Assembly: GCF_029338235.1 (NCBI RefSeq)
Contig: NZ_CP119785.1
Coordinates: forward strand, 868,001-932,000
Direction: 5' to 3'
DNA length: 64,000 nucleotides
Source of the DNA: Haloarcula rara
GTDB taxonomy: Archaea > Halobacteriota > Halobacteria > Halobacteriales > Haloarculaceae
In this document: one piece after another, positions 1-64,000 of the stretch
Position numbering within the stretch: position 1 is the stretch's first letter
Layout: each line of letters starts with the position of its first letter
Program-made: the position numbers and the translations under genes
Notes under the pieces: model-generated
Databases searched by the model: none
What the model was told of the DNA's origin: nothing
The model's input: the letters and a program-made list of their open reading frames with translations, nothing else

Positions 1-170
1 TGAGCGCGACCGGTTTAGCCGTTTTGTTCGGGCCGGGTCAGGGACAGCCACCAGTTCGAGAGGGAGTGCCACTGGCCCGCCGGGGAGGAGACGACACACC
101 GCGACTGCTGGGCGTGGCGTCGAGTGCCGGTGACAGATAGCCGCCGGTACAGTTCAAAAACCGTCCCAGG

Positions 171-650
171 TCAGGGCCGGAGCCCGTCGAGCGCCTCTTT
201 CAGCGCCTCCGTCGTCTCGTGGTCCCACGCTTCCCAGTTGTCCTCGGCGACCCACCGGTACTGGACGACGCGGTCTGAGTCTACGAGGAACAGCGCGCGG
301 CGAACGCCCGAATCCAGGCCCTCGTCGTGGACGCCGTACGCCTTCGAGACCTCGAACTTCGTGTCCGAGAGCAGCGGAAACGTAATTCCCTTCTGTCGGC
401 TGTACTCCCGGTGGGAGTAGACGTAGTCAGGGGAGATGCCGAACATCGTGACGTCCTCCTCGAACTGGAACAGGTCGATGTCGTCCAGGTCGCACATCTG
501 GTCCGAGCAGACGGGCGAGAAATCGTTCATGTAGAAAGAGAGGATGACGAACCCTTCGTCGGTGTACTCCGAGAGCGTGTACTGCGAGAGCAGCTGCCCG
601 TCAGTCCCCCGAAGCGTGAAATCAGGGGCGATATCCCCGGTCCCTACCAT
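171..650 (-). CDS. Peroxiredoxin (AhpC/TSA-like redoxin)
   Basis: Predicted cytosolic thiol peroxidase of 159 residues that reduces hydroperoxides. The thioredoxin-like fold starts at GDIAPDFTL, and the peroxidatic cysteine is Cys48 in FSPVCSDQMC, with a second cysteine at 53 that could resolve the sulfenate. The start at 650 is preferred over an in-frame ATG at 671 because it gives the usual short N-terminus and lies about 27 bp behind an AT-rich TATA-like stretch (673-683), as expected for a leaderless transcript. It lies downstream of the PEP synthase gene on the same strand, about 95 bp away, so it probably has its own promoter. The family assignment is firm; the electron donor is not visible. 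Confidence 0.88.
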   Translation of the reverse strand: MVGTGDIAPDFTLRGTDGQLLSQYTLSEYTDEGFVILSFYMNDFSPVCSDQMCDLDDIDLFQFEEDVTMFGISPDYVYSHREYSRQKGITFPLLSDTKFEVSKAYGVHDEGLDSGVRRALFLVDSDRVVQYRWVAEDNWEAWDHETTEALKEALDGLRP

Positions 651-744
651 CGGCGAATACTCTTTTTTCATTGATTATGAAAGTATCCCCCAAACTGGTG
701 GGGAGAGCCACGCTCGGGGACGCCCGGGCTATTGGCCGTCGGCG

Positions 745-3054
745 TCAGCGGACCGATTCCAGCAGCAACCGCTGTTCGACCCGCTTGACCTCGTGCTGGA
801 CGTCCCGGACGGCGTCGATGTTCGCGGAGATGGAGCTGACGCCCTCGTCGACGAGGAACTGCACCATCTCGGGTTTCGAGGCCGCCTGCCCGCAGATGCT
901 CGTCGCCACGTCGTGCTCGCGGCAGGTCCCGATGACCTGCCCCATCAGCTCCAGGACGGCGGGGTGGAGCTCCGAGAACCGGTCGGCGACGTTGGTGTTG
1001 TTGCGGTCCACGGCGAGCGTGTACTGGGTGAGGTCGTTGGTACCGAAGGAGGCGAAGTCGATACCCGTCTCGCACAGTTCCTCGATACACAGCGCGCTCG
1101 CGGGCGTCTCGACCATCACGCCCCAGTCGCGCTTCTCGGGGTCGATGCCCGCCTCCTGCATCATGGCCTTCGCCCGGAACACGTCCTCGGCGTCCGTCAC
1201 GAGGGGTATCATCAGCTCGACGTTGTCGTAACCCAGTTCGTACAGCCGGGCGAACGCGCGCAGTTCGAGCGCGAACTCCTCGGGCCGGTCCAGCGACCGA
1301 CGGACACCGCGGTAGCCAAGCATCGGGTTGTGTTCGGCCGGCTCGTCCTCGCCGCCCTGTAGCTGGCGGAACTCGTCAGAGGGCGCATCGAGGGTTCGGA
1401 CCCGAACCGGCCGAGGGTAGAAAGCCTCGGCCACGCCCCGAACCCCCTCGACGATCTCGTCGACGTAGGCGCGTTCGCCGTGGTCGTCGACGTACCGCGT
1501 GGGCGTCTTGTCCGTCGAGAGTATCATGTGCTCGATGCGCAACAGACCGACGCCGTCGGCGCCGGTCGCCGCGGCCCGCTTGGCCGCCTCCGGGATGGAG
1601 ACGTTGACCTTCACCTCGGTGCCGGTCATGGGCTTGACCGGGCTGTGTCCCTGGTCCGTCGGCGCTGTCACGGTGGCGTCTGCCGGAGCGGCGCCGCTGT
1701 CAGACGCCGCGTCGTCGCTCTCCGACGGCTCGGGCTCACCGACCTCGACGGTGCCCATCTCGCCGTTGATGGTGACCGTCTGGCCGTCCCGCAGCCGCTC
1801 GGTGGCGTCGTCGGTGCCGACCACGGCGGGCACCCCGAGTTCGCGGGAGACGATGGCGGCGTGGCTCGTCATCCCGCCCTGGTCGGTGACGATACCCGAC
1901 GCGCGTTTCATCGCCGGTACCATGTCCGGCGTGGTCATCTCCGTGACGATGATATCGCCGGTCTCGACCTTGTCGAGGTTGTCCAGCTTGTCGACGATGC
2001 GAACGGTGCCGGATACTTTGCCGGGACTGGAGCCGATACCCGAGAGCCGGACGTCGTCGGCCGGGCTCTGCATGGCGCCGCCGTCGGCCGACGCGCCGGT
2101 GCCGACGGCGGGCTCGGCGTCGTCGATAGTGGTGATGGGCCGGGACTGCAGCAGGTACAGCTCCCCGTCGCGCATGGCCCACTCGACGTCCTGCGGGCAG
2201 TCGTAGTGAGCCTCGACGCGGTCGCCCAGCTCGATGAGCCGACGGAGCTCGGACTCCTCGAGCACCTGCGCGTCGCGTTTCTCGTCGGGGACCGACCGCT
2301 CGACGGTCCGGCCGTCCTCGCCGCGGACGCACATGACCCGTTTCTCCGCGACGGTCACGTCCGTTACCTCGCCGCTCTCGCGGTCGAGGACGTAGTTGTC
2401 CGGCGAGACGGTGCCGGAGACGACGGCCTCGCCCAGCCCCCAGGCGGCCTCGACGATGGCCGTCGGCGCCCCCGTCGAGGGGTGGCTGGTAAAGAGCACG
2501 CCCGATTTCTCGGCGTCGACCATCTCCTGGACGACGACGGCGATGTCGACGGCGTCGTGGGGGAACCCCTGTTCGTTGCGGTAGTAGATGGCCCGCTGGG
2601 TGAAAAGCGACGCCCAGCACTCCTTGACCCGGTCGAGCAGGTCCGCGCGCTCGACGTTCAGATAGGTGTCCTGCTGGCCGGCAAAGGAGGCATCGGGGAG
2701 GTCCTCAGCCGTCGCCGAGGACCGGACAGCGACGGCCCCGTCACCGAGTTCGTCGTACGCCGCGAGTACGTCCTCGCGTACGTCGGCCGGGACCGCCGTT
2801 TCGAGAATCAGCTCCTGGGCGCGCTCGGCCGCCGCCGCGAGCGCCGCCGAGTCGTCGCTGTCGATATCGACGGCCTCGAACAACGCCGTCTCGATGCCCG
2901 TGTCCTCGATAAACGACCGATACGTCCCGGCGCTCACGACGAACGCCGACGGGACGGGCAGCCCCGCGCCGGTCAGTTCTCCCAGGGACGCTGCCTTGCC
3001 GCCGACCCGGTCGAGGTCGTCGGCACCGATCTCCGCGAGCCACAGTGTGTGCAT
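745..3054 (-). CDS. ppsA: Phosphoenolpyruvate synthase (pyruvate, water dikinase)
   Basis: Converts pyruvate, ATP and water to phosphoenolpyruvate, AMP and phosphate, the entry to gluconeogenesis. The 769 residues show the full order: N-terminal ATP-grasp domain (about 10-310, with VGGKAASLGE near the start and VRSSATAEDLPDASFAGQQ), a swivelling phosphohistidine domain with GGMTSHAAIVSRELG (phospho-accepting His398), and a C-terminal PEP-binding barrel with SFGTNDLTQYTLAVDR and catalytic Cys721 in SICGQ. Length is slightly under the usual 790-800. An acidic, alanine-rich linker lies between the swivelling and barrel domains, as is common in haloarchaeal versions. It is transcribed away from the PhzF-like gene upstream and appears monocistronic. 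Confidence 0.96.
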   Translation of the reverse strand: MHTLWLAEIGADDLDRVGGKAASLGELTGAGLPVPSAFVVSAGTYRSFIEDTGIETALFEAVDIDSDDSAALAAAAERAQELILETAVPADVREDVLAAYDELGDGAVAVRSSATAEDLPDASFAGQQDTYLNVERADLLDRVKECWASLFTQRAIYYRNEQGFPHDAVDIAVVVQEMVDAEKSGVLFTSHPSTGAPTAIVEAAWGLGEAVVSGTVSPDNYVLDRESGEVTDVTVAEKRVMCVRGEDGRTVERSVPDEKRDAQVLEESELRRLIELGDRVEAHYDCPQDVEWAMRDGELYLLQSRPITTIDDAEPAVGTGASADGGAMQSPADDVRLSGIGSSPGKVSGTVRIVDKLDNLDKVETGDIIVTEMTTPDMVPAMKRASGIVTDQGGMTSHAAIVSRELGVPAVVGTDDATERLRDGQTVTINGEMGTVEVGEPEPSESDDAASDSGAAPADATVTAPTDQGHSPVKPMTGTEVKVNVSIPEAAKRAAATGADGVGLLRIEHMILSTDKTPTRYVDDHGERAYVDEIVEGVRGVAEAFYPRPVRVRTLDAPSDEFRQLQGGEDEPAEHNPMLGYRGVRRSLDRPEEFALELRAFARLYELGYDNVELMIPLVTDAEDVFRAKAMMQEAGIDPEKRDWGVMVETPASALCIEELCETGIDFASFGTNDLTQYTLAVDRNNTNVADRFSELHPAVLELMGQVIGTCREHDVATSICGQAASKPEMVQFLVDEGVSSISANIDAVRDVQHEVKRVEQRLLLESVR

Positions 3055-3120
3055 GGACTCGCCTTATCTTTCATTAACGTCCATTAAGTTCGTTGCGGTC
3101 TTATGGTCGGTAAGGCCACG

Positions 3121-4026
3121 CTAGATTTCGATGATGTCGTCGTCGGCGGCGGCCTCGGGAACGGTCATCGACCCGTCCATAGTCGTCACCGCCCGCCCGC
3201 CGACCCACGCTTCCAGCCCGTCGGTGTCGACCCTGACCGTGCCGGGCCGGTCGAGGAAGTGGCCCTGCTCGACGACGACTTGGTCGATGGTGTTGTCGAG
3301 TGCCCCCTCCCGACGGACGTAGGCGGCACACGCGCCGGCGGCGGTGCCGGTGACAGGGTCCTCGCCGACGCCGCGCGAGGGGGCAAAGCCCCGGCCGTGC
3401 AGCGTCGCCTCGCCGCCGATGGTGTCGAAGGTGAAGGCGTACAGCCCCACCGCGTCGACCCGCTCGCACAGTTCCTGGATGGCCGGCAGGTCCGCGTCGA
3501 TACGGCTGACGTGCTCGAAGTAGTTGACCGGGACCAGCAGCCACGGCTCGCTCGTGTCGGCGACGACCATGGGCATGTCCGCACCCACGTCCTGCAGCGT
3601 CGCAACGTCGATACCCAGCGCGTCGGCCACCTCGTCGTGGCCGAGCGAGACCGCCTCGAAGCGGGCCTCGCCCTGTTCGAGCCACACCGTGCCGTCCCCC
3701 TTGACCTCGACGTCCCGGGTCCGCCCGATGGTCTCCATCTCGTACTCGCCCGCCTCGAGGCCACCGCGCTCGAACAGCGCCGCGAACGCGGCGACGGTCA
3801 CGTGGTCACTCCGGTCGAGTTCGCCAGTGGGCGCGAAAAAGCGCAGCCGCCGGTCGGCCCGGTCACTCTCACAGACGAACGCGGTCGCGCTCGCACCCAG
3901 TTCCCCCGCGACTGCCGCCATCTGGTCGTCGGTCAACTCGCCCGCGTCCAGTACGACCCCGGCCGGGTTCCCCGCCATCGGCTCCGCGGCGAAAGCGTCG
4001 ACGAGCAACACGTCCCGTGTGTCCAT
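3121..4026 (-). CDS. PhzF-family isomerase/epimerase-like protein
   Basis: Protein of 301 residues with the two-lobed diaminopimelate-epimerase-like fold of the PhzF/YddE family. Visible marks are the start DVLLVDAFAAEPMAGNPAGVV and the C-terminal motif GEDPVTGTAAG. In PhzF the catalytic glutamate sits in an SET/SES motif; here the matching segment reads GASATAFV, so the acidic residue appears replaced by alanine. The ATG at 4026 is chosen because an upstream in-frame ATG would add a basic extension unlike the family. Substrate is unknown, and PhzF-like proteins of archaea have no agreed function. It is divergent from the phosphoribosyltransferase gene at 4156. Confidence 0.85.
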   Translation of the reverse strand: MDTRDVLLVDAFAAEPMAGNPAGVVLDAGELTDDQMAAVAGELGASATAFVCESDRADRRLRFFAPTGELDRSDHVTVAAFAALFERGGLEAGEYEMETIGRTRDVEVKGDGTVWLEQGEARFEAVSLGHDEVADALGIDVATLQDVGADMPMVVADTSEPWLLVPVNYFEHVSRIDADLPAIQELCERVDAVGLYAFTFDTIGGEATLHGRGFAPSRGVGEDPVTGTAAGACAAYVRREGALDNTIDQVVVEQGHFLDRPGTVRVDTDGLEAWVGGRAVTTMDGSMTVPEAAADDDIIEI

Positions 4027-4155
4027 GGCCCCCTGTTGTGCCAGCCCCCGGATAACAGTTACCCGAAAGCGCCGACGAGAAGCGACCCCAGTCGCTCGCC
4101 GACAGCCCTCGCGTCGTATTAAAAGCGTTAAACCCACGCACTCGTCTGTGACGAT

Positions 4156-4851
4156 ATGGGCGAGCTACCGGCGGAGTTCCCGTGTACCGTCACCAACTGG
4201 GACTACATCTACGACCTGTGTCGCGACGTCGCCGACGACGTGAAGTCGGCCGAGTTCGAACCCGACGTGGTCGTCGCACTGGCTCGGGGCGGGTGGTTCG
4301 CGGGCCGGTGTCTCTGTGACTTCCTGGGGCTTGACGACCTCGCGAGTCTGAAGATAGAACACTACGTCGGCACCGCACAGCAGGGCGACGAGCCCGAGAT
4401 TCGCTACCCGCTTGCCGACGGCGCCGTCGAGGGGAAAGACGTGCTCGTCGTCGACGATATCGCCGATACGGGCCAGTCGCTCCAGACTGCCGCCGATTGC
4501 GTGACAGAGCGGGACCCGTCCAGCGTCCGGACGGCGACGCTACAGCTGCTCGACACCAGCGAGCACGAGCCGGACTTCGTCGGCGAAGGGCTCGAGGAGT
4601 GGACGTGGGTCGTCTACCCGTGGAACTTCATCGAGGACATGACCGAGCTCGTCTCGGGCGTCATGGAGAAAAGCGACGAGGACGTCCACTCGGTCGACGA
4701 CGTCCGCCGGCTCCTCAACACCTACCACCAGGTCACGCCGACGGCGCTCGAAATCGCACAGCCGGACCGACTCGACGAGGTCATGGCCGAGATGGTTCGA
4801 CGGGACGTGGCGACGGTCGCCGACGACGGCTGGCGCCGCACCGATTCGTGA
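4156..4851 (+). CDS. Phosphoribosyltransferase (purine-type, PRPP-binding)
   Basis: Type I phosphoribosyltransferase of 231 residues. The PRPP-binding loop is VLVVDDIADTGQSL (about residues 95-108), and VVVALARGGWFAGR near residue 36 matches the flexible substrate loop region of xanthine/hypoxanthine-type enzymes. Related haloarchaeal proteins are usually annotated as purine or xanthine-guanine phosphoribosyltransferases, acting in base salvage. The C-terminal roughly 80 residues (from about 150) go beyond the catalytic core and may be a small added helical domain. A TATA-like AT-rich box about 30 bp before the ATG suggests a leaderless transcript. Base specificity cannot be read from sequence alone. 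Confidence 0.85.
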   Translation: MGELPAEFPCTVTNWDYIYDLCRDVADDVKSAEFEPDVVVALARGGWFAGRCLCDFLGLDDLASLKIEHYVGTAQQGDEPEIRYPLADGAVEGKDVLVVDDIADTGQSLQTAADCVTERDPSSVRTATLQLLDTSEHEPDFVGEGLEEWTWVVYPWNFIEDMTELVSGVMEKSDEDVHSVDDVRRLLNTYHQVTPTALEIAQPDRLDEVMAEMVRRDVATVADDGWRRTDS

Positions 4852-4932
4852 CACTGCCGGCCGGACAGTGCGACCACGCAGCTGGGGCGCCGGCGCATGG
4901 ACCGCCGCGGCGACCCGCCACGACAGCCCGTC

Positions 4933-5052
4933 TCAGCGGCGGTGCCGACGACGACCGTCGTCGCGGACGTACTCCAGCGCGGCGACGAACCGCTCGACGT
5001 CGACGCGGTCGCCGGATTCCGCCAGTCGCTCGCGTATCTTTGTCGGCGTCAT
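4933..5052 (-). CDS. Small uncharacterised protein (39 aa)
   Basis: Possible small protein beginning MTPTKIRERLAESG and ending in a basic tail. The acidic/basic mix, including a helix with KIRERLAESGDRVDVERFVAALEYV, is credible for a haloarchaeal protein, but 39 residues in this GC-rich DNA could arise by chance. I recognise no family. It lies on the minus strand between the phosphoribosyltransferase (plus strand, ending 4851) and another small minus-strand gene, and could share a transcript with the latter. Confidence 0.35.
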   Translation of the reverse strand: MTPTKIRERLAESGDRVDVERFVAALEYVRDDGRRRHRR

Positions 5053-5134
5053 GGCTAGACGTACCACAGAAGAGCAGATAGCGGTTGTTCCGAGACTGCT
5101 AGGCCGTACTCGCGACCTGTTCACCAGCGCCGTC

Positions 5135-5407
5135 TCATTCGGTGTCGGTGCCGGGCTGTTCGCCGTGGAGGTCGAACCACTCCCGGAGGGGACCGCGAAT
5201 CCCGTCGAACGTGACGGTCACGTCGCCGTTGAACCGCCACGTCGCTCGCGGGGAGCCCTCGCCGAAGTATATCGGCACGTCCACTTCGAGGTCCTCGACG
5301 GCCACGTCGAGCGAGTCGTCCCGGTCGACCGTCTCGTCTAGGAGCCGTTCGACGGCGGCCTGTAGTTCGTCGATATCCGGTTCCGGCATCCCCGTGCTCT
5401 GGCTCAT
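5135..5407 (-). CDS. Conserved haloarchaeal hypothetical protein (90 aa)
   Basis: Acidic 90-residue protein beginning MSQSTGMPEPDIDELQAAVE. It carries an N-terminal helix followed by a beta-rich region (DVAVEDLEVDVPIYFGEG, then ATWRFNGDVTVTFDGI), which suggests a small alpha+beta fold. There are no cysteines after the start and no membrane segment. I do not recognise a named domain. The start at 5407 is preferred over an in-frame ATG 21 bp upstream because the extension contains an out-of-place cysteine. It is followed 83 bp later by the possible 39-residue gene on the same strand. Confidence 0.65.
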   Translation of the reverse strand: MSQSTGMPEPDIDELQAAVERLLDETVDRDDSLDVAVEDLEVDVPIYFGEGSPRATWRFNGDVTVTFDGIRGPLREWFDLHGEQPGTDTE

Positions 5408-5455
5408 ACAGTCGGCTACTGGCTCCACCTATCTCTTTGTTTCCCCCGCGGAGGG

Positions 5456-6790
5456 CTACTCGAAGACGTACGCATGTCCCTCCGGGACGCTGTCAGTCCC
5501 ACCGGCGCCAGGCGCGCCGACGAGTGCTGTCGTCCCCTCATCGTCCAGTGCGACGGCCGTGCCGAACTCGTCGTCCTCCCCGCCACCGGCCGAATCCAGT
5601 TTGGTCGTCAGCGTCCAGCCGTCCCCATCGTCGGTGGCCACGTAGGTCGCGCCACCCCTTCTGCCGTTCGGGTCCTCGTCGGTGGCGGCACCGACGAGCG
5701 CCGTCGTCCCGTCGGCCGGGAGCGCGACAGAGGCACCGAACTGGTCATCGCTGTCACCGTTCGGGTCGGCCAGTTTCGCTAGCTGGCTCCAGCGCTCCCC
5801 CGCGTCGGTGAACACGTACGCCGCACCGATGCGTTCGTCTGTATCCGCGGCGCCGACCAGCGCCGTCGTCCCGTCAGCCGAGAGCGCGACTGAATTCCCG
5901 AAGAAGTCCCCGCCCTCGCCCTCGTCGGCAGTCAGCTCATTCTGCTGGCGCCAGCCGTCGGCGTCGGGGGCGAACACGTAGGCCGCCCCGGTCGCGTACG
6001 TCCCAGAAACGGTGGCGCCTTTGGCGCCGACCAGCGCCGTGGCCCCGTCGTCCGATAGCGCGACCGCGGTCCCGAATTTCGCGTACGGCCCCATATCGCC
6101 GGTGAGCGTCGTCTCGGCCGTCCAGTCCCCGTCGCTGGCCGTGAAGACGTGTGCCGACCCAACCTGTCGCTCGTCCGGGCCATCCACGTCCGGCGCACCG
6201 ACAAGCGCCGTCGTCCCGTCGGCCGAGAGCGCGACCGACGACCCGAAATGGTCCTGAAACTCGCCGTCGGGGGCGGTGAGTTCCGTCTCTCGGGTCCAGG
6301 CTCTGCCGGCCGCCGAGAAGACGTAGGCCGCGCCGGCACTGGTGACGCCATTCACCGGTCTGCCGTTCGCACCGACGAGCGCCGTCGTCCCGTCAGCCGA
6401 GAGCGCGACCGAACAGCCGAACCTCTCGTCCCCGCGACGGTCCGGGGCCGTCAGTTCGGTCTGTCGCGTCCAGTCACCGTCCTCGCGGACGAAGACGTAG
6501 GCCGCACCAATCTCGAGATGGTCGCTGGTTCCGTCGCCCGGCGCGCCGACCAGCGCCGTCGTTCCGTCGCTGTCGAGGGCGAGTGCCGAACCGTACCTGT
6601 CGAAGCCGTCCGCCTCGTCAGCGGCCGGTGAGAGCCGTGTCGTCTGCTGCCAGGGCTCCTCACCGGTCGAGCCGCTCGTCGGTGTCGGCGTCGCCGTCTG
6701 CTCGCTATCGGAATCGCCCCCGCGACACCCGGCCACCAGCCCTGTGGCCCCCGCCGCCAGCGCCGCCAGATACCGCCGTCGTCGTTGCAT
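5456..6790 (-). CDS. Seven-repeat FG-GAP/beta-propeller lipoprotein
   Basis: Exported lipoprotein of 444 residues. The N-terminus MQRRRRYLAALAAGATGLVAGC has a run of arginines (possible Tat signal) and a lipobox ending at the lipidated cysteine, followed by a Ser/Thr/Pro-rich linker. The rest is seven repeats of about 55 residues built around F-G-x-S-V-A-L-S-A-D-G-T-T-A-L-V-G-A and ending G-A-A-Y-V-F. Seven copies would close one beta-propeller. The repeats resemble FG-GAP units, which in integrins and surface proteins bind ligands or metals. The ATG at 6790 is chosen because it places the arginine run at the N-terminus. Ligand and role are unknown. Confidence 0.85.
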   Translation of the reverse strand: MQRRRRYLAALAAGATGLVAGCRGGDSDSEQTATPTPTSGSTGEEPWQQTTRLSPAADEADGFDRYGSALALDSDGTTALVGAPGDGTSDHLEIGAAYVFVREDGDWTRQTELTAPDRRGDERFGCSVALSADGTTALVGANGRPVNGVTSAGAAYVFSAAGRAWTRETELTAPDGEFQDHFGSSVALSADGTTALVGAPDVDGPDERQVGSAHVFTASDGDWTAETTLTGDMGPYAKFGTAVALSDDGATALVGAKGATVSGTYATGAAYVFAPDADGWRQQNELTADEGEGGDFFGNSVALSADGTTALVGAADTDERIGAAYVFTDAGERWSQLAKLADPNGDSDDQFGASVALPADGTTALVGAATDEDPNGRRGGATYVATDDGDGWTLTTKLDSAGGGEDDEFGTAVALDDEGTTALVGAPGAGGTDSVPEGHAYVFE

Positions 6791-6871
6791 AGTTTTCGTC
6801 GCTGACACCAAAATATAATTCTACCCATGGAGTGCCGTATATTACAGACCGAGGGGGAGCTGCGTCCCTCG

Positions 6872-7972
6872 TCACACCGAGACGACGATGGGGACCGGCA
6901 CGAAACAGAGCGCGCCCAGCACGAGCGTCAGTATACCTAACGCCCGCCGTCGGGGGCCCAGCGGCGTCTCCACCAGCGGCGTCGCCGTCCCCGCACGAGA
7001 AAAGAGCAGCGCGATGACACCCCAGAACCCCCACAGCGGGGCGCCCCGGCCGCCCTCGAACAGGAACAGGTACCCCGCCAGACAAAAGAGGAGGACGGGC
7101 ACGACGAACTGCACCGCGTCCATGCGCTCGCCGACCAGCGAGCGGCTGATGTGGGCGCCGTCCAGTTGCCCGACCGGGATGAGGTTGAGGAAGGTGACGA
7201 AGGCGCCGACCCAGCCGCCGATGACCACGGGGTTGGGCAGCAGGTTCGGCTCGTCGTAGGTGAGCGGCTCGCCGACCAGCGCGGCGATACCCTGTATCAG
7301 CGGCGGATACCCCAGCTCGATTCTGGTGATGAGGCCGCCGGCCACGTATATCGGGTCCAGTGTGACGCCAATGGCGGTGACAACGACCGTCGCCACCAGT
7401 CCCGAAAGCGGCCCGGCGACGCCGATGTCGAACAGCGCCCGCCGGTCGGGAATGTTGTCCTGCATCCTGATGACGGCGCCCAGCGTGCCGATGACGTTGA
7501 ACGGCAACGGGAGGAAGTAGGGCAGGCTGGCCTGGACCTCGTGGTATCGCGAGAGGGCGTAGTGGCCGAACTCGTGGACCGCGAGGATGCCCAGGACGGC
7601 GGCGGCGAAGGGCCACGCCTGCCAGATGGCTGCGGGCTCCTCTACCACCGAGAGGCCGTACCACCGCGTCCCCGCGTACAGCGTCGAGAGCAGCGTCAGA
7701 AGCGCCAGCGTGACGTTGATCCATGGCACGCCGTCGACGCCCAGCGAGCGCTCGCTCGCCACCAGCACGTGCCCGTCGGACTCGGTCCGCAGGCGCACGC
7801 GGTAGCCGTGCTGGCGGAACGTCGGTCCGACCTGCTGGATGACCTGCGCGGCGTCGGTCACCGGCTCGCCGTAGTACCGGATATCCCCCTCTGTGAGGTC
7901 GATGTCACGGACGCTGAAGACGTCGGCGAGGCGTTCGGGACCCGGCGGCGACTGACCCGACTCCTGACCCAT
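6872..7972 (-). CDS. Site-2-protease-like intramembrane metalloprotease (M50)
   Basis: Membrane protease of 366 residues. After a roughly 80-residue cytosolic region there are several hydrophobic segments. The zinc site is HEFGH at 133-137, and the distal metal ligand lies in a later NLIPVGQLDGAH motif (the N-x2-P-x3-L-D-G signature of the family). Such enzymes cleave substrates inside the membrane, often in stress signalling. It is the last gene of a smc-scpA-M50 run on the minus strand but is separated from scpA by a nested palindrome (8028-8108), so it may be transcribed partly on its own. Substrate unknown. The ATG at 7972 is chosen over one 57 bp upstream because the extension is basic and atypical. 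Confidence 0.9.
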   Translation of the reverse strand: MGQESGQSPPGPERLADVFSVRDIDLTEGDIRYYGEPVTDAAQVIQQVGPTFRQHGYRVRLRTESDGHVLVASERSLGVDGVPWINVTLALLTLLSTLYAGTRWYGLSVVEEPAAIWQAWPFAAAVLGILAVHEFGHYALSRYHEVQASLPYFLPLPFNVIGTLGAVIRMQDNIPDRRALFDIGVAGPLSGLVATVVVTAIGVTLDPIYVAGGLITRIELGYPPLIQGIAALVGEPLTYDEPNLLPNPVVIGGWVGAFVTFLNLIPVGQLDGAHISRSLVGERMDAVQFVVPVLLFCLAGYLFLFEGGRGAPLWGFWGVIALLFSRAGTATPLVETPLGPRRRALGILTLVLGALCFVPVPIVVSV

Positions 7973-8027
7973 CACCGACACGTACGGCCGCGAGCGTTTT
8001 GAACCTGTTTGCGCTCGGACGCGACTC

Positions 8028-8108
8028 ATACTGCTGGCTGTAAGTTCGTACAGATATTCGCCACCCCGGGGGTGGCGAATTACTTCAGTTTGTTACAGCC
8101 GGCAGTAT
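8028..8108. repeat. Nested palindromic element 1 (scpA/M50 intergenic)
   Basis: Outer arms of 16 bp (8028-8043 and 8093-8108, 15 of 16 complementary) enclose a perfect inner inverted repeat with 12-bp arms, ATTCGCCACCCC at 8056-8067 and its complement at 8069-8080. The outer right arm ends on the first base of the scpA stop codon (minus strand). Two related elements are at 36585-36650 and 62482-62563. It could act as a terminator, an mRNA processing site or a mobile intergenic palindrome. Confidence 0.8.
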
Positions 8109-9163
8109 CAGTCCGCGACGGCTTCCCCGGACCCGGTTGCCGCGTTGGGGTCCTGAATCCAGAGGTCACCAAAGAGGTCGTCCTGCTGGAGGACGACCCG
8201 GCCACGGTGGGCCAGAAAGAGCAGGCCGAGGAACGTCTCGACGCGAGAGCCACCCGCCGACTCGACCTCGCGGTAGAGCACTTCCTCGCGGCCCTTGTCG
8301 TACTGCTCGCGTACGGCGGCGTAGACGTCCTCGATTATCTCGTCTATCTGCTCGCCGTGGGCGGTGCCGGTCACGTCGGCGGCGGAGGGCTCGTCGTCCA
8401 GCCGCATATCGTCGGCCCCGCGGTAGTCCAGTTCCTGGGTGCCCCGCTGGAACCCCTTCGGCGAGCCGCTGGTGTCGTACTCACGGGACTCCTTCCACCA
8501 GTTATCGCGCTCGGCCTCCCGCAGGTCACGGACGAGTTCGTCAAGCGTCTGGGGCATCCCGCGGGCCCGACGCCGTTCCAGCCGGCGGTCCATCTCCGAC
8601 TCCAGGGCCGCGAAGGGGTCGGGCTCGTCGATGGGGTCGTCGCCGGACATCGCCTGCTCCCAGGGCTCGACTGGTTCCTCGTCGGGCTCGTCAGTGCCCA
8701 GCATGGCGTCGCTTTTCATCCGGACCAGCACGGAGGCGTAGAACAGCGCCCGGCCGGACGTGCGCAGGTCGCTCCCGTCGATTGCGTCTAAGAACTTGTC
8801 GGTCACCTTCACGACGTCGATGTCCCACGGGTCTATCTCGCCGTCGTCGGCCAGCTGGACCAGCACTTCGACAGGTTCGGGAGCGTCATCATCTTCGCTC
8901 CCGTGGGGTTCGGGAGCGTCGTCGTCTTCGCCGGCGTCAGGGCCGCCCTCGCCCGCGCCACTCTCTGGCGCCGGGTCGACCGCGGCCCCGGCGTCGACGC
9001 CCGCCTCGCCGGTCAGGAGGTCCACGTCGGACTCCTCGCCCGGCGGCTCGCTCCCTGCTCGCGGGTCGTTCCTCCCCGCTCGCTCGTCCGAGGGCCGCTC
9101 CCGGTGGTCGCGGTCCTCGCGGTCGTCGTGGCCCGTGATGTCGAGTGGGATGTCGTCAGTCAT
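8108..9163 (-). CDS. scpA: Segregation and condensation protein A (kleisin)
   Basis: Kleisin partner of Smc in chromosome organisation, 351 residues. The N-terminal roughly 95 residues are a very acidic, low-complexity tail (DDDAPEP repeated). The ScpA core follows with VEVLVQLADDGEIDPWDIDVVKVTDKFL, then ALFYASVLVRMKSDAML, and a C-terminal winged-helix-like region containing REVESAGGSRVETFLGLLFLAHRGRV. It begins 6 bp after the end of smc, so the two are certainly co-transcribed. Usual ScpA proteins are about 250-300 residues; the extra length comes from the acidic N-terminus and a charged middle segment, both typical of halophiles. Confidence 0.9.
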   Translation of the reverse strand: MTDDIPLDITGHDDREDRDHRERPSDERAGRNDPRAGSEPPGEESDVDLLTGEAGVDAGAAVDPAPESGAGEGGPDAGEDDDAPEPHGSEDDDAPEPVEVLVQLADDGEIDPWDIDVVKVTDKFLDAIDGSDLRTSGRALFYASVLVRMKSDAMLGTDEPDEEPVEPWEQAMSGDDPIDEPDPFAALESEMDRRLERRRARGMPQTLDELVRDLREAERDNWWKESREYDTSGSPKGFQRGTQELDYRGADDMRLDDEPSAADVTGTAHGEQIDEIIEDVYAAVREQYDKGREEVLYREVESAGGSRVETFLGLLFLAHRGRVVLQQDDLFGDLWIQDPNAATGSGEAVAD

Positions 9164-9169
9164 GTGTTG

Positions 9170-12100
9170 TCAGTCGTCGGCGAGCGCTTCCTCGTCTGGC
9201 CCCTCCTCCGAGAGGTCGATACCGGTCACGGCCGAGACGTTGTCGCCCTGCATCATAACGCCGATGGCCCGCTCGGAGCGTTCCAGCAGCGCCGAGCGGT
9301 GGGAGACGACCACGAACTGGGCGTCGCCGGCGAGTTCGTCGACGAGCTCGCCCACCAGGTCGGCGTTTTTCGCGTCCAGGAAGGCGTCGACCTCGTCCAG
9401 GGCGTAGAAGGGCGCCGGGTTGTGCCGCTGGATGGCGAAGATAAAGGCCAGCGCAGTCAGTGACTTCTCGCCGCCGGACATCGCGGCCAGGCGCTGGATG
9501 GGCTTGTCGCCGGGCTGGGCCTTCATCGTCAGCCCGCCCTCGAAGGGGTCCGCCTCGTCTTCCAGATGAAGGTGGCCGGTACCGTTCGAGAGGCGCTCGA
9601 AGATGTCCTGGAACTGCTCGTTTATCTCGTCGAACGACTCCATGAACGTCGCCTTCTTCTTCTGTTCGTAGGTGTCGATGCGCTCCCTGATGCCGTCGGC
9701 CTCCTCGACGAGCGTCGCCATCTTCTCCTCTAGCTCTTCGAGGTCGTCGGCCACCCGGTCGTACTCCTCGATGGCGCGCATATTGACCGGCTCCAGAGCC
9801 TCCATCTCGGCGGTCAGGCGCTCTATCTCGGACTCGACGGTCTCGTGGTCGGGGACGTTCTCGGGGTCGTAGTCGCCGACCTGGGCTTCGAGTTCGTCTA
9901 TCTCCCACGCTAAGCGCTCGCGGTCCTCGCGCTCGTCCTCGAGGTCGCGTTCGACGTCGGTGACCAGCGATCGCTGCTCGTCGCGGGACTCCTTCGCGTC
10001 CTGCAGGCCCTCGCGCAGCGCCTCGCGCTCGCCCTTGAGCTCGGCGAGTTCGCTTTCCAGCTCCTCGACCTCCTGTTCTTTCTCGGCTTTCAGCTCGCGT
10101 TTCTCGGCGACCTGCGCCTCCAGGTCCGCGATGGTCTCCTCCTTCTCTGCCTTGCGGTTTTGTGCGGTCTCGATATCGTCGTGGAGCTCCTCGATGGCGT
10201 CCTCGGCATACTGCTTTTCCAGTTGCAACTCGTTGAGCTTCGCGTCGAGGTCGTCCTCCCGGTCTTCGAGCGCGTCTATCTCGTCCCGTATCGCCTCGCG
10301 TTCGTCGGTCAGGTCCGGCAGCTCGGAGTCGGCGACCTCGCTTTCCAGCTCTTCGATGTCGGCCTCTATCGTGGCGATGGTCTCGTTTGCCGCCTCGATG
10401 TCGGCCTCTAGCTCGTCCATCTCGTCGGCCACGTCCTCGCGCTCGGCGGCGATCTCCTCAATGGCCGCTTCGAGGTCGTCGATGCGTTCGCGGGCCTGTT
10501 CGAGTTCGGCCTGCTTGCGCTCGATGCTCGTCTCGATGTCCCGGAGCTGCTCGGTTGCGTCGGACTCGCGGTCGCGGGCGTCGTCGAGGCGTTCCTCCAC
10601 GTCGCGAAGATCCTCTCGCACGTCGGCGCGTTCGTCTTCCAGTTCCTGGATGCGCGTTGCGACCCGTTCGAGCTGGCCGGCGCCGCCCGAGAAGGAGTAC
10701 CGGGTCCCCGACGAAGAGCCGCCGGTCATCGCGCCGCTCTTCTCGACTAAGTCGCCCTCCAGCGTGACCATCCGGTACTCGCCCATCAGGTCCCGGGCGG
10801 TCTCCATCGTGTCCACGATAACGGTATCGCCAAGCACGTACGAGAAGACGCCCGCGTACTCGGGGTCGAAATCGACCAGATTGTAGGCGAAGTCGATGAC
10901 GCCCTCCTGGTTCGGCAACGAGGGCAGCGAGCGATTCTGCATCTGCGTTATCGGCAGGAAAGTCGCCCGGCCGGCGTTGCGCGATTTGAGGTACTCGATA
11001 CAGGACTGGCCGACCCCGTCGTCGTCCACGACGACATGGGCGAGGCGGCCGCCAGCAGCGGTCTCACAGGCGGTGGCGTACTCGGGGTCGACCCCGCCAA
11101 GTTGCCCGACGGTGCCGTGGACGCCCTCGCGACCGGCGTTGAGGATGGCGGTGACCGCACGGCCGTAGGAGGAGTCGCCGTCCTGGCCCGCCTTCGCCTC
11201 GAGTTCGGCGTACTCCTGTTGCTTGGCGCTTATCTTGTCTTCCAGCGAGTCGAGGTCGGACTGGCGTTCGCGCTTCTCCTCGCGCAGGTCGTCGACGACC
11301 TCGCCGATGGTCTCCTTGTTCTTTCGGGCTTTCTCCAGTTCGGCCTCAAGGTCCTCGATAGCGGCTTCGAGGTCTGGTATCTCGGCCTCGGCGTCCTCGA
11401 TGGCCTCGCGTTTCTCGTCTTCCTCGTTGGAACGTCGGCGGGCCTCATCGAGCAGGCGGTCCTGCTCGCGCTGGAGGTCGTTGCGCTCGGTCTTTTTCTG
11501 TTCGAGCGTCTCCCGCTTTGCTTCCAGTTCGTCCTTTATCTCCTCGAACTCCTCGCCGATGTCGTCGATGCGGGTCTGGACGTCGGCGAGCTCACTTTCC
11601 GTGCTCGCGATGTCCGCTTTGACGTTGGACTTCTCGACTTTCGTCTCGCGGATGTCGCTCTCTAACTCGTCGATGGTCTCCTGCTTTCGGTCTATCTGGA
11701 CGAACGCCTGCCGTCGCTCGTTCTCGGCGGCCTCGACGGCCTCCTCGGCGTTCGCTATCTTGTCTTCCAGCCGCGAGATATCGCCCTTTATCTCCTCGAT
11801 GTCCCGTTTGATGGCGAGCTGTTCGTCCTCGCCCTTGCGCTCTATCTCGTTGTTCAGCTCGTGGAGCTCGTCCTCCAGGCGGACGACCTTGCCCTGCCGG
11901 CTGTCAAGCTCTGCTTGCAGCTCGGCGAGTTCGCTCTCGAGTTCGTCGATGGCCGCTTCGGTGTCGGCCAGTTCCTCACGCTTGTCCTCCAGTTCGGCGG
12001 CCTTGCGGTAGCCCTCGTACTCCTCTTTCTCGTCGCGCAGCTCCTGGTACTGCAGGGCCGTCTCGCGCTCGTCTTCCAGCTGGTCGAGGCGCTCCTGTTT

Positions 12101-12754
12101 CTCCTCGATGCGGAGTTCGGCCTCGTCGATGCGCTCCTGGACGACCTCCAGTTCCTCGAAGGCGTCTTCTTTCTTCTGGTCGAACTGGGCGACGCCGGCG
12201 ATCTCGTCGATAATCTCACGCCGGCTCCCGGCGGTCATGTTGATTATCTCGGTGACGTCGCCCTGCATGACCACGTTGTACCCTTCCGGCGTGACGCCGG
12301 CCTGGGCGAGCAGGTCCTGGATGTCCGAGAGATTGACCGAGCGGCCGTTGATGTAGTAGTAGGAGTAGTAGTTGTCCTCGGTCTCCTTGACACGGCGCTT
12401 GATAGAGATCTCGTCGACGTCGCCGACGTCCTCGGTGCCGGCGGCGTTGACCACCTGCGCGCGCTCGACGGTCCGGCCCTCGTTTGCGAGGATGACCTCG
12501 ACGCTTGCCTCGCGCTCGCCGCTGTACTCCACGTCCTCGTCGGCGTGGCCCGGATTGTAGATGAGGTCCGTCAGCTTCTCGGCGCGGATGCCGGAGGTCC
12601 GGGCGAGGCCGAGCGCGAAGAGGACGGCGTCGATGATGTTGGACTTGCCCGAGCCGTTCGGACCCGAAATAGTAGTAAAGTCCTCGTAGAACGGGATTCG
12701 GGTCTTCCGCCCGAAGCTCTTGAAGTTGTCGAGGACGAGCTCTTTGATGTGCAT
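9170..12754 (-). CDS. smc: Chromosome segregation protein Smc
   Basis: Full-length SMC ATPase of 1194 residues. The Walker A motif GPNGSGKSN is at 31-39, two very long coiled coils flank a hinge near residues 515-680, and the C-terminal half-head has the ABC signature with SGGEK at 1093-1097 and the Walker B/D-loop ALDEVDAFLD around 1118-1127. The two head motifs come together to form an ATP-dependent ring that, with ScpA, compacts and separates DNA. It sits in the middle of an operon: a small coiled-coil protein ends 20 bp upstream and scpA starts 6 bp downstream. No ScpB gene is visible in the window. Confidence 0.97.
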   Translation of the reverse strand: MHIKELVLDNFKSFGRKTRIPFYEDFTTISGPNGSGKSNIIDAVLFALGLARTSGIRAEKLTDLIYNPGHADEDVEYSGEREASVEVILANEGRTVERAQVVNAAGTEDVGDVDEISIKRRVKETEDNYYSYYYINGRSVNLSDIQDLLAQAGVTPEGYNVVMQGDVTEIINMTAGSRREIIDEIAGVAQFDQKKEDAFEELEVVQERIDEAELRIEEKQERLDQLEDERETALQYQELRDEKEEYEGYRKAAELEDKREELADTEAAIDELESELAELQAELDSRQGKVVRLEDELHELNNEIERKGEDEQLAIKRDIEEIKGDISRLEDKIANAEEAVEAAENERRQAFVQIDRKQETIDELESDIRETKVEKSNVKADIASTESELADVQTRIDDIGEEFEEIKDELEAKRETLEQKKTERNDLQREQDRLLDEARRRSNEEDEKREAIEDAEAEIPDLEAAIEDLEAELEKARKNKETIGEVVDDLREEKRERQSDLDSLEDKISAKQQEYAELEAKAGQDGDSSYGRAVTAILNAGREGVHGTVGQLGGVDPEYATACETAAGGRLAHVVVDDDGVGQSCIEYLKSRNAGRATFLPITQMQNRSLPSLPNQEGVIDFAYNLVDFDPEYAGVFSYVLGDTVIVDTMETARDLMGEYRMVTLEGDLVEKSGAMTGGSSSGTRYSFSGGAGQLERVATRIQELEDERADVREDLRDVEERLDDARDRESDATEQLRDIETSIERKQAELEQARERIDDLEAAIEEIAAEREDVADEMDELEADIEAANETIATIEADIEELESEVADSELPDLTDEREAIRDEIDALEDREDDLDAKLNELQLEKQYAEDAIEELHDDIETAQNRKAEKEETIADLEAQVAEKRELKAEKEQEVEELESELAELKGEREALREGLQDAKESRDEQRSLVTDVERDLEDEREDRERLAWEIDELEAQVGDYDPENVPDHETVESEIERLTAEMEALEPVNMRAIEEYDRVADDLEELEEKMATLVEEADGIRERIDTYEQKKKATFMESFDEINEQFQDIFERLSNGTGHLHLEDEADPFEGGLTMKAQPGDKPIQRLAAMSGGEKSLTALAFIFAIQRHNPAPFYALDEVDAFLDAKNADLVGELVDELAGDAQFVVVSHRSALLERSERAIGVMMQGDNVSAVTGIDLSEEGPDEEALADD

Positions 12755-12774
12755 ACGGTGAGGGAGCCGCCCGT

Positions 12775-13170
12775 CTAGGCGACGATGATGTCAGAGCCCG
12801 AATCGTCGTCGGCCTCCGACTCGGCGTCGGCCTCGGGGTCGGCGGTGTTGTCAGTCTCCTCGGGAGCCTCCGTGTTAGATGTACCGGCCTCGGCCGTTGC
12901 GGTCTCGGAGCTCCCGGCCTCGGGAACCAGAATCTCGCTCTCGGTCGAGCCCTCGTCGGCCGTCTCTTCGGACGCGTCGGACTGCTGTTCGCTCGGTCGC
13001 TCGCCCGCCTGTTCGGGCGGCGCCCGGCTGAACCCGTTTTGCTCGTCGACGGTGTTTTCCAGCTCGCGGATGCGGACCTTGCACTCGACGAGTTCGTCAG
13101 TCAGTCCCTCGACGGAGGCTTCCAGTTCCTGAACGCGCGTTTCCAGTTCCTCGACGCGGTTGCCACACAT
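12775..13170 (-). CDS. Coiled-coil acidic protein upstream of smc
   Basis: Protein of 131 residues. The first 45 form a clear coiled coil (VEELETRVQELEASVEGLTD, with heptad leucines/valines, then a second stretch RIRELENTVDEQNG). The remaining two thirds are an acidic, Ser/Thr/Glu-rich, probably disordered tail ending GSDIIVA. The ATG at 13170 is chosen because coiled-coil codons begin there and the sequence further upstream is non-coding. It is the first gene of the smc-scpA cluster, 20 bp before smc, which suggests a role connected with Smc or its regulation. I know of no assigned function. Confidence 0.75.
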   Translation of the reverse strand: MCGNRVEELETRVQELEASVEGLTDELVECKVRIRELENTVDEQNGFSRAPPEQAGERPSEQQSDASEETADEGSTESEILVPEAGSSETATAEAGTSNTEAPEETDNTADPEADAESEADDDSGSDIIVA

Positions 13171-13382
13171 ATGCCACACAGTGACGTTCCGCCCACATAA
13201 ACGTGCGTCAGACAACAGTACGGATTCCGATAGATATCGTGTTCGCGTGCGCTGGCGGATGTGCGGGCCAGTCGTGGGGTGATGGCCTGGCGGACCGATA
13301 CTGTTGCTATCTGGAGTGGAAACGCGGGCTAGGAGTGGTGAGCGTCTCTTCCAGTATCGTTTCGAACGAGAGTCGGATTGTA

Positions 13383-13632
13383 AACAGCCAGAAATCCCCG
13401 CTAGCAGTGCAGGGTAACGGCACTGCAAACAGCCAGAAAGCCCCACCCATAGCCGGTTGGTCAAACAGCGCTGGGTGGGACTGAAAGGGGCGGCGGGCTC
13501 CGGGAAGGCGGGCGACGTAAGCACGCGAGCGGAGCGAGCGCGCGCAGCGAGCCCCCCGACCGGAGCCCGCCGGGGCTTTCTGGCTGTTAGCAACACTGTC
13601 GACCCAAACGGCTAGCGGGGCATTCTGGCCGT
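13383..13632 (+). repeat. Large nested inverted repeat / candidate structured RNA, copy A
   Basis: Two direct copies of a 17-nt motif, AACAGCCAGAAAGCCCC (13383-13399 with one change, and 13428-13444), are mirrored by an inverted copy at 13572-13588 and a degenerate one at 13611-13632. Inside are a CCCACCCA/TGGGTGGG hairpin (13443-13480 region) and a perfect 13-bp stem (13491-13503 with 13560-13572). It fills most of the 540-bp gap between the smc cluster and gatB; the rest of that gap shows no gene. A second copy is at 39419-39623. Confidence 0.8.
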
Positions 13633-13710
13633 AGAAAGACGAACCCGCACTCTCAACCACCGTCGCTAGGGGTCGTTACGCTTTAGCCGGGGGGCCCCGA
13701 ACCACGGGTA

Positions 13711-15225
13711 ATGACTGCACAAGCCGCCGAGTCCCGCGAACTCGCGGCCGTCATCGGGCTGGAGGTCCACGTCCAGCTGGAGACGGAGACGAAGATATTC
13801 TGTGGCTGTTCGACCGAGTCCAGCGAGGAGCCAAACACCAACACCTGTCCGGTCTGTCTGGGGCTGCCCGGGGCGCTGCCGGTCGTCAACGAGGGGGCCG
13901 TCGAGGCCGCCGTCAAGGTCGGCAAGGCCATCGACGCCGACATCCCCGAAGAGACTACCTTCCACCGGAAGAACTACTACTACCCCGACCTGCCCAAGAA
14001 CTTCCAGATAACGCAGTACGACGCGCCCATCTGCCAGGACGGCGAGCTGGAGTTTGCCGTCGAGGGCGACCGTCGCGCGGTCGACATCCGGCGAGCTCAC
14101 CTCGAAGAGGACCCCGGCTCCATCAAGCACGTCCGCGACGGCAGCGGGCCCCTGGAATCGCGCACCACCTCTATCGAGCGGGCCGACTACACGCTCGTCG
14201 ACTACAACCGCGCCGGGACGCCGCTGATGGAGATCGTCACCGAGCCGGACTTCCGCGCGCCCGGTGAAGTCCGGGCGTTCCTCGAGAAACTGGAGGAGGT
14301 CCTCGAATACCTGGGCGTCTTCGACGCGACCCGCGACGGGAGCCTCCGCATCGACGCGAACCTCTCGATGGTCAACGCCGACGCGGTGGGCGAGGACGGG
14401 CACATCGACGACGAGGTGCTCGAAGCAGCCAACCGCACGGAGGTCAAGAACATCTCCAGCCACAAGGGCGCCGAGAAGGCCCTGGCCTTCGAGGAGTCCC
14501 GCCAGCGCAAGCTCGTCCAGTCGGGCCGCGCGGTCGAGCAGGAGACCCGCCACTTCAACGAGACCCACGGCAACACGGTCTCGATGCGCTCGAAGGAAGA
14601 GGAGAAGGATTATCGGTACTTCCGCGAGGCCGACATCCCGCCGCTGCAGGTATCGGGCTGGAAAGACGAAATCGCTATCCCGGAGCTCCCCGACGCCCGC
14701 CGCGAGCGGTTCGTCGCCGAGTACGGGCTCAGCGACGAGGCCGCCTCGAAACTCACCAGTACGAAACAGGTCGCCGACTTCTTCGAGAGCGTCGCCGAGC
14801 AGTTCGACGCAGACCTCGCCGCGACCTGGGTCGCCGACAACCTGCTGGGCGAACTGAACTACCGGGATATGTCCATAACGGATATCGACGACCGCTTCGA
14901 GGAGGTCACCCGGCTCGTGGAGCTCGTCGACGAGGACGAGATTACGGCCAAGAACGCCCACGAGACCGTCCTCCGCGAGATGCTCGACAAGGGCGAGGAC
15001 CCCGACACCGTCGTCGAACGCGAGGGGCTGGGCAAGACCTCCGGCGATGCGGTCCAGGGCGCCGTCGAGGAAGCCATCGCGGAGAACCCCGACACCGTTT
15101 CCGACTACTACGACGGCGAGGACAACGCCCTGAACTTCCTGGTCGGCCAGGTGATGCAAAAGACCGGCGGGAGTGCGGACCCCGGCGAGGTCAACGGACT
15201 GCTTCGCGAAGAACTGGCCGAGTAA
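13711..15225 (+). CDS. gatB: Asp-tRNA(Asn)/Glu-tRNA(Gln) amidotransferase subunit B
   Basis: GatB subunit, 504 residues, of the amidotransferase that converts mischarged Asp-tRNA(Asn) and/or Glu-tRNA(Gln) to the correct amide form. Family hallmarks are AAVIGLEVHVQLETETKIFC near residue 10, the Cys-rich NTNTCPVCLGLPGALPVVN, KNYYYPDLPKNFQITQYD, and RAGTPLMEIVTEPD; the C-terminus carries the helical GatB tail domain (YqeY-like). The ATG at 13711 is about 30 bp behind a TTACGCTTTAG box. gatA and gatC are not adjacent, as is common when subunits are scattered. The AspRS in this window (29074) looks non-discriminating, consistent with GatB being needed for Asn-tRNA. Confidence 0.96.
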   Translation: MTAQAAESRELAAVIGLEVHVQLETETKIFCGCSTESSEEPNTNTCPVCLGLPGALPVVNEGAVEAAVKVGKAIDADIPEETTFHRKNYYYPDLPKNFQITQYDAPICQDGELEFAVEGDRRAVDIRRAHLEEDPGSIKHVRDGSGPLESRTTSIERADYTLVDYNRAGTPLMEIVTEPDFRAPGEVRAFLEKLEEVLEYLGVFDATRDGSLRIDANLSMVNADAVGEDGHIDDEVLEAANRTEVKNISSHKGAEKALAFEESRQRKLVQSGRAVEQETRHFNETHGNTVSMRSKEEEKDYRYFREADIPPLQVSGWKDEIAIPELPDARRERFVAEYGLSDEAASKLTSTKQVADFFESVAEQFDADLAATWVADNLLGELNYRDMSITDIDDRFEEVTRLVELVDEDEITAKNAHETVLREMLDKGEDPDTVVEREGLGKTSGDAVQGAVEEAIAENPDTVSDYYDGEDNALNFLVGQVMQKTGGSADPGEVNGLLREELAE

Positions 15226-15301
15226 ACACTTCGAGACCGTCGGCTTCCGGACTAGCACGGTTCTCCCATCCGTATCAGAACTGATAATTCCTGAACAGCC
15301 C

Positions 15302-15332
15302 TTATAAACCAATAGTCTACAATCAATGTAGA
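15302..15332 (+). promoter_or_regulatory. TATA box and inverted repeat at LOV kinase start
   Basis: TATAAA at 15303-15308 is about 27 bp before the ATG at 15332, so the transcript is probably leaderless. A perfect 6-bp inverted repeat, TCTACA at 15316-15321 and TGTAGA at 15327-15332, lies between the TATA box and the start. A protein bound there would block initiation. The operator role is inferred from position only. Confidence 0.55.
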
Positions 15333-17209
15333 TGACGATTGGTGAAGACCTGAGTCGTTTCGCCGAGGACGAACCCACCGCTCTCACGGCGGGGCTACTC
15401 GATGCGGTCCAGGACATCTTCTACGTCTGCGATAGGGACGGGACCGTCGTCGACTACAACGAACGGGTGCCGGAAGTGAGCGGCTACGCGGCCGAGGAGA
15501 TCGAGACGATGAAGATGTGGGAGTTCGTCCGCGAGGACGATCGAGCCCGGATCACCGAGCGCGTGACCGAGATTGTCGAGGACGGCGAGCGAATCCGAAC
15601 CGAGGGGCACTTCCTGACGGCCGATGGGGACTCGATTCCGTACGAGTTCTCCGGGTCACCGTTACGCGGTCAGGGCGGCGACATCGTCGGGTTCGCGGGT
15701 ACCGGTCGAGATATCGCGGAGCGCAAGCAGCGCAGGCGGGAGCTGGAACGCAAGACCCAGGCCATCGACGCGGCGCCGGTCGGAATCACTATCAGCGACC
15801 CCACACAGAACGACAACCCGCTCATCGATGCCAACTCCAGTTACGTACAGATGACGGGGTACGACGAATCGGCGGTGCTCGGACGGAACTGCCGGTTCCT
15901 GCAAGGCGAGGACACTGACGCGGTACCGGTCAGGAAGATGCGTGAGGCGATCGCGGAGGCGGAGCCGGTGACCGTCGAACTCCGAAACTACCGGGAAGAC
16001 GGCGAGCAGTTCTGGAACCGCGTCTCCATCGCACCGGTCACGGACGAGGACGGCACCGTCACGAACTTCGTCGGGTTCCAGCAGGACGTGACAGTTCGGA
16101 AGGAGCGCGAGACGGAACTGGAGCGCCAGAACGACCTCTTCGAGAAGGCACAGGACATCGCCGACGTCGGCGCGTGGGAGTACGACCCACACTCGGGGGA
16201 GACGTACTTCACGGACCAGGTGTACGAGATATACGGCGTCGGCCGGGACCACGAACCGGAGCCCGAGTCGGATATCCAGCAGTTCTACCATCCGGCGGAC
16301 CACGACACGGTTCGGGACGCCGTCGCAGGGGCCCTAGAGGACGGCGAGCCGTACGATATCGAGGTCCGCATCACCGCCGCCGACGGCACCGAGAAGTGGG
16401 TTCGCACGCGCGCAGATCCGCAGTTCGAAGACGGCGCCTGCCAGCGCGTCCGCGGGACCATCCAGGACGTCACCGACCGCAAGGAACGCGAGCAAGAACT
16501 CACGAGACAGCGCGATACCCTCGAACTGCTGGACCGGATGGTCCGTCACGACCTTCGCAACAACCTCCAGGTCGTCTCCGGGCACGCGGAGGCGCTCGCC
16601 GACCACGTCGACGAGGCCGGTCGGGAATCGGTCGAGAAGATACTCCACAACGTCGAGACGGCCGTCGGCCTGACGCGGTCCGCCCGAGACCTCGCGGAGG
16701 TGATGCTCCACGACAGCGACGCCGAGGGGGCGTTCTGGCTCCGGCCCGTCCTCGACGCCCAGATAGAGGAGGCCCGCGCAACCAGCCGGAACGCGTCCAT
16801 CACGCTCGCGGGACCGGTGCCAGACGTCCGCATCACCGGCGATGACCTGCTCCCGTCGGTGTTCAGGAACCTCCTGAAAAACGCCGTCCAGCACAACGAC
16901 AAACAGGTGGCCGAGGTCGTCGTGTCGGCGACCGAACGCGACGAGATGGCCCGTATCCAGATAGCCGACAACGGCCCGGGCGTCTCCGACGACCGGAAGG
17001 CGGAGATATTCGGGAAAGGCGAGATGGGTCTGGAGAGCGACGGGACGGGAATCGGGCTCTATCTGGTCAAGACGCTCGTCGATAGTTACGGCGGAACGAT
17101 TCGTATCGAGGACAGAGCGGACCGGAATCGCTCGGGCAGTCAGTCCCAGGCCGACGAAAACGACGCCGAGGGAGCCGTGTTCGTCGTCGATCTCCCGCTG
17201 GCGGCGTAG
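15332..17209 (+). CDS. LOV-PAS sensor histidine kinase
   Basis: Soluble histidine kinase of 625 residues with no membrane segments. It has PAS1 (about 17-130), a LOV-type PAS2 (about 145-255), PAS3 (about 275-385), a HisKA-like helix with MVRHDLRNNLQV (phospho-acceptor His406), and a HATPase_c domain with NLLKNAVQHN, IADNGPGV and GTGIGLYLVK. PAS2 has the flavin-photoadduct motif GRNCRFLQG with Cys187, plus the flavin-contacting Asn219, Asn229 and Gln250. These match blue-light LOV sensors, so FMN binding and light gating are predicted. The output partner is unknown; it is followed by a winged-helix gene and a DICT gene on the same strand. No response regulator is adjacent. Confidence 0.9.
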   Translation: MTIGEDLSRFAEDEPTALTAGLLDAVQDIFYVCDRDGTVVDYNERVPEVSGYAAEEIETMKMWEFVREDDRARITERVTEIVEDGERIRTEGHFLTADGDSIPYEFSGSPLRGQGGDIVGFAGTGRDIAERKQRRRELERKTQAIDAAPVGITISDPTQNDNPLIDANSSYVQMTGYDESAVLGRNCRFLQGEDTDAVPVRKMREAIAEAEPVTVELRNYREDGEQFWNRVSIAPVTDEDGTVTNFVGFQQDVTVRKERETELERQNDLFEKAQDIADVGAWEYDPHSGETYFTDQVYEIYGVGRDHEPEPESDIQQFYHPADHDTVRDAVAGALEDGEPYDIEVRITAADGTEKWVRTRADPQFEDGACQRVRGTIQDVTDRKEREQELTRQRDTLELLDRMVRHDLRNNLQVVSGHAEALADHVDEAGRESVEKILHNVETAVGLTRSARDLAEVMLHDSDAEGAFWLRPVLDAQIEEARATSRNASITLAGPVPDVRITGDDLLPSVFRNLLKNAVQHNDKQVAEVVVSATERDEMARIQIADNGPGVSDDRKAEIFGKGEMGLESDGTGIGLYLVKTLVDSYGGTIRIEDRADRNRSGSQSQADENDAEGAVFVVDLPLAA

Positions 17210-17261
17210 TCCACAGACCCGGGCAGTTCGGGCTGCATTTTTTATTCGGACCCCGCCCCAA

Positions 17262-17285
17262 TTAGTCAACTAAGAATACATATTT
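17262..17285 (+). promoter_or_regulatory. Palindrome and TATA-like box before winged-helix gene
   Basis: Perfect palindrome TTAGT-CA-ACTAA at 17262-17273 directly precedes a TATA-like box (AATACATATTT, 17275-17285), which is about 30 bp before the ATG at 17311. The placement over the BRE/TATA region fits an operator, perhaps for the winged-helix product itself. Role inferred. Confidence 0.5.
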
Positions 17286-17310
17286 CACGTGTGGTAGTGC
17301 AGGTACTGTT

Positions 17311-17664
17311 ATGCCAAACGACAGGTCGACGATGGAGATAGAGGCTGCAGTCGGGCAGGGGAACGAAGCGGTATCGGCGTCGGTGTCCTCGGAACCGTAC
17401 AGCCGGTATGTCCTCCGCTACCTGCACGAGCATTCGACCGCCAGGCAAGAGGAACTGGTAGACGTCGTCTTCGGGGCAGAGGTGGCCGAGTCCGACAGTA
17501 TCGCGACGCCCGCGAACCGGGAGCCGGTCCGGTTCTCGCTGCGTAACACCGTCCTGCCAGCGCTCGACGAACGGGACTACGTCGATTTCGACCCCGACGA
17601 ACAGACCGTCGCCAGCGCGGACGTTCCGGATGAGGTCTTCGCAGCGATGGGCATCGACGAGTGA
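17311..17664 (+). CDS. Small winged-helix regulator (DUF7344-like)
   Basis: Protein of 117 residues. The core SSEPYSRYVLRYLHEHSTAR, followed by an insertion, then FSLRNTVLPALDERDYVDFD and a short beta wing fits the haloarchaeal winged-helix family with the pattern R-x-V-L-x-x-L ... x-H/N-x-x-L-P-x-L-x-x-x-x-x-V/I-x-x/D. It probably binds DNA or a protein partner. It follows the LOV kinase by about 100 bp and has its own promoter-like region, and precedes the DICT gene by only 12 bp. Two more members of the family occur in this window (26453 and 32514), each next to a sensory regulator. Confidence 0.8.
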   Translation: MPNDRSTMEIEAAVGQGNEAVSASVSSEPYSRYVLRYLHEHSTARQEELVDVVFGAEVAESDSIATPANREPVRFSLRNTVLPALDERDYVDFDPDEQTVASADVPDEVFAAMGIDE

Positions 17665-17676
17665 ACTGAGACTGGG

Positions 17677-18408
17677 ATGGAGGCACTCAGCGACCAGCTC
17701 GAGGCCATAGAGAGCCGACGCAAGACGCTCGACGTGTACACGGATAGCGCGGCGACGGTCGCCGAGTTGGCGGCACAGTTCTCGACGCGGAACGTACAGG
17801 TTATCCAGAACGAGTACGCAGTAGGTGCCGACACGGAGTTCATCGTCGTCCGGAACGGCGACGGGGACCCACAGGGCGCGCTGGGGGTCGAGCAGTTCCG
17901 GGCGCTCATCGCGCCCGACGTCCAGCCGCCCTGGAAGCGCGCCGGAACGGCAGCGGACCTCGCCGAACTGTTCGACTTCCTCGATAGGACGCTGTTTACC
18001 TCGTTCAGCCGCCGGCAGATGCTGGCGGTGTCACGCGAAATCGAGGAGCGCGCGTGGCGCGTCGACGCGGGAGTGCTGTACGTCGGCTTCCAGAACGCGA
18101 CCGCAGTCGACGCACAGGCGTCCGTCTACAATCGGTTCGCTCGTCGGAGCGCCGTCGGGCTGCAGCTGTTCATCGAAGACGAGTTCGACGGGCGGCTCGA
18201 CGTCTCTATCGACGTGGTGTCGGGCGGTGGCGAGGAACTCGGTCGGTTCTGGTTCCTGCTGTTCGACGGCGGCGGCGCCGACCTGTCGAAATGCGGGCTC
18301 CTGGCCGAAGAGCGCGAACCGGGCCGGTTTTACGGGTTCTGGACGTACGAACGCGAAATCGTCGACGAAATAATCGAGTATCTCCGGGCCACGTACGACG
18401 CCCGCTGA
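17677..18408 (+). CDS. DICT sensory domain protein
   Basis: Protein of 243 residues whose central and C-terminal parts match the DICT domain (named for its occurrence in diguanylate cyclases and two-component systems). The most recognisable stretch is LFTSFSRRQMLAVSREIEER followed by a beta strand VLYVGFQ, and a later strand FWFLLFDGGG with the ending FYGFWTYEREIVDEIIEYL. No output domain is attached, so it would act through a partner. It begins 12 bp after the winged-helix gene and is therefore in the same transcript, downstream of the LOV kinase. DICT domains are often found with light sensors, which supports a joint pathway. Confidence 0.8.
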   Translation: MEALSDQLEAIESRRKTLDVYTDSAATVAELAAQFSTRNVQVIQNEYAVGADTEFIVVRNGDGDPQGALGVEQFRALIAPDVQPPWKRAGTAADLAELFDFLDRTLFTSFSRRQMLAVSREIEERAWRVDAGVLYVGFQNATAVDAQASVYNRFARRSAVGLQLFIEDEFDGRLDVSIDVVSGGGEELGRFWFLLFDGGGADLSKCGLLAEEREPGRFYGFWTYEREIVDEIIEYLRATYDAR

Positions 18409-18419
18409 CACGCCGTCGT

Positions 18420-18956
18420 TCAGCTCTCGCTGGCCTCTGTCTGCTCCGCAGTCGCCTGCCGGCCACCCGTCACGACCGCCGGGTCCATCCGCAGCAGCGT
18501 CACAAAGAGGACGATGGCAGCGGTCTCGACCAGTTTGATAGCGCCCTCGACCGGTTCGGTGTCGAAGTGCGAGAGGATGAGGAAGACGGTGTTCTGACTG
18601 CCGTGACTGTGTCCGCCGCCGCCCGACGCGGGGGCCGGGCCACCGCTCAGGAACGCGCCGTGGCCGGTGGCGTGCCAGGTGACCCAGGCGGCGATAGAGC
18701 CGACGAGCAAGAGCGCGGCACCGGCGTAGGCAGTTCTGAGCGAGATGACGTCGAAGCTGACGAGATACGGGCCCGCGAGCAAGACGGCAGCGAGCGCGAC
18801 AAAGAGGAACGGGCGCGGGTCCGGCGGGACGCCGGTCCCGAACGCGTCGAGGTAGACGAGGCTCCGGGGGAACCCCCACCAGAGGTGGTACGCCGCCGTC
18901 ACGAAGACGAGCGCGGCGGCGACCGCACGGAAGATACGGGCGGTTCGTCTGTCCAT
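18420..18956 (-). CDS. Conserved multi-pass membrane protein
   Basis: Membrane protein of 178 residues with about five hydrophobic segments, e.g. AVAAALVFVTAAYHLWW near residue 12, PFLFVALAAVLLAGPYLV, AGAALLLVGSIAAWVTW and AAIVLFVTLL. A glycine/histidine-rich loop (GGGGHSHGS) between the third and fourth segments could bind a metal, but that is speculative. The ATG at 18956 is chosen because the hydrophobic pattern begins just after it, and upstream sequence in this frame is arginine-rich shadow. It is convergent with the DICT gene (12-bp gap). Function unknown; several haloarchaeal genomes carry similar proteins. Confidence 0.75.
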   Translation of the reverse strand: MDRRTARIFRAVAAALVFVTAAYHLWWGFPRSLVYLDAFGTGVPPDPRPFLFVALAAVLLAGPYLVSFDVISLRTAYAGAALLLVGSIAAWVTWHATGHGAFLSGGPAPASGGGGHSHGSQNTVFLILSHFDTEPVEGAIKLVETAAIVLFVTLLRMDPAVVTGGRQATAEQTEASES

Positions 18957-19027
18957 GGCGGTACTGAGACCGTCGAAGACAAGAGCGCGTCGGTCTCCTC
19001 GCCCGGGGGAACCGGCCGGGAACCGCC

Positions 19028-20098
19028 CTACCGTTCGGTGAAGAAGCCGCTCTTTTTGACGTCGTCGTCGTCGGTCCCCCACGGTGGGTCGAACGACTCG
19101 ACGGCCAGCGACGGCAGCGGCGGGTCCGTCGTGACCGTCGCCGCCTCGACATCCATCAGGACCCACTTTTTCGTGCGGTCGACATCGGTGAGGTCGGTGG
19201 CACCGGCGACCTCGTCGAGTAGCGTCGCCCGCCCGGAGACCCGGACGATAGCCTCCGTGTTCCACCAGTCGAGGAACGTGAGCGTCGCGACCCCGCGCTC
19301 TCTGATGTTGCCCATCGAGGCGTGGATGCCGTTGCCGCGGTACTCCGGCCACGCCAGCGTGTGCTCGTCGAGCACCTGAACGAATCCCGGGGGGCCGATT
19401 CGGGGCGAAAGGTCGGTCTCGCCCTCGCTGTCGGCCGTCCCGAGGAAGGAGACCACCTGGGTCCCGATGAACTGCTCGACAGCGGGGACCAGCCGGTCGT
19501 AGGTCGTCCGGCTGGGCGCGATGTCGGGGGCGTCGGGGGCCTCCTCGTCGACCGTCAGCTCCGGGATGTGTTTCGCACAGTGGATGTACGCCTCCTCGAT
19601 TTCGAGGACGTACCAGTCCGTCACGGGCCCGTCCCAGGAGACGCCGACAGGCGGCGCCACTCGTCTGTGTGCCGACCCGTTGATGTGGAGACCGACGGTC
19701 GTGTCCCACCAGTCGACGGTCACCAGTGAGAGGAACCGCTCCTCGTTGGGGCCGACCAGCGGCCCGCTGCCGTCGACCATCGCCGCCGCCGGCCACGCGA
19801 TTCGGTCGTCGGCGAGAATCCTGATGAACCCCTCGTCGGCGAAGCACGGCTCCGTCACCGGACGGTCGCCGTCGAGCGCGCTGACAAAACCCATCCACCG
19901 GTCCCTGACGAACGACTTCATCTGGCCGGTCAGGGCGTGTTGCATAGCCGTGTCGTAGAACGCCTCGGCCCGGTCGGCTGTGCCCAGCTCCGTCTGCAGT
20001 TCGTGCTCTCCCCGACTCCCGGGCCGGTCCGCTCGTGGGTCCCGCGTTTCGTCCATGCTCGATTCCTCCGGCCCCGACGTGTTGCTTCCTGCAGTCAT
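19028..20098 (-). CDS. Tandem pyridoxamine-phosphate-oxidase-like (FMN split-barrel) protein
   Basis: Protein of 356 residues with two FMN-binding split-barrel domains. The first (about 45-185) contains FADEGFIRILADDRIAWP and LSLVTVDWWDTTVGLHINGSA, and the second (about 200-335) contains SPRIGPPGFVQVLDEHTLAWP, GNIRERGVATLTFLDWWN and AIVRVSGRATLL. This repeat of the pattern strand-turn-D-W-W-(N/D)-T is typical of general-stress FMN/heme-binding proteins. It may be a flavin-linked oxidoreductase or a heme/F420 binder; the cofactor is not certain. An AT-rich stretch at 20110-20160 gives a good promoter. An internal ATG at 20056 is an alternative start. Confidence 0.8.
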   Translation of the reverse strand: MTAGSNTSGPEESSMDETRDPRADRPGSRGEHELQTELGTADRAEAFYDTAMQHALTGQMKSFVRDRWMGFVSALDGDRPVTEPCFADEGFIRILADDRIAWPAAAMVDGSGPLVGPNEERFLSLVTVDWWDTTVGLHINGSAHRRVAPPVGVSWDGPVTDWYVLEIEEAYIHCAKHIPELTVDEEAPDAPDIAPSRTTYDRLVPAVEQFIGTQVVSFLGTADSEGETDLSPRIGPPGFVQVLDEHTLAWPEYRGNGIHASMGNIRERGVATLTFLDWWNTEAIVRVSGRATLLDEVAGATDLTDVDRTKKWVLMDVEAATVTTDPPLPSLAVESFDPPWGTDDDDVKKSGFFTER

Positions 20099-20324
20099 CC
20101 CCGCTCTATCACATTCGTTCGCCTAAATTACAGATAAATCTTTGTCTATAAATATGAAAGATATTCGGCGTTCGTCCGCCGACTCGGTTCCGCCGCTCCG
20201 GCGTCGCGTAGTCGCGCCCGGGGCCGCAGGCGCTCGCGTACCCGCGCTGTAGGCCGATTCCCCGAAAGTCTTTAGAACGACTCCGAGCGTAGCGACCCCT
20301 AATGAGCACGACAGGTGGTGTCCG

Positions 20325-22808
20325 ATGGAGCTGATAATCACGGAGAAGGACAACGCCGCCCGCCGTATCGCCGAGATTCTCTCAGAGGGGAGCGCGGAGG
20401 CCGAGCGGCGCAACGGGGTGAACGTCTACCGGTGGGGGACAAAGCGAGTGGTGGGGCTGTCGGGCCACGTCGTCGGGGTCGACTTCCCGCCCGAGTACAA
20501 CGACTGGCGCGACGTCGAGCCGGTCGAACTCATCGACGCCGAGGTCACGAAAGAGCCCACCCAGGAGAACATCGTCACGACGCTCAAGCAACTCGCACGG
20601 AAAGCCGAGTCCGCCGTCATCGCGACTGACTACGACCGCGAGGGCGAACTCATCGGCAAGGAGGCCTACGAGCTCATCCGCGAGGTGACCGACGTGCCCG
20701 TCTCCCGCGTTCGCTTCTCCTCTATCACCGAACGCGAGGTCCGCGAGGCCTTCGCCGAGCCCGACGACATCGACTTCGACCTCGCGGCCGCGGGCGAGGC
20801 CCGCCAGATTATCGACCTCGTATGGGGCGCCGCCCTCACCCGCTTTCTCTCCCTCTCGGCGCGGCAACTGGGCGACGACTTCATCTCCGTGGGCCGGGTC
20901 CAGTCGCCGACGCTGAAGCTCATCGTCGACCGCGAGCGCGAAATCCAGGCCTTCGACCCGGAGGACTACTGGGAGATATTCGCCGACCTCACCAAGGACG
21001 AGGTGGCCTTCGAGGCCCAGTACTTCTACGACGACGACGGGAGCGAGGCCGAGCGCGTCTGGGACGAGGACGCCGCCGACACGGCCTACGCCGACCTCAG
21101 CGGGGCCGACGCCGCGACGGTCACGAGCGTCCGCCGGCGCACCCGAACCGACAGCCCGCCGACGCCCTTTAACACGACCGCGTTCATCTCGGCGGCCAGT
21201 TCGCTCGGCTACTCCGCCCAGCGGGCGATGTCCATCGCCGAGGAGCTCTACACCGCGGGGTACATGACCTATCCGCGCACTGACAACACGGTCTACCCCG
21301 AAGACCTGGAAGAGGACGAACTGCTGGACGCCTTCGTCAGCTCGCCGGACTTCGGCGAGGACGCCCAGTCGCTGCTCGAACAGGACGACATCGTCGCCAC
21401 CGAGGGCGACGAGGAGACCACCGACCACCCGCCCATCCACCCGACCGGCGAGATACCGCCCAAGTCCGAACTCTCCGAGGACGAGTGGGAGGTCTACGAG
21501 CTCGTGGTCCGGCGCTTTTTCGCGACGGTCGCCGAGGCCGCCACCTGGGAGCGCCTGCGCGTCGTCGCCGAGGCCGCCGGTCGCTCGCTGAAGGCAAACG
21601 GCAAGCGCCTGGTCGAGCCCGGCTACCACGCGGTCTATCCGTACTCCAGCGCCAGCGAGAACCACGTCCCCGACGTCGAGGAGGGCGAGGCACTGGCGAT
21701 GAGCGACGTCACCCTCGAAGACAAACAGACCCAGCCGCCCCGCCGGTACGGGCAGTCCCGACTCATCGAGACCATGGAGTCGCGTGGGTTAGGAACAAAG
21801 AGCACGCGACACAATAGCATCGAGAAGCTGTACGACCGGGGCTACATCGAGGGCGACCCGCCCCGCCCGACGACGCTGGCGATGGCCGTCGTCGAGGCCG
21901 CCGAGGAGTTCGCCGACCGCGTCGTCAGCGACGACATGACCGCCCAACTGGAGGAAGACATGACTCGCATCGCCAACGGCGAGGCCACCCTCGACGAGGT
22001 GACCGACGAGTCCCGCGAGATGCTCCAGAAGGTGTTCGACGAACTCGCCGACTCCCGCGAGCAGATCGGCGAACACCTCCAGGATTCCCTGAAAGCCGAC
22101 AAGACGCTCGGGCCGTGTCCCGAGTGTGGCGAGGCGATGCTCGTGCGCCGCTCTCGCCAGGGCTCGTATTTCGTCGGCTGTGACGGGTTCCCCGAGTGTC
22201 GGAACACGCTCCCGCTGCCTTCCACCGGCGAGCCACTCGTGCTGGACGAGGCGTGCGAGGACCACGAGATGCACCACGTGAAGATGCTCGCGGGCCGGGA
22301 CACCTTCGTCCACGGCTGTCCCCGCTGCGAGGCCGAGAAGGCCGACGAGAGCGACGACGAGGTCATCGGACCCTGCCCGGACTGTCACGAGTCGGACGGC
22401 GGCGAACTCGCCATCAAGCACCTCCGCTCTGGCTCCCGGCTCGTGGGCTGTACGCGCTACCCGGACTGTGAGTACTCGCTGCCCCTGCCCCGCAACGGCG
22501 ACATCGAGGTCACCGACGAGTTCTGCGAGGACCACGACCTCCCCGAACTCGTCGTCGACCCCGACAGCGACGACCCCTGGGAGCTTGGCTGTCCCATCTG
22601 CAACTTCGAGGAGTACCGCGCCAGAAACGCCGTCGAGGAGCTAGAGGACTTGAGTGGTATCGGCGGGGCGACCGCCGAGAAGCTCGAAGCGGCCGGCGTG
22701 GACTCGCTGGAGGCACTTCAGGAGGCAGACGCCGACGTCGTCGCCGCCGAGGTCCAGGGCGTCAGCGCGAGCCAGGTCCGAGACTGGCAGACCGAACTCG
22801 AGGCCTAG
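20325..22808 (+). CDS. topA: DNA topoisomerase I (type IA)
   Basis: Type IA topoisomerase of 827 residues that relaxes negative supercoils by breaking one strand. The N-terminal Toprim domain has TDYDREGE (acidic residues Asp102, Asp104, Glu106); the catalytic tyrosine is Tyr316 in AGYMTYPRTDNT. The C-terminus carries zinc-ribbon modules (CPECGEAML with GCDGFPECRN, a CPRC-type motif, and CPDCHESDG with GCTRYPDCEYS) and ends with a helix-hairpin-helix stretch LEDLSGIGGATAEKLEAAGV that helps DNA binding. The stop codon overlaps the stop of a small minus-strand gene at CTAG. Length and order match haloarchaeal TopA. Confidence 0.97.
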   Translation: MELIITEKDNAARRIAEILSEGSAEAERRNGVNVYRWGTKRVVGLSGHVVGVDFPPEYNDWRDVEPVELIDAEVTKEPTQENIVTTLKQLARKAESAVIATDYDREGELIGKEAYELIREVTDVPVSRVRFSSITEREVREAFAEPDDIDFDLAAAGEARQIIDLVWGAALTRFLSLSARQLGDDFISVGRVQSPTLKLIVDREREIQAFDPEDYWEIFADLTKDEVAFEAQYFYDDDGSEAERVWDEDAADTAYADLSGADAATVTSVRRRTRTDSPPTPFNTTAFISAASSLGYSAQRAMSIAEELYTAGYMTYPRTDNTVYPEDLEEDELLDAFVSSPDFGEDAQSLLEQDDIVATEGDEETTDHPPIHPTGEIPPKSELSEDEWEVYELVVRRFFATVAEAATWERLRVVAEAAGRSLKANGKRLVEPGYHAVYPYSSASENHVPDVEEGEALAMSDVTLEDKQTQPPRRYGQSRLIETMESRGLGTKSTRHNSIEKLYDRGYIEGDPPRPTTLAMAVVEAAEEFADRVVSDDMTAQLEEDMTRIANGEATLDEVTDESREMLQKVFDELADSREQIGEHLQDSLKADKTLGPCPECGEAMLVRRSRQGSYFVGCDGFPECRNTLPLPSTGEPLVLDEACEDHEMHHVKMLAGRDTFVHGCPRCEAEKADESDDEVIGPCPDCHESDGGELAIKHLRSGSRLVGCTRYPDCEYSLPLPRNGDIEVTDEFCEDHDLPELVVDPDSDDPWELGCPICNFEEYRARNAVEELEDLSGIGGATAEKLEAAGVDSLEALQEADADVVAAEVQGVSASQVRDWQTELEA

Positions 22809-23008
22809 CGCTCTATCTTCACTGTCTCGCTGGCGGCCGCGACCAGCCGCTCTAAGCTGTCGCGCAGGCCCACGAACTCCCGCTCGAAGTTCGTGTCCTG
22901 TTGCAGGGCCTGTCGTTTGGCGCGTTCCTGCGTGTACCAGTCGCTCATCGTGCCCTCTGCGATCCGCTTCTCGTAGTCTGCCGGGAGGTCGTAATCGTGT
23001 CTAGCCAT
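22805..23008 (-). CDS. Small conserved haloarchaeal protein (67 aa)
   Basis: Protein of 67 residues, MARHDYDLPADYEKRIAEGT and a following helical stretch ending ETVKIER. The pattern of alternating charged and hydrophobic residues suggests a two-helix protein, probably soluble. It is convergent with topA and the two stops overlap by 4 bp in a CTAG. No domain is recognised. The intergenic stretch beyond its start (23009-23266) contains no further gene that I can support. Confidence 0.7.
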   Translation of the reverse strand: MARHDYDLPADYEKRIAEGTMSDWYTQERAKRQALQQDTNFEREFVGLRDSLERLVAAASETVKIER

Positions 23009-23266
23009 TTGCTGTACCTTTGGTCGGACAGGTCACCCACACTCGGCGCCGCTGTCGACCCACTGCCGACGGGAACGGAGTTTAGGTCCCAGCCACTTTC
23101 TACCTGTTACTTGGACGCGTGTCACCTAAAGTCTTTTTCTCCACCGTTTTTGCTACACAATTGCGATGAGAAGTGAAAATTTTGGCCGCATTTATGCACA
23201 ATCATACAGCAGTGGATAGTGCAGGCGAGGACCGTTGCAAAACGCCCGCAGAATCGATTTATCACC

Positions 23267-23629
23267 TCATAACTGCAGATTCGACGTCGAACTCGGCCCG
23301 CCGTCGTCGATGAGAAAGACGGTCTCGCGGCGCTCGGCGATGTTGCTATCCGGCATCGTCGTCCCGGCGGCCTCGCCGTTGTCACAGTCACCCGGGCAGG
23401 CGTCGAACAGCGAGCCGTGGCGCGGGCAGATTATCTCGCCGTCGCGCATCGGCACGCCCTGTCCAGTGTCGAAGCGCTGGTCCTCGTGGGTGCAGCGGTT
23501 GACCCACGCCTCGACGCCGTCCTCACAGGGCACCACGATTACCTCCTCCGGGTCCCCATAGGGGTCCTTGGCGGTAAACAGGTACGAGCCGTCCTCGTGG
23601 ACCGCCTTGACAGTCGTCAACTGGTGCAT
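23267..23629 (-). CDS. Rieske-type [2Fe-2S] ferredoxin
   Basis: Single-domain Rieske protein of 120 residues. The cluster ligands are the two C-x-H motifs: CTHEDQRFD and CPRHGSLFD, separated by an 18-residue spacer. It has no signal peptide, so it is a soluble ferredoxin-like partner of an oxygenase or reductase rather than part of a cytochrome complex. After the second motif comes a Cys-containing, Gly-rich tail and a C-terminal strand ETVFLIDDGG. The start at 23629 is chosen because the protein family begins with a similar short strand; an upstream extension would run into the opposite gene. It is divergent from the HTH-10 regulator at 23715, whose promoter region it shares. Confidence 0.9.
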   Translation of the reverse strand: MHQLTTVKAVHEDGSYLFTAKDPYGDPEEVIVVPCEDGVEAWVNRCTHEDQRFDTGQGVPMRDGEIICPRHGSLFDACPGDCDNGEAAGTTMPDSNIAERRETVFLIDDGGPSSTSNLQL

Positions 23630-23714
23630 AGTCGAGAGAGTGCCAGGAGCGCCTAAAACGTACGCCACCGCACCCGGGCCGGGTGTTTTTATTCCCCGCT
23701 TACATGTTGGTGGT

Positions 23715-26168
23715 ATGAGCGACCTCGCCTGTTCGAACGAGGACATCCTCGGCGCACTCGCCGGACTCGGCCCGGTGACGACGGGCGAACTCGCCGGGAT
23801 GGTCGACTGTTCGGACGAGGCACTCGAGGACAGCCTCGACGCCCTCGTCGATGCGGGCGTACTGGAGACCAGGGCCGTCGACGAGCGCAGTCGGCTGTGG
23901 TGGCGCACGCGGGACGACGAGGAGAGCGTGGACACGTTCCGCGCCGAGCTCGCCGAGACGCTTCGGCCGCTGACCGACCCGGAGGAGATCCAGCGCGCGG
24001 CCGGACAGGCCCTCGCCGAACGGCTCGACGTCGACCGGGCGCTGTACCTCGAGGTGTTTCCCGACGACGAGACACTCCAGGTCCGGGACGGGTATGCCCG
24101 CGAGGGGCTCACAGAGGTCCAGACCAAACACCGATTCTCGGACTTCGGGGGCGACGTCAGGGACAGACTCCGGCGAGGGGAGCCACTGGTCGTCGACGAC
24201 GTGACGGCCATCGAGGGCCAGTCCGACGAGCAGGAAGCGGCCTATCTGGACGTCGACATCTGCGCGTATCTCACCGTGCCGTTGCTGAAATCCGGGCGTC
24301 TCGTCGGCCTGTTCACGCTCCACCAGACGACCCCTCGCGAGTGGAGCGACACCGCCGTCGAGCTGACCAGGGAGACGGTCGAGTCGACCTGGGCGGCCGT
24401 CGAGCGGGCCCGTGCCGAGCGCGAACTGGCCGAAACGAACGGTGTCCTCCGGCGGCTCACAGACGCGAGCCAGGCGTTCAACGACGCCGACGTGGCCACA
24501 CTGCGAGAGCGCGTCGCCGAACTCGCCCGGGCGGTCGTCGACTGTACGTCGACGACGCTGTGGCGCTACGACGAGGGGGAACTCCGGGCAGTCGACAGCG
24601 AGACCGACCCCGGGCGCACGACCCCGGAGCGGCCGTCGGACCAGCGCAGCGAGTGCGCCTGGGCGACGTTCGTCAGCGGGGAGCCGACCGTCGAGAGCGA
24701 ACTCGACGCCCCCGGGGCGGTCCCCAGTGAGCCGGCGGCCGAGCCGATACGGAGCCGTCTCGTGGTCCCGCTGGGCCGCCACGGCGTCCTCGAGGCGGCC
24801 TCGACCGAGCCAGGTCGGTTCGACAGCGGGACGCTGGACCTCGTCGAGACGCTCGCAGCGACCATCGAGACAGCGTGGGACCGCGCAGCGGGTGAAGCGG
24901 CCCTGCAGCGCCGGAATCGGGAACTCCAGGAGCTCGACGAACTGAACACCCTCATCAGGCGAATCGATCAGTCGCTCGTGGAAGCCGACACCGTCTCGGC
25001 GATCGACGAGACGGTCTGTGAGCGCCTGGCCGAGTCCGAACGGTACCAGTTCGCCTGGGTCGGTGGCTACGACCTGGAGGCCGAAGCGGTGACCCCACGG
25101 GCCTGGGCCGGGGTCGACAGCAGTGCCATCGAGTCGCTCACCGCCACCACCGATCCGACCGCGGACGACAGACTCGGGTCCGGAACCCCCGCGGCGGACC
25201 CGTTCGTGACGGCCGTCCAGTCGGACGAGATGCAGACGGTCGGTGATATCGCGACCGATGTGCGGGCCACACCGTGGCGGGAGGCGGCCCTCGAACGCGG
25301 TGCACGCTCCTGTCACTGTATCCCGCTGGTCTACGAGAGGTCCGTCTTTGGCGTGCTGGTCGTCTACGCAGCGACACCCCACCGGGGAAACCGCGACGAG
25401 GCGGTCCTCGCAGAGCTGGGCGGGACCATCGCCCACGCGATTCACGCTGTAGAGGTCACCGCGACCCGCCAGGGCGCGAGTGTCGTCGAACTCACACTCC
25501 GGGTCACGGACGCAAAGACGCCCCTGTGCCGTCTCTCACGGGAGACCGGATGCGTCATCGAGTCCGACGGGATGGTAGTCGGCGGCGGGGCCGAACCGAC
25601 GGTCGTGTTCACAGTCAGTGGCGTGACCCGGGGCGCGCTGACGGCGGCCGCCGAGTCGTCCCTGTCCGTCGATAGGCTCAGGGTCCTCGCGGCGAGTGAG
25701 GACGGTACGCTGTGCAAAGCAGAGATAGCGGACGACTCGCTCGCCACGCGATTGCAGCGCGACAGCGCGACCGTTGGGTCACTGACAATCGACGCCGGTG
25801 TCGCGACGGCCGTCGTCACCCTTCCGGAGACGGTGGCTGTCCGGGCGTACCTCGACGGACTCACGACCACCGGTCCAGAACTGGAGCTGGTCGCCCGCCG
25901 CACCCGGGAGCGGTCGCCCGACACCACCCAGCGGCTGCAGACAGCGTTCCACGAGCAGCTCACCCCCCGGCAACAGGAAGTGTTCGCGCTCGCGTACCGC
26001 TGTGGGTTCTTCGAGTCGCCGCGCGTCCAGACCGGTGCCGAGCTCGCGGACGCGCTCGGTATCGCGCAGTCGACGTTCAATTACCACCTGCGAGGTGCCC
26101 AGCGACAGCTCTGTGCGGCCGTCTTCGACCCGGCCAACGGGGCAGCGCAGACAGATCACCATTCGTAA
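23715..26168 (+). CDS. GAF-domain HTH-10 regulator (bacterio-opsin-activator type)
   Basis: Transcription regulator of 817 residues. It starts with a small winged-helix-like segment (TTGELAGMVDCSDEALEDSL), then GAF domains at about 75-215 (VPLLKSGRLVGLFTLHQT), 240-385 and 415-570 (RSCHCIPLVYERSVFGVLVV), a bacterio-opsin activator region at about 575-740, and a C-terminal HTH-10 domain (LTPRQQEVFALAYRCGFFES ... GIAQSTFNYHLRGAQRQL). HTH-10 proteins such as Bat control light- and oxygen-dependent genes. The cofactors bound by the GAF domains are unknown. A small winged-helix gene follows on the same strand (26453). The ATG at 23715 gives a good spacing to a TGTTGGTGGT ribosome-binding-like stretch. 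Confidence 0.88.
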   Translation: MSDLACSNEDILGALAGLGPVTTGELAGMVDCSDEALEDSLDALVDAGVLETRAVDERSRLWWRTRDDEESVDTFRAELAETLRPLTDPEEIQRAAGQALAERLDVDRALYLEVFPDDETLQVRDGYAREGLTEVQTKHRFSDFGGDVRDRLRRGEPLVVDDVTAIEGQSDEQEAAYLDVDICAYLTVPLLKSGRLVGLFTLHQTTPREWSDTAVELTRETVESTWAAVERARAERELAETNGVLRRLTDASQAFNDADVATLRERVAELARAVVDCTSTTLWRYDEGELRAVDSETDPGRTTPERPSDQRSECAWATFVSGEPTVESELDAPGAVPSEPAAEPIRSRLVVPLGRHGVLEAASTEPGRFDSGTLDLVETLAATIETAWDRAAGEAALQRRNRELQELDELNTLIRRIDQSLVEADTVSAIDETVCERLAESERYQFAWVGGYDLEAEAVTPRAWAGVDSSAIESLTATTDPTADDRLGSGTPAADPFVTAVQSDEMQTVGDIATDVRATPWREAALERGARSCHCIPLVYERSVFGVLVVYAATPHRGNRDEAVLAELGGTIAHAIHAVEVTATRQGASVVELTLRVTDAKTPLCRLSRETGCVIESDGMVVGGGAEPTVVFTVSGVTRGALTAAAESSLSVDRLRVLAASEDGTLCKAEIADDSLATRLQRDSATVGSLTIDAGVATAVVTLPETVAVRAYLDGLTTTGPELELVARRTRERSPDTTQRLQTAFHEQLTPRQQEVFALAYRCGFFESPRVQTGAELADALGIAQSTFNYHLRGAQRQLCAAVFDPANGAAQTDHHS

Positions 26169-26279
26169 GGTTGACCTGTGGCCTGTCTCGACCGATAGTC
26201 GCAATAGTGCGACTGTAATCCGTCGAGGACCGCAGTATTGAGACACGGCCCTTTCAATGCTGACAGTGCAGTTTCATAT

Positions 26280-26456
26280 ATGGACGATATCACGACACCC
26301 GACAGCGGCGCCCGCTCGCCGGTCACTCCGCAGGCAGGCCGCGGTCGGCGGCGAGTGACGCGGACGAGTGCCCCCGCGTCGGTCACCCAGTGGGCCACGC
26401 CGGTGCGGTGCGTTCGGCACGCGGCCGCCTCGACCAGGGGGTATGGGGACCAATGA
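26280..26456 (+). CDS. Possible small protein overlapping winged-helix gene
   Basis: Possible 58-residue reading frame beginning MDDITTPDSGARSP. Its TGA stop overlaps the ATG of the next gene as ATGA, which often signals translational coupling, and an AT-rich TTTCATATA box lies just before its start. Against it, the latter two thirds are arginine-rich and unlike the acidic neighbours. It may instead be the leader of the winged-helix gene. Confidence 0.3.
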   Translation: MDDITTPDSGARSPVTPQAGRGRRRVTRTSAPASVTQWATPVRCVRHAAASTRGYGDQ

Positions 26457-26794
26457 CCGGACAGGAGACACGAACCCGGTCATCGATGGACGCCGCCCTG
26501 ACCGCTCTCGCCGACCGTATGCGCCGCCGAGTCCTGGTCTCGCTGTTCGATTCCGGGCCAGAGAGCCCGTCACCACCCCTGCACCTGACGGACCTCCGCC
26601 GAGCCGGGACGGAGTCGCAATCGTTCGAGATAGATATGTGTCACGTCCATCTCCCGAAACTGGCCGACGAGGGGTACATCCAGTGGGACCGAGACACCGG
26701 CGAGATAGCGCGGGGACCACGCTTCGACGAGCTCCGACCACTCCTCGATTGTCTCGTCGAGAACGCCGACAAACTCTCCGGTGACGTGTTCTAG
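26453..26794 (+). CDS. Small winged-helix regulator (DUF7344-like)
   Basis: Protein of 113 residues with the same winged-helix pattern as the gene at 17311: ALADRMRRRVLVSLFDSG, then an insertion, MCHVHLPKLADEGYIQWDRD and a short wing. It lies directly after the HTH-10 regulator on the same strand, 284 bp downstream of its stop. It probably forms a functional pair with it, as a second HTH-10 regulator (33015) has the same arrangement. The ATG at 26453 is chosen because upstream sequence in this frame loses the acidic composition. Confidence 0.75.
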   Translation: MTGQETRTRSSMDAALTALADRMRRRVLVSLFDSGPESPSPPLHLTDLRRAGTESQSFEIDMCHVHLPKLADEGYIQWDRDTGEIARGPRFDELRPLLDCLVENADKLSGDVF

Positions 26795-26821
26795 CCCAGT
26801 CGCGACCGAGTGGGCCACTCG

Positions 26822-27538
26822 TCAGTCGGCGAACGTCGGCGTCTCGCGCGACCAGTCCCAGTCGAGATACTCGACGTCGACGGACGCCTCGGGCAGCTGG
26901 TCGTACCGGCGGAGGAACGCCCGAATCCCGGACCGGCCGCCGAAATCGCCCGGGAACCAGTGGAAGACCCGCGGGACGGTGACCACATCCGCGTCGTGGT
27001 CGTACTCGACGGTGGCGTCGAGATACGACCGGGTCGAAGTGTCGAGCTGGGCGTCGACGACGGCCGGCTCGTAGGCGCGAACCGCTGGACAGCTCGCCGC
27101 GCCGCAGTGCAGCGCGAAGTGGATGCGCGGGTCCACGGCGGCGAGCCTGTAGCGGTGTTCGAAGCTGTCGGGGAGCAGCCGGGGCAGATACCCCAGCCCG
27201 TACTTCGAACGCGAGCCCCGCAGGATGCCGTGCTCGATGGCGTCCAGCCCGAGCGGGTGGCCGGCGACGGAAAGCGCCGGTGCGCGGAAGAAGCGCCAGC
27301 GAGCGTCGTACAGTTCGGGCCGCTCGGCGAGCAGGCGCGTCGTCCCCGCGTTGTAGCAGTTCAGCCAGAACGCGAGCCCGGTCTCGTGGTCCTCGCGGAC
27401 GGGCGCGAGGGCGTCCTCCGAACAGTCAGCCAACGCCGACAGTAACGGCTCGGGCTCGCCGTCGGTCCGCAACGCCACCAGCAGCTCCGCGGCCAGTTCC
27501 GTCGGCCTGGCCCCCGCGTACTCGCCGGTCGGTTCCAT
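26822..27538 (-). CDS. DUF547 family protein
   Basis: Protein of 238 residues. It contains the DUF547 signature: [16 protein letters not shown] near residue 55, then [16 protein letters not shown] and [18 protein letters not shown], in which the conserved cysteines and histidines fall. The family is widespread in bacteria and archaea, with no agreed biochemical role; the conserved Asn/His/Cys suggest an enzymatic or metal site. It is convergent with the winged-helix gene at 26453 (27-bp gap) and divergent from the GGGP synthase gene at 27689. Confidence 0.88.
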
Positions 27539-27688
27539 GGCACGTCGGACGGCCGCGGGGCGAAAAAGGCTTCCGCGAGTGTGTTCGGACCCTGCCAGCG
27601 CTCGCAGTCTCGCCGATGGTGTCCTGGGCCGACGCTCCTGTTTCGCCCATCCGAAGCCGTTATGCCGACAGACGAACGTCCCATCCGT

Positions 27689-28408
27689 ATGAGCGACTGG
27701 GCGGACTGGGACCACATCACCAAAATCGACCCCGACAAGACGCTGTACGCCGACGAGACATACGAGGACGTGGCGGCGACCGGGACCGACGCTATCGAGG
27801 TCGGCGGCACCACCGGGATGACCGAAGAGAAGATGAAACGGGTCGTCGACGCCTGTGGCAAACACGATATCCCCGTCTACATCGAGCCCTCGAACCCCGC
27901 GTCGGTCGTCCACAGCGACCGTCACGACGGCTATCTCATCCCCGTCGTGATGAACGCCGGCGACGTCACCTGGATTACCGGCGCTCACAAGGAGTGGATA
28001 CGCATCGACGACGAGATAGACTGGTCGCGCACCTTCACGGAGGCCTACATCGTGATGAACCCCGACGCCGCCGTCGCCACCTACACGCAGGCCAACTGCG
28101 ACCTCGACGCCGACGAAGTGGCCGCCTACGCCGAGGCCGCCGAACACCTGCTCGGCCAGGAGATTATCTACGTCGAGTACTCGGGCATGCTGGGCGACAC
28201 CGAAAAGGTCGCCGCGGCGGCCGATATCCTCGACGAGGCCACCCTCTTCTACGGCGGCGGCATCCACGACTACGACTCCGCCCGCACGATGGCCGAACAC
28301 GCAGACACCGTCGTCGTCGGCGACCTGGTCCACGACGAAGGCGTCGAGGCGGTCCGCGAGACCGTCGAGGGCGCACAGGACGCGAAAGCGGCGAAACCGA
28401 CCGAGTAG
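27689..28408 (+). CDS. Geranylgeranylglyceryl phosphate synthase
   Basis: Makes the first ether bond of archaeal membrane lipids, joining sn-glycerol-1-phosphate to geranylgeranyl diphosphate. The 239-residue TIM-barrel protein has typical segments: [67 protein letters not shown] and [20 protein letters not shown] with VVVGDLVH. The start at 27689 (MSDWADWDH) is favoured because the family begins with W-A-D-W-D-H; an ATG at 27662 is the alternative. Not in an obvious operon; a small membrane protein gene follows 21 bp later. Confidence 0.94.
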
Positions 28409-28429
28409 CCGAGTCTATCGCTATCTCCG

Positions 28430-28762
28430 ATGATCCAGTCGGCCACGACCGAATCGACCGTTTTCCTCGCGGGCATGGCCGTGATAGGTCTCTCGCTAGT
28501 CGGATTCGGGGTTCACATTCATCGTAGTCAGGACCTCTCGCTGGTCGCCGGCGCCCGCGGGGAGACGGTCACCGACACCGCGGGGCTGACGGCGCTGGTG
28601 GGAACGGTGACAGTTGCTGTCGGCGTCGTAACGATTCTCGTCGGCCTGCTCGACCCGCTAGTTTCCGCGCCCGAGCGTGGCCTGCTGTGGGGCGGCTACA
28701 TCGTCGCGACGCTGGCACTCGCGGGCTGGGCACACTGGCGGTCGAGAGCGTACACAGAGTAA
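28430..28762 (+). CDS. Small membrane protein (three predicted TM segments)
   Basis: Protein of 110 residues with three hydrophobic segments: STVFLAGMAVIGLSLVGFGV at the start, ALVGTVTVAVGVVTILVGLL in the middle, and LLWGGYIVATLALAGWAHW near the end. The loop after segment one contains HIHRSQD. I do not recognise a named function; small three-helix proteins of this kind are common in haloarchaea. It begins 21 bp after GGGP synthase and may share its transcript. Confidence 0.75.
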   Translation: MIQSATTESTVFLAGMAVIGLSLVGFGVHIHRSQDLSLVAGARGETVTDTAGLTALVGTVTVAVGVVTILVGLLDPLVSAPERGLLWGGYIVATLALAGWAHWRSRAYTE

Positions 28763-28799
28763 GCGGCAGTGTGCCACAGCCCGGCGTGTGACGCGGCCG

Positions 28800-29045
28800 T
28801 CGTCGCGTACGGCTAGCGCTTCGAGACGTGACTCGCTGGGCTCGTTACCGCCCGCCCCGCTTGACCCACTCCGTCCCCCGTTCGCACTAACGAGTTGGCT
28901 CGCCGCTCGACTGTCGCTTCGCTCCCCGCTCGCTTTCCGAGGGTTCTCACTTCGCTCGAACTCTCGCGCTCCGCGGCTCCCTGCGGCCACCGCGTCGCCT
29001 CGGGGTCGCTCTTGGCGTCGCGACCCCGCTCCGAAAGACTGTCCT
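28800..29045. repeat. GC-rich degenerate repeat island before aspS
   Basis: The 311-bp gap between the small membrane protein and aspS holds short, imperfect inverted motifs based on CGCTCG/CGAGCG (for example TTCGCTCGAACTCTCGCGCTCC). I see no convincing gene. Similar islands occur at 49440-49910 and 58620-58783. The last 25 bp before aspS contain a CTTAAG-like AT patch that may be its promoter. Confidence 0.5.
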
Positions 29046-29073
29046 TAAGTCCCACCCATCAATAGCTGCTTCC

Positions 29074-30378
29074 ATGGACGACCGTACCTACACCGCAGAC
29101 GCCGAGCCGGGCGACCACGTCACCGTCGCCGGCTGGGTCCACGAGATTCGCGACCTCGGTGGTATCGCCTTCCTCATCCTCCGGGACACCACCGGAAAGA
29201 TCCAGGTCAAATTCGAGAAAGACGAGATGGACGACGAGCTGGTCGAGACCGGCCTCGGCGTCCAGCGCGAGTCCGTCATCTCGGTCACGGGCGAGGTCGA
29301 AGAGGAGCCGCGCGCGCCGACCGGCGTCGAGGTCACGCCCGAGTCAGTCGACGTCATCTCCGAGGCCGACCCGGAACTGCCGCTCGACCCCTCCGGCAAG
29401 GTCGACGCCGAGCTGCCGACCCGGCTGGACAACCGCACGCTTGACCTCCGCAAAGAGGAGGTTAAGGCCATCTTCGAGATTCGCGCCGAGGTGCTGCGCT
29501 CCGTGCGCGAGGCCTTCCGCGAGCTGGGTAGTACGGAGATAAACACGCCCAAAATCGTCGCCACGGGGACCGAGGGCGGCACCGAGCTGTTCCCCATCAC
29601 GTACTTCGGCCGGGAAGCGTTCATGAACCAGAGCCCGCAGCTGTTCAAACAGCTGATGGTCGGCTCCGGGCTGGAGCGAGTGTTCGAGATCGGCCCGATC
29701 TTCCGCGCCGAGGAGCACAACACGCCCCGCCACCTCAACGAGGCCACCAGCATCGACTTCGAGTCGGCCTTCTACGACCACACCGAGGCGATGGACGCCT
29801 GCGAACACGTGGTCAAGGCCGCCTACGAGGGCGTCGCACAGAACTGCGCCGACGAGCTGGAAGCGCTCGGGCTCGAAGACGAATTCGAGGCTCCCGAGGG
29901 GGAGTTCCCGCGGCTGACCTACCAGGAGGCCATAGACGAGATCAACGCCACGGGCGAGCTGGACGAGCCGCTGGTCTGGGGCGACGACCTCTCGACGGAG
30001 GCCGAACACGTGCTGGGCCAGGAAGTCGGCGAGCACTACTTCATCACCGACTGGCCAAGCGAGATCAAGCCGTTCTACATCAAAGACCACGACGACGACG
30101 AGGAGATATCGACCGGCTTCGACATGATGCACCCGTCGATGGAACTGGTCTCGGGCGGCCAGCGTGAGCACCGCTACGACCACCTCGTCGCCGGCTTCGA
30201 ACAGCAGGGCCTGGACCCCGAAGCGTTCGAGTACTACACCAAGATGTTCAAGTACGGTATGCCGCCCCACGCCGGGTGGGGCCTCGGTGGCGAACGCCTC
30301 GTCATGACGATGCTCGGGCTGGAGAACATCCGAGAAGCTGTTCTGTTCCCGCGAGATCGCCAGCGACTCTCTCCGTAG
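29074..30378 (+). CDS. aspS: Aspartyl-tRNA synthetase (probably non-discriminating)
   Basis: Class II synthetase of 434 residues of the archaeal type: N-terminal OB-fold anticodon-binding domain (about 15-105), then the catalytic core with motif 2 ([20 protein letters not shown]) and motif 3 ([20 protein letters not shown]). The anticodon-binding domain has His23 and Pro82 at the positions that separate non-discriminating (His, Pro) from discriminating (Trp, Lys) archaeal AspRS. This predicts that it also charges tRNA(Asn) with Asp, to be amidated by GatCAB. The last codons and stop are part of a 50-bp unit repeated in the downstream intergenic region. Confidence 0.95.
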
Positions 30379-30710
30379 AGTCGCCCGATCTCGCAGCGGC
30401 TCGAGATCGCCAACGTCTGAGCCCATAGCGAGGGCGCGACCGCAGGGAGCGACCCCGGATTGCGAACGGAGAGGGACCTCCGGTCCCTCAAGCAGTCGGG
30501 CGGCGGTGCCGCTCGACGACGGCGACCGCAGGGAGCCGTGGCGGCGAAGCCGTGAGCAGCGAGTCTCGCAGGACCGCCAGCGGCTCTCTCCGTAGCGTCG
30601 CTCTGTCTCGCAGCGGTTTGAGGTCGCCAGCGACTCTCTCCGTAGCGTCGCTCTGTCTCGCAGCGGTTTGAGGGCGCCAGCGACTCTCTCCGTAGCGTCG
30701 CTCTGTCTCG
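30359..30710 (+). repeat. 50-bp repeat units seeded from the 3' end of aspS
   Basis: A 50-bp unit overlaps the last codons and stop of aspS (30359-30408) and reappears as a direct tandem at 30576-30625, 30626-30675 and partially at 30676-30710. The first 20 bp (GCCAGCGACTCTCTCCGTAG) are identical in the gene, unit 2 and unit 3, and unit 1 has one change. The gap 30379-30791 holds these repeats and otherwise no gene I can support. Confidence 0.85.
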
Positions 30711-30791
30711 AACAGTCCTATCGTCTCGCTACCGGACAGGTCGTCGCCTCACCCGGACCGGGTCAGCGCGGTGAAAATCGGCAAGAGTCGG

Positions 30792-31631
30792 TCAGTCGTC
30801 GACCGGTGCGGCACCGCCCGTCTCCGGGCCCGCCGTCGTGCCCGACTCGGAGACGACGCCCTCGTTGGCCGCGACCCAGCGCAGGAGCAAGAACGCGAAG
30901 ACGTACTTCGCACCGATGTCGAGCGCCGAGTAGCCCCAGGAGGTGAGGCCGACGCTCTGGACGAGCGCGAGCCCCTCGACGCCAAGCGCCCAGATTATCG
31001 GGTAGCCCAGCCACAGCACGACAGTCAGTGCCCGGAGGGTGCCGAATATCTCGTCGGTGTCGGCCGCGGCGGCTGATTTGGGCCACTCGACGAGGATGGC
31101 GTACAGCACCACGATGAAGAACGCACAGCTGATGACATAGAAGAACCATCGGAGGGCATAGGACGAGGTGACGAGCGCGGCCGCGAGGCCGGTGATACAC
31201 ATCCCGATGTCGGCGACGATGACGGTAAAGAGACTAGGGGTGTCGACCTTCGCCAGGAGACCGAGCGCCAGCAGTATCATCGGCGTCGACAGCGCCCAGG
31301 TCAGATAGCGGCCCCACTGGCTCATCACTTCTTCGCCGGCCAGCGCGTGGCCGGCCGGCATCTCGATGAATCCGACTGTCAGCCCCGAGAGGAGCCCAGT
31401 GTAACTCGAGATGGAGACCAGCGGAATCATCAGCGTCGCCGCGAAGATGAACTTCGCCCGGGGGTCGGTCACGTTCCTGCCCATGTACACGAACAACAGC
31501 GCCGAGAAGCCGGCGAGGGCGATGTTCACCCAGAGAGACGACGACAGTAACACGTCGTTCTGGATGGCCTCTACGGCCTCCGCCTGCGTGGCCTGGAGCA
31601 GTGCTGCCGTTGCCGTTGCTGAAGCTGACAT
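30792..31631 (-). CDS. hop: Halorhodopsin (light-driven chloride pump)
   Basis: Seven-helix retinal protein of 279 residues that pumps chloride into the cell in the light. Key residues match the chloride-pump pattern: Thr111, Ser115 and Ala122 replace the Asp85/Thr89/Asp96 of bacteriorhodopsin (the TSA motif), Arg108 is present in WGRYLTW, Asp238 and the retinal Schiff-base lysine Lys242 lie in SALDIGAKYVFAF. These numbers coincide with those of the Halobacterium protein. A short hydrophilic N-terminus precedes helix A. A TATA-like box centred about 27 bp upstream of the ATG implies a leaderless transcript. The GC-rich tail after helix G is Gly/Ala/Thr-rich. Confidence 0.97.
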   Translation of the reverse strand: MSASATATAALLQATQAEAVEAIQNDVLLSSSLWVNIALAGFSALLFVYMGRNVTDPRAKFIFAATLMIPLVSISSYTGLLSGLTVGFIEMPAGHALAGEEVMSQWGRYLTWALSTPMILLALGLLAKVDTPSLFTVIVADIGMCITGLAAALVTSSYALRWFFYVISCAFFIVVLYAILVEWPKSAAAADTDEIFGTLRALTVVLWLGYPIIWALGVEGLALVQSVGLTSWGYSALDIGAKYVFAFLLLRWVAANEGVVSESGTTAGPETGGAAPVDD

Positions 31632-31651
31632 ACACCGGTTATAGACATCGA

Positions 31652-31664
31652 GTACTTATAGTCG
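31652..31664 (-). promoter_or_regulatory. TATA box of halorhodopsin
   Basis: On the minus strand the sequence CGACTATAAGTAC is centred 27 bp before the ATG at 31631, the spacing of a leaderless haloarchaeal promoter. Upstream of it is ACC, 14 bases, then TAGG, partly resembling the upstream activator element of bop-type promoters, though the match is too weak to rely on. Confidence 0.6.
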
Positions 31665-31715
31665 CCTACCCCAACCCAATAGGTACGGCTGTCGATTTTC
31701 CGGTTCGGAACCGAC

Positions 31716-32471
31716 TCACTCCGGGAACAGCTCAACTTCCCGGTCGATGGCCTCGATGGCGTCGATATCCTCCGGCGCCAGTTTCAGCCGGGCAGCCCCG
31801 AGGTTCGCTTCGAGATGCGCCCGCGAGGAGGCTTTCGGGATGGTCACGACGGTGTCGTAGCTCGTGACCCAGGCGATGGCGACGGCGGCGGGCGTCGTCC
31901 CGTGCCGCCGGGCGATAGCCTGGATAGTGGGGTCCTCGAACACCAGTCCGCCGGCGAGCGGCGAGTACGCGACCAGCGGGTAGTCCTCGCGCTGTGCGTG
32001 GTCGAGCAGCGCCTCGTCCCGGAAGAAGGGGTGGAACTCCACCTGATGGGCGGCGATGTCGTCGAGGGAGTCACTGGCCGTCCGGAGCTGCTCGAGCGTG
32101 AAGTTCGAGAGGCCGATACCGTCGGCGAGTCCAGACGCCCGGACCCGTTCGAGCGCGGGCAGCGTCGTCGCGGGGTCGTAGTCGCCGCGAGGCCGGTGGA
32201 CGTACAGCAGGTCCAGGCGGTCGAGTCCGAGGCGGTCGAGGCTCCGTTCGGTGCCGGCACGCACCGCGTCGGCGGCGAGGCTGTCGGTCCAGAGTTTAGT
32301 CGCGACGACGCAGTCCTCGCGGTCGCCGGCGGCGAGCCCGTCCCCAACGACGGCTTCGTTGTCGTATATCTGGGCGGTGTCGACGTGGCGGTACCCGACA
32401 TCGAGGGCGGCGGCGACGACGCTCGGGTCGTCGACGCCCATCGTGCCGAGACCGACCGGCGCAAGGTCCAT
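31716..32471 (-). CDS. Aldo/keto reductase
   Basis: NADPH-dependent oxidoreductase of 251 residues with the (beta/alpha)8 barrel. The catalytic tetrad is complete: Asp31 (VDTAQIYDNE), Tyr36, Lys59 (VVATKLW) and His92 (LLYVHRP). The phosphate-binding end of the barrel is IPKASSRAHLEANL. It resembles the 2,5-diketo-gluconate reductase branch. Substrate unknown. It sits downstream of a winged-helix gene (32514) on the same strand with about 40 bp between, so could be co-transcribed with it. Confidence 0.92.
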   Translation of the reverse strand: MDLAPVGLGTMGVDDPSVVAAALDVGYRHVDTAQIYDNEAVVGDGLAAGDREDCVVATKLWTDSLAADAVRAGTERSLDRLGLDRLDLLYVHRPRGDYDPATTLPALERVRASGLADGIGLSNFTLEQLRTASDSLDDIAAHQVEFHPFFRDEALLDHAQREDYPLVAYSPLAGGLVFEDPTIQAIARRHGTTPAAVAIAWVTSYDTVVTIPKASSRAHLEANLGAARLKLAPEDIDAIEAIDREVELFPE

Positions 32472-32513
32472 GCGTGGTGGAGGGCCGACGGGGACCTACG
32501 ACTGTCGGTCGTG

Positions 32514-32918
32514 TTAGAACTCGTCGCGCTTGGTGACGGCGTCGGCGTGTTCGGCCCACTTCTCGACGGTGGCGTGGCCCCAGTAGTGGACGGCGCGGCT
32601 CCGTTCGTCGAAGTCGAGCAGGCCGAGACGGTCTAGTTCGGGCAGGTGGGTCTCGACCAGGGCCTGCTCGACGGCCTCGACGGTGGCCTCCGCGTCTGCC
32701 ACCCCGCTCGCCTGGGCCCTTCTGGCCACAGCAGTCGCCAGTGTGTCGACGTCGACCCCTGTGTCGTCGCAGGTCACGAGGTACCGACAGACGGCGCGCC
32801 GTCGCCAGTCAGACAGCGCCGCGAACACGTCGTCTATCATCGGTGTCCTGAGACCCCGGTCCCGTGGAGTCATCCCCCGCCACTGCTCACCGCGCGGACC
32901 CTTTTGCTGGTCGCTCAT
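32514..32918 (-). CDS. Small winged-helix regulator (DUF7344-like)
   Basis: Protein of 134 residues, beginning MSDQQKGPRGEQWRG. The winged helix runs from DDVFAALSDWRRRAVCRYLV through an insertion to ALVETHLPELDRLGLLDFDE and a terminal strand. It belongs to the same family as the products at 17311 and 26453. It follows the large PAS/HTH-10 regulator on the same strand, 96 bp after its stop, and a palindrome (32961-32976) lies in the gap. The start at 32918 is chosen over one 36 bp upstream as it avoids an atypical extension. Confidence 0.78.
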   Translation of the reverse strand: MSDQQKGPRGEQWRGMTPRDRGLRTPMIDDVFAALSDWRRRAVCRYLVTCDDTGVDVDTLATAVARRAQASGVADAEATVEAVEQALVETHLPELDRLGLLDFDERSRAVHYWGHATVEKWAEHADAVTKRDEF

Positions 32919-32960
32919 TTCGCGTATTGTACCAAGAACCGGCGGGGGCATCAACTGACA

Positions 32961-32976
32961 ACCTAGACAGCTAGGT
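32961..32976. promoter_or_regulatory. Palindrome upstream of winged-helix gene
   Basis: Inverted repeat ACCTAG-ACAG-CTAGGT in the 96-bp gap upstream of the winged-helix gene at 32918. It contains two CTAG tetranucleotides, normally rare in such genomes. It may be a binding site for the winged-helix protein or for the HTH-10 regulator. Role inferred from position. Confidence 0.4.
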
Positions 32977-33014
32977 AGCTGCTGAACGTCCGAATCTTCT
33001 AGGTAACGTGACCC

Positions 33015-36000
33015 TCACATATCAAGTAACCTGTCCAACAGGTTGCGCTCGGCCCGTCGGAGATGCTGGTGTAACGTCGACGAGGCAATGTCGAGCGTCT
33101 CAGCCAGTTGCTCGGCGGTCGTATCCCGGGGCCACTCGTAGTAGCCCGCGAGATAGGCAGAGCGGAGTACCTCCCGTTGCCGGTCGGTCAGTTCGTCGCT
33201 GAGAGAGAGACTGTCGCCCTCGTCCGTCGGCTGGCGGTCCCGGGCCTGCTTGACGACCAGCTCGAACCCGGGTGCGTGCTCCGATAGCGTATCGAGTATC
33301 GTCCGCGGCTCGGCGTCGAGCGGGGCCTCGACGGTGATGGTGAGGACCTCGCCGTCCGCGACGAGGTCGACGGGCCTGACGCCGACATCGAGGAGCGCGG
33401 ACTGATAGGACACAGGCGCCCTGAGTTCGATGACACCGCTGTCCCCGTCGGCGCGGATGACCCGTCCGTCCGGAACACGGTCGTGGTCGAGGAAATCCGG
33501 TAACACAGTCTCCGGCGGTGCGTCCTCGACAGTTATGTACGCAAGCACCTCGTCACCGAGGTCGACGCTCCCAGAGCCCCGAAGAACGCAGTCGTGTTTC
33601 GCGGCTACGCCCAGTGGGTACGCCTCCGGCGACGTCGACTGGAACTCCATCTCGACGACGCGGTCGTGGGCCAGGAGCTGTCGGTTCTGGACGGCCGTGT
33701 AGGCAAAGCCGACCATCTCGCCCAGCACGGTGAAGGCCTCGACGGCGCGCTGGCTGAACGCCTCGGGACGGTTGGCGTAGACGGCGAGAACGCCGTGGAT
33801 GGCCTCGTCGTGACGCAGCGGGACCACGAGCGCCGACCGGAACTCCCGAGCGAGCGCCGCGTCCCGCCACGACGCGACCCGCTCGTCGGTCTCGATGTCG
33901 TGGACGACCTGGGGCTCACCGGTTCGAATCGCGTCCGTGCCGGGGTTTTCGTCGCCGGCGTCGGAGCGCTCCGAGACGATGTCGATGTAACTGTCGTCCT
34001 CTCCGGCAACGGTCTTGCGACGGAGCTGCGTGCTCGCTCCCTCTCGCTCGCCGATGCACGCGAACTGGTAGAGGTCGGACTCGACGAGGCGGTCACACAC
34101 CGTCTCCTCGATGGCGGACCGGGTCGCCGCCGACCCCAGCGCGCCGATGACGTCGTGGATGAGGCCGTGGACCTGCGCGAGCGTCGCCAGTTCGTCGCGC
34201 TGTGATTCGAGTTCGCGCTGGCGCTCCTTGCGCTCGGTGACGTCCTGGTGGATACCGACGGCGCGCAGGGGCTCGCCGTCCTCGCCGCGCTTGACGACGC
34301 GCCCGACGTCGCGTATCCACCGGTAGTCACCGTCCCTGGTCCGCAACCGGTGTTCGCACTGATAGATGTCGGTCTCGCCCTGGAAATGCGAATCGATAGC
34401 GTTCCAGACCCGGTCGAAATCGTCGGGATGGACCAGTTCCTCCCAGGTCTCGAGTCGGTGGTCGAGCTCGGCGGCGTCGTAACCGAGCATCCCGGCCCAG
34501 CGCTCGTCGAAGGTGACGTCGCCGGTCTCGACGTTCCAGTCCCAGACGCCCAGTTTGGCCCCCTCGAGCGCGAGTTCGAGCCGCTCGGTCGTCTGTTCGA
34601 GTTCCCGCTGGCGTTCGGTGCGGTCGGTGATGTCCCGGTAGAGCCAGATGTTCGCCGGTCCGGTGGGGAGGTCGACCGGGAGATAGCTGCGCTGGAAGAC
34701 GCGCCCGTCGACCAGTTCGAGTTGCTCGTTGAGCCGGCGTTCGCGCCGGTCCGGCAACCGCTCCAGCGCCGACAGAAACGCCTCCTGGTCGGCGACGGCC
34801 TCGGCGACGGCCTCGGCGTTGTCGGGACAGTACGTGCCGACGAGGTCCGCAGGCGACTGGGGGATATCGAACAGGTCGACAAAGCGCTGGTTGACCGCGA
34901 GGACCTCCCGGTCGCTGTCCTCGACGAGGATCCCCACCGGGAGCGCATCGAAAAGCGTCGACAGCAGCGTGTTCGACTGTTCGAGCTCGCGTTCTCGCTG
35001 TACCCGTTCGGTGACGTTCTGAGCGAGTGCCATCCCGGAGACGACCGTCCCGTCGCTGTCCCGTATCGGAATCGTCTGGATCTCGTAGTGTCGGCCGGAG
35101 ACGGTGGCGTGGAAGGAGCTCCCCTCGCCGACCAGGGCGTCCCGGTGGGCCTGTTCGAGCCGGTCGGCGTTCTCCGGCGGGAACACCGCAGACGGCGTCT
35201 GGCCGAGCACGTCCGACTGGTCGAGCCCCACCCGTTCCAGTTCGTCGCCGCCCGCCATCGTGTACCGCAGGTCGTCGTCGAAGAGGAAGACGGCGCCGTT
35301 GGGGAAGTGGTCGACGATACCGTCGAACAGCTCCTTGCGACGCTCCAGTTCCCGCTCGCGCTCGATTCGCTCGGTGATGTCGCGAGTGACACCCATCAGG
35401 CCGCTGTAGCCGCCGTCCTGGTCGTACAACAGCGTGTAGTGGATGGATATCTCGCGTTCGGTGCCGTCCTTGCGCTGGAAGGTCAGGTCGACCGTGGTGC
35501 TGTCCGACTCGGAAGAGAGCAGCTCCGCGATGGTCCGCTGACCCTTCTCCAGTTCGCCGGGTGCCAGCGTCCGCTCGGCGTGTTCACCCCGCAGTTCCGC
35601 CGGCTCGTAGCCCAGGTTCTTCGCGAACGACTCGTTACAGAAGTCGATGACGCCCCGTTCGTCGAGCGTGTAGAGCCCGTCCTGTGCCCGCTCGGTCAGC
35701 AGTTCCAGCATCGAGAGCCGGGCGTCCCGCCCGGCCGTCTCGGTGACGTCTCTGACTAGGACGAGCGACGTCGCCCCCGCTCCGTCGGGCAAGGGATACC
35801 GCTGCAAGAGGAGATGGCGCTTGTTGGCCGCCGCCCCGGTCCGGATAGTCGCCGGCTCCGGCGGGTCCGAGCGGAACTGCTCGACGGTGGTCACGCCGCT
35901 CGAATCGTCACAGAGGGCGGCCAGCTGCTCGTAGATATCGTCGGTCGGCGGCAGGTCGCTGGTCCCGACCAGCGCGACCAGCGAGATACTGGACCAGACG

Positions 36001-36515
36001 ATATCGCCGTCCTCGACGAGGAACACCGCCTGGCCGGTCTCGGCCTGCCGGCTCACGCCGGCCAGGGCCTGCTGCAGCGCGTACTCGCTGCGTGCAGTCG
36101 GCGTATCGACCGTGCTGACGACCTTCTCGGCGAGGAAGCTGCCACGCTCACTCGACCCCTTCTCGACGACCGTCCGCATCGCGCCCGCGAGCGGGTCCGC
36201 AAGCTCCGTCGGGTCTCGCTCCGTGTAGACGATGACCGGTGCGTCGACGACATCGAGCAGCGGGCCGACGTCGGCCAATCCGACCGGATCCACGACCAGA
36301 CAGGTCGGCGGCGTCGCCGTTGCCACCTCGATAGCGGCCTCGACGGTGCCGACACTCGCGACGGAGAGGTCGGACCGCTGGTCTGCCATCGCAGCCCTTG
36401 TCCGCTCGCGGACCGCCGCCTCCGCGTCGACGTACAGTACCTCGACGGCGCCGCTCGGTGCGGGCGTGTCCGCGCCGCCGACTATCAGTTCGCGACTGGT
36501 GGATTCGTTCGTCAT
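33015..36515 (-). CDS. Multi-PAS/GAF HTH-10 regulator (bacterio-opsin-activator type)
   Basis: Very large sensory regulator of 1166 residues without membrane segments. The N-terminus (about 23-125) looks like a degenerate receiver domain (VEVLYVDAEAAVRERTRAAM, PTCLVVDPVG, VIVYTERD). Then come about four PAS domains (near 260-380, 395-505, 515-630, 640-765; each ends with an ITER/VTER-type turn), a GAF domain (about 775-935), a bacterio-opsin activator region and a C-terminal HTH-10 domain (ELTDRQREVLRSAYLAGYYE, IASSTLHQHLRRAERNLLDR). No LOV signature or His kinase core is visible, so output is by DNA binding. A winged-helix gene follows on the same strand, and a nested palindrome (36585-36650) lies upstream. 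Confidence 0.9.
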   Translation of the reverse strand: MTNESTSRELIVGGADTPAPSGAVEVLYVDAEAAVRERTRAAMADQRSDLSVASVGTVEAAIEVATATPPTCLVVDPVGLADVGPLLDVVDAPVIVYTERDPTELADPLAGAMRTVVEKGSSERGSFLAEKVVSTVDTPTARSEYALQQALAGVSRQAETGQAVFLVEDGDIVWSSISLVALVGTSDLPPTDDIYEQLAALCDDSSGVTTVEQFRSDPPEPATIRTGAAANKRHLLLQRYPLPDGAGATSLVLVRDVTETAGRDARLSMLELLTERAQDGLYTLDERGVIDFCNESFAKNLGYEPAELRGEHAERTLAPGELEKGQRTIAELLSSESDSTTVDLTFQRKDGTEREISIHYTLLYDQDGGYSGLMGVTRDITERIERERELERRKELFDGIVDHFPNGAVFLFDDDLRYTMAGGDELERVGLDQSDVLGQTPSAVFPPENADRLEQAHRDALVGEGSSFHATVSGRHYEIQTIPIRDSDGTVVSGMALAQNVTERVQRERELEQSNTLLSTLFDALPVGILVEDSDREVLAVNQRFVDLFDIPQSPADLVGTYCPDNAEAVAEAVADQEAFLSALERLPDRRERRLNEQLELVDGRVFQRSYLPVDLPTGPANIWLYRDITDRTERQRELEQTTERLELALEGAKLGVWDWNVETGDVTFDERWAGMLGYDAAELDHRLETWEELVHPDDFDRVWNAIDSHFQGETDIYQCEHRLRTRDGDYRWIRDVGRVVKRGEDGEPLRAVGIHQDVTERKERQRELESQRDELATLAQVHGLIHDVIGALGSAATRSAIEETVCDRLVESDLYQFACIGEREGASTQLRRKTVAGEDDSYIDIVSERSDAGDENPGTDAIRTGEPQVVHDIETDERVASWRDAALAREFRSALVVPLRHDEAIHGVLAVYANRPEAFSQRAVEAFTVLGEMVGFAYTAVQNRQLLAHDRVVEMEFQSTSPEAYPLGVAAKHDCVLRGSGSVDLGDEVLAYITVEDAPPETVLPDFLDHDRVPDGRVIRADGDSGVIELRAPVSYQSALLDVGVRPVDLVADGEVLTITVEAPLDAEPRTILDTLSEHAPGFELVVKQARDRQPTDEGDSLSLSDELTDRQREVLRSAYLAGYYEWPRDTTAEQLAETLDIASSTLHQHLRRAERNLLDRLLDM

Positions 36516-36584
36516 ACTACAGCGACAGCTCGTTGATAGCAGTACGGACAGAGCCGACGAACTATAGCGTACCGGTGAGTATCA

Positions 36585-36650
36585 ATACGGATTCTGGTAG
36601 CTGTGTCCCGGTAAACGCCGTGACCGGTACGAGACTACAAGAATCCGTAT
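36585..36650. repeat. Nested palindromic element 2 (pcc1/regulator intergenic)
   Basis: Outer arms ATACGGATTCTGGTAG (36585-36600) and CTACAAGAATCCGTAT (36635-36650) are complementary at 15 of 16 positions, with an inner CCGGT/ACCGG pair. The right arm ends on the first base of the pcc1 stop codon (minus strand). The interior shares TTTACCGGGAC (minus strand) with the element at 62482-62563. Confidence 0.75.
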
Positions 36651-36910
36651 CAGTCCTGAGCGGCCGCCTCGGCGACCGACGAGAGTGTCAGCCACGTGTT
36701 ACAGCCCGCCCGCAGGCCGACGAGGTCCTCGGCCGCGACGGTCACGCGGACCGTCGCACCCTCGCGGGCCAGCCGGGCGGTGGTCCGGTCCCCCTCGATG
36801 TCGCCGATTTCGGGCCGGAGGCTCCGCTCGACGCGGCGAGCCACCGACTCGTCGGGATAGTCCAGCGTAAAAACAGTGCGGTGGGGCGGGCCCGTACGCT
36901 TGGGCGTCAC
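36650..36910 (-). CDS. pcc1: KEOPS complex subunit Pcc1
   Basis: Small 86-residue subunit of the KEOPS complex, which makes the t6A modification on tRNAs reading ANN codons; Pcc1 dimerises and binds tRNA. Features are [20 protein letters not shown] at the start, then [20 protein letters not shown] and [19 protein letters not shown], typical of the fold. Start is a GTG that overlaps the rpoP stop (GTGA), indicating translational coupling. It is the last gene of eL43-rpoP-pcc1, a gene order seen in many archaea. Confidence 0.9.
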
Positions 36911-37041
36911 TTGACGTCGATTTCTTTGACGTCGGGCGAGCGCTCCTTCAGCAGCACGCGGTGACCACAGTACGGACAGCGGACGCCACCGTACTCATCG
37001 AGTGTTACGTCGCGCTTACAGCGTGAACACTTGTAGCTCAT
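36907..37041 (-). CDS. rpoP: DNA-directed RNA polymerase subunit P (Rpo12)
   Basis: Small zinc-ribbon subunit of RNA polymerase, 44 residues: [10 protein letters not shown], then a short linker, [15 protein letters not shown] and a C-terminal EIDVK. The C-x2-C and C-x2-C pairs bind zinc. It lies between the eL43 gene (23-bp gap) and pcc1 (overlapping by 4 bp), the usual order in archaea. Its short size means it is easily missed; the reading was made by eye from the reverse complement. Confidence 0.95.
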
Positions 37042-37064
37042 AGCTGACAGATGGGGTTCGAGCT

Positions 37065-37346
37065 TTATTCCTCGTCGTCTTCGGCGAGGGCGGCGCGGAT
37101 GGAGCGACGGACTGTCTTGCCGCCGGGGGTCTCGGGCTTGTAGCTCCCGCCGGTGTACTTGTAATCGCAGTAGCTACACTGCCAGATACCCGTGCCCTGC
37201 CGGTCGACCTGGTCCTCGCCGCAGTTCGGGCACGTGTGGTCCTCGTTCATCTCCGCCTCGATCTCCGCGACGCGACGCCGCGAGACGCGACCGTAGCGAG
37301 CGCCGAATCGGCCGGAGCTGCCGGTCTTCCCGCTCTTGCTAGCCAT
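37065..37346 (-). CDS. rpl37ae: 50S ribosomal protein eL43 (L37Ae)
   Basis: Ribosomal protein of 93 residues. The N-terminus [20 protein letters not shown] is basic, followed by [13 protein letters not shown] and the zinc ribbon [20 protein letters not shown], completed by a further C after Y. The ending [15 protein letters not shown] is typical. It heads the eL43-rpoP-pcc1 transcript. The ATG at 37346 is preferred over an upstream in-frame ATG because the family begins with this basic Ser/Gly-rich tail. Confidence 0.96.
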
Positions 37347-37457
37347 AGTACCCATTGGTCGGCCCAGCGGCCACATAAGCCCTTCGAGATACGGCGTTGT
37401 CGGGGGTGCCATCCACAGCGATTAACAGGCTCACCGGCGAGCGCCCGCGACGACGCC

Positions 37458-37682
37458 ATGGACGAAGTACTGGAAGTCGTCGACGTCGTCGCTGACTCGG
37501 GCTTCGAAGGTATCGCCACGTGGGTGCTCCGCCTCGTCGGGCTCGTACTGCTGCTCGCCGGGCTTGGTCTGTGGCTGTTCACCGAGATGGGGCTACTGGT
37601 GCTCCCGGCACTGTGCATACTCGCCGGCCTGGTGTTGCTGGTCGCACCCAGCGTCCTCCTGCTGGCCGCCGAGTTCGCCTGA
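37458..37682 (+). CDS. Small membrane protein (two TM segments)
   Basis: Protein of 74 residues: an acidic N-terminus MDEVLEVVDVVADSGFEGIA followed by two hydrophobic helices, WVLRLVGLVLLLAGLGLWLF and VLPALCILAGLVLLVAPSVL. Probably an inner-membrane hairpin protein. Not assigned to any family I can name. It begins 111 bp from the divergent eL43 gene and is the first of three small membrane genes on this strand. Confidence 0.7.
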   Translation: MDEVLEVVDVVADSGFEGIATWVLRLVGLVLLLAGLGLWLFTEMGLLVLPALCILAGLVLLVAPSVLLLAAEFA

Positions 37683-37743
37683 ACTGCCTCGGTCCCCGGA
37701 GCCTGTAGACAGCCACAAGACCGTTCCGGTCTAACGGCCGCCG

Positions 37744-38385
37744 ATGGCTGTGACCGACGGCGTTCGCGGAGTGCTCCGGCGCGTGGCACCCGCCACCAGC
37801 GCTCGCTTGGACGAGTCGACGTTCCTGTTCGCCGGCGCGACGGCCGGCCTGCTCGGCTGGGGCGGGACGCAGCTGCTTTCGTGGGTCGCCGTGCCCGACA
37901 GCGCCCTGCTCGCGACCGCGCTGTGGGCCGTCCTCGTCGGCGGCTTCGTGGGTCTGACCGTGCTGCACGGCCCCGACGCGGTACGGTTCTCCGACGCGAT
38001 GCTCGGCTGGGGCCTCGTCAACGGGACTGCAATGGCGCTGACCGTCGGTGGCCTGGTCGGCGTGGTCCCCGCTCGCCTGGCCTTCTGGACCGCCTGGGTC
38101 GGGGCGGCCGCGCTGGGCTACCTGTGGACCGGCGGGCTGCTCGTGCGAGCGGGGGCCGGTCGGCGCGGCCAGGGGTATCTGGCTGCGGGTGCCGTCGCGC
38201 TTTCAGTGCTCGGTCTCGGCACGGTCGCCTTCGACGCCGTCGTACCGGTCGCGTTCCTCCTGCTGGCGGCGCTGCACGCCGTCCCGCTGGTGCTCGACGC
38301 GACGACGGAGCTGTCGGCGGTTACTCGCGGCGTGGTTCTCGCACTCGTGGTCGGCGTCATCGTCGCCGCGGGAACGACGGTCTGA
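37744..38385 (+). CDS. Multi-pass membrane protein
   Basis: Protein of 213 residues with about six hydrophobic segments, e.g. FLFAGATAGLLGWGGTQLLS, ATALWAVLVGGFVGLTVL, ALTVGGLVGVVPARLAFW and VVLALVVGVIVAAG at the end. Few charged residues lie in the loops, so no enzymatic motif is evident. Function unknown. It follows the 74-residue membrane protein by 61 bp and is followed by a 55-residue one. Confidence 0.7.
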   Translation: MAVTDGVRGVLRRVAPATSARLDESTFLFAGATAGLLGWGGTQLLSWVAVPDSALLATALWAVLVGGFVGLTVLHGPDAVRFSDAMLGWGLVNGTAMALTVGGLVGVVPARLAFWTAWVGAAALGYLWTGGLLVRAGAGRRGQGYLAAGAVALSVLGLGTVAFDAVVPVAFLLLAALHAVPLVLDATTELSAVTRGVVLALVVGVIVAAGTTV

Positions 38386-38436
38386 CCGACAGCCAGCAAA
38401 ACGGATTTGCCACGGGGCGGTCTACGCTCGGGACGG

Positions 38437-38604
38437 ATGCGCCACAGCCAGATTGCGATGCTGGCCGTCTCGGTCCTCTCGCTCCTGCTCGGTGGCTACT
38501 GGCTCTACAACGGGCGGGCACTCCAGGCCGTGTTCTCAGTCCTGACGGCAGTCCTCGCGTTCTTGACGTTCCGACGGCTGGAAGACGCGCCGCGAACGGT
38601 CTAG
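38437..38604 (+). CDS. Small membrane protein (55 aa)
   Basis: Short protein MRHSQIAMLAVSVLSLLLGG with a second hydrophobic helix containing VFSVLTAVLAFLTF and a basic/acidic tail RRLEDAPRTV. Two membrane helices. The stop is 1 bp from the end of the convergent DUF2103 gene. The ATG at 38437 is preferred because ten codons added by an upstream start are Arg/Gly-rich and atypical. Confidence 0.6.
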   Translation: MRHSQIAMLAVSVLSLLLGGYWLYNGRALQAVFSVLTAVLAFLTFRRLEDAPRTV

Positions 38605-38605
38605 C

Positions 38606-39337
38606 TCACTCGTCCTGCAACTCGGCCTCGACCAGCGCCTCGTTGAGATCCGCCCGGACGTGTTCACCGAGTTCCCGGTCGCCCGCCGTCGTCACGACGC
38701 GGTTCTCCTGGACGCTGGAGCCGTCCCGGATGAGCACCCGGACGTTCCCGTTGGCGTCGGCCCGTGTCGCCTTCGCCCGCACGCCCGTCGGGGAGGACGC
38801 CCCGCCGGCGTCGATAGGCCCCGGAATTACCTTCTTCACGTGTGGATGGCCGGCGACGGTGTAGATGACCCGCTGGCCCGCCCGGCCGCCGATGAGCGTC
38901 GAGTGGCTCCCGCCCAGCTTCGACTCGGGCGGGGCGTCCACGACTTCCAGCGCCGGCTCGCCCTGCCGGTCGATGACCCGCTGGACGGGGTCCTCGCCCT
39001 CCACCCGGAAGAACTCGTGGTGGAGCTGGCCCCTGACCGCGCCGATGACCGCCCGGTCGCCGGTGACGTACACCTCCTCGGGCCGTTTCCGTTGCACTTC
39101 GTCGGCGACGAGGCCGGCGAAGTTCCGCAGCTCGACGACCGCGTTCTGGTCGCTTCCCGACCCTTCGGGCGTCGTCGTCACCGTCCGTGCGCCGACCACC
39201 TCGCCGTCCAGCAGACAGGTGACCGTCGCCCGGTCGCGCTCCAGTTCGAGGACAACGGCATCGGCGTTGGCAGTGCGACAGACCAGGCAGTAATCGCCCG
39301 GGCGGTCGAGTTCGCTCGCACACTGCCGGCAGTCCAT
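38606..39337 (-). CDS. DUF2103 family, predicted metal-binding protein
   Basis: Protein of 243 residues. It starts with a C-x2-C pair (MDCRQCASELDRPGDYCLVC, giving two C-x2-C motifs, a treble-clef zinc ribbon), and the C-terminal part has the DUF2103 features KLGGSHSTLIGGRAGQRVIY and AGHPHVKKVIPGPI, where histidines could bind metal. The family is archaeal with no known function, though it is often called a predicted metal-binding protein. It is convergent with a small membrane gene and is followed at distance by repeat copy B. Confidence 0.8.
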   Translation of the reverse strand: MDCRQCASELDRPGDYCLVCRTANADAVVLELERDRATVTCLLDGEVVGARTVTTTPEGSGSDQNAVVELRNFAGLVADEVQRKRPEEVYVTGDRAVIGAVRGQLHHEFFRVEGEDPVQRVIDRQGEPALEVVDAPPESKLGGSHSTLIGGRAGQRVIYTVAGHPHVKKVIPGPIDAGGASSPTGVRAKATRADANGNVRVLIRDGSSVQENRVVTTAGDRELGEHVRADLNEALVEAELQDE

Positions 39338-39418
39338 ACCGATTGATAGGGAGGCTGGCGCGGATAAGCGAGGCGGTTCCTAGTTGTGAGTACAGTGGAC
39401 TACTTCAGGAAAAAGACG

Positions 39419-39623
39419 AACAGCCAGAAAGCCCCGCTCGCAGTTCGAGTGACCGTCATTGCCAACAGCCAGAAAGCCCCACCCGTAGCCGGTTGGTCAG
39501 CCGGCATGGGTGGGGCTGAAAGGGGCCGAGCTATGGACGAACCCCGGCGAAGTAAGCACCGCAGGCCGAAGGCCGAGGAGCACAACGAGCCGCGGGAGTC
39601 CATAGCTCGGGGGCTTTCTGGCT
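39419..39623 (+). repeat. Large nested inverted repeat / candidate structured RNA, copy B
   Basis: Copy of the element at 13383-13632. Two direct motifs AACAGCCAGAAAGCCCC lie at 39419-39435 and 39464-39480, with the inverted GGGGCTTTCTGGCT at 39610-39623. The inner CCCCACCC/GGGTGGGG hairpin and the following CTGAAAGGGGC are conserved. The 13-bp stem is CCGAGCTATGGAC (39525-39537) with its exact complement at 39598-39610, entirely different in sequence from copy A. It lies between the DUF2103 and truD genes. Confidence 0.8.
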
Positions 39624-39665
39624 CTCAGGGACAGTAGCTGTGCGGTTTCCAGCTGATGGTACAAC

Positions 39666-41027
39666 TTACGCAGCAGGGTCGTTCTTGCGGAACTCCCGGA
39701 GCAGCACCGTCGCGTAGCTCCCCTTGGGCAGAGCAAAGTCGAAGGTCAGGTCGTCGCCGTCTCGCTCGACGGCAAGTTCCGTCCGGACCTGCACCGCCCG
39801 TCGCGTCCCCGAGCTGTCGAACTCGCCGGGGAGCGCGAAATCGCCGGGTTCAAGCCCCACGTCGTCGAGCACCGCGCGCTCTATCTCGCCCGGCTCGCCG
39901 TCGGCCAGTTCGGTCTCGGTGCCGACCAGTGGGGCAGTGACGAACGCGCGCCCGCGCTCGCAGTGGCGCTCGACGGTCCGCAGCCGCTTTCCGGAGACCC
40001 GCTGGATGCGGTCGGTGTCGGGTAGTGGGAGGTCGGCGGGTGCCTCGTTATCTTTGAAACACACCACGTCGCCCTCGACCGGTCGTTCGAAAGGCAGGCC
40101 CCGCGACAGTCGTTCGGAGAGAATCTGGTTGAAGACGTACGACTGAGCGGCGTTGACAAAGAGCGTCTGGAGATTGCTCGGGAGCGTCTCGACAGCCTCG
40201 CGGAAGTCCTCGGCGCTGTCGGCCCCGTTTTCCACCAGCGTGTGACACATCGACCGCTCGTAACCGAGCGCCCGCGGGAGCCGCTCCAGGGCGCCCTGCC
40301 AGTCTTCGGTCTCGTCGACGTACGCGCGGGCCGTCTGCGTGGCCTCGGGCTCGCGCTCGTGTGGGTTGCCCACGTAGGCAAGGACGGCCTCTTTCCAGTC
40401 CTCGCGGACGATGGCCAGACCGACCTCGTGGGTGACCGGCCGGCGCGACCCGAAGCGCTGCTGGCCGAAGTAGTTCGGGACGGCGGCGGTGACCGGCTCG
40501 TCCGGGAGCGATGGGCCAGCGCCGACTTCCTCGCCGGCGAAGTCCCGCAGGTCCGAGAGGACCGATGCGGCGTTCTCGGGCGCCTCGCAGTCCCGAACGG
40601 CGATTTCGAAGGCGTTGCCGGCGAGGTCGCCAAAGAGGATGGGGCGGCCCGCGCGCCCGACGACGTCGACAGCTGCCCCGTCTAGTTCCGGCAGGTCGTC
40701 GGGGTCGATACCTTTCACCGAGAACAGCTGGCGGGTGACCGCCCGCTTGTCCTTCGTCCCGGCCCAGGAGACCCGTTCACGGGAGATACCGAGTTTGTCA
40801 GAGAGGGCGCTGGCGAAATCGTTGGTGTCCCAGTTGTGGAGTTGTGCCCGGAAGACGAGATGGGGGTACCCGCCCGTGTCGGCGTCGACCGGCGCGGTGT
40901 CGAACGACTCCAGCTCGGTGACCCGGAAGTCCTCGGGGCTCGCCCGCAGGTGGCCGCCCACGCCGTCGGCGTCGCTGACGTAGTAGCTCATGCCGACCAC
41001 GCGCTCGATGGGGTGGGCCTCGCGCAT
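39666..41027 (-). CDS. truD: tRNA pseudouridine synthase D
   Basis: TruD-family pseudouridine synthase of 453 residues; the family modifies U13 in tRNA. The catalytic aspartate is Asp93 in [14 protein letters not shown]. Other marks are VTELESFDT near the N-terminus, [17 protein letters not shown] and a C-terminal [19 protein letters not shown] that closes the fold. The ATG at 41027 ([12 protein letters not shown]) is selected because upstream in-frame sequence is a basic shadow. The C-terminal end comes very close to repeat copy B. Confidence 0.94.
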
Positions 41028-41254
41028 TGGAGGAGTGTTCGTCGGGTCGGATTTAGCGTTGGCGTTCGCTCTCTGTCCGGAGCTGTCCTGCGTACGACGT
41101 TGCGCCAGATGAGGAAGTTTTATTTTCGACTCGTCAGCATTCGAACCTGTTGGCAGTTCCCCGCTGTCGGCACCGCTTGACCGGACTGTCCCACCTCCAC
41201 GCCGTCGGCGGCTGGCACGTCGCCGGCCGCCCCCACTGAACGCCACTACCAGCA

Positions 41255-41980
41255 ATGAGCGACGACAGAACCTCGACAGATGCACAGGAGCAAACGGGGG
41301 CCGCCGTAGTGCAGGGTCCCGTGGCCATCGTCACAAAACTATCCCGGATGCCAGCAGTGACCTGGCTCACGCTCGGTGTCGCGCTGCTGGCGTTGCCGGG
41401 GCTGGTAACTCTCATCGATGTCCTGGGGGTGTCACTCGGTCCGCTTGTCCAAGGCGTACTCCAATGGGCCGTCGCGCTCGCGGTCCTCGGTGTCGTCGTC
41501 GGCGTCGAGGACCGGTCGCTGGCCTCCGTGGGGGTCAGGCGACCGACGTGGTGGGACGTCCCGTACCTGATGGGGACGGCCATCGCCGTGCTCGCCGTCT
41601 TCATCGCCGGGCCGGCGCTGCTTTCGGCGGCCGGGTTGCCCGTCGCGGACGGCCTCAGCAGCCTGGAGTCGACACCGGGACTCGGTGTCTCGCTGTTCGC
41701 TGCAGTGACGACCGGCGTCGTCGAGGAGATGCTCTATCGTGGATACCCGCTCGAACGGCTGCTCGAATACACCGACAGTCCCGCCATCGCCGGGAGTCTC
41801 ACAGTGACCGTCTTCACGCTCGCCCACCTGGTGACCTGGCCCGTCGGCACCGTGCTACTGGTCGGGATGGTTTCGGCTGTGTGGACGGCGGTGTACCTCC
41901 GGCGACCGACGCTGGTCCCAGTCGTGGGGTCCCACGTGGGCATCTGGGTCGTCGCCGTGCTGGGGCAGTACTTCGCCTGA
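41255..41980 (+). CDS. CPBP-family intramembrane metalloprotease
   Basis: Membrane protein of 241 residues with about six to seven helices. The CPBP (Abi/CAAX-protease-like) motifs are [15 protein letters not shown] (Glu157, Glu158, Arg162), FTLAHLV (His191) and a later VGSHVGIWV (His227), which form the metal/catalytic site. Such proteases are linked to peptide maturation or prenyl-protein processing. The 227-bp region upstream to truD contains a TTTTATTTT box near 41115 but no gene. Substrate unknown. Confidence 0.85.
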
Positions 41981-42045
41981 CTGGCTCGCGTGCCGGGAGT
42001 CACCGGGCTGGGGAGCTGCCACCGTGAGGCCGCGGGCTACTATCG

Positions 42046-43392
42046 TCATTCGTACGGTTCGAACTCCTCGCCGAAGACGACGAAGTAGACGACCCCGAGG
42101 ACACCGATAGCAGTCGCGACCGCAAAGGCGAACCTGGGGCCGGCCTGGACCGTCACGCCGCCCAGTTCCAGCGACCACTCGGCCCCGTAGAGCCACCCGC
42201 CCAGTGCGGCGCTCGGGATGACGAGCGTGTTCCGGACGAGGTAGTAGCTCCCGGTGACGCGGCCGCCGGCGTCGCGCTCGGCGGGCCCGACGATGAGCGC
42301 CTTGTGCGCGGGCAGCCCGGCAAAGCGCAACCCGGAGTAGGCAAACAGCAAGAGCAGGACCCACTGGTTCGCGGGCGCGAAGATGAGCAAGAGCGGGAAG
42401 AGCGCATACACCGAAAAGCCCAGCGCGACGGCGGGCTTGAGCCCGGCGTACTCCGCGAGCTTCGAGACGGAGGGCATCGAGAGGATGGCGACGACCATCT
42501 CGACGCCCAGCAACACGCCGAAGAAGGCGTCGGGCCGCAGGTCGAAGCCGAAGCCGGTGAACCCCACCGAGAGGAACTCCGTGACGACGATGACGAAGAA
42601 GACGTACACCATCCCGTTGGCAAAGCGCACGAGCGTGTCGGCGACCAGCAGCGGGCGCAGCGTGGCGGGCATCTCACGGAGGTCCGTGAGCACCTGGGAG
42701 ACGCCCTCGAAGGACTTGCCGATAGTGTCTTCGCTGGCGTCGTAGAGGGAGTGCTGGGCGACGGTGGCGACGGCGCCGAAGGCGACGGCCACGAGCAAGA
42801 CCAGCTGGAAGCCATCGATGAAGCCGGCCGTCGAGGCGAGCAACCCAGCGGCCAGCAGCGGTCCAAGCAGGAAGCCAAACCGCCTGAACACCTCCGTGCT
42901 GGCAAAGCCCATCGCCAGCCGGTCGGGTGGGACGCTCTGTTTGACGATGGCGAACGTCGCACCCAGCCCGAAGGACTTCCAGGCCTGGGCCAGAAAGAGG
43001 CCGAGGAAGACGAACGTCCAGGCGGGCAAGGTCAGCGGCCCCACGGCGACGGAGCCGACGACGGCGGCGAGATACCAGACGGCGAACCCAGCGGTCGCGA
43101 GGACGCCGAAGGCGGTCAGGGCAAAGCGCGAGCCGAGCCGGTCCGAGACCGCACCCCCCGGATAGGGGTAGACGGCGCTGATGAGGTTGCCCGCACTCCC
43201 GTAGAGGCCGATGACGCTCGCGCTGGCCCCCAGCACGCGCATGTATTCGGGCAGGTAGCGACTCGTCATCTGGAAGGCGAGCGAAAAGGCCAGCATCGAC
43301 AGCGAGAGGACCAGAACGTCCCGTTCCAGCGCGAAGAACTGCCGGAACGAGTCGAGAGGGTCGACATCCTCGTCGGCTCGGTCGGCAGCCAT
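42046..43392 (-). CDS. MFS transporter
   Basis: Major facilitator superfamily protein of 448 residues with about 12 hydrophobic segments. Helix 1 starts VLSLSMLAFSLAFQ, the loop 2-3 has GGAVSDRLGSRFA (the MFS DRxGRR-like motif), and a central charged loop of about 40 residues splits the two halves (SLYDASEDTIGKSFEGV). A cytosolic linker near residue 210 is in the normal place. Substrate unknown. It is convergent with the CPBP gene and divergent from a small gene at 43549. Confidence 0.88.
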   Translation of the reverse strand: MAADRADEDVDPLDSFRQFFALERDVLVLSLSMLAFSLAFQMTSRYLPEYMRVLGASASVIGLYGSAGNLISAVYPYPGGAVSDRLGSRFALTAFGVLATAGFAVWYLAAVVGSVAVGPLTLPAWTFVFLGLFLAQAWKSFGLGATFAIVKQSVPPDRLAMGFASTEVFRRFGFLLGPLLAAGLLASTAGFIDGFQLVLLVAVAFGAVATVAQHSLYDASEDTIGKSFEGVSQVLTDLREMPATLRPLLVADTLVRFANGMVYVFFVIVVTEFLSVGFTGFGFDLRPDAFFGVLLGVEMVVAILSMPSVSKLAEYAGLKPAVALGFSVYALFPLLLIFAPANQWVLLLLFAYSGLRFAGLPAHKALIVGPAERDAGGRVTGSYYLVRNTLVIPSAALGGWLYGAEWSLELGGVTVQAGPRFAFAVATAIGVLGVVYFVVFGEEFEPYE

Positions 43393-43548
43393 TATCGGAA
43401 GCTGTGCACGCTCGCATTTATACCTACCAATGAGTGGGCACCCGCCGCTATGGAGGGTTGCTGTGTGGTACTGAGTCGGTGCCTACCCGGTCGTAGGCGG
43501 AGGATAACGAGAACGGCCGGGTGGCGACTGTCCGACAGGTGTCGTCAC

Positions 43549-43707
43549 GTGGCCGAACACGATAGCGTACAACAGGACGAGCGCGAACCGACCGACTGGT
43601 GGCAGGGTACCGACGTCGAGATAGAGGAGTTCGGCGGTATCAGAGTCGCACACCTCCCGGAGGCCGACGACGCGTGGATATCCGGCTGGGTCGAGGTGCC
43701 ACGTTAG
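43549..43707 (+). CDS. Small acidic haloarchaeal protein (GTG start)
   Basis: Possible 52-residue protein beginning with GTG: VAEHDSVQQDEREPTDWWQG, then TDVEIEEFGGIRVAHLPEAD and ending SGWVEVPR. The composition is acidic, with Trp/Asp positions resembling small haloarchaeal families (such as DUF7331) that I only partly remember. It ends 26 bp before the convergent psmB. Conserved reading would confirm it; chance of being a random open frame is moderate. Confidence 0.5.
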   Translation: MAEHDSVQQDEREPTDWWQGTDVEIEEFGGIRVAHLPEADDAWISGWVEVPR

Positions 43708-43732
43708 GGCGAAAAACGAACTGAGGGGCCGC

Positions 43733-44425
43733 TTACTCGGCCGATTCGTAGTCGTCGAAGCGGTCGATGTCGACGCCCTCGTCGGTGATTTCGGCGAGGA
43801 CGATACCGTTCCCGGAGCCGGTGTCACGTTCGGCCGCGGCTTGGACGGCGCGGATGGCCAGGCCACGGGCCTCCTCGATGCTCATCTCGGGGTCGTAGTT
43901 ACCCTCGATAGTCCCGGTCGCGACCATCGTCCCGGAGCCGGTGACGGTGTAGTCGTCCTGGAGGACGCCGCCGGCCGGGTCGACGCTGTAGACGTGGCTG
44001 CCGTCTTCGTCGACCCCGCCGATGATGGGGTTGATGGCGAAGAAGGGGCCGCCGCGGGCGAAGTTACCCGCCAGCGTCGCCAGCGCGTGGATGCTGAGTG
44101 GCTCGTCGCGACGGACCTCATAGAGGTTCGCCTCCGAGCGCAGCGAGCGGATAAAGGACTGGGCGCCGCCGACGCTGCCGACCAGCGTCATCGCCGCAGT
44201 CGGGTGAATCTGCTCGACCTTGGTGACCGACTTATTCGAGACGAACCGGCCGCCAAGCGAGGCCCGCCGGTCCGTCGCGATGACGACGCCGTCTTCGGTC
44301 GAGATACCGACCGTGGTCGTCCCGGTCTTGGTCACGTTCTCCTCGTCGCGGCCCTTTGCGTCCGAGGGGATGGTACCCACTTCGGGCTCGTAGGCGTCGG
44401 TGAGACGGTTCTCTGGGTCGTACAT
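43733..44425 (-). CDS. psmB: Proteasome beta subunit
   Basis: Catalytic subunit of the 20S proteasome, 230 residues from the ATG at 44425. A propeptide of about 35 residues is removed after Gly35 to expose the nucleophile Thr36 (KTG|TTTVGI), with VIATDRRASLGG following and the active-site lysine region VSNKSVTKVEQI. The C-terminal half is the usual NTN-hydrolase core (GGVDEDGSHVYSVDPAGG). The start overlaps the psmA stop; an adjacent ATG at 44428 is the alternative. The pair psmA-psmB is translated together. Confidence 0.95.
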   Translation of the reverse strand: MYDPENRLTDAYEPEVGTIPSDAKGRDEENVTKTGTTTVGISTEDGVVIATDRRASLGGRFVSNKSVTKVEQIHPTAAMTLVGSVGGAQSFIRSLRSEANLYEVRRDEPLSIHALATLAGNFARGGPFFAINPIIGGVDEDGSHVYSVDPAGGVLQDDYTVTGSGTMVATGTIEGNYDPEMSIEEARGLAIRAVQAAAERDTGSGNGIVLAEITDEGVDIDRFDDYESAE

Positions 44426-45159
44426 CATTCCTCACCTCCGAGTTCGAACTCGGCCAGGCGCTCGGCGATGTCGTCCTCTTCGAGCTTGCTGAACTGCTGG
44501 CTCTCGACGTCGATGGTGGCGATGTCGACGCCCGTCGCGTCGAGCCCGTCGTCGTTGACCGACGCGAGCGCGCGGAGTGCGAGCTCGACGCCGCCTTCGA
44601 GGTCCATCTCCTCGGCGTACTCGTCTTCGAGGTACGTCTGGATGTCCTCGCGGGAGCCGCCGATGGCGACGGCCTGCCACTCGTAGGGCGTCCCGGAGGG
44701 GTCCGTCTCGAAGAGGCGCGGTTCGCCGTCCTCGATACCCGCGACAAGCAGCGCGACGCCGAACGGGCGTGCACCGCCGGTCTGGGTGTACTGCTGGATG
44801 TAGTCGGTGACCTCCTTGGTCAGCGACTCGACGCTTGCGGGCTCGTCGTAGCGCAGGCGGTTGACCTGGGCCTGTCGCCGGGCGACGTCGATGAGCTGGC
44901 GGGCGTCGGCGACGTGGCCGGCGCTCGCGACGCCGACGTGGTCGTCTATCTCGTGGATCTTCTCGATGCTGTCCCGTTCGATGAGCGGTGACCGAGCGTG
45001 GCGGTCGGCTGCCAGCACCACGCCGTCGGCGGTCCGAACCCCGACGCTCGCGGTACCGCGTTTGACTGCCTCGCGTGCGTACTCGACCTGATAGAGGCGT
45101 CCGTCCGGGGAGAAGATCGTTATCCCGCGGTCGTAGGCCTGCTGTTCGTTTCCTTGCAT
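44425..45159 (-). CDS. psmA: Proteasome alpha subunit
   Basis: Forms the outer heptameric rings of the 20S proteasome and gates entry. The 244-residue protein starts MQGNEQQAYDRGITIFSPDG and continues RLYQVEYAREAVKRGTASVG, the alpha-subunit signature. It lacks the threonine nucleophile. The acidic C-terminus ends FELGGEE. The psmB start overlaps its stop by 3 bp. A TATA-like box (45199-45209) lies about 45 bp upstream, giving a short leader. Confidence 0.96.
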   Translation of the reverse strand: MQGNEQQAYDRGITIFSPDGRLYQVEYAREAVKRGTASVGVRTADGVVLAADRHARSPLIERDSIEKIHEIDDHVGVASAGHVADARQLIDVARRQAQVNRLRYDEPASVESLTKEVTDYIQQYTQTGGARPFGVALLVAGIEDGEPRLFETDPSGTPYEWQAVAIGGSREDIQTYLEDEYAEEMDLEGGVELALRALASVNDDGLDATGVDIATIDVESQQFSKLEEDDIAERLAEFELGGEE

Positions 45160-45198
45160 TGTGGGTGTGCTCTATTGTTCACCTGAGGTTAGTGTTTC

Positions 45199-45209
45199 TG
45201 GTATATAAT
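45199..45209 (-). promoter_or_regulatory. TATA box of psmA-psmB operon
   Basis: On the minus strand GATTATATACC lies in the 70-bp gap upstream of psmA, with the start codon about 45 bp downstream. This suggests a transcript with a leader of roughly 15 nt, unlike the leaderless neighbours. Confidence 0.55.
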
Positions 45210-45229
45210 CGCATCGGCGCTCGCTGCCC

Positions 45230-45568
45230 TCAGTACAGCGAGAGGTCGCCAGTGATTCGGTCGACCACGTCCTCGTCGGCCGGCCCCACCGCGAGTGCGG
45301 TGACGGTACCGGGCTCCAGTTGCGTGTGGCCGGCGTCTCTGACGACGGCATGTGGCAGGCCAGCGCGTTCGGCCGCGTCGGCGAGTTCGAACAGCTCGGA
45401 CTCGCCGTTCGCCTTGAGGACGACCTTCTTCTGGCCCGAGCCCTTCCAAGACGTGCGGACCTGTCGGCCGGTGTCCTCGTAGGCCGACAGCGACGCGTGG
45501 GCGACCTGGGCGGCGAGTTTCCCCTCACCCATGCCGATGTCGGCCCGCGCCACGATGGCCTGCTTCAT
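45230..45568 (-). CDS. pth2: Peptidyl-tRNA hydrolase (Pth2)
   Basis: Archaeal/eukaryotic type peptidyl-tRNA hydrolase, 112 residues, recycling tRNAs from peptides dropped during translation. Family marks: [45 protein letters not shown] and [20 protein letters not shown], followed by [15 protein letters not shown]. The start at 45568 matches the family N-terminus. It lies upstream of psmA on the same strand with its stop 70 bp away; the TATA box in that gap implies separate transcription. Confidence 0.94.
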
Positions 45569-45767
45569 ACTCCCACCATAGCGACCGGTACATAAACCCC
45601 CGTCGGAGTCCCGCCGCGGTTGCACGTACCACAGGGCACTTACCGGATGGGCGCGGATTGAGACGCTCGACATCAACTTTGTGGGCGATAGCGGAAACGC
45701 GACGGGAGCCGAGGACTGCCAACCCGAGACAGGATACTTTAGGTGCCCCACGCCGGTACGTCGGGTA

Positions 45768-46355
45768 ATGATACTCTCCGATGCGGACATCCTGCGCCGG
45801 CTCGAGGAGGGCGACCTCGTCGTCGAGCCCCTCGACGACCCCGACATCCAGATTCAGCCCGCCAGCGTCGACCTGCGGCTGGGCCAGGAGTTCCTGGAGT
45901 TCCAGCGGACGAATATCTCCTGTATCCATCCGAACAGCGAGGAAGAGGTCTCGGAGTACGTCGATGAGACGTACGTCGAGGACGGTAATGAGTTTATTCT
46001 CCATCCAGGGGATTTCGTGCTAGGGACGACCTACGAGACGGTCGGTATTCCCGACGACCTTATCGCGCACGTGCAGGGTCGTTCCTCGCTCGGCCGACTC
46101 GCAGTAGTCATTCACGCCACAGCCGGCGTCGTCGACCCGGGGTACCGAGGTCAGATAACCCTCGAACTGTCGAATCTCGGCACGGCACCCGTGGCACTCA
46201 CACCAGGTATGAGGATTTCTCAGCTGATCCTCACGGAACTGAAGACGCCCGCTGACCGTCCGTATGGCGCCGAGCGGGGCTCGAAGTACCAGGACCAGTC
46301 CGGGCCGCAGGCGAGCAAGATACAGGGCGATAGAGAATTCGGTGGGGACCAATGA
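45768..46355 (+). CDS. dcd: dCTP deaminase
   Basis: Converts dCTP to dUTP (or dUMP in bifunctional forms), supplying dTTP synthesis. The 195-residue trimeric enzyme has [55 protein letters not shown], and [12 protein letters not shown] with the catalytic glutamate. The start is chosen at ATG 45768, the family N-terminus; a TACTTTA box lies about 30 bp before, consistent with a leaderless transcript. The HTH-ThiN gene follows 21 bp later on the same strand. Confidence 0.94.
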
Positions 46356-46376
46356 GCGACAGGGGCGGTCAGTAGC

Positions 46377-47273
46377 ATGCGCTTCATCGAGGAGGTCGTC
46401 GTCGACGAGTTCCTGCCGACGTATCGCTCGCTACTGGCCGAGGCGCTGCGCGAGCGAGGGCTCACTCAGTCGGAGGTCGCGGAGCTGCTGGGCATCAGCC
46501 AGAGCGCGGTCTCGAAGTACGTCCACGGCGAGGTCGAGCGCAACGAGCGGTTGCTCGACCACCGCGGGCTGGCCGAGCTGGTCGAGCGCATCGCCGAGGG
46601 GCTGGCAAGCGAAGAGATGAGCTCCACCCAGGCGCTCGTCGAGACGGAAGTGTTCGTCCGCGAGCTCGAACAGGGCGGCGTGCTCGCTCGCCTCCACGAG
46701 GAGGCCGTGCCCGAACTGGCGGACTACGACGGCGAGTTCGCGGTCCACGACCCCGACTCCCAGCTCCGGGCCGCCGAGCGGACGCTGTCGGCGGTCCGGC
46801 GGGGGCTCAGAGTGCTCGAGAACACGAGCGGCTTCGCGACGCTCATCCCGGCGGTCGGGTCGAACCTCGTGCAGGCGCTGCCCGACAGCGAGGGCATCGA
46901 CGACGTGGCGGCCGTCCCGGGCCGGATTCTGGACGTGAAGGGACGGGCGACCATCCCGGCCGAGCCGGAGTTCGGCGTGAGCGAACACGTCGCCTCCGTC
47001 GTCCTGGCCGCGCAGGCGGCTGGCAGTCCGGCCCTGGCGGGCCTGAACGTCCGCTACGACGAGTCCGTCGTCGAGTCACTCGTCGCGGCGGGCCACACCG
47101 CCGTCGAGTTCGACGCGGAGGAAGCCGTCGAGCCGGCCATCGCCGACGCGCTCGCGGACGACCCCGAGGCCGACGTCGTCTACCAGACCGGCGGGATGGG
47201 CGTCGAGCCGGTGGTCTACCTGCTCGGTCCGGACGCCGTGACCGTCGCCGAGCGGACCCGCGATATCCTGTGA
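46377..47273 (+). CDS. HTH-ThiN fusion: predicted thiamine regulator
   Basis: Protein of 298 residues with an N-terminal helix-turn-helix (GLTQSEVAELLGISQSAVSK, about 25-55) joined to a ThiN-type domain (about 110-298, with VGSNLVQALPDSEGIDDVAA, then PGRILDVKGRA and VVYQTGGMGVEPVVYLLG). ThiN alone is a thiamine-phosphate synthase; fusions to HTH act as thiamine-responsive repressors in archaea. It is 21 bp after dcd and overlaps the next gene by GTGA, so it is in an operon. thi4 is about 3.5 kb further on and has a palindrome over its start. Confidence 0.85.
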   Translation: MRFIEEVVVDEFLPTYRSLLAEALRERGLTQSEVAELLGISQSAVSKYVHGEVERNERLLDHRGLAELVERIAEGLASEEMSSTQALVETEVFVRELEQGGVLARLHEEAVPELADYDGEFAVHDPDSQLRAAERTLSAVRRGLRVLENTSGFATLIPAVGSNLVQALPDSEGIDDVAAVPGRILDVKGRATIPAEPEFGVSEHVASVVLAAQAAGSPALAGLNVRYDESVVESLVAAGHTAVEFDAEEAVEPAIADALADDPEADVVYQTGGMGVEPVVYLLGPDAVTVAERTRDIL

Positions 47274-47926
47274 GCGGGGAGTTCTACGAGCGGTGGGCAA
47301 CCGTCTACGGCCGGGTCGACAGGCTTCCCGGACTGCGCTCGTGGCGGGCCGGCGCCGTCGACGCGCTGGCCCTCTCACCGGGCGACACCGTCGTCGAGAT
47401 GGGGACGGGCACAGGCGCGAACGTCCCCGAGCTACGCGAGCGAGTCGGCCCCGACGGACGGGTCGTCGGGCTCGACATCACGGCCGAGATGCTGCGGGCG
47501 GCGCGGCGCCATCCAGAGCGGACCGGCGCCGGCGTGGACTATCTGCGGGGTGACGCCACCCGACCGCCGGTCCGGGGCGTCGACGCCGTGCTGGGGACGT
47601 TCGTGGCCGGCATCTTCCCTGACCCCGCGGCCGCGGTGGACGCCTGGTGTGACTGCGTGGTGCCGGGCGGGCGGGTCGCGCTGTTGAACTTCCAGCGCAG
47701 TGGCCACCCCCTGGCCCTGGCGCTGAACCTCGCGTTCGAGGGGTTCGTCCGGCTCTCGGCGCCGGGCGCGCGGCTGTCGGCGCGCTCCCAGGCCGACGCC
47801 TTCGAGGCGCGCGTGGCGGCGGCCCGGCGGCGGCTCACCGAGCGCACGGTCGACCGGCGCTACGAGACCTTCGGGGGCGGCTACCTGGGGCTGGTGTCCG
47901 GTACCGTGCCCGACGGCGCCGCATAG
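47270..47926 (+). CDS. SAM-dependent methyltransferase (class I)
   Basis: Protein of 218 residues starting with GTG, overlapping the previous stop as GTGA. The SAM-binding motif I is VVEMGTGTGANVPELRERVG, with the acidic residue closing the second strand in VVGLDITAEML, and a motif near VDAVLGTFVAGIFPDP. Substrate unknown; resembles ubiquinone/menaquinone-type methyltransferases. Coupled translationally to the HTH-ThiN gene, though a link to thiamine is not established. Confidence 0.85.
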   Translation: MSGEFYERWATVYGRVDRLPGLRSWRAGAVDALALSPGDTVVEMGTGTGANVPELRERVGPDGRVVGLDITAEMLRAARRHPERTGAGVDYLRGDATRPPVRGVDAVLGTFVAGIFPDPAAAVDAWCDCVVPGGRVALLNFQRSGHPLALALNLAFEGFVRLSAPGARLSARSQADAFEARVAAARRRLTERTVDRRYETFGGGYLGLVSGTVPDGAA

Positions 47927-47961
47927 TAACCGCTTTGTGGCATCTGTCAGTCCGGTATCGT

Positions 47962-48822
47962 ATGTCCACCGGCAGGCTCGTCCCGGCCCTGGCGGTCGTC
48001 GCCCTCCTCGTGCTCGCGGGGTGTGTCGGCGTCCCGCTCGGCGAGTCGGACACCACCACGGCATCGCCATCGAACGAGACACCGACGGCGTCTCCCACCC
48101 CCAGCGAGTCGGCGTCGGTGACAGTCGACGACGCCGTCACCGTCGAGAACGGAACACTGCCGGTGAACGAGACGCTGACGTTCAACCGGGTCGAAGCAGT
48201 GACCGGCACCGACGTCGACCCGTGGCCGGTCCGTGTGCGGGACCTCAGCGAGTGGCGGGGAAGCGTCCAGCAGGTCGGTGCCGTCCCGCTGAACCGGGCG
48301 CTTGGCTTCGAGAACCTCTCGGCGGCCTACGAGGCCGCGCCGCGGACGACCGAACAGGTCATCCACAACGAGACGCCGAGCGAGGAGCCGCCGGCGAAGC
48401 TACCGGTACGGAACCGGACAGCCGACCGGAGCAGCTGGGAGTTCGTCCGAAACGACACCCTCGGTGAGATGACCACGAGAGCCACGCTCGATACGGAACT
48501 CGACCGCGAGCGGGCGGCCGCCGCGGCGGCCGGGTGGGGCAACGACCGACTACTCGCCTTCCAGCACGCCACGAACGACAGTCGGCGCGGATGGGTCTGG
48601 GTCATGCGCTGGGACAACGAGACCGAGACCGACGAACTCGAAGATGCGCTCATAGAGTACACGGACACCCGCGGCCAGAACAGCGACGCGGCGTTCAACT
48701 ACCAGGCGCTCGACGACACGACCGTCGCAGTCGTGTTCGGTGACGCCGAATTCGCGAACGCGGCCGACCTTCGGACTGCTGACGGAACGGTAAGCGTCAT
48801 CGTCTCCGCGTCGGACGACTAG
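47962..48822 (+). CDS. Haloarchaeal secreted lipoprotein
   Basis: Protein of 286 residues. The N-terminus MSTGRLVPALAVVALLVLAGC is a lipoprotein signal with lipobox LAGC, followed by a Ser/Thr/Pro linker, then a globular acidic domain with repeated N-[ED]-T and a mixed alpha/beta pattern. No enzymatic motif seen. The ATG at 47962 is chosen as it places the signal at the start. Its stop overlaps that of the convergent gene by a CTAG. Function unknown. Confidence 0.8.
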   Translation: MSTGRLVPALAVVALLVLAGCVGVPLGESDTTTASPSNETPTASPTPSESASVTVDDAVTVENGTLPVNETLTFNRVEAVTGTDVDPWPVRVRDLSEWRGSVQQVGAVPLNRALGFENLSAAYEAAPRTTEQVIHNETPSEEPPAKLPVRNRTADRSSWEFVRNDTLGEMTTRATLDTELDRERAAAAAAGWGNDRLLAFQHATNDSRRGWVWVMRWDNETETDELEDALIEYTDTRGQNSDAAFNYQALDDTTVAVVFGDAEFANAADLRTADGTVSVIVSASDD

Positions 48823-49331
48823 CTCGTCGGTCGTTCCGTCGCCGGCAGCACCGCGTCGGTGCCCGCGCCCGTCGGGGTCCGTTCCTCGCCGGCCTCTAGC
48901 GCGTCCAGGAACGCCGGAATCGTCCAGGTTTTCGTCCCGTCGCTACAGGGGTAGATACCGACCAGGTCGCCGTCCTCGTAGGCGGCCGCGAGCAGCATCG
49001 GCGTCGTCAGCACGTCCTCGCTGTCGCCGACCAGCAGCGAGGCCGTCCGCGTCTCGAAGGGCGGCCGCAGGCTCAGCCCGCGGTCGGCGGCCCAGTCCTC
49101 GAAGCCGGCTATCGTCTCGAGCAGGTCATCCTGCGTGTCGTCGCCGGTCAGGGCGATCTCTTCCGGCCAGGTCGTCACCGAGAACTCGTCTAACACACCG
49201 GCCGTCCGCAACGCGCTCAGCCGGTCGATGACCGTCGTCCGCGGTCCACACACCGGCCGCCTGACCCACAGGTCGACAACGAGGCCGCCGTCCGAATCGC
49301 GGTCAGTCGTCTGTTCGGTTTCGTTCGACAT
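48819..49331 (-). CDS. Conserved haloarchaeal protein (170 aa)
   Basis: Protein of 170 residues with VVDLWVRRPVCGPRTTVIDR at residues 17-36, then a helix and a beta-rich region (EFSVTTWPEEIALTGDD) and an ending with FLDALEAGEER and a Thr-rich tail. It resembles a haloarchaeal family of about 170 residues sometimes labelled as having a helix-turn-helix; I cannot confirm that. Its stop is shared with the convergent lipoprotein gene in CTAG. Confidence 0.7.
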   Translation of the reverse strand: MSNETEQTTDRDSDGGLVVDLWVRRPVCGPRTTVIDRLSALRTAGVLDEFSVTTWPEEIALTGDDTQDDLLETIAGFEDWAADRGLSLRPPFETRTASLLVGDSEDVLTTPMLLAAAYEDGDLVGIYPCSDGTKTWTIPAFLDALEAGEERTPTGAGTDAVLPATERPTS

Positions 49332-49439
49332 AGTGTGGTAATCACACGCCTATTTCCGACTGAACCGGAAATATGTATGTATTATCGTGATATAAGTGTT
49401 TCAATAGGAATAATGGCTTCCGGGGCAGTGCCCGGCAGA

Positions 49440-49910
49440 ACGGTGAGTCGCGGTCGACTGGAACGAGGATTCTCGCTGCGCTCACTGCGTTCGACTGTCG
49501 GAGGCTTCGAAGGAAGCGAGAAGTCTCGCTACTGGCGGGTCGCTGCACTCGCCGTGCGCGTTTACCGAGACGTCTCTCTGCTCGCGGGTCACTACGCTCG
49601 CGGTTTCACCGCTCGCTGGCGAGGCGCCTCGCTCTCCCTGCTGCGCTTTAGCGAGGAACTGAGCGAAGAGAAGTTCCTCGCTAGTCTCGCGGGCTACGCC
49701 CGCTCGACGTTGTAAGCGATTCCTCGCGCTGCTCGGAATCGCTCTGCTCGCGGGTCGCTGCGCTCACGGCTTCGCCGCTCGCTTTCGAGGCGCGCCGCGC
49801 CTCGCTCTCCCCGCTCGCAATCCGAGGAATCTCGCTTCGCTCGATTCCTCGCTCGTCTCGCGGCTGCGCCGCTCGACAGGTCAGAGACTTCTCGCTCCGC
49901 TCGAAGTCTC
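49440..49910. repeat. GC-rich direct and inverted repeat island before thi4 stop
   Basis: A region of short repeated motifs (CGCTCGC/GCGAGCG types) between 49440 and the stop of thi4. About 60 bp starting CTGCTCGCGGGTC occur at 49578-49636 and again at 49744-49808 (direct copies with changes). Long open frames on the plus strand have a composition unlike neighbours and I reject them as genes. The repeats run into the thi4 stop codon. The adjacent stretch 49340-49420 is AT-rich and contains the promoter of the gene at 48819. Confidence 0.55.
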
Positions 49911-50834
49911 TCAGTCGTCAGCGGGCGCGGGCCCACTCGTCGAGAGGGTCACGTCGGGCGCGTCGACCTGCAGCTCGTCCAGGGCGGCCTGGGCGGCCTT
50001 CTTCCCGGAGACGAGCATGGCGCCGAAGGTCGGACCCATGCGCGGGAGGCCGTGGGTCGTCGCTGTCGCCATGCCGGTCGCGATGAGGCCGTCGTGGACC
50101 TTCCCGGTGTGTTCGACGACGGCGTCCTCGCTCTCGCCGACCCACATCGAGTCGTGGCCCGGCGAGTCGTGGCCCGGCGCGCCGTAGGTGTCGCCGCCGG
50201 TCTGGTCCATCCCGGTGTCGCCCGCTTCGGGGCCCTCGCCCTCGAGGACGCCGCGCTCGTCGAGCTTCTTGACCGCCATCGCGTCGTGGCCCGTCGCGTC
50301 GATGACGATGTCGGACTCGACAGCGATGGGGTCGACACAGGTGATTTCCCGGGGGAGCGCGTGGACCGGCGTCCAGTTCATCACGATGCCGCCGACGCGG
50401 TGGTCGTCGCGGATGACGATGTCGGTGAACTCGGTCATGTTCTGCATCTTCGCACCGGCGTCACAGGCGGCCTTGATGAGGCCCGAACACGCCTCGGGCC
50501 CGTTGGCGACGTAGAGACCGTCGGTCTCCTCGGACTGGAGGTAGTCCACGTCGAGGTCCTCCAGAATCTCCTGGGCCGGGTCGCGCACGGTGACCTTGTT
50601 CATCAGGAAGCCGCCGAGCCAGAAGCCGCCACCGAGGTAGTTGTTCTTCTCGACGACCATGACTTCGACGCCGCGCTCGGAGAGCTCCTTGGCCGCCATC
50701 AGCCCGGAGGGGCCACCGCCGATGATGATGACCTCCGTATCGGAGTAGTCCATGAACTCCTCGGTCCACTCCTGGCCGATGGCACGGGTCACTTCCGCTT
50801 CGCCGACGTCGCTGAACTGGTCAAAGTCTTCCAT
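49911..50834 (-). CDS. thi4: Thiazole synthase Thi4
   Basis: Forms the adenylated thiazole part of thiamine from NAD, glycine and a sulfur source, 307 residues. The Rossmann FAD/NAD-type motif is [20 protein letters not shown], with [10 protein letters not shown] next, and the later pocket [20 protein letters not shown]. Residue 166 is cysteine (REITCVDP), the position of the sacrificial Cys in yeast Thi4 and the cysteine seen in Haloferax Thi4, whereas methanogen enzymes have His. Thus it could be a suicide (single-turnover) enzyme or use sulfide. The ATG at 50834 lies within a palindrome (50833-50849). Confidence 0.93.
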
Positions 50835-50849
50835 ACCACCTGGTGGTAT
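50833..50849. promoter_or_regulatory. Palindrome over the thi4 start codon
   Basis: Perfect 8-bp arms ATACCACC (50833-50840) and GGTGGTAT (50842-50849) with one central base. On the minus strand GGTGGTATGG includes the thi4 ATG; GGTGGT could also act as ribosome-binding sequence. A candidate operator for the HTH-ThiN protein of 46377, or a hairpin over the start. Confidence 0.6.
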
Positions 50850-50937
50850 TCGGCCGTGGTAGAAAGTCGTTTTGGTGTCAGGACTGCGTCGCTGTCGAGC
50901 TGGGGCAGGAATCAAAGAGGAGCGGCTGAATTCGGCT

Positions 50938-51732
50938 TTAGGCCCAGGCGTGCAGTCCCGCTTCCCTCAAGATATCCGCGCCGCCGTCGGGCTGGCAGAC
51001 GGCCCACCGGGTGGTGTCGGCCCCCCGGGGAAAGAGGTGTTCGGGGACGATGGGCATCGGGACCGGCGCGTAGCCGCCCCGGCGCATCGCCGTCGGGCCG
51101 GGGAACCGCTCGACGACTTCGTCGCCCTCGGTCACCTCGAAGCGGCCGTCCTCGGCCCGCCGGTAGGCGTACTGGAAGGCGTGCCGTTCCGGCGCGGCGA
51201 GCGCGTCGACGTGCTCGAAGACGGCGACGATTTCCGTCCCGACGGAGAGCTCCAGCCGCGGCCGCCCCTCGTCGACACGGACCTCACGCCACTGGAGGTC
51301 CGACGCGGGCGCACGAGCGCAGGCGTAGCTGCCGTCCGACAGGGGCACCCGGTCGGGGCCCTTGTAGAACTGCCGACCGTCGGGCTCGTCGGCGGCGACA
51401 CAGGCCGGTTCGCCGAGCACCGTGGCGACGACCTGCGTGAGCGTCGTCCCGGTGTCCTCGGTGGATGGGACGACGAAGAGACAGTCGCGGTCCTCGCGCA
51501 AGGCATCGGCGAAACGGGGGACGAGTCCCGCGGGACCGATGTCGGCCTCAGTCAGCGGTTCGATAGCGACGAGGCGTGGCTCGCTGGGCTCGACGAGCCC
51601 CACGGCGTCGGCGGTCGGGTCGGCCAGCGCCGGCGGGCCGTCGAGGCTCCGTTCGGGCCGGACCGTCACGTCGTAGCCGGCCCGCTCGCACAGCGCGACG
51701 GCGTGGTCGCGGACCGAAGGATAGACGGGCAT
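50938..51732 (-). CDS. Conserved haloarchaeal hypothetical protein (264 aa)
   Basis: Protein of 264 residues. The N-terminal part is alpha/beta ([20 protein letters not shown]), followed by a mixed region with [14 protein letters not shown] and a C-terminal stretch rich in proline ([19 protein letters not shown]). No membrane segments or catalytic signature are visible. It lies upstream of thi4 on the same strand with about 100 bp between, so may not be co-transcribed. I do not recognise the family beyond haloarchaeal occurrence. Confidence 0.7.
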
Positions 51733-51816
51733 TCCTCTGAACGGAGAGCGCGCGAGGGCAAGAAGTGTTCGCCCGCTGAGCGCAACTGGTTAGACGGACG
51801 CGCACCGAGTCGAGGT

Positions 51817-52128
51817 ATGCACGACGGCACGACCGGGGACTCGCTCGTCGCTCGCCTCGAATCGACGGTCGAAGCCCGACTCGCCGAGGGCACGGACTGG
51901 GGCGTCAGCGGCGACGCGGACCGCGCCACCGTCTCGCTCCCCGACCGCCGGCTCGTCGTCCATCGCCGGGACGGCCCCGAGGGCGTGGACCACTGGACGG
52001 TCGAACTCGCGGCCGACGGCGCCACCGTGAGCAAGTTCGGTCCGTTCGAGTCGGTCGAGGCCCTGACCGACCGGGTCCGGACGCTGCTGGACAGCGAGGT
52101 CCGTTATACCGTCTGCTGTGACGGGTAG
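51817..52128 (+). CDS. Conserved small protein (103 aa)
   Basis: Protein of 103 residues: MHDGTTGDSLVARLESTVEA followed by a beta-rich segment (RATVSLPDRRLVVHR, HWTVELAADGATVSKFGPF) and a helix ending SEVRYTVCCDG. A GAGG ribosome-binding-like site sits just before the ATG at 51817. No family recognised. It is divergent from the gene at 51732 and ends 8 bp before the convergent methyltransferase. Confidence 0.7.
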   Translation: MHDGTTGDSLVARLESTVEARLAEGTDWGVSGDADRATVSLPDRRLVVHRRDGPEGVDHWTVELAADGATVSKFGPFESVEALTDRVRTLLDSEVRYTVCCDG

Positions 52129-52136
52129 CCGGCGTT

Positions 52137-52811
52137 TTAGCTCTCCTGTCGCGCGACGACAGCGTAGAACGGGTCCGCTCCGGGCTGTTCGCGGGTCACG
52201 CGTGTTCCCCGCTCCACTCGTTCGAGGCTTCTCCCTGCGGTCGAAGCCTCGCGATGTTCGCGAACGATATCGGTCACGGTGAGGCCCGCGGCCCGACAGT
52301 ACGAATCGACGAGACTGGCCCGGCCGTCCATTGACGCCGTGCGCCACGCCCTGACTGCCTTCGTGGGAAACATCCGGTTGGTGAAGCTCACCACGAGGAT
52401 GCCCCCTGGAGCGAGCGCGCGGGCGAACTCCGAAAACACCGCCTCGGGGTACTGGAGGTACTGGGCCGACAGCGCACACAGCACCGCGTCGAAACTGTCC
52501 TCGGTCAGCGGGAGGGACTGGTCGCTGTTGAAATCCTGCAGAAAACACTCGTCCAGTCGGTCGTTCTCAGCGAGTTCGGCCTCGTTGAGGCCGTGGCCGA
52601 CGACCCGCGAGTAGGACTGGTCTGGGAGGTGGGACACCCAGCTGCTCATCGCGTCGAGGACGCGGTCGCCCGGTTCGAGGACGGCGGCGTACAGCTCGGT
52701 CAGTCGGGCCTGGAAGGCGTCGTCCGCGTGTGTCACGAACCGGGGGCTGTCGTAGAACGCGGCGTCGTCGCCCGAGTCGAGCTTCGAGCGCTCGCGGTCC
52801 GAGAGAGGCAT
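52137..52811 (-). CDS. SAM-dependent methyltransferase-like protein
   Basis: Protein of 224 residues with the methyltransferase-11-like pattern: motif I segment RVLDAMSSWVSHLP is unusual (no GxGxG), then VVGHGLNEAELAEN, DAVLCALSAQYLQYPEAVFS and a later APGGILVVSFTNRMF. The missing glycine-rich loop suggests either altered SAM binding or a non-enzymatic role. Inside the gene a short inverted motif CGAGGCTTC/GAAGCCTCG occurs. It ends 8 bp from the plus-strand gene at 51817. Confidence 0.75.
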   Translation of the reverse strand: MPLSDRERSKLDSGDDAAFYDSPRFVTHADDAFQARLTELYAAVLEPGDRVLDAMSSWVSHLPDQSYSRVVGHGLNEAELAENDRLDECFLQDFNSDQSLPLTEDSFDAVLCALSAQYLQYPEAVFSEFARALAPGGILVVSFTNRMFPTKAVRAWRTASMDGRASLVDSYCRAAGLTVTDIVREHREASTAGRSLERVERGTRVTREQPGADPFYAVVARQES

Positions 52812-52889
52812 ACCAGCGGTACGGGACTGCCACGGAAGACCCTCTCGCCGGCACAACTGACTATAGGGACCGCCACGTACCGTGTCGGC

Positions 52890-53066
52890 ATGGGTCAGTG
52901 GAAAGACCACCTCGTCAACGGTGTCGTCTCGCTCGTAGTTAGCGTCGCTATCACGGTCTGGCTGGCCGACGACGGCGACGGTCCGTGGGACCTCTCGGAT
53001 ATGGCCCTGACCGCCGGCATCTCCGGGTTCTTCTCGGGCTTTTTCACCAGCTACTTCGCCAAGTAG
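52890..53066 (+). CDS. Small membrane protein upstream of ABC genes (58 aa)
   Basis: Protein MGQWKDHLVNGVVSLVVSVA with one or two membrane helices, ending TSYFAK. It is related to the small protein at 55047: both share W-x-x-x-L-x-N-G-V-x-S-x-x-x-S-V, then D-D-x-G-P and a S-D-x-A motif followed by a second hydrophobic stretch. They bracket the ABC transporter genes, suggesting a link to that transporter. The ATG at 52890 gives a sensible short N-terminus. Confidence 0.7.
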   Translation: MGQWKDHLVNGVVSLVVSVAITVWLADDGDGPWDLSDMALTAGISGFFSGFFTSYFAK

Positions 53067-53109
53067 CGGGCGGCTGTAGCTTATCCATCTCGGCCCCCTA
53101 GCCGTGCCG

Positions 53110-54159
53110 ATGACAACCCGAGAGGACGGGGTCGTACCGGACAGTCCCGCGGGCGACGCGGCCGCGCGGTCGGACACCGGAACCCGCGAGGAACACGGGA
53201 GCGGCGAGACGGCGCCCCCCGCCGTCGCCGTGGAGGGGCTCCGGAAGACGTTCGGGACGGGCGAAGACGCGGTGACGGCCGTCGACGGCGTCTCTTTCGC
53301 CATCGAACGGGGCTCCATCGTCGGGCTTCTCGGGCCCAACGGCGCCGGCAAGACGACGCTCATCAAGTGTATGCTCGGGATGGTGTTGCCCGACGAGGGC
53401 GACGTCCATATCGGCGGCGTCGACACGCGTGCGGACCCGCGGGCCGCCTACGCGCAGGTCGACGCGATGCTCGAGGGGGCCCGCAACGATTACTGGCGGC
53501 TCACCGTCCGGGAGAACCTCCGCTACTTCGCGACCATCAGCGGCGTAGAGCCCGACTCCGTCGCGGCGCGCCACGACCGCCTGCTGGAGCGGCTGGACCT
53601 CGCGGAGAAGGCCGACGTGGCGGTCCGTGACCTCTCGCGGGGGATGAAACAGAAGGTCTCGCTCGCGAGCGTGCTGGCCGGCGGCGCGGACGTCGTCTTC
53701 CTGGACGAGCCGACACTGGGCCTGGACGTGGAGAGTTCTCGCACCCTCCAGCGGGAACTCCGGCGGCTCGCGACCGAGGAGGACCTGACGGTGGTGCTCA
53801 GCAGCCACGATATGGACGTCGTCGAGACGGTGTGTGACCGCGTCGTCATCGTCTCGGAGGGCACAGTTGTAGCCGACGACAGCGTCGACGCGCTCGCCCG
53901 GACCGACGACACCCACACCCTCCGGCTGACGAGCGGCGACTTCGACGAGGCGCTCGTGAGAGCGTTGCGCGAGCGGTTCACCGTCACGGCCGTCGAGCGC
54001 CGCGAGGCCGGCACACGCCTCGAGGTGCGGGCCGACAGCGACGACCTCTACGCGCTGATGGCACGCCTGCGGGACCGCGGCGTGACGCTTACCGACGTGA
54101 CGACCGTCGAACCGGACCTCGAAGACGTGTTCGTCGATATCACCGGAGGGAGCCGATGA
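53110..54159 (+). CDS. ABC transporter ATP-binding protein
   Basis: ATPase of about 349 residues with an acidic, disordered N-terminus of about 35 residues. Walker A is LLGPNGAGKTT, signature LSRGMKQKV, Walker B VVFLDEPTLGLD, and the switch His in VLSSHDMDV. The C-terminal roughly 90 residues form the additional domain seen in drug-exporter type (CcmA/DrrA-like) proteins. The permease gene overlaps by ATGA, so the two form one exporter. The upstream GTG at 53104 is an alternative start. Confidence 0.92.
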   Translation: MTTREDGVVPDSPAGDAAARSDTGTREEHGSGETAPPAVAVEGLRKTFGTGEDAVTAVDGVSFAIERGSIVGLLGPNGAGKTTLIKCMLGMVLPDEGDVHIGGVDTRADPRAAYAQVDAMLEGARNDYWRLTVRENLRYFATISGVEPDSVAARHDRLLERLDLAEKADVAVRDLSRGMKQKVSLASVLAGGADVVFLDEPTLGLDVESSRTLQRELRRLATEEDLTVVLSSHDMDVVETVCDRVVIVSEGTVVADDSVDALARTDDTHTLRLTSGDFDEALVRALRERFTVTAVERREAGTRLEVRADSDDLYALMARLRDRGVTLTDVTTVEPDLEDVFVDITGGSR

Positions 54160-54986
54160 GCTCGCACAACGGCGACGGGCCGGCGAGTTCGTCCGACGGC
54201 GACGGGCCCCGGCCGGCGGGCTATCGCCACCTCGTCCGGGCCGTCCTCTACCGGGAGTACCTCGTCTTCGTGCGCTATCCCGCAAACGCCGTCGGCGGCA
54301 TCGTCGTCGCACTGTTTTTCTTCGGCCTGCTGTTCTACGGCGGCCGGATGGTCGCCGGCCGGGCGCTGACCGACTCCATCGAGGGCATCATCGTCGGCTA
54401 CTTCCTCTGGACGCTCTCGGTCGGTGCCTACTCCTCGATTTCGAACGATATCGGCAGCGAGGTCCAGTGGGGGACCCTGGAACGGCACGTGATGACGCCG
54501 TTCGGCTTCGCGCCCGTCGCGCTGCTGAAAGGCGTCGCAAAGCTCGTCCGCACCTTCCTCACCTCGACGGTCATCCTGTTCGTGATGCTACTCATCACTG
54601 GCACCACGCTCAGTCTAAACGTCTTTACCGTGGTCACTATCGCCGGGCTCAGTATCGTCTCGGTGCTGGGGCTGGGCTTTGCCGCGGGCGGTATCACCGT
54701 CCTCTACAAGCAGGTGGGCAACTGGCTGAACCTCCTGCAGTTCGGGTTCATCGTGCTCATCTCCGCGCCCGCGTTCGAACTGGGCTGGACGCGAGCGCTG
54801 CCGCTGGCCCACGGCAGCGCCTTGCTCCAGCGTGCGATGCTGGACGGGACGCGGCTCTGGGAGTTTGCCCCCGCCGACCTCGGGCTACTGCTTGCCACTG
54901 CCGTCGGCTATCTGGGCGGCGGCTATCTGGTCTTCCAGTACACGACGCGACGGGCACGGAGACTGGGCGTGCTGGGCGACTACTAG
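54156..54986 (+). CDS. ABC-2 type permease
   Basis: Permease of 276 residues with six hydrophobic segments, e.g. VGGIVVALFFFGLLFYGG, ILFVMLLITGTTLSLNVF, IAGLSIVSVLGLGFAAGG and LGLLLATAVGYLGGGYL. It is the membrane partner of the ATPase directly upstream (ATGA overlap). Substrate unknown; the pair resembles multidrug or lipid/antibiotic exporters. The N-terminal 25 residues are a Ser/Gly/Asp-rich cytosolic tail. Confidence 0.9.
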   Translation: MSSHNGDGPASSSDGDGPRPAGYRHLVRAVLYREYLVFVRYPANAVGGIVVALFFFGLLFYGGRMVAGRALTDSIEGIIVGYFLWTLSVGAYSSISNDIGSEVQWGTLERHVMTPFGFAPVALLKGVAKLVRTFLTSTVILFVMLLITGTTLSLNVFTVVTIAGLSIVSVLGLGFAAGGITVLYKQVGNWLNLLQFGFIVLISAPAFELGWTRALPLAHGSALLQRAMLDGTRLWEFAPADLGLLLATAVGYLGGGYLVFQYTTRRARRLGVLGDY

Positions 54987-55046
54987 CGGGCGTCGCCGGC
55001 GGGACCAGCACAAACCACTAGCCGTCCCCGCACGTAGCGTGAACCC

Positions 55047-55256
55047 ATGGAACACTGGCAGAAGTCACTCCTCAACGGCGTCCTCTCGGGTGCAATCAGC
55101 GTCACGGCACTGCTGACGGTAACGGACGACGACGGGCCGTTCGGGCGGTCCGACGTGGCGGGCGCGGCCGCAGTCGCGGCGTTTTGCTCGGCCGTCGTCG
55201 CGAGCGTCGCCGTGCGGTCACCGGCCGTCGACGCGGGGTTAGCGGCCCAGTTCTGA
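55047..55256 (+). CDS. Small membrane protein downstream of ABC genes (69 aa)
   Basis: Protein MEHWQKSLLNGVLSGAISVT with a second hydrophobic helix (AAAVAAFCSAVVASVAV). It is homologous to the 58-residue product at 52890, so the pair look like a duplicated or flanking accessory gene of the transporter. The last 18 bp overlap the convergent AAA ATPase gene. Confidence 0.7.
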   Translation: MEHWQKSLLNGVLSGAISVTALLTVTDDDGPFGRSDVAGAAAVAAFCSAVVASVAVRSPAVDAGLAAQF

Positions 55257-56906
55257 CGTGAGGTCGTTCTCGGCGTACCGGTCGGCCTCGCCCCAGTCCT
55301 CGATGCTGGAATGGGTCTCCCACACCGCCGTCTCCAGATGTTGCTGGCGAATCTCCGACCCGTCACGCAGCGCGTGGCGCGCGGCGTCCTCGGCCAGCAA
55401 CTCGATGTCGCTTGCGGCGTAGCCCTCGGTCGGCTCGATGACGGCGTCCCAGTCGATGTCGTCGGCGATAGGGCGGTCCGAGAGGTGTATCTCCAGAATC
55501 TCCCGGCGAGCCGTGGCGTCCGGCGGGGGCACCTCGACGCGCTCGTCGAAGCGGCCCGACCGGCGCAGCGCGCTGTCGACGTCCTCGACGAAGTTAGTCG
55601 CGCCCACCGTCACGACGTCGTGTTCGGCGGCGCCCTCGACCTCAGTCAGGAGTTGGTTGACCAGCTGTTGCTGATTGTCGCTGGTCGAGCCCCGGCGAGA
55701 GCCGGCGACGCCGTCTATCTCGTCGATGAAGAGGATACACGGTGCGTTCGCCCGCGCGATTTCGAACAGGTCGGCGACGTTGCTGGCCGGTTCGCCCATC
55801 CACTTGCTGGAGAGGTCAGCCGGCGTCACCTCGATGAAGCTGTGGCCGAGTTCGCCGGCCAGCGCCCCCGCCAGATGGGTCTTCCCACAGCCCGGCGGGC
55901 CGTACAGCAGCAGGCCCGAGAGCACGTCGATACCGTACTCGTCGTAGGCCTCGCGGTTGTGGACCGGCTCGATGACCGTATTTTGCAGCCGCTCTTTCAG
56001 CTCTTCCATCCCGCCGACGGAGGTGAAATCCCGTCCCGGCTCGGGGTCGACGAGGTTCGTCGCCTGCAGGTCGACGCCGTCGGGCTGGACCACCCCGCCC
56101 TCGGCGGCGTCGGCCGGGTCTATCCAGTCCGGGATGCTCGTCGAGGACTCGTCGGCGGCGGTCTGCAGGTGGTCGGTTCCGATGGGTTCGTCCTCGCGCA
56201 GTGCCTGTCGAGCGGCGTTCTCGGCCAGCAGTTCGAGGTCGCTGGCGGCGTAGCCCGCCGTCGCCTCGACGACGGGTTCGAGGTCCAGGTCCTCGGCGGT
56301 GGGCCGGCCGGCCAGGTGGAGCTTGAGAATCGACCGGCGGGCCTCGGCGTCGGGCTCCGGCACCTCGACGCGCTCGTCGAAACGGCCCGACCGGCGGATG
56401 GCCCCGTCGACGTCCTCGACGAGGTTCGTCGCGCCGACGACGACGACGTCCTCCTCGGAGATACCCTCCAGCTCGGTCAGGAGCTGGTTCACCAGCTGCT
56501 GCTCGCTGGAGTTCATGTTCGAGTCGCCGTCGCGGTCGCCGGCGATACCGTCTATCTCGTCGATAAAGAGTACACAGGGGGCGTTGGCCCGGGCGATGGC
56601 GAACAGTTCCTCGACCTTCTGGGCCGGTTCGCCCATGTACTTGCTCGTCACGTCGGCGGGCCCGACCTCGATGAACGCGTGGTCGACCTCGCCGGCTAAG
56701 GCCCCGGCGACGTGGGTCTTCCCACAGCCAGGCGGGCCGTGAAGCAAGACACCGTTGACGACACCGATTCCGTACTCCTCGAAGGCCTCGGGGTCCGCCA
56801 GCGGGCGGACGACCTTGTGGTTGAGCGTCTCGAGCAGGTCGCTCATCCCGCCGACGTCGGCGAAACTCCGGTCGGGGTTCGGGTCGACGACGCTCGTGGC
56901 CTCCAT
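55239..56906 (-). CDS. AAA ATPase, two AAA modules (downstream part)
   Basis: This open frame of 555 residues holds two AAA+ modules of the CDC48-like type. The first has GPPGCGKTHVAGALAG and LFIDEIDGIAG with ATNLVEDVDGAIRRSGRFDE; the second has the same set (GPPGCGKTHLAGALAG, LFIDEIDGVAG, ATNFVEDVDSALRRSGRFDE). It unfolds or remodels proteins with ATP. The 38 codons before the first ATG are open in the same frame and read like the linker seen between the modules (VVQPDGVDM versus VVQPDGVDL), so the real start lies further upstream, in the reading frame of the next feature, from which a one-base shift separates it. Confidence 0.85.
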   Translation of the reverse strand: MEATSVVDPNPDRSFADVGGMSDLLETLNHKVVRPLADPEAFEEYGIGVVNGVLLHGPPGCGKTHVAGALAGEVDHAFIEVGPADVTSKYMGEPAQKVEELFAIARANAPCVLFIDEIDGIAGDRDGDSNMNSSEQQLVNQLLTELEGISEEDVVVVGATNLVEDVDGAIRRSGRFDERVEVPEPDAEARRSILKLHLAGRPTAEDLDLEPVVEATAGYAASDLELLAENAARQALREDEPIGTDHLQTAADESSTSIPDWIDPADAAEGGVVQPDGVDLQATNLVDPEPGRDFTSVGGMEELKERLQNTVIEPVHNREAYDEYGIDVLSGLLLYGPPGCGKTHLAGALAGELGHSFIEVTPADLSSKWMGEPASNVADLFEIARANAPCILFIDEIDGVAGSRRGSTSDNQQQLVNQLLTEVEGAAEHDVVTVGATNFVEDVDSALRRSGRFDERVEVPPPDATARREILEIHLSDRPIADDIDWDAVIEPTEGYAASDIELLAEDAARHALRDGSEIRQQHLETAVWETHSSIEDWGEADRYAENDLTSELGR

Positions 56907-57811
56907 ATCGACGCCGTCGGGCTGGACGACCTCGGGCTCGCCGTCGGACTGGCCGTCACTCGCGCCCTGGCGGTTGACCGTCGGGGCGCCCGAGGAGCCC
57001 TCGCCGCTGGGCTCGCCGCCACCGGTGGGGCCCTCTCCGCTGGCGCCGGCGCACCGCCCGTCTGCCCGACGCGTTCGCGAATCGCCCGCTCGACGCGGTC
57101 GGGGTCGGCCTCGTAGCCGAAGGTGGCCAGCCGCCGGGGCTGCTCGCTGACGAAGGCCGAGAGCCAGCCGTGCTGGCGCATCTCCTCGGCGGAGGCGTCG
57201 GGGTCCCGGAAGGAGACCAGCGCGATGTCGGCCGAATGCGGCGAGTGGAACTCCGCCAGCCAGAACGGGAGGTAACAGCGTTCGATGTCGGTGACCGCGT
57301 CGAACCCCTCGGGGTCGAAGTCGCCGGGGAGGCCGTACGAGTCCCGAAGTTTCCGCAGGAAGACGTTCGCGGTGGTGCCCTGCTGCTCGCGGTACTCCTC
57401 GATACGTCGCGGGAGCAGCGACTCGGCCTCGTCGGTCGGCACCTGGAACTGCATGAGCACCGAGCGGCCGAGGGTGGGCGTGTTGGCGCCGAAATCGTAG
57501 TCGCTGGTGGACCGCCGGACCAGCTCGTCGGTCCCCTCGGCGTACCGGGACAGCTCGGCGTCGTTGTCCTCCCAGAGGCCATCGAGTAGCGCGGTGGCCG
57601 TCTTCTCCTCGGTTCCGAGCAGCTTCCCCTCGCCGGTCTCGTAGCGGTACTCGACACGGAAGACGGGGTAAAAGACGCGGTGGAGGCGTTCGAGCTGTTC
57701 GTCGTCACCGAACTTCGTCAGCGACCGCCCGGCCAGCGTCTCCCTGACCGCCTCCTCGTCGGGGAGGCGGCGGTCGGCGTAGATATACGGTGCAAGCCCC
57801 ATCTCAGGCAC
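56843..57811 (-). pseudogene. N-terminal part of the same AAA protein, out of frame
   Basis: This frame codes for a domain of about 250 residues (MPEMGLAPYIYADRRLPDEE onward, with many conserved aromatic/Arg positions) and ends in an Ala/Pro/Arg-rich run that is typical of wrong-frame reading. Its N-terminal domain should continue into the AAA frame at 55239-56906 after a minus-one shift near 57035-57055, in a GC-rich Gly/Ala/Pro linker. The start overlaps the phosphopantothenate synthetase gene by 8 bp, so the pair are coupled. A lost base in the genome, a sequencing error or programmed frameshifting are all possible. Confidence 0.65.
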
Positions 57812-58547
57812 CCCCTCGAATCGCCGCTTCGGCGTCAGTAAGCGCGGTACTGGCGTCGAAGCTGTCGATGGCCGCCCGCTGTGCGTCCCGGTCCGCCTGC
57901 AGCTCTCGCGCGTGCTCGGTGATGGCCGGGATCGCCCGGACGATGTTGTCGACGATAGGGACCGTCGCGACCTGTGCCGACCGCGAGAGGGGGTTGAGGT
58001 CGACGACGAGTTCGGTCTTGCCCATCTCGCCCAGCGCCTCGGCGCGGTCGCCGTCCTCCAGGGGAACCAGCACCACGTCGGCGTCGCCGATGCCGTCGGC
58101 GTCGATCTTCGCGCGCTCGTGGTCCAGCCCCGGAATCCGGCCGTCGGCGGTCAGTCCCTTGACCTCCTCGGCGCCGTGCTCCCGGAGGTACTCGGCGATG
58201 CGTTCGATTCGCTCCTCGGTCCGGTTGAACAGGTTCACCTCGAGGTCGGCCCCCGTCGCCTCGCTCAGCTCGACCAGTTCGCCCGGAACGAGCGCCGCGG
58301 CGTTGCCGTTGACCGAGATGACCGCGTGGTCCGCCGAGAGGAGATAGGCGGCGGCCGCCCGCTCGGCCCGGTCGGCGCTGTCGATGGTCTCCTCGCCCAG
58401 CAGGTAATCGTACGCTTCGCCTCGACCCTGTGCGATGAGCCCCTGTCGGGACGTGATACCCATATCCACTCCCGCCTCGATGCGGTGGCGAGTCAGCAGT
58501 GACTCGTACCGCGGGTGACTCTCCGGCACGTCGACGTCGTCGCTCAT
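57804..58547 (-). CDS. 4-phosphopantoate--beta-alanine ligase (archaeal PPS)
   Basis: Archaeal coenzyme A enzyme, 247 residues, joining 4-phosphopantoate and beta-alanine. Recognised segments: YESLLTRHRIEAGVDMGITS, LIAQGRGEAYDYLLGEET, AAAAYLLSADHAVISVNGNA, DLEVNLFNRTEERIERIAEY and VVDLNPLSRSAQVATVPIVD. The start at 58547 is chosen because the family begins just there. The AAA ATPase gene starts 8 bp before its end. Together with the pantoate kinase at 58784, it makes up the archaeal route from pantoate to phosphopantothenate. Confidence 0.93.
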   Translation of the reverse strand: MSDDVDVPESHPRYESLLTRHRIEAGVDMGITSRQGLIAQGRGEAYDYLLGEETIDSADRAERAAAAYLLSADHAVISVNGNAAALVPGELVELSEATGADLEVNLFNRTEERIERIAEYLREHGAEEVKGLTADGRIPGLDHERAKIDADGIGDADVVLVPLEDGDRAEALGEMGKTELVVDLNPLSRSAQVATVPIVDNIVRAIPAITEHARELQADRDAQRAAIDSFDASTALTDAEAAIRGGA

Positions 58548-58619
58548 ATGGTTCCTACTGTAGGCACGTGTAGAAAAGTCCACCGTACCTGCGTCACGGG
58601 GTGGCATACCGGCAGACTG

Positions 58620-58783
58620 CGCGATGCAACAAGTCCCTGCGGTCGGTCCCTCGCTACTGCTCGCGGTTCACTCCGTTCTCCGTTCGCTTTTCGAGGTTCC
58701 TCACTTCGTTCGGAACCTCGCTACTGCTCCACGGGTCACTACGTTCGCCGTTCCGCTTCGAGGCCTCCTTTCAGTCGGCCTCG
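58620..58783. repeat. GC-rich repeat island between CoA genes
   Basis: Short imperfect repeats of the type CTCGCTACTGCTC and CGAGGTTCCTCACTTCGTTC (with inverted partners) fill the gap between the pantoate kinase stop and the phosphopantothenate synthetase promoter. Comparable islands lie at 28800-29045 and 49440-49910. I see no convincing gene. Confidence 0.5.
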
Positions 58784-59614
58784 CTACCCGTCCAGCGTCG
58801 CGCCGGCGGGGTAGGTGGCACACGAGCGGGCGTCGTAGCCAGCGTCGGTCAGCCCGGTCCCCAGCGCGAACACCGTCTCGCCCAGCATCGCCATCGCGGC
58901 GTCGCCGCCGGCCTCGATGACGTCCGCGACGACCGCCTCCACGTCGTCGGTCAGCAGCTCCGCCTCGCGAGAGAACTGCCGGGACGCTCGCATGACTGTC
59001 GGCAGCGTGGGTTCTTTGACTACCATCGAGAGCGCGCGCTCGCCGGCGGTCGTCAGCGCTTCGGTGTCGCCGCCGACGACGTCCGGCGTCGACAGTTCGC
59101 CGAGCGTGTAGTACTCCACGCGGGCCCGCCCGGGGACGGCGTCGACGTAGTTGTACTGGGGGCCCCCGGGTTCCAGTCGCAGCGGGACCCCGCCCCGTGC
59201 CTGTGCGACCACGTCACCGAGTCCGGTGCCCGCCTGCACTTCCGCACCGTGGGCGATGGTCACGAGTTCGTTGTACGAGAGCCCGCGGTCGAGGGCGGCG
59301 TTGGTCGCAAGCGCCGTTCCGAGGGCCATCGCTCCGGAGACGCCAAAGCCCGCCCCGAGGGGAAGGGGCGTCTCGGCGGAGACGTGTGCCTCTGCCCGCA
59401 GTGCCGAAAGGACGCGCTCGACGGCGTCCATCTCGACCGCCTCGCCGTCGAGTTCGACCGTCGTCTCCGTGGCCGGTTCGACCGTCACCGAGACGCCGTC
59501 CGAGAGCGCGATGCCGCCGCCGCGAGAACCCGTCTTCGTCGGGTCGTCGCCCCGGTCCACGGTGAAAAATCCGGTCACGTGGCCCGGCACGAACGCCCGT
59601 GCGTCGTCGCTCAT
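58784..59614 (-). CDS. Pantoate kinase (GHMP family)
   Basis: Archaeal pantoate kinase of 276 residues that phosphorylates pantoate, the step before phosphopantothenate synthetase. The GHMP pattern is visible: AFVPGHVTGFFTV (N-terminal motif), PLGAGFGVSGAMALGTALAT (ATP-binding loop), and GTGLGDVVAQARGGVPLRLE. The next gene on the strand is its pathway partner (57804), separated by a repeat island. No membrane segments. Confidence 0.92.
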   Translation of the reverse strand: MSDDARAFVPGHVTGFFTVDRGDDPTKTGSRGGGIALSDGVSVTVEPATETTVELDGEAVEMDAVERVLSALRAEAHVSAETPLPLGAGFGVSGAMALGTALATNAALDRGLSYNELVTIAHGAEVQAGTGLGDVVAQARGGVPLRLEPGGPQYNYVDAVPGRARVEYYTLGELSTPDVVGGDTEALTTAGERALSMVVKEPTLPTVMRASRQFSREAELLTDDVEAVVADVIEAGGDAAMAMLGETVFALGTGLTDAGYDARSCATYPAGATLDG

Positions 59615-59693
59615 TGGGACTCATGCGGGGCGCCGACGGGTAAGCGTTGGCGGTTCGGCGCGGCAGCGGTCGGCGCGGCCGTCGACGAGTCGG

Positions 59694-59831
59694 CTATCGG
59701 ACCAGGCGCGCCGTCGAGGTACGCTCACAGCCGGTACAGACGTACGTACCACTCGCGGTCTTCCGGACGGGCTCGTTGCAGTCGGTGCAGTTCAGCGGCA
59801 GGTTGCCAGTCGTCTGATTCGTGCTGGACAT
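59694..59831 (-). CDS. Small zinc-ribbon protein (45 aa)
   Basis: Protein MSSTNQTTGNLPLNCTDCNE with VCTGC near the end: two C-x2-C knuckles predicted to bind zinc. Proteins of this size are abundant in haloarchaea and several affect motility, stress or biofilm traits, but no specific role is assigned here. The AT-rich stretch 59832-59940 upstream is a good promoter region. Confidence 0.8.
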   Translation of the reverse strand: MSSTNQTTGNLPLNCTDCNEPVRKTASGTYVCTGCERTSTARLVR

Positions 59832-60056
59832 AGTGGCTAGATATTCCAGTATATCATAAATATATCGACTGTTTAGGCAGTGTAGCGCCATATTACTTCA
59901 TATTTAAGATATTATACGGATTAATACCAGACGTTCGGTCAGGCTAGAGAGTTTGTCCCGCGTCCCGTCGCGCTGGGGTGTTCGACCGGCCGGTGGCACT
60001 CGGCTGTCGCCACCCCCTACATTGATGTGTGTATACGATACATTACTACGCATACG

Positions 60057-60359
60057 ATGCCGACCATCAGCGCACGACTCGGCGACGAAGAGAAAGCGGA
60101 GCTCGACGACGTGGCCGACCTGCTCTCGGAGGACCGGTCGACGACCATCCGGAAGGCCCTCGGCGAGGGTCTGGAGACGCTGCGCGTGCGGGTCGCCGTC
60201 GAACAGTACCAGTCGGGGGACGTCTCCGCGGCCGAGGCCGCACAGATAGCGGACTGCTCTATCGCCGAGTGGCTGGACGTGGCCCGCGAGCGGAACCTGA
60301 CGACACAGCTCCAGCTGTCGGACCTGGAGCTCGACGCCGACACGGCCGCGGAGCTATGA
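60057..60359 (+). CDS. UPF0175 family antitoxin with ribbon-helix-helix N-terminus
   Basis: Protein of 100 residues. The N-terminal MPTISARLGDEEKAELDDVA fits a ribbon-helix-helix DNA-binding domain, and the C-terminal half (YQSGDVSAAEAAQIADCSIA) is the UPF0175 signature. These proteins usually act as antitoxins for an adjacent PIN-like protein. The stop overlaps the start of the next gene as ATGA, as in many toxin-antitoxin operons, and the DNA-binding part may autoregulate the operon. The upstream stretch has TATA-like sequences near 60030. Confidence 0.85.
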   Translation: MPTISARLGDEEKAELDDVADLLSEDRSTTIRKALGEGLETLRVRVAVEQYQSGDVSAAEAAQIADCSIAEWLDVARERNLTTQLQLSDLELDADTAAEL

Positions 60360-60868
60360 CGCGCATCTACGTCGGCCCCACCTCGCTGTACAGCCTGGGG
60401 CAGGTGGGCGAACTCGCCTTGCTTTCGGCGTTCGACGGCGACGTCGTCGTCCCGGCCCCGGTCGCCGACGCCGTGGACGTCGAGCCGGCCGCCACGAACC
60501 TCGGGGAGTACCTCGACAGCGGGGTCGAGACGGGCGTCGACGAGGCGTTCCTCGACGGCGCGCGGGCCGTCCTCGGGGCGAAAGACGTTGGCCCGGCCGA
60601 GACGATACTCGCGGGCGTGCTGGCCCACCGGGACCAGCGGGACCGCTCGGCCGTCGCCGTCGTCTCCGAGGACCGCACCGTCCGCCGCACCGCGCAGGGA
60701 CTGGGCGCCGAAGTCACGAGCAGCTTCGGCGTGGTCGTTCGCGCCGCCATCGAAGATAAATACCTGAGCCCGACCCAGGCAAAGCGTATCGTCCGGCGCA
60801 TCGATCAACACGGGATGCACCTGACCGGAGAGCTGCGCGAGCGGGCCGTGGGTGAGATTGCGGAGTAG
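60356..60868 (+). CDS. PIN-like (DUF3368-type) toxin, possibly degenerate
   Basis: Protein of 170 residues, the likely toxin of the pair with the UPF0175 protein upstream. The PIN fold is suggested by MTRIYVGPTSLYSLGQVGEL, then VGPAETILAGVLAHRDQRD and VVSEDRTVRRTAQGLGAE. In active PIN RNases the first acidic residue lies in a D-T/A-S-x-L motif; here it is G-P-T-S-L, so the first Asp appears lost. The second (Glu) and third (Asp) sites look intact. Activity is therefore doubtful. Just past the stop, a near-copy of its C-terminal codons follows. Confidence 0.75.
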   Translation: MTRIYVGPTSLYSLGQVGELALLSAFDGDVVVPAPVADAVDVEPAATNLGEYLDSGVETGVDEAFLDGARAVLGAKDVGPAETILAGVLAHRDQRDRSAVAVVSEDRTVRRTAQGLGAEVTSSFGVVVRAAIEDKYLSPTQAKRIVRRIDQHGMHLTGELRERAVGEIAE

Positions 60869-60913
60869 CTACTGGACAACCGTGAGCGAGCTGTGGGTGA
60901 AATCGCGGAGTAG
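60842..60913 (+). repeat. In-frame duplicate of the toxin C-terminal codons beyond its stop
   Basis: Bases 60869-60913 would read LLDNRERAVGEIAE and a stop in the same frame as the toxin. Its last nine codons plus stop repeat the toxin ending (ERAVGEIAE) with four changes, all synonymous. This may be a relict duplication or a readthrough extension. Confidence 0.75.
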
Positions 60914-60977
60914 TCGGGTCCACCCCGGGCTGGACCCCATCCCAACTTATATTGGCATGACTGAGAAGGGTAACTAT

Positions 60978-62015
60978 ATGCATATGGACCGCCGCAGGTT
61001 GCTGGCACTCGCCAGTTCGGGGCTGGCACTGGGCATCGCGGGCTGTAGCGAGGAGGGGACTATCGGGACGCCAGACGGCGAGGACGAGGAGGAAGACGAC
61101 CCGGCGGATTCGACAGCAACGGAGGAGGCCAGTGAGGCCGACAGTTCGACGTTCGAACTGGGCGAGACAGCGGTGTACCGGGAGAGTGACGACGATGAGC
61201 TGGCGTTTACCCCAAGGGACGCGGACCTCAAGGACGCACTCGTCTACTCGAACTCGAGTTCGCTTTACTCGGAGGTTCCGGACCAGTCCGGGCGGACGTT
61301 TCTCAGGGTCGAGGTCGAGGCCGAAAACACCGGGAGCGAACCGGTAGACGTGCCCGCCGACCCGCCCCTCACGATCGATGGCAAGCAGTACGAAACGACG
61401 TTCACCAGCGCGTACTCCAACTCGTCGTACGACCAGTTCCAGGAGATACAGCCGGGCGCGTCTGTCTCGGGCTGGCTCGTCTACGAAATCGAACCCAGCG
61501 ACGGCACCGGGGAGCTCATCGCCGACTTCGACCAGTTCTCCGAGTCGACGACCGCGACGTGGCGCATCGACGTGGGCTCGCTAGAGCGGGAGACGTACGA
61601 CTACCCGGACCTCTCGGCGGGCGATACCCTCGAGTTCGGGACCGAAGACCGGCGGTTCTCCATCGGCCCGACCAGTGTCGAGGAGGCCCAGTCCTACACC
61701 TACTCCAGTTCGGACTACACATTCGAGGAGGAACCCGACAGCGGGGACAAGTTCGTGTTCGTGACGCTGTCCGCGGAGAACGTCGGCGACGAGCGAGTGA
61801 CTGTCCCGTCTACGTTCGATATCTCGCTCATCGCCGGCACGTCGGAGTCCGACGTCAGCTACTATTCAGGCGACCGTACTGAGTACGAGGGCGGCGAGAT
61901 ATCGCCCGGCATCGCCCGCGAAGGTATCCTCCTGTTCGAGGTCGACGAGAGTGCCACCTCGTATGAGCTCGCGGTGGAGCTGACGTCCGAGATCACGGCT
62001 CGCTGGAATCTGTGA
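60978..62015 (+). CDS. Lipoprotein with DUF4352-like domains
   Basis: Secreted lipoprotein of 345 residues. The start MHMDRRRLLALASSGLALGI is a signal with a possible Tat RR pair and lipobox IAGC, then an Asp/Glu-rich linker and two similar Ig-like domains (about 75-200 and 205-345) of the type FLRVEVEAENTGSEPVDVPA and FVFVTLSAENVGDERVTVPS; the second ends in a strand-rich C-terminus. A TATA box (60943-60953) lies about 30 bp upstream. The role of DUF4352 proteins is unclear, though some are linked to extracellular stress or telluride resistance. Confidence 0.85.
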   Translation: MHMDRRRLLALASSGLALGIAGCSEEGTIGTPDGEDEEEDDPADSTATEEASEADSSTFELGETAVYRESDDDELAFTPRDADLKDALVYSNSSSLYSEVPDQSGRTFLRVEVEAENTGSEPVDVPADPPLTIDGKQYETTFTSAYSNSSYDQFQEIQPGASVSGWLVYEIEPSDGTGELIADFDQFSESTTATWRIDVGSLERETYDYPDLSAGDTLEFGTEDRRFSIGPTSVEEAQSYTYSSSDYTFEEEPDSGDKFVFVTLSAENVGDERVTVPSTFDISLIAGTSESDVSYYSGDRTEYEGGEISPGIAREGILLFEVDESATSYELAVELTSEITARWNL

Positions 62016-62107
62016 GCGGCGCGCAACAGCCCCGCGAGGGCGGCCTCGGGGGCCGGGTTGCGACGTAGATGCGTGGGTTTAACAGTCCGGACCCCGACCG
62101 GGCGAGT

Positions 62108-62482
62108 ATGCAGGGTAATCTTCCGCCGGAAGCACAGGAGAAGCTCGAGGAGCTGCAGGACCTTCAGGAGACCGCACAGCAGGTCGCGACACAGAAACAG
62201 CAGGCCGAGTCGACGCTGCAGGAGTCCGAGACGGCGCTGGACGAGCTCGACGACGTCGACGCCGACACCACGATGTACCGAGAGGTCGGCGAGCTGCTCG
62301 TCAAGACCGAGCTCGACGAGGCCCGCGAGGACTTAGAAGAGAAGGTCAGCAACCTCGAGGTCCGCGTCGAGACCCTCGAAAAGCAGGAAGAGCGCGTCCA
62401 GGAGCAGTTCGAGGAGCTCCAGAGCGAGCTACAGCAGATGCTCGGCGGCGGCCCGGCAGGCGGCCCCGGCGCCGGCGCGTAA
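62108..62482 (+). CDS. pfdB: Prefoldin beta subunit
   Basis: Subunit of prefoldin, the jellyfish-shaped chaperone that delivers proteins to the thermosome. The 124 residues form two long coiled coils around a short hairpin: [20 protein letters not shown] at the start and [20 protein letters not shown] near the end, with [13 protein letters not shown] between. The C-terminus is a Gly/Pro tail. The start at 62108 follows a TTTAAC box by about 28 bp. The stop overlaps a nested palindrome, and the DUF3194 gene follows. Confidence 0.95.
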
Positions 62483-62563
62483 TAGTGATTATTGTAGATT
62501 ATTTCCGGATAGCGCCGACCCCGGGGTCGGCGCGTCCCGGTAAATCGCTACAGGAATCACTAT
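62482..62563. repeat. Nested palindromic element 3 (pfdB/DUF3194 intergenic)
   Basis: Outer arms ATAGTGATTATTGTAG (62482-62497) and CTACAGGAATCACTAT (62548-62563), 14 of 16 complementary, with an inner perfect palindrome GCGCCGACCCC/GGGGTCGGCGC and TTTCCGG/CCGGTAAA between. The left arm begins on the last base of the pfdB TAA stop. Related elements are at 8028-8108 and 36585-36650. Confidence 0.8.
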
Positions 62564-62569
62564 AAGCCG

Positions 62570-62806
62570 ATGCCGACCGACGACGAAGTCGTTGAAACGG
62601 CCGCCGACGCGGCCGAAAACGTCATTTTTGCTCGGCTCAGCGTGAGCGATATCGACGACTACGACGTGACCGTGACCTTCGAGGAGCAGATGCTCGACGT
62701 TGACGTCTACGTCAAGGCGCCCGACGCGAGCGCCGACGAGGAGCGGGTCGCCGACGACGCGGCACTGGCCGCGCGCGGCGCCGTCGACGAGCTGTTCGAC
62801 AGCTAG
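62570..62806 (+). CDS. DUF3194 protein
   Basis: Acidic 78-residue protein: MPTDDEVVETAADAAENVIF, then VSDIDDYDVTVTFEEQMLDV and a C-terminal helix. It matches the DUF3194 family, which commonly follows the prefoldin beta gene in haloarchaea, so a link with prefoldin is likely. No catalytic signature. Its start lies right after a nested palindrome. Confidence 0.85.
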   Translation: MPTDDEVVETAADAAENVIFARLSVSDIDDYDVTVTFEEQMLDVDVYVKAPDASADEERVADDAALAARGAVDELFDS

Positions 62807-62808
62807 CG

Positions 62809-63087
62809 TCAGGTCCGGTCGCTCGCGAACCCGGTTCTGAAAGCGATCCAGCCGAGGACGCTGATGAACAGAATCGGCGGCAGAATCATAAAGCCCCACA
62901 GCGGGTCCAGCCCCCACCCGAGTAGCAACACGAGGTTGAACAGACCGATAGCGACGAACGGCCCGATGTACTTCGTGGCCGTCCATCGGTCCATCCCCTC
63001 GACGAGCCCGTCGTCGTCGTCCTCCAGCAGGTCCGCCGTCGTCCGCTCGGTGGGCTGGTCGAGGCCGGACTCAGCGGTGTCGTCCAT
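62809..63087 (-). CDS. Small membrane protein (two TM segments)
   Basis: Protein of 92 residues. The N-terminal 40 are acidic and cytosolic, then two membrane helices (YIGPFVAIGLFNLVLLLGWG and LWGFMILPPILFISVLGW). Convergent with DUF3194 with a 2-bp gap. No known function. Confidence 0.75.
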   Translation of the reverse strand: MDDTAESGLDQPTERTTADLLEDDDDGLVEGMDRWTATKYIGPFVAIGLFNLVLLLGWGLDPLWGFMILPPILFISVLGWIAFRTGFASDRT

Positions 63088-63153
63088 ACCGTGTCTGGGG
63101 CCGCCAGGGCCAAAAGTATCGCGTTCGCGACCGCACGCGTCAGCTGGGGGACC

Positions 63154-63585
63154 TCACGCGTCGGCCTGCGCGGTCGGGGTGGCGTCGGGCGTGCTCGACT
63201 CGTTGCCGTCGGACTGGTCCGCGTCCTCGTCGTCCGGCGTCAGGTCGCTGAGCCGCTCGCCCAGGGAGCCGTCGCGGTCGCCGTCGAGGAACTGCCCGAT
63301 GGTATCGTGGACGTCACCGACGAAGTCGGGGACCTGGCTCGGGAGGTCGGCGGGCGGCCCGCGCGCCGCGCTGTCGGGCGCTCCGCCGCGGTCAGCGCCG
63401 CGGTTGGGTGCGTTGTCCGCGGCCGCCGACTCGTTGCCGTCGTCGGCGTCGGTCTGTTCGGTGTTCTCGGCAGTCTGTTCGGTGTTCTCCTCGGCCTGTG
63501 CGGGCGCAGCGCCGGGCATGGCCGCGGCCGTGCCCGTGACCATGAGCAGGGCCAGCGCCACGCCGGCTATCTTGGTGAGTTGCAT
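63154..63585 (-). CDS. Secreted acidic protein with signal peptide
   Basis: Protein of 143 residues. Signal peptide MQLTKIAGVALALLMVTGTA with a likely cleavage after AAA near residue 22, then repeated ENTEQT motifs, Gly/Asp-rich linkers, and a short helix VPDFVGDVHDTIGQFLDG. The rest is disordered and acidic. Probably secreted or cell-surface. No family recognised. Confidence 0.75.
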   Translation of the reverse strand: MQLTKIAGVALALLMVTGTAAAMPGAAPAQAEENTEQTAENTEQTDADDGNESAAADNAPNRGADRGGAPDSAARGPPADLPSQVPDFVGDVHDTIGQFLDGDRDGSLGERLSDLTPDDEDADQSDGNESSTPDATPTAQADA

Positions 63586-63691
63586 CGGTTGTGCCTCCGC
63601 TCGATGCTGTGGGCTATTGGCACTTCAAGCGGGGACGCGCTGAAGTCGGATTTCGCCGCTTTGCGGCCGGTATTCTGAGAATTAAGCCGAA

Positions 63692-64000
63692 TTAACTCGG
63701 TTTATCTCGGCGCGCGTCGTCGAGGCCGGTGAGAGTCGCCTGGTGGCCCGACCGCTCGGCGCTCGCGTCGCGAAAGCGGCGGCCGACCAGATAGCCGTCG
63801 GCGTCGCCGGCGGCCCAGGCGGGGGCGTCCTGGACCCACACCGTCGCGCCGGCACTGGAGCAGGCCCGGGCCCACTCGCGGGCCAGGGGCTTCGAGTCGA
63901 ACAGCCGAGTGGGGCCCTCGCTGTTGACCCACTGGCCAACGCGTGCGCTCACCATGCGCGCTGACGGTTTCACGGCGACCAGATAGCCCTTCTCGGTCAC
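63692..64000 (-). CDS. Conserved haloarchaeal hypothetical protein (start at or beyond window edge)
   Basis: Reading frame of 102 residues ending in TAA at 63692 and running to the window edge. The first codon in view is GTG (64000), so it either begins there (VTEKGYLVAVKPSARMVSAR) or continues beyond the window. Later segments GPTRLFDSKPLAREWARACS and ATVWVQDAPAWA suggest a small alpha/beta domain. I recall a haloarchaeal DUF with this pattern but cannot name it firmly. Confidence 0.6.
   Translation of the reverse strand: MTEKGYLVAVKPSARMVSARVGQWVNSEGPTRLFDSKPLAREWARACSSAGATVWVQDAPAWAAGDADGYLVGRRFRDASAERSGHQATLTGLDDARRDKPS

What the first reader, a model, noticed from the sequence alone, without database searches (positions are those of the whole stretch)
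39419..39623. Compensatory change in the 13-bp stem between repeat copies A and B
In copy A the stem is CGGCGGGCTCCGG with its exact complement 56 bases on; in copy B it is CCGAGCTATGGAC with its exact complement 60 bases on. The two sequences are different, yet both are perfectly paired, and the flanking CTGAAAGGGGC, GTAAGCAC and GGGGCTTTCTGGCT are conserved. Pairing preserved while sequence changes is the classic sign of selection for RNA (or cruciform) structure. The variable stem could also be a specificity element that differs per copy.
Basis: seen in the sequence. Interest (0 to 1): 0.78.

Follow-up and report, generated by a model that had tools for sequence, protein, structure and literature searches.

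The report
Shape-conserved mobile hairpin repeats in haloarchaea
The window holds two copies of a repeat found about a hundred times in this salt-loving archaeon and across almost its whole class; its hairpin stems keep their pairing while their sequence changes freely, so what is preserved is the folded shape, most likely of a small mobile DNA element.

Summary
Copies A (13431-13585) and B (39422-39623) belong to a dispersed intergenic repeat. The end motif GGGGCTTTCTGGCT occurs 118 times in this Haloarcula-genus genome (reversed-pattern control: 0).

The full element is an inverted palindrome: end / left arm / central hairpin / right arm / end, able to form an exact four-way junction. A and B are left-arm deletions. 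Each arm is a 12-13 bp freely variable stem above conserved internal loops. In 61 arms the named structure is 96.3% paired, with double-sided changes at 19 of 27 pairs; covariation score 0.579 against 0.146 shuffled and at most 0.10 slid. At the locus of copy B, five species carry five different stems, four perfectly paired.

A covariance model finds the arm in 124 of 145 Halobacteria genomes and in none of about 100 other genomes of the phylum. Rfam has no match; I found no description in the library held.

Most likely this is a REPIN/MITE-like mobile element recognised as a folded single strand. Whether that strand is DNA (favoured) or RNA is not settled. No RAYT transposase is associated. 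A guide role for the stem is not supported. A plasmid relative beside an RPA-like OB-fold gene is a lead.

The parts
39422..39480 (-). Copy B: two reverse end motifs AGCCAGAAAGCCCC (39422-39435 and 39467-39480), 45 bp apart
   Evidence: exact matches; same 45-bp spacing at other copies
39481..39515 (+). Copy B: central hairpin region between the reverse end motif and CTGAAAGGGGC (left arm missing)
   Evidence: sequence
39516..39526 (+). Copy B: conserved junction motif CTGAAAGGGGC
39526..39538 (+). Copy B: variable stem, 5' side, CCGAGCTATGGAC
39539..39597 (+). Copy B: inner arm: conserved internal loops, GTAAGCAC, apical hairpin
39598..39610 (+). Copy B: variable stem, 3' side, GTCCATAGCTCGG
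39610..39623 (+). Copy B: end motif GGGGCTTTCTGGCT
   Evidence: model R1 match at 39515-39618, 106.4 bits
13386..13444 (-). Copy A: two reverse end motifs (13386-13399 with 1 mismatch, 13431-13444 exact), 45 bp apart
13445..13480 (+). Copy A: central hairpin region (left arm missing)
13481..13491 (+). Copy A: junction motif CTGAAAGGGGC
13491..13503 (+). Copy A: variable stem, 5' side, CGGCGGGCTCCGG
13504..13559 (+). Copy A: inner arm with conserved loops and apical hairpin
13560..13572 (+). Copy A: variable stem, 3' side
13572..13630 (+). Copy A: end motif GGGGCTTTCTGGCT (13572-13585) and a second, 2-mismatch end motif at 13617-13630
   Evidence: model R1 match at 13480-13580, 94.8 bits

Best explanation
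The stems belong to a dispersed, non-coding, MITE/REPIN-like mobile element of the class Halobacteria. Shown: short conserved motifs at the ends, junction and internal loops; stem pairing kept while stem sequence varies; intergenic dispersal in many copies; loss of arms; inversion of the whole element in place; 45-54 bp tandem copies of the end unit; further hairpins inside arms. Inferred: an unknown protein recognises the folded single strand through its shape and conserved loops, so any paired stem is acceptable and compensatory changes pile up. Inferred with less certainty: the folded strand is DNA (cruciform or foldback), and recombination between copies, perhaps with hairpin-templated repair, reshuffles and re-pairs the arms. 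The recombinase or transposase is unknown.
For: 118 end motifs, control 0; modular structure of 61 clusters; covariation in 61 arms, 0.579 against 0.146 shuffled; 60 of 83 motif-selected arms perfect; five different stems at one orthologous locus, four perfect; same locus without the element in five relatives; in-place inversion with G011 and G005 elements 99% identical against 89-94% flanks; R1 in 124 of 145 Halobacteria genomes and none of about 100 outside the class; no gene-orientation preference in this genome; nested hairpins with C-G closed 3-nt loops in 93 of 107; exact four-way junction possible.
Against: No target-site duplication or clean recent insertion was found; the apparent clean gap at the G011 locus is a deletion that keeps one end. 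No mobilising enzyme was identified: Y1 transposases are absent from three genomes with 20-25 end motifs and carry no end motif nearby where present. The G.T over A.C excess fits RNA as well as ssDNA and is weak in this genome alone, 10 to 5. Conserved internal loops over the class would also suit an RNA.
Confidence: 0.55

Rival explanations
1. A structured non-coding RNA, or an mRNA leader or trailer domain, is the functional form; the copies are dispersed RNA genes or regulatory elements and pairing is kept by selection on the transcript.
For: Internal loops conserved over the class; G.T over A.C mismatches 39 to 10 in one orientation; in other genera 28 of 40 arms point towards a co-directed downstream gene; a diverged single copy lies in a long non-coding region on plasmids.
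Against: The full element carries two arms in opposite orientation, so any transcript holds one arm in antisense; no orientation preference in this genome; nested hairpins have 3-nt loops closed by C-G and almost no tetraloops, 2 of 107; no Rfam match; copies decay with broken pairing or vanish at some loci.
Confidence: 0.27
2. A host-owned signal, such as a transcription terminator, insulator or chromosome-organising site, kept for its cruciform shape and spread by recombination rather than by its own mobility.
For: Almost always intergenic, at about 60 bp from gene ends and 90 bp from gene starts; CTAG 9.1-fold enriched in the flanks.
Against: Copy number differs from 0 to over 100 end motifs between species of one genus; copies occur in all gene orientations; loci without it are common; no T-run follows the arms by reading.
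Confidence: 0.12
3. The variable stem is a guide or specificity element that differs per copy.
For: Stems differ widely: 115 distinct in 152 arms. A small excess of 12-mer matches outside elements, 19 against a mono-shuffled mean of 8.
Against: Those matches are scattered single places in ordinary sequence with no common target and no element motif near, and the shuffle ignores codon bias; stems recur in different elements and obey one position pattern, T at position 8 in 146 of 152.
Confidence: 0.02

Closest known systems
REPINs (REP doublets; Pseudomonas, E. coli, Nostoc and others; PMC3116915)
   Same: Extragenic, short, non-coding; conserved inverted ends around a variable hairpin spacer with common compensatory changes; clusters formed by insertion into existing copies; tandem end units; two alternative folds, one long hairpin and one clover
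   Different: Here two large arms with conserved internal loops and a central hairpin; longer ends of other sequence; archaeal, class-wide; no RAYT transposase near copies, and none at all in some genomes with many copies
MITEs (for example those reported in Haloquadratum walsbyi, PMC3119063)
   Same: Small non-coding repeats with terminal inverted repeats in many intergenic places
   Different: No target-site duplication or parent transposon found; internal stems covary instead of being copies of one sequence
Double-hairpin and repetitive hairpin-forming elements of mitochondrial genomes (PMC2800124 and the Allomyces work cited there)
   Same: Dispersed mobile hairpins, multi-hairpin forms, insertion of hairpins into hairpins
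   Different: In the sponge elements stems are conserved and loops vary (PMC2800124); here the reverse; other domain of life
Integron attC sites (own knowledge)
   Same: Folded single strand recognised by structure and a few conserved unpaired bases, stem sequence free
   Different: No integrase, cassette or attachment-site array was seen, and none was searched for; an analogy in mode of recognition only

Membership tests
REPIN | Short conserved inverted ends flanking a spacer that forms a hairpin | tested here: met
REPIN | Compensatory changes in the spacer hairpin | tested here: met
REPIN | Dispersed in extragenic space | tested here: met
   52 of 61 clusters overlap no called gene (script gene calls)
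REPIN | Associated with a RAYT (Y1) transposase | tested here: not met
   Y1_Tnp absent from G001, G025 and G007, which hold 20-25 end motifs; no end motif within the fetched loci (about 1.5 kb each side) of 11 Y1 genes
MITE | Terminal inverted repeats, no coding capacity, many copies | tested here: met
MITE | Target-site duplication at insertion | tested here: inconclusive
   Loci without the element are either diverged or deletion remnants
MITE | Shares ends with an autonomous transposon | not tested
   Only Y1 transposases were examined
Known structured RNA family (Rfam 15) | Covariance-model match above the gathering score | tested here: not met
   none in the window or in six single-copy loci; weak chance-like miRNA hits only in five element loci, both strands
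Functional RNA in general | Transcription of the arm | not testable with these tools
   no expression data held
Integron attC site | Recombined by an IntI integrase | not tested
   named only as an analogy

The most novel reading that the evidence does not exclude
The chromosomal repeats descend from, and are served by, a plasmid-borne system: a long conserved non-coding region carrying the same arm, divergent from an RPA-like OB-fold protein found on 188 plasmid records, so that a single-strand-binding protein and a shape-coded hairpin form an archaeal mobile system unrelated to known transposases.
Probability: 0.12. Interest if true: 0.85.

Novelty: new variant of a known kind. Interest (0 to 1): 0.66.

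Why it matters
A class-wide archaeal repeat in which shape rather than stem sequence is conserved is a natural experiment in structure-coded recognition, with over a hundred different stems. It fills intergenic space in many haloarchaea, yet is absent from Rfam and, as far as the held literature shows, undescribed. Finding its binding protein would show whether archaea have their own structure-recognising mobile systems comparable to REPINs or attC sites.

Tried and rejected
Known RNA family: Rfam searches gave nothing real. tRNA: none in the window. RAYT mobilisation: not supported. Guide role of the stem: not supported. Phage origin: no phage record matches. Link to the 108-nt insertion of halococcal 5S rRNA, suggested only by its length and hairpin form: not tested, its sequence was not at hand. 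Copy at G000:C1:1215559 as a single-copy parent gene in this genome: 34.5 bits only, beside a uL16-like gene and not an RPA-like one, and the RPA-like protein is missing here apart from a 41% match to one domain; not claimed. A simple script for apical loops that allowed only Watson-Crick pairs failed on many arms because of mismatched pairs near the loop; the follow-up pattern count also catches a conserved 3' segment, so it is not used as evidence. CTAG, 9.1-fold enriched within 100 bp outside the ends and mostly 30-50 bp away: real but unexplained. Literature searches returned no description; most subscription papers are not held, so prior description cannot be excluded.

Full report
What is there. 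The finding is correct in substance. Copy B has CCGAGCTATGGAC at 39526-39538 with its exact complement at 39598-39610; copy A has CGGCGGGCTCCGG at 13491-13503 with its complement at 13560-13572. The spacer of B is 59 nt, not 60. B lies between the 3' end of a TruD-like gene and the start of a DUF2103 gene, A upstream of a GatB-like gene (TruD and GatB named by reading the protein, not by a search).

Scale. The end motif GGGGCTTTCTGGCT occurs 118 times in this genome (57 forward, 61 reverse; reversed control 0). One relative of the genus, G023, has a contig of the same length (305,109 bp) as a Haloarcula mannanilytica record, so the genus is taken to be Haloarcula. I fetched 61 clusters of the repeat. 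The full form is: end motif reversed, left arm, GCCCCTTTCAG, a central hairpin of about 40 bp, CTGAAAGGGGC, right arm, end motif. Left and right arms are inverted versions of one arm type with independent stems. Many copies, including A and B, have lost one arm. The end unit is repeated in tandem at 45, 48 or 54 bp at some copies. Further perfect hairpins and hairpin pairs sit inside arms. As one DNA strand, a full element can fold as an exact four-way junction (-91.7 kcal/mol) or as one long hairpin (-97.4).

Covariation. Selected by flanking motifs only, 83 arms of this genome gave 60 perfect 12-bp stems, and 75 with at least 10 pairs; mixing arms gives a mean of 6.1. In 152 arms of the genus there are 115 distinct stems, 99 arms perfect. 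An alignment of 61 arms from the window, the genus and other haloarchaeal genera was tested against a named structure of 27 pairs: 96.3% of cells paired, 19 pairs with changes on both sides, 375 such cells, score 0.579, against 0.146 in shuffles and 0.06-0.10 in slid versions. Caveat: these arms were chosen to have at least 10 of 12 outer stem pairs, so the outer stem is favoured by selection; helices 4 and 5 were not selected and still covary (7 of 10 pairs change on both sides).

Orthologues. At the TruD locus, relatives G007, G009, G024 and G025 carry the element with right-arm stems CGCGGTCTCGGC (two G.T pairs), GGCCGTCTGAAC, CGTGCGCTCAAC and CGCGCTCTGGAC, against CGAGCTATGGAC here; all but the first are perfect. 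G014, G020, G022, G029 and G030 have only a short intergenic gap and no element. Part of this difference is arm exchange: the left arm of G009 resembles the right arm of G024, as after an inversion. At another locus the whole element is inverted between G011/G018 and G005/G027, with G011 and G005 elements 99% identical while flanks are 89-94%. There, G031, G021, G019 and G028 keep a remnant of one end, so they are deletions, and G008, G002 and G004 keep a decayed copy with broken pairing. The element is therefore not essential at any one locus.

Spread. Model R1, built from the 61 arms, finds 92 arms here, matches in 124 of 145 Halobacteria genomes from 50 of 58 genera, many at the scoring limit, and none in about 100 genomes of the phylum outside the class (stricter filters were used in both class and phylum searches). 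An exact 15-mer scan returned named haloarchaea of many genera with paired arms; the few bacterial hits show no paired stem.

Form of the active strand. Within stems, G.T mismatches exceed A.C mismatches in the sense orientation, 39 to 10 under a threshold that favours neither, 35 to 10 when each stem is counted once. This suggests that one strand of the arm is the one that folds, but it fits RNA and ssDNA alike; it comes mostly from relatives (29 to 5), whose copies are partly shared by descent, and is weak in this genome alone (10 to 5). For DNA speak the inverted symmetry of the whole element, no gene-orientation preference here, and nested hairpins with 3-nt loops all closed by C-G (93 of 107), a loop type known to be very stable in DNA (own knowledge), where RNA usually shows tetraloops. 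For RNA speak the class-wide internal loops and a tilt of arms towards downstream genes in other genera (28 of 40). I favour DNA, without certainty. Gene calls in these counts came from a simple script, not a trained gene finder.

Plasmid relative. In genomes poor in arms, R1 finds a diverged single copy with conserved sequence upstream of it, divergent from an RPA-like OB-fold protein in the four loci whose genes I listed. That protein is on 188 plasmid records, and the arm was found beside it in three of four plasmid regions examined; in pNRC100 R1 found none. In one of the three the arm is of the standard chromosomal type (96.9 bits). The link to the chromosomal repeats is by structure and sequence of the arm only; a functional link is a hypothesis.

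Verdict. The best reading is a mobile, shape-recognised repeat that works like a REPIN but is not one by membership, since the RAYT association fails. Its mobiliser and binding protein are unknown.

Noticed in passing
L309-L312, L314, L316, L317; plasmid loci L337-L339: A diverged or standard arm lies in a long non-coding region divergent from an RPA-like OB-fold 'DNA-binding protein' that occurs on 188 haloarchaeal plasmid records; the protein is missing from the genome of the window.
   Followed up: partly
flanks of the 61 elements in G000: CTAG is 9.1-fold enriched within 100 bp outside the element ends, mostly at 30-50 bp (67 of 122 flanks), for no known reason.
   Followed up: partly
G000:C1:1097498-1097691, 1916034-1916272, 1968149-1968603: Four- to six-fold tandem arrays of the end unit with 45 or 48 bp period, identical or nearly so within an array but different between arrays, as if recently expanded.
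   Followed up: no
G005 and G027 at the locus of L323 and L328: An insert of about 90 bp with inverted ends (CTATAGTA ... TACTATAG) sits in the CTAG next to the element; looks like a separate MITE.
   Followed up: no
G000:C1:14584 and 2999579; G000:C2:13802 and 225885: Model matches with identical scores near both ends of each contig suggest untrimmed circular overlaps or large duplications in the assembly.
   Followed up: no
window 16727-16740: A one-mismatch end motif inside a histidine-kinase-like reading frame, without any other part of the element; taken as chance.
   Followed up: yes
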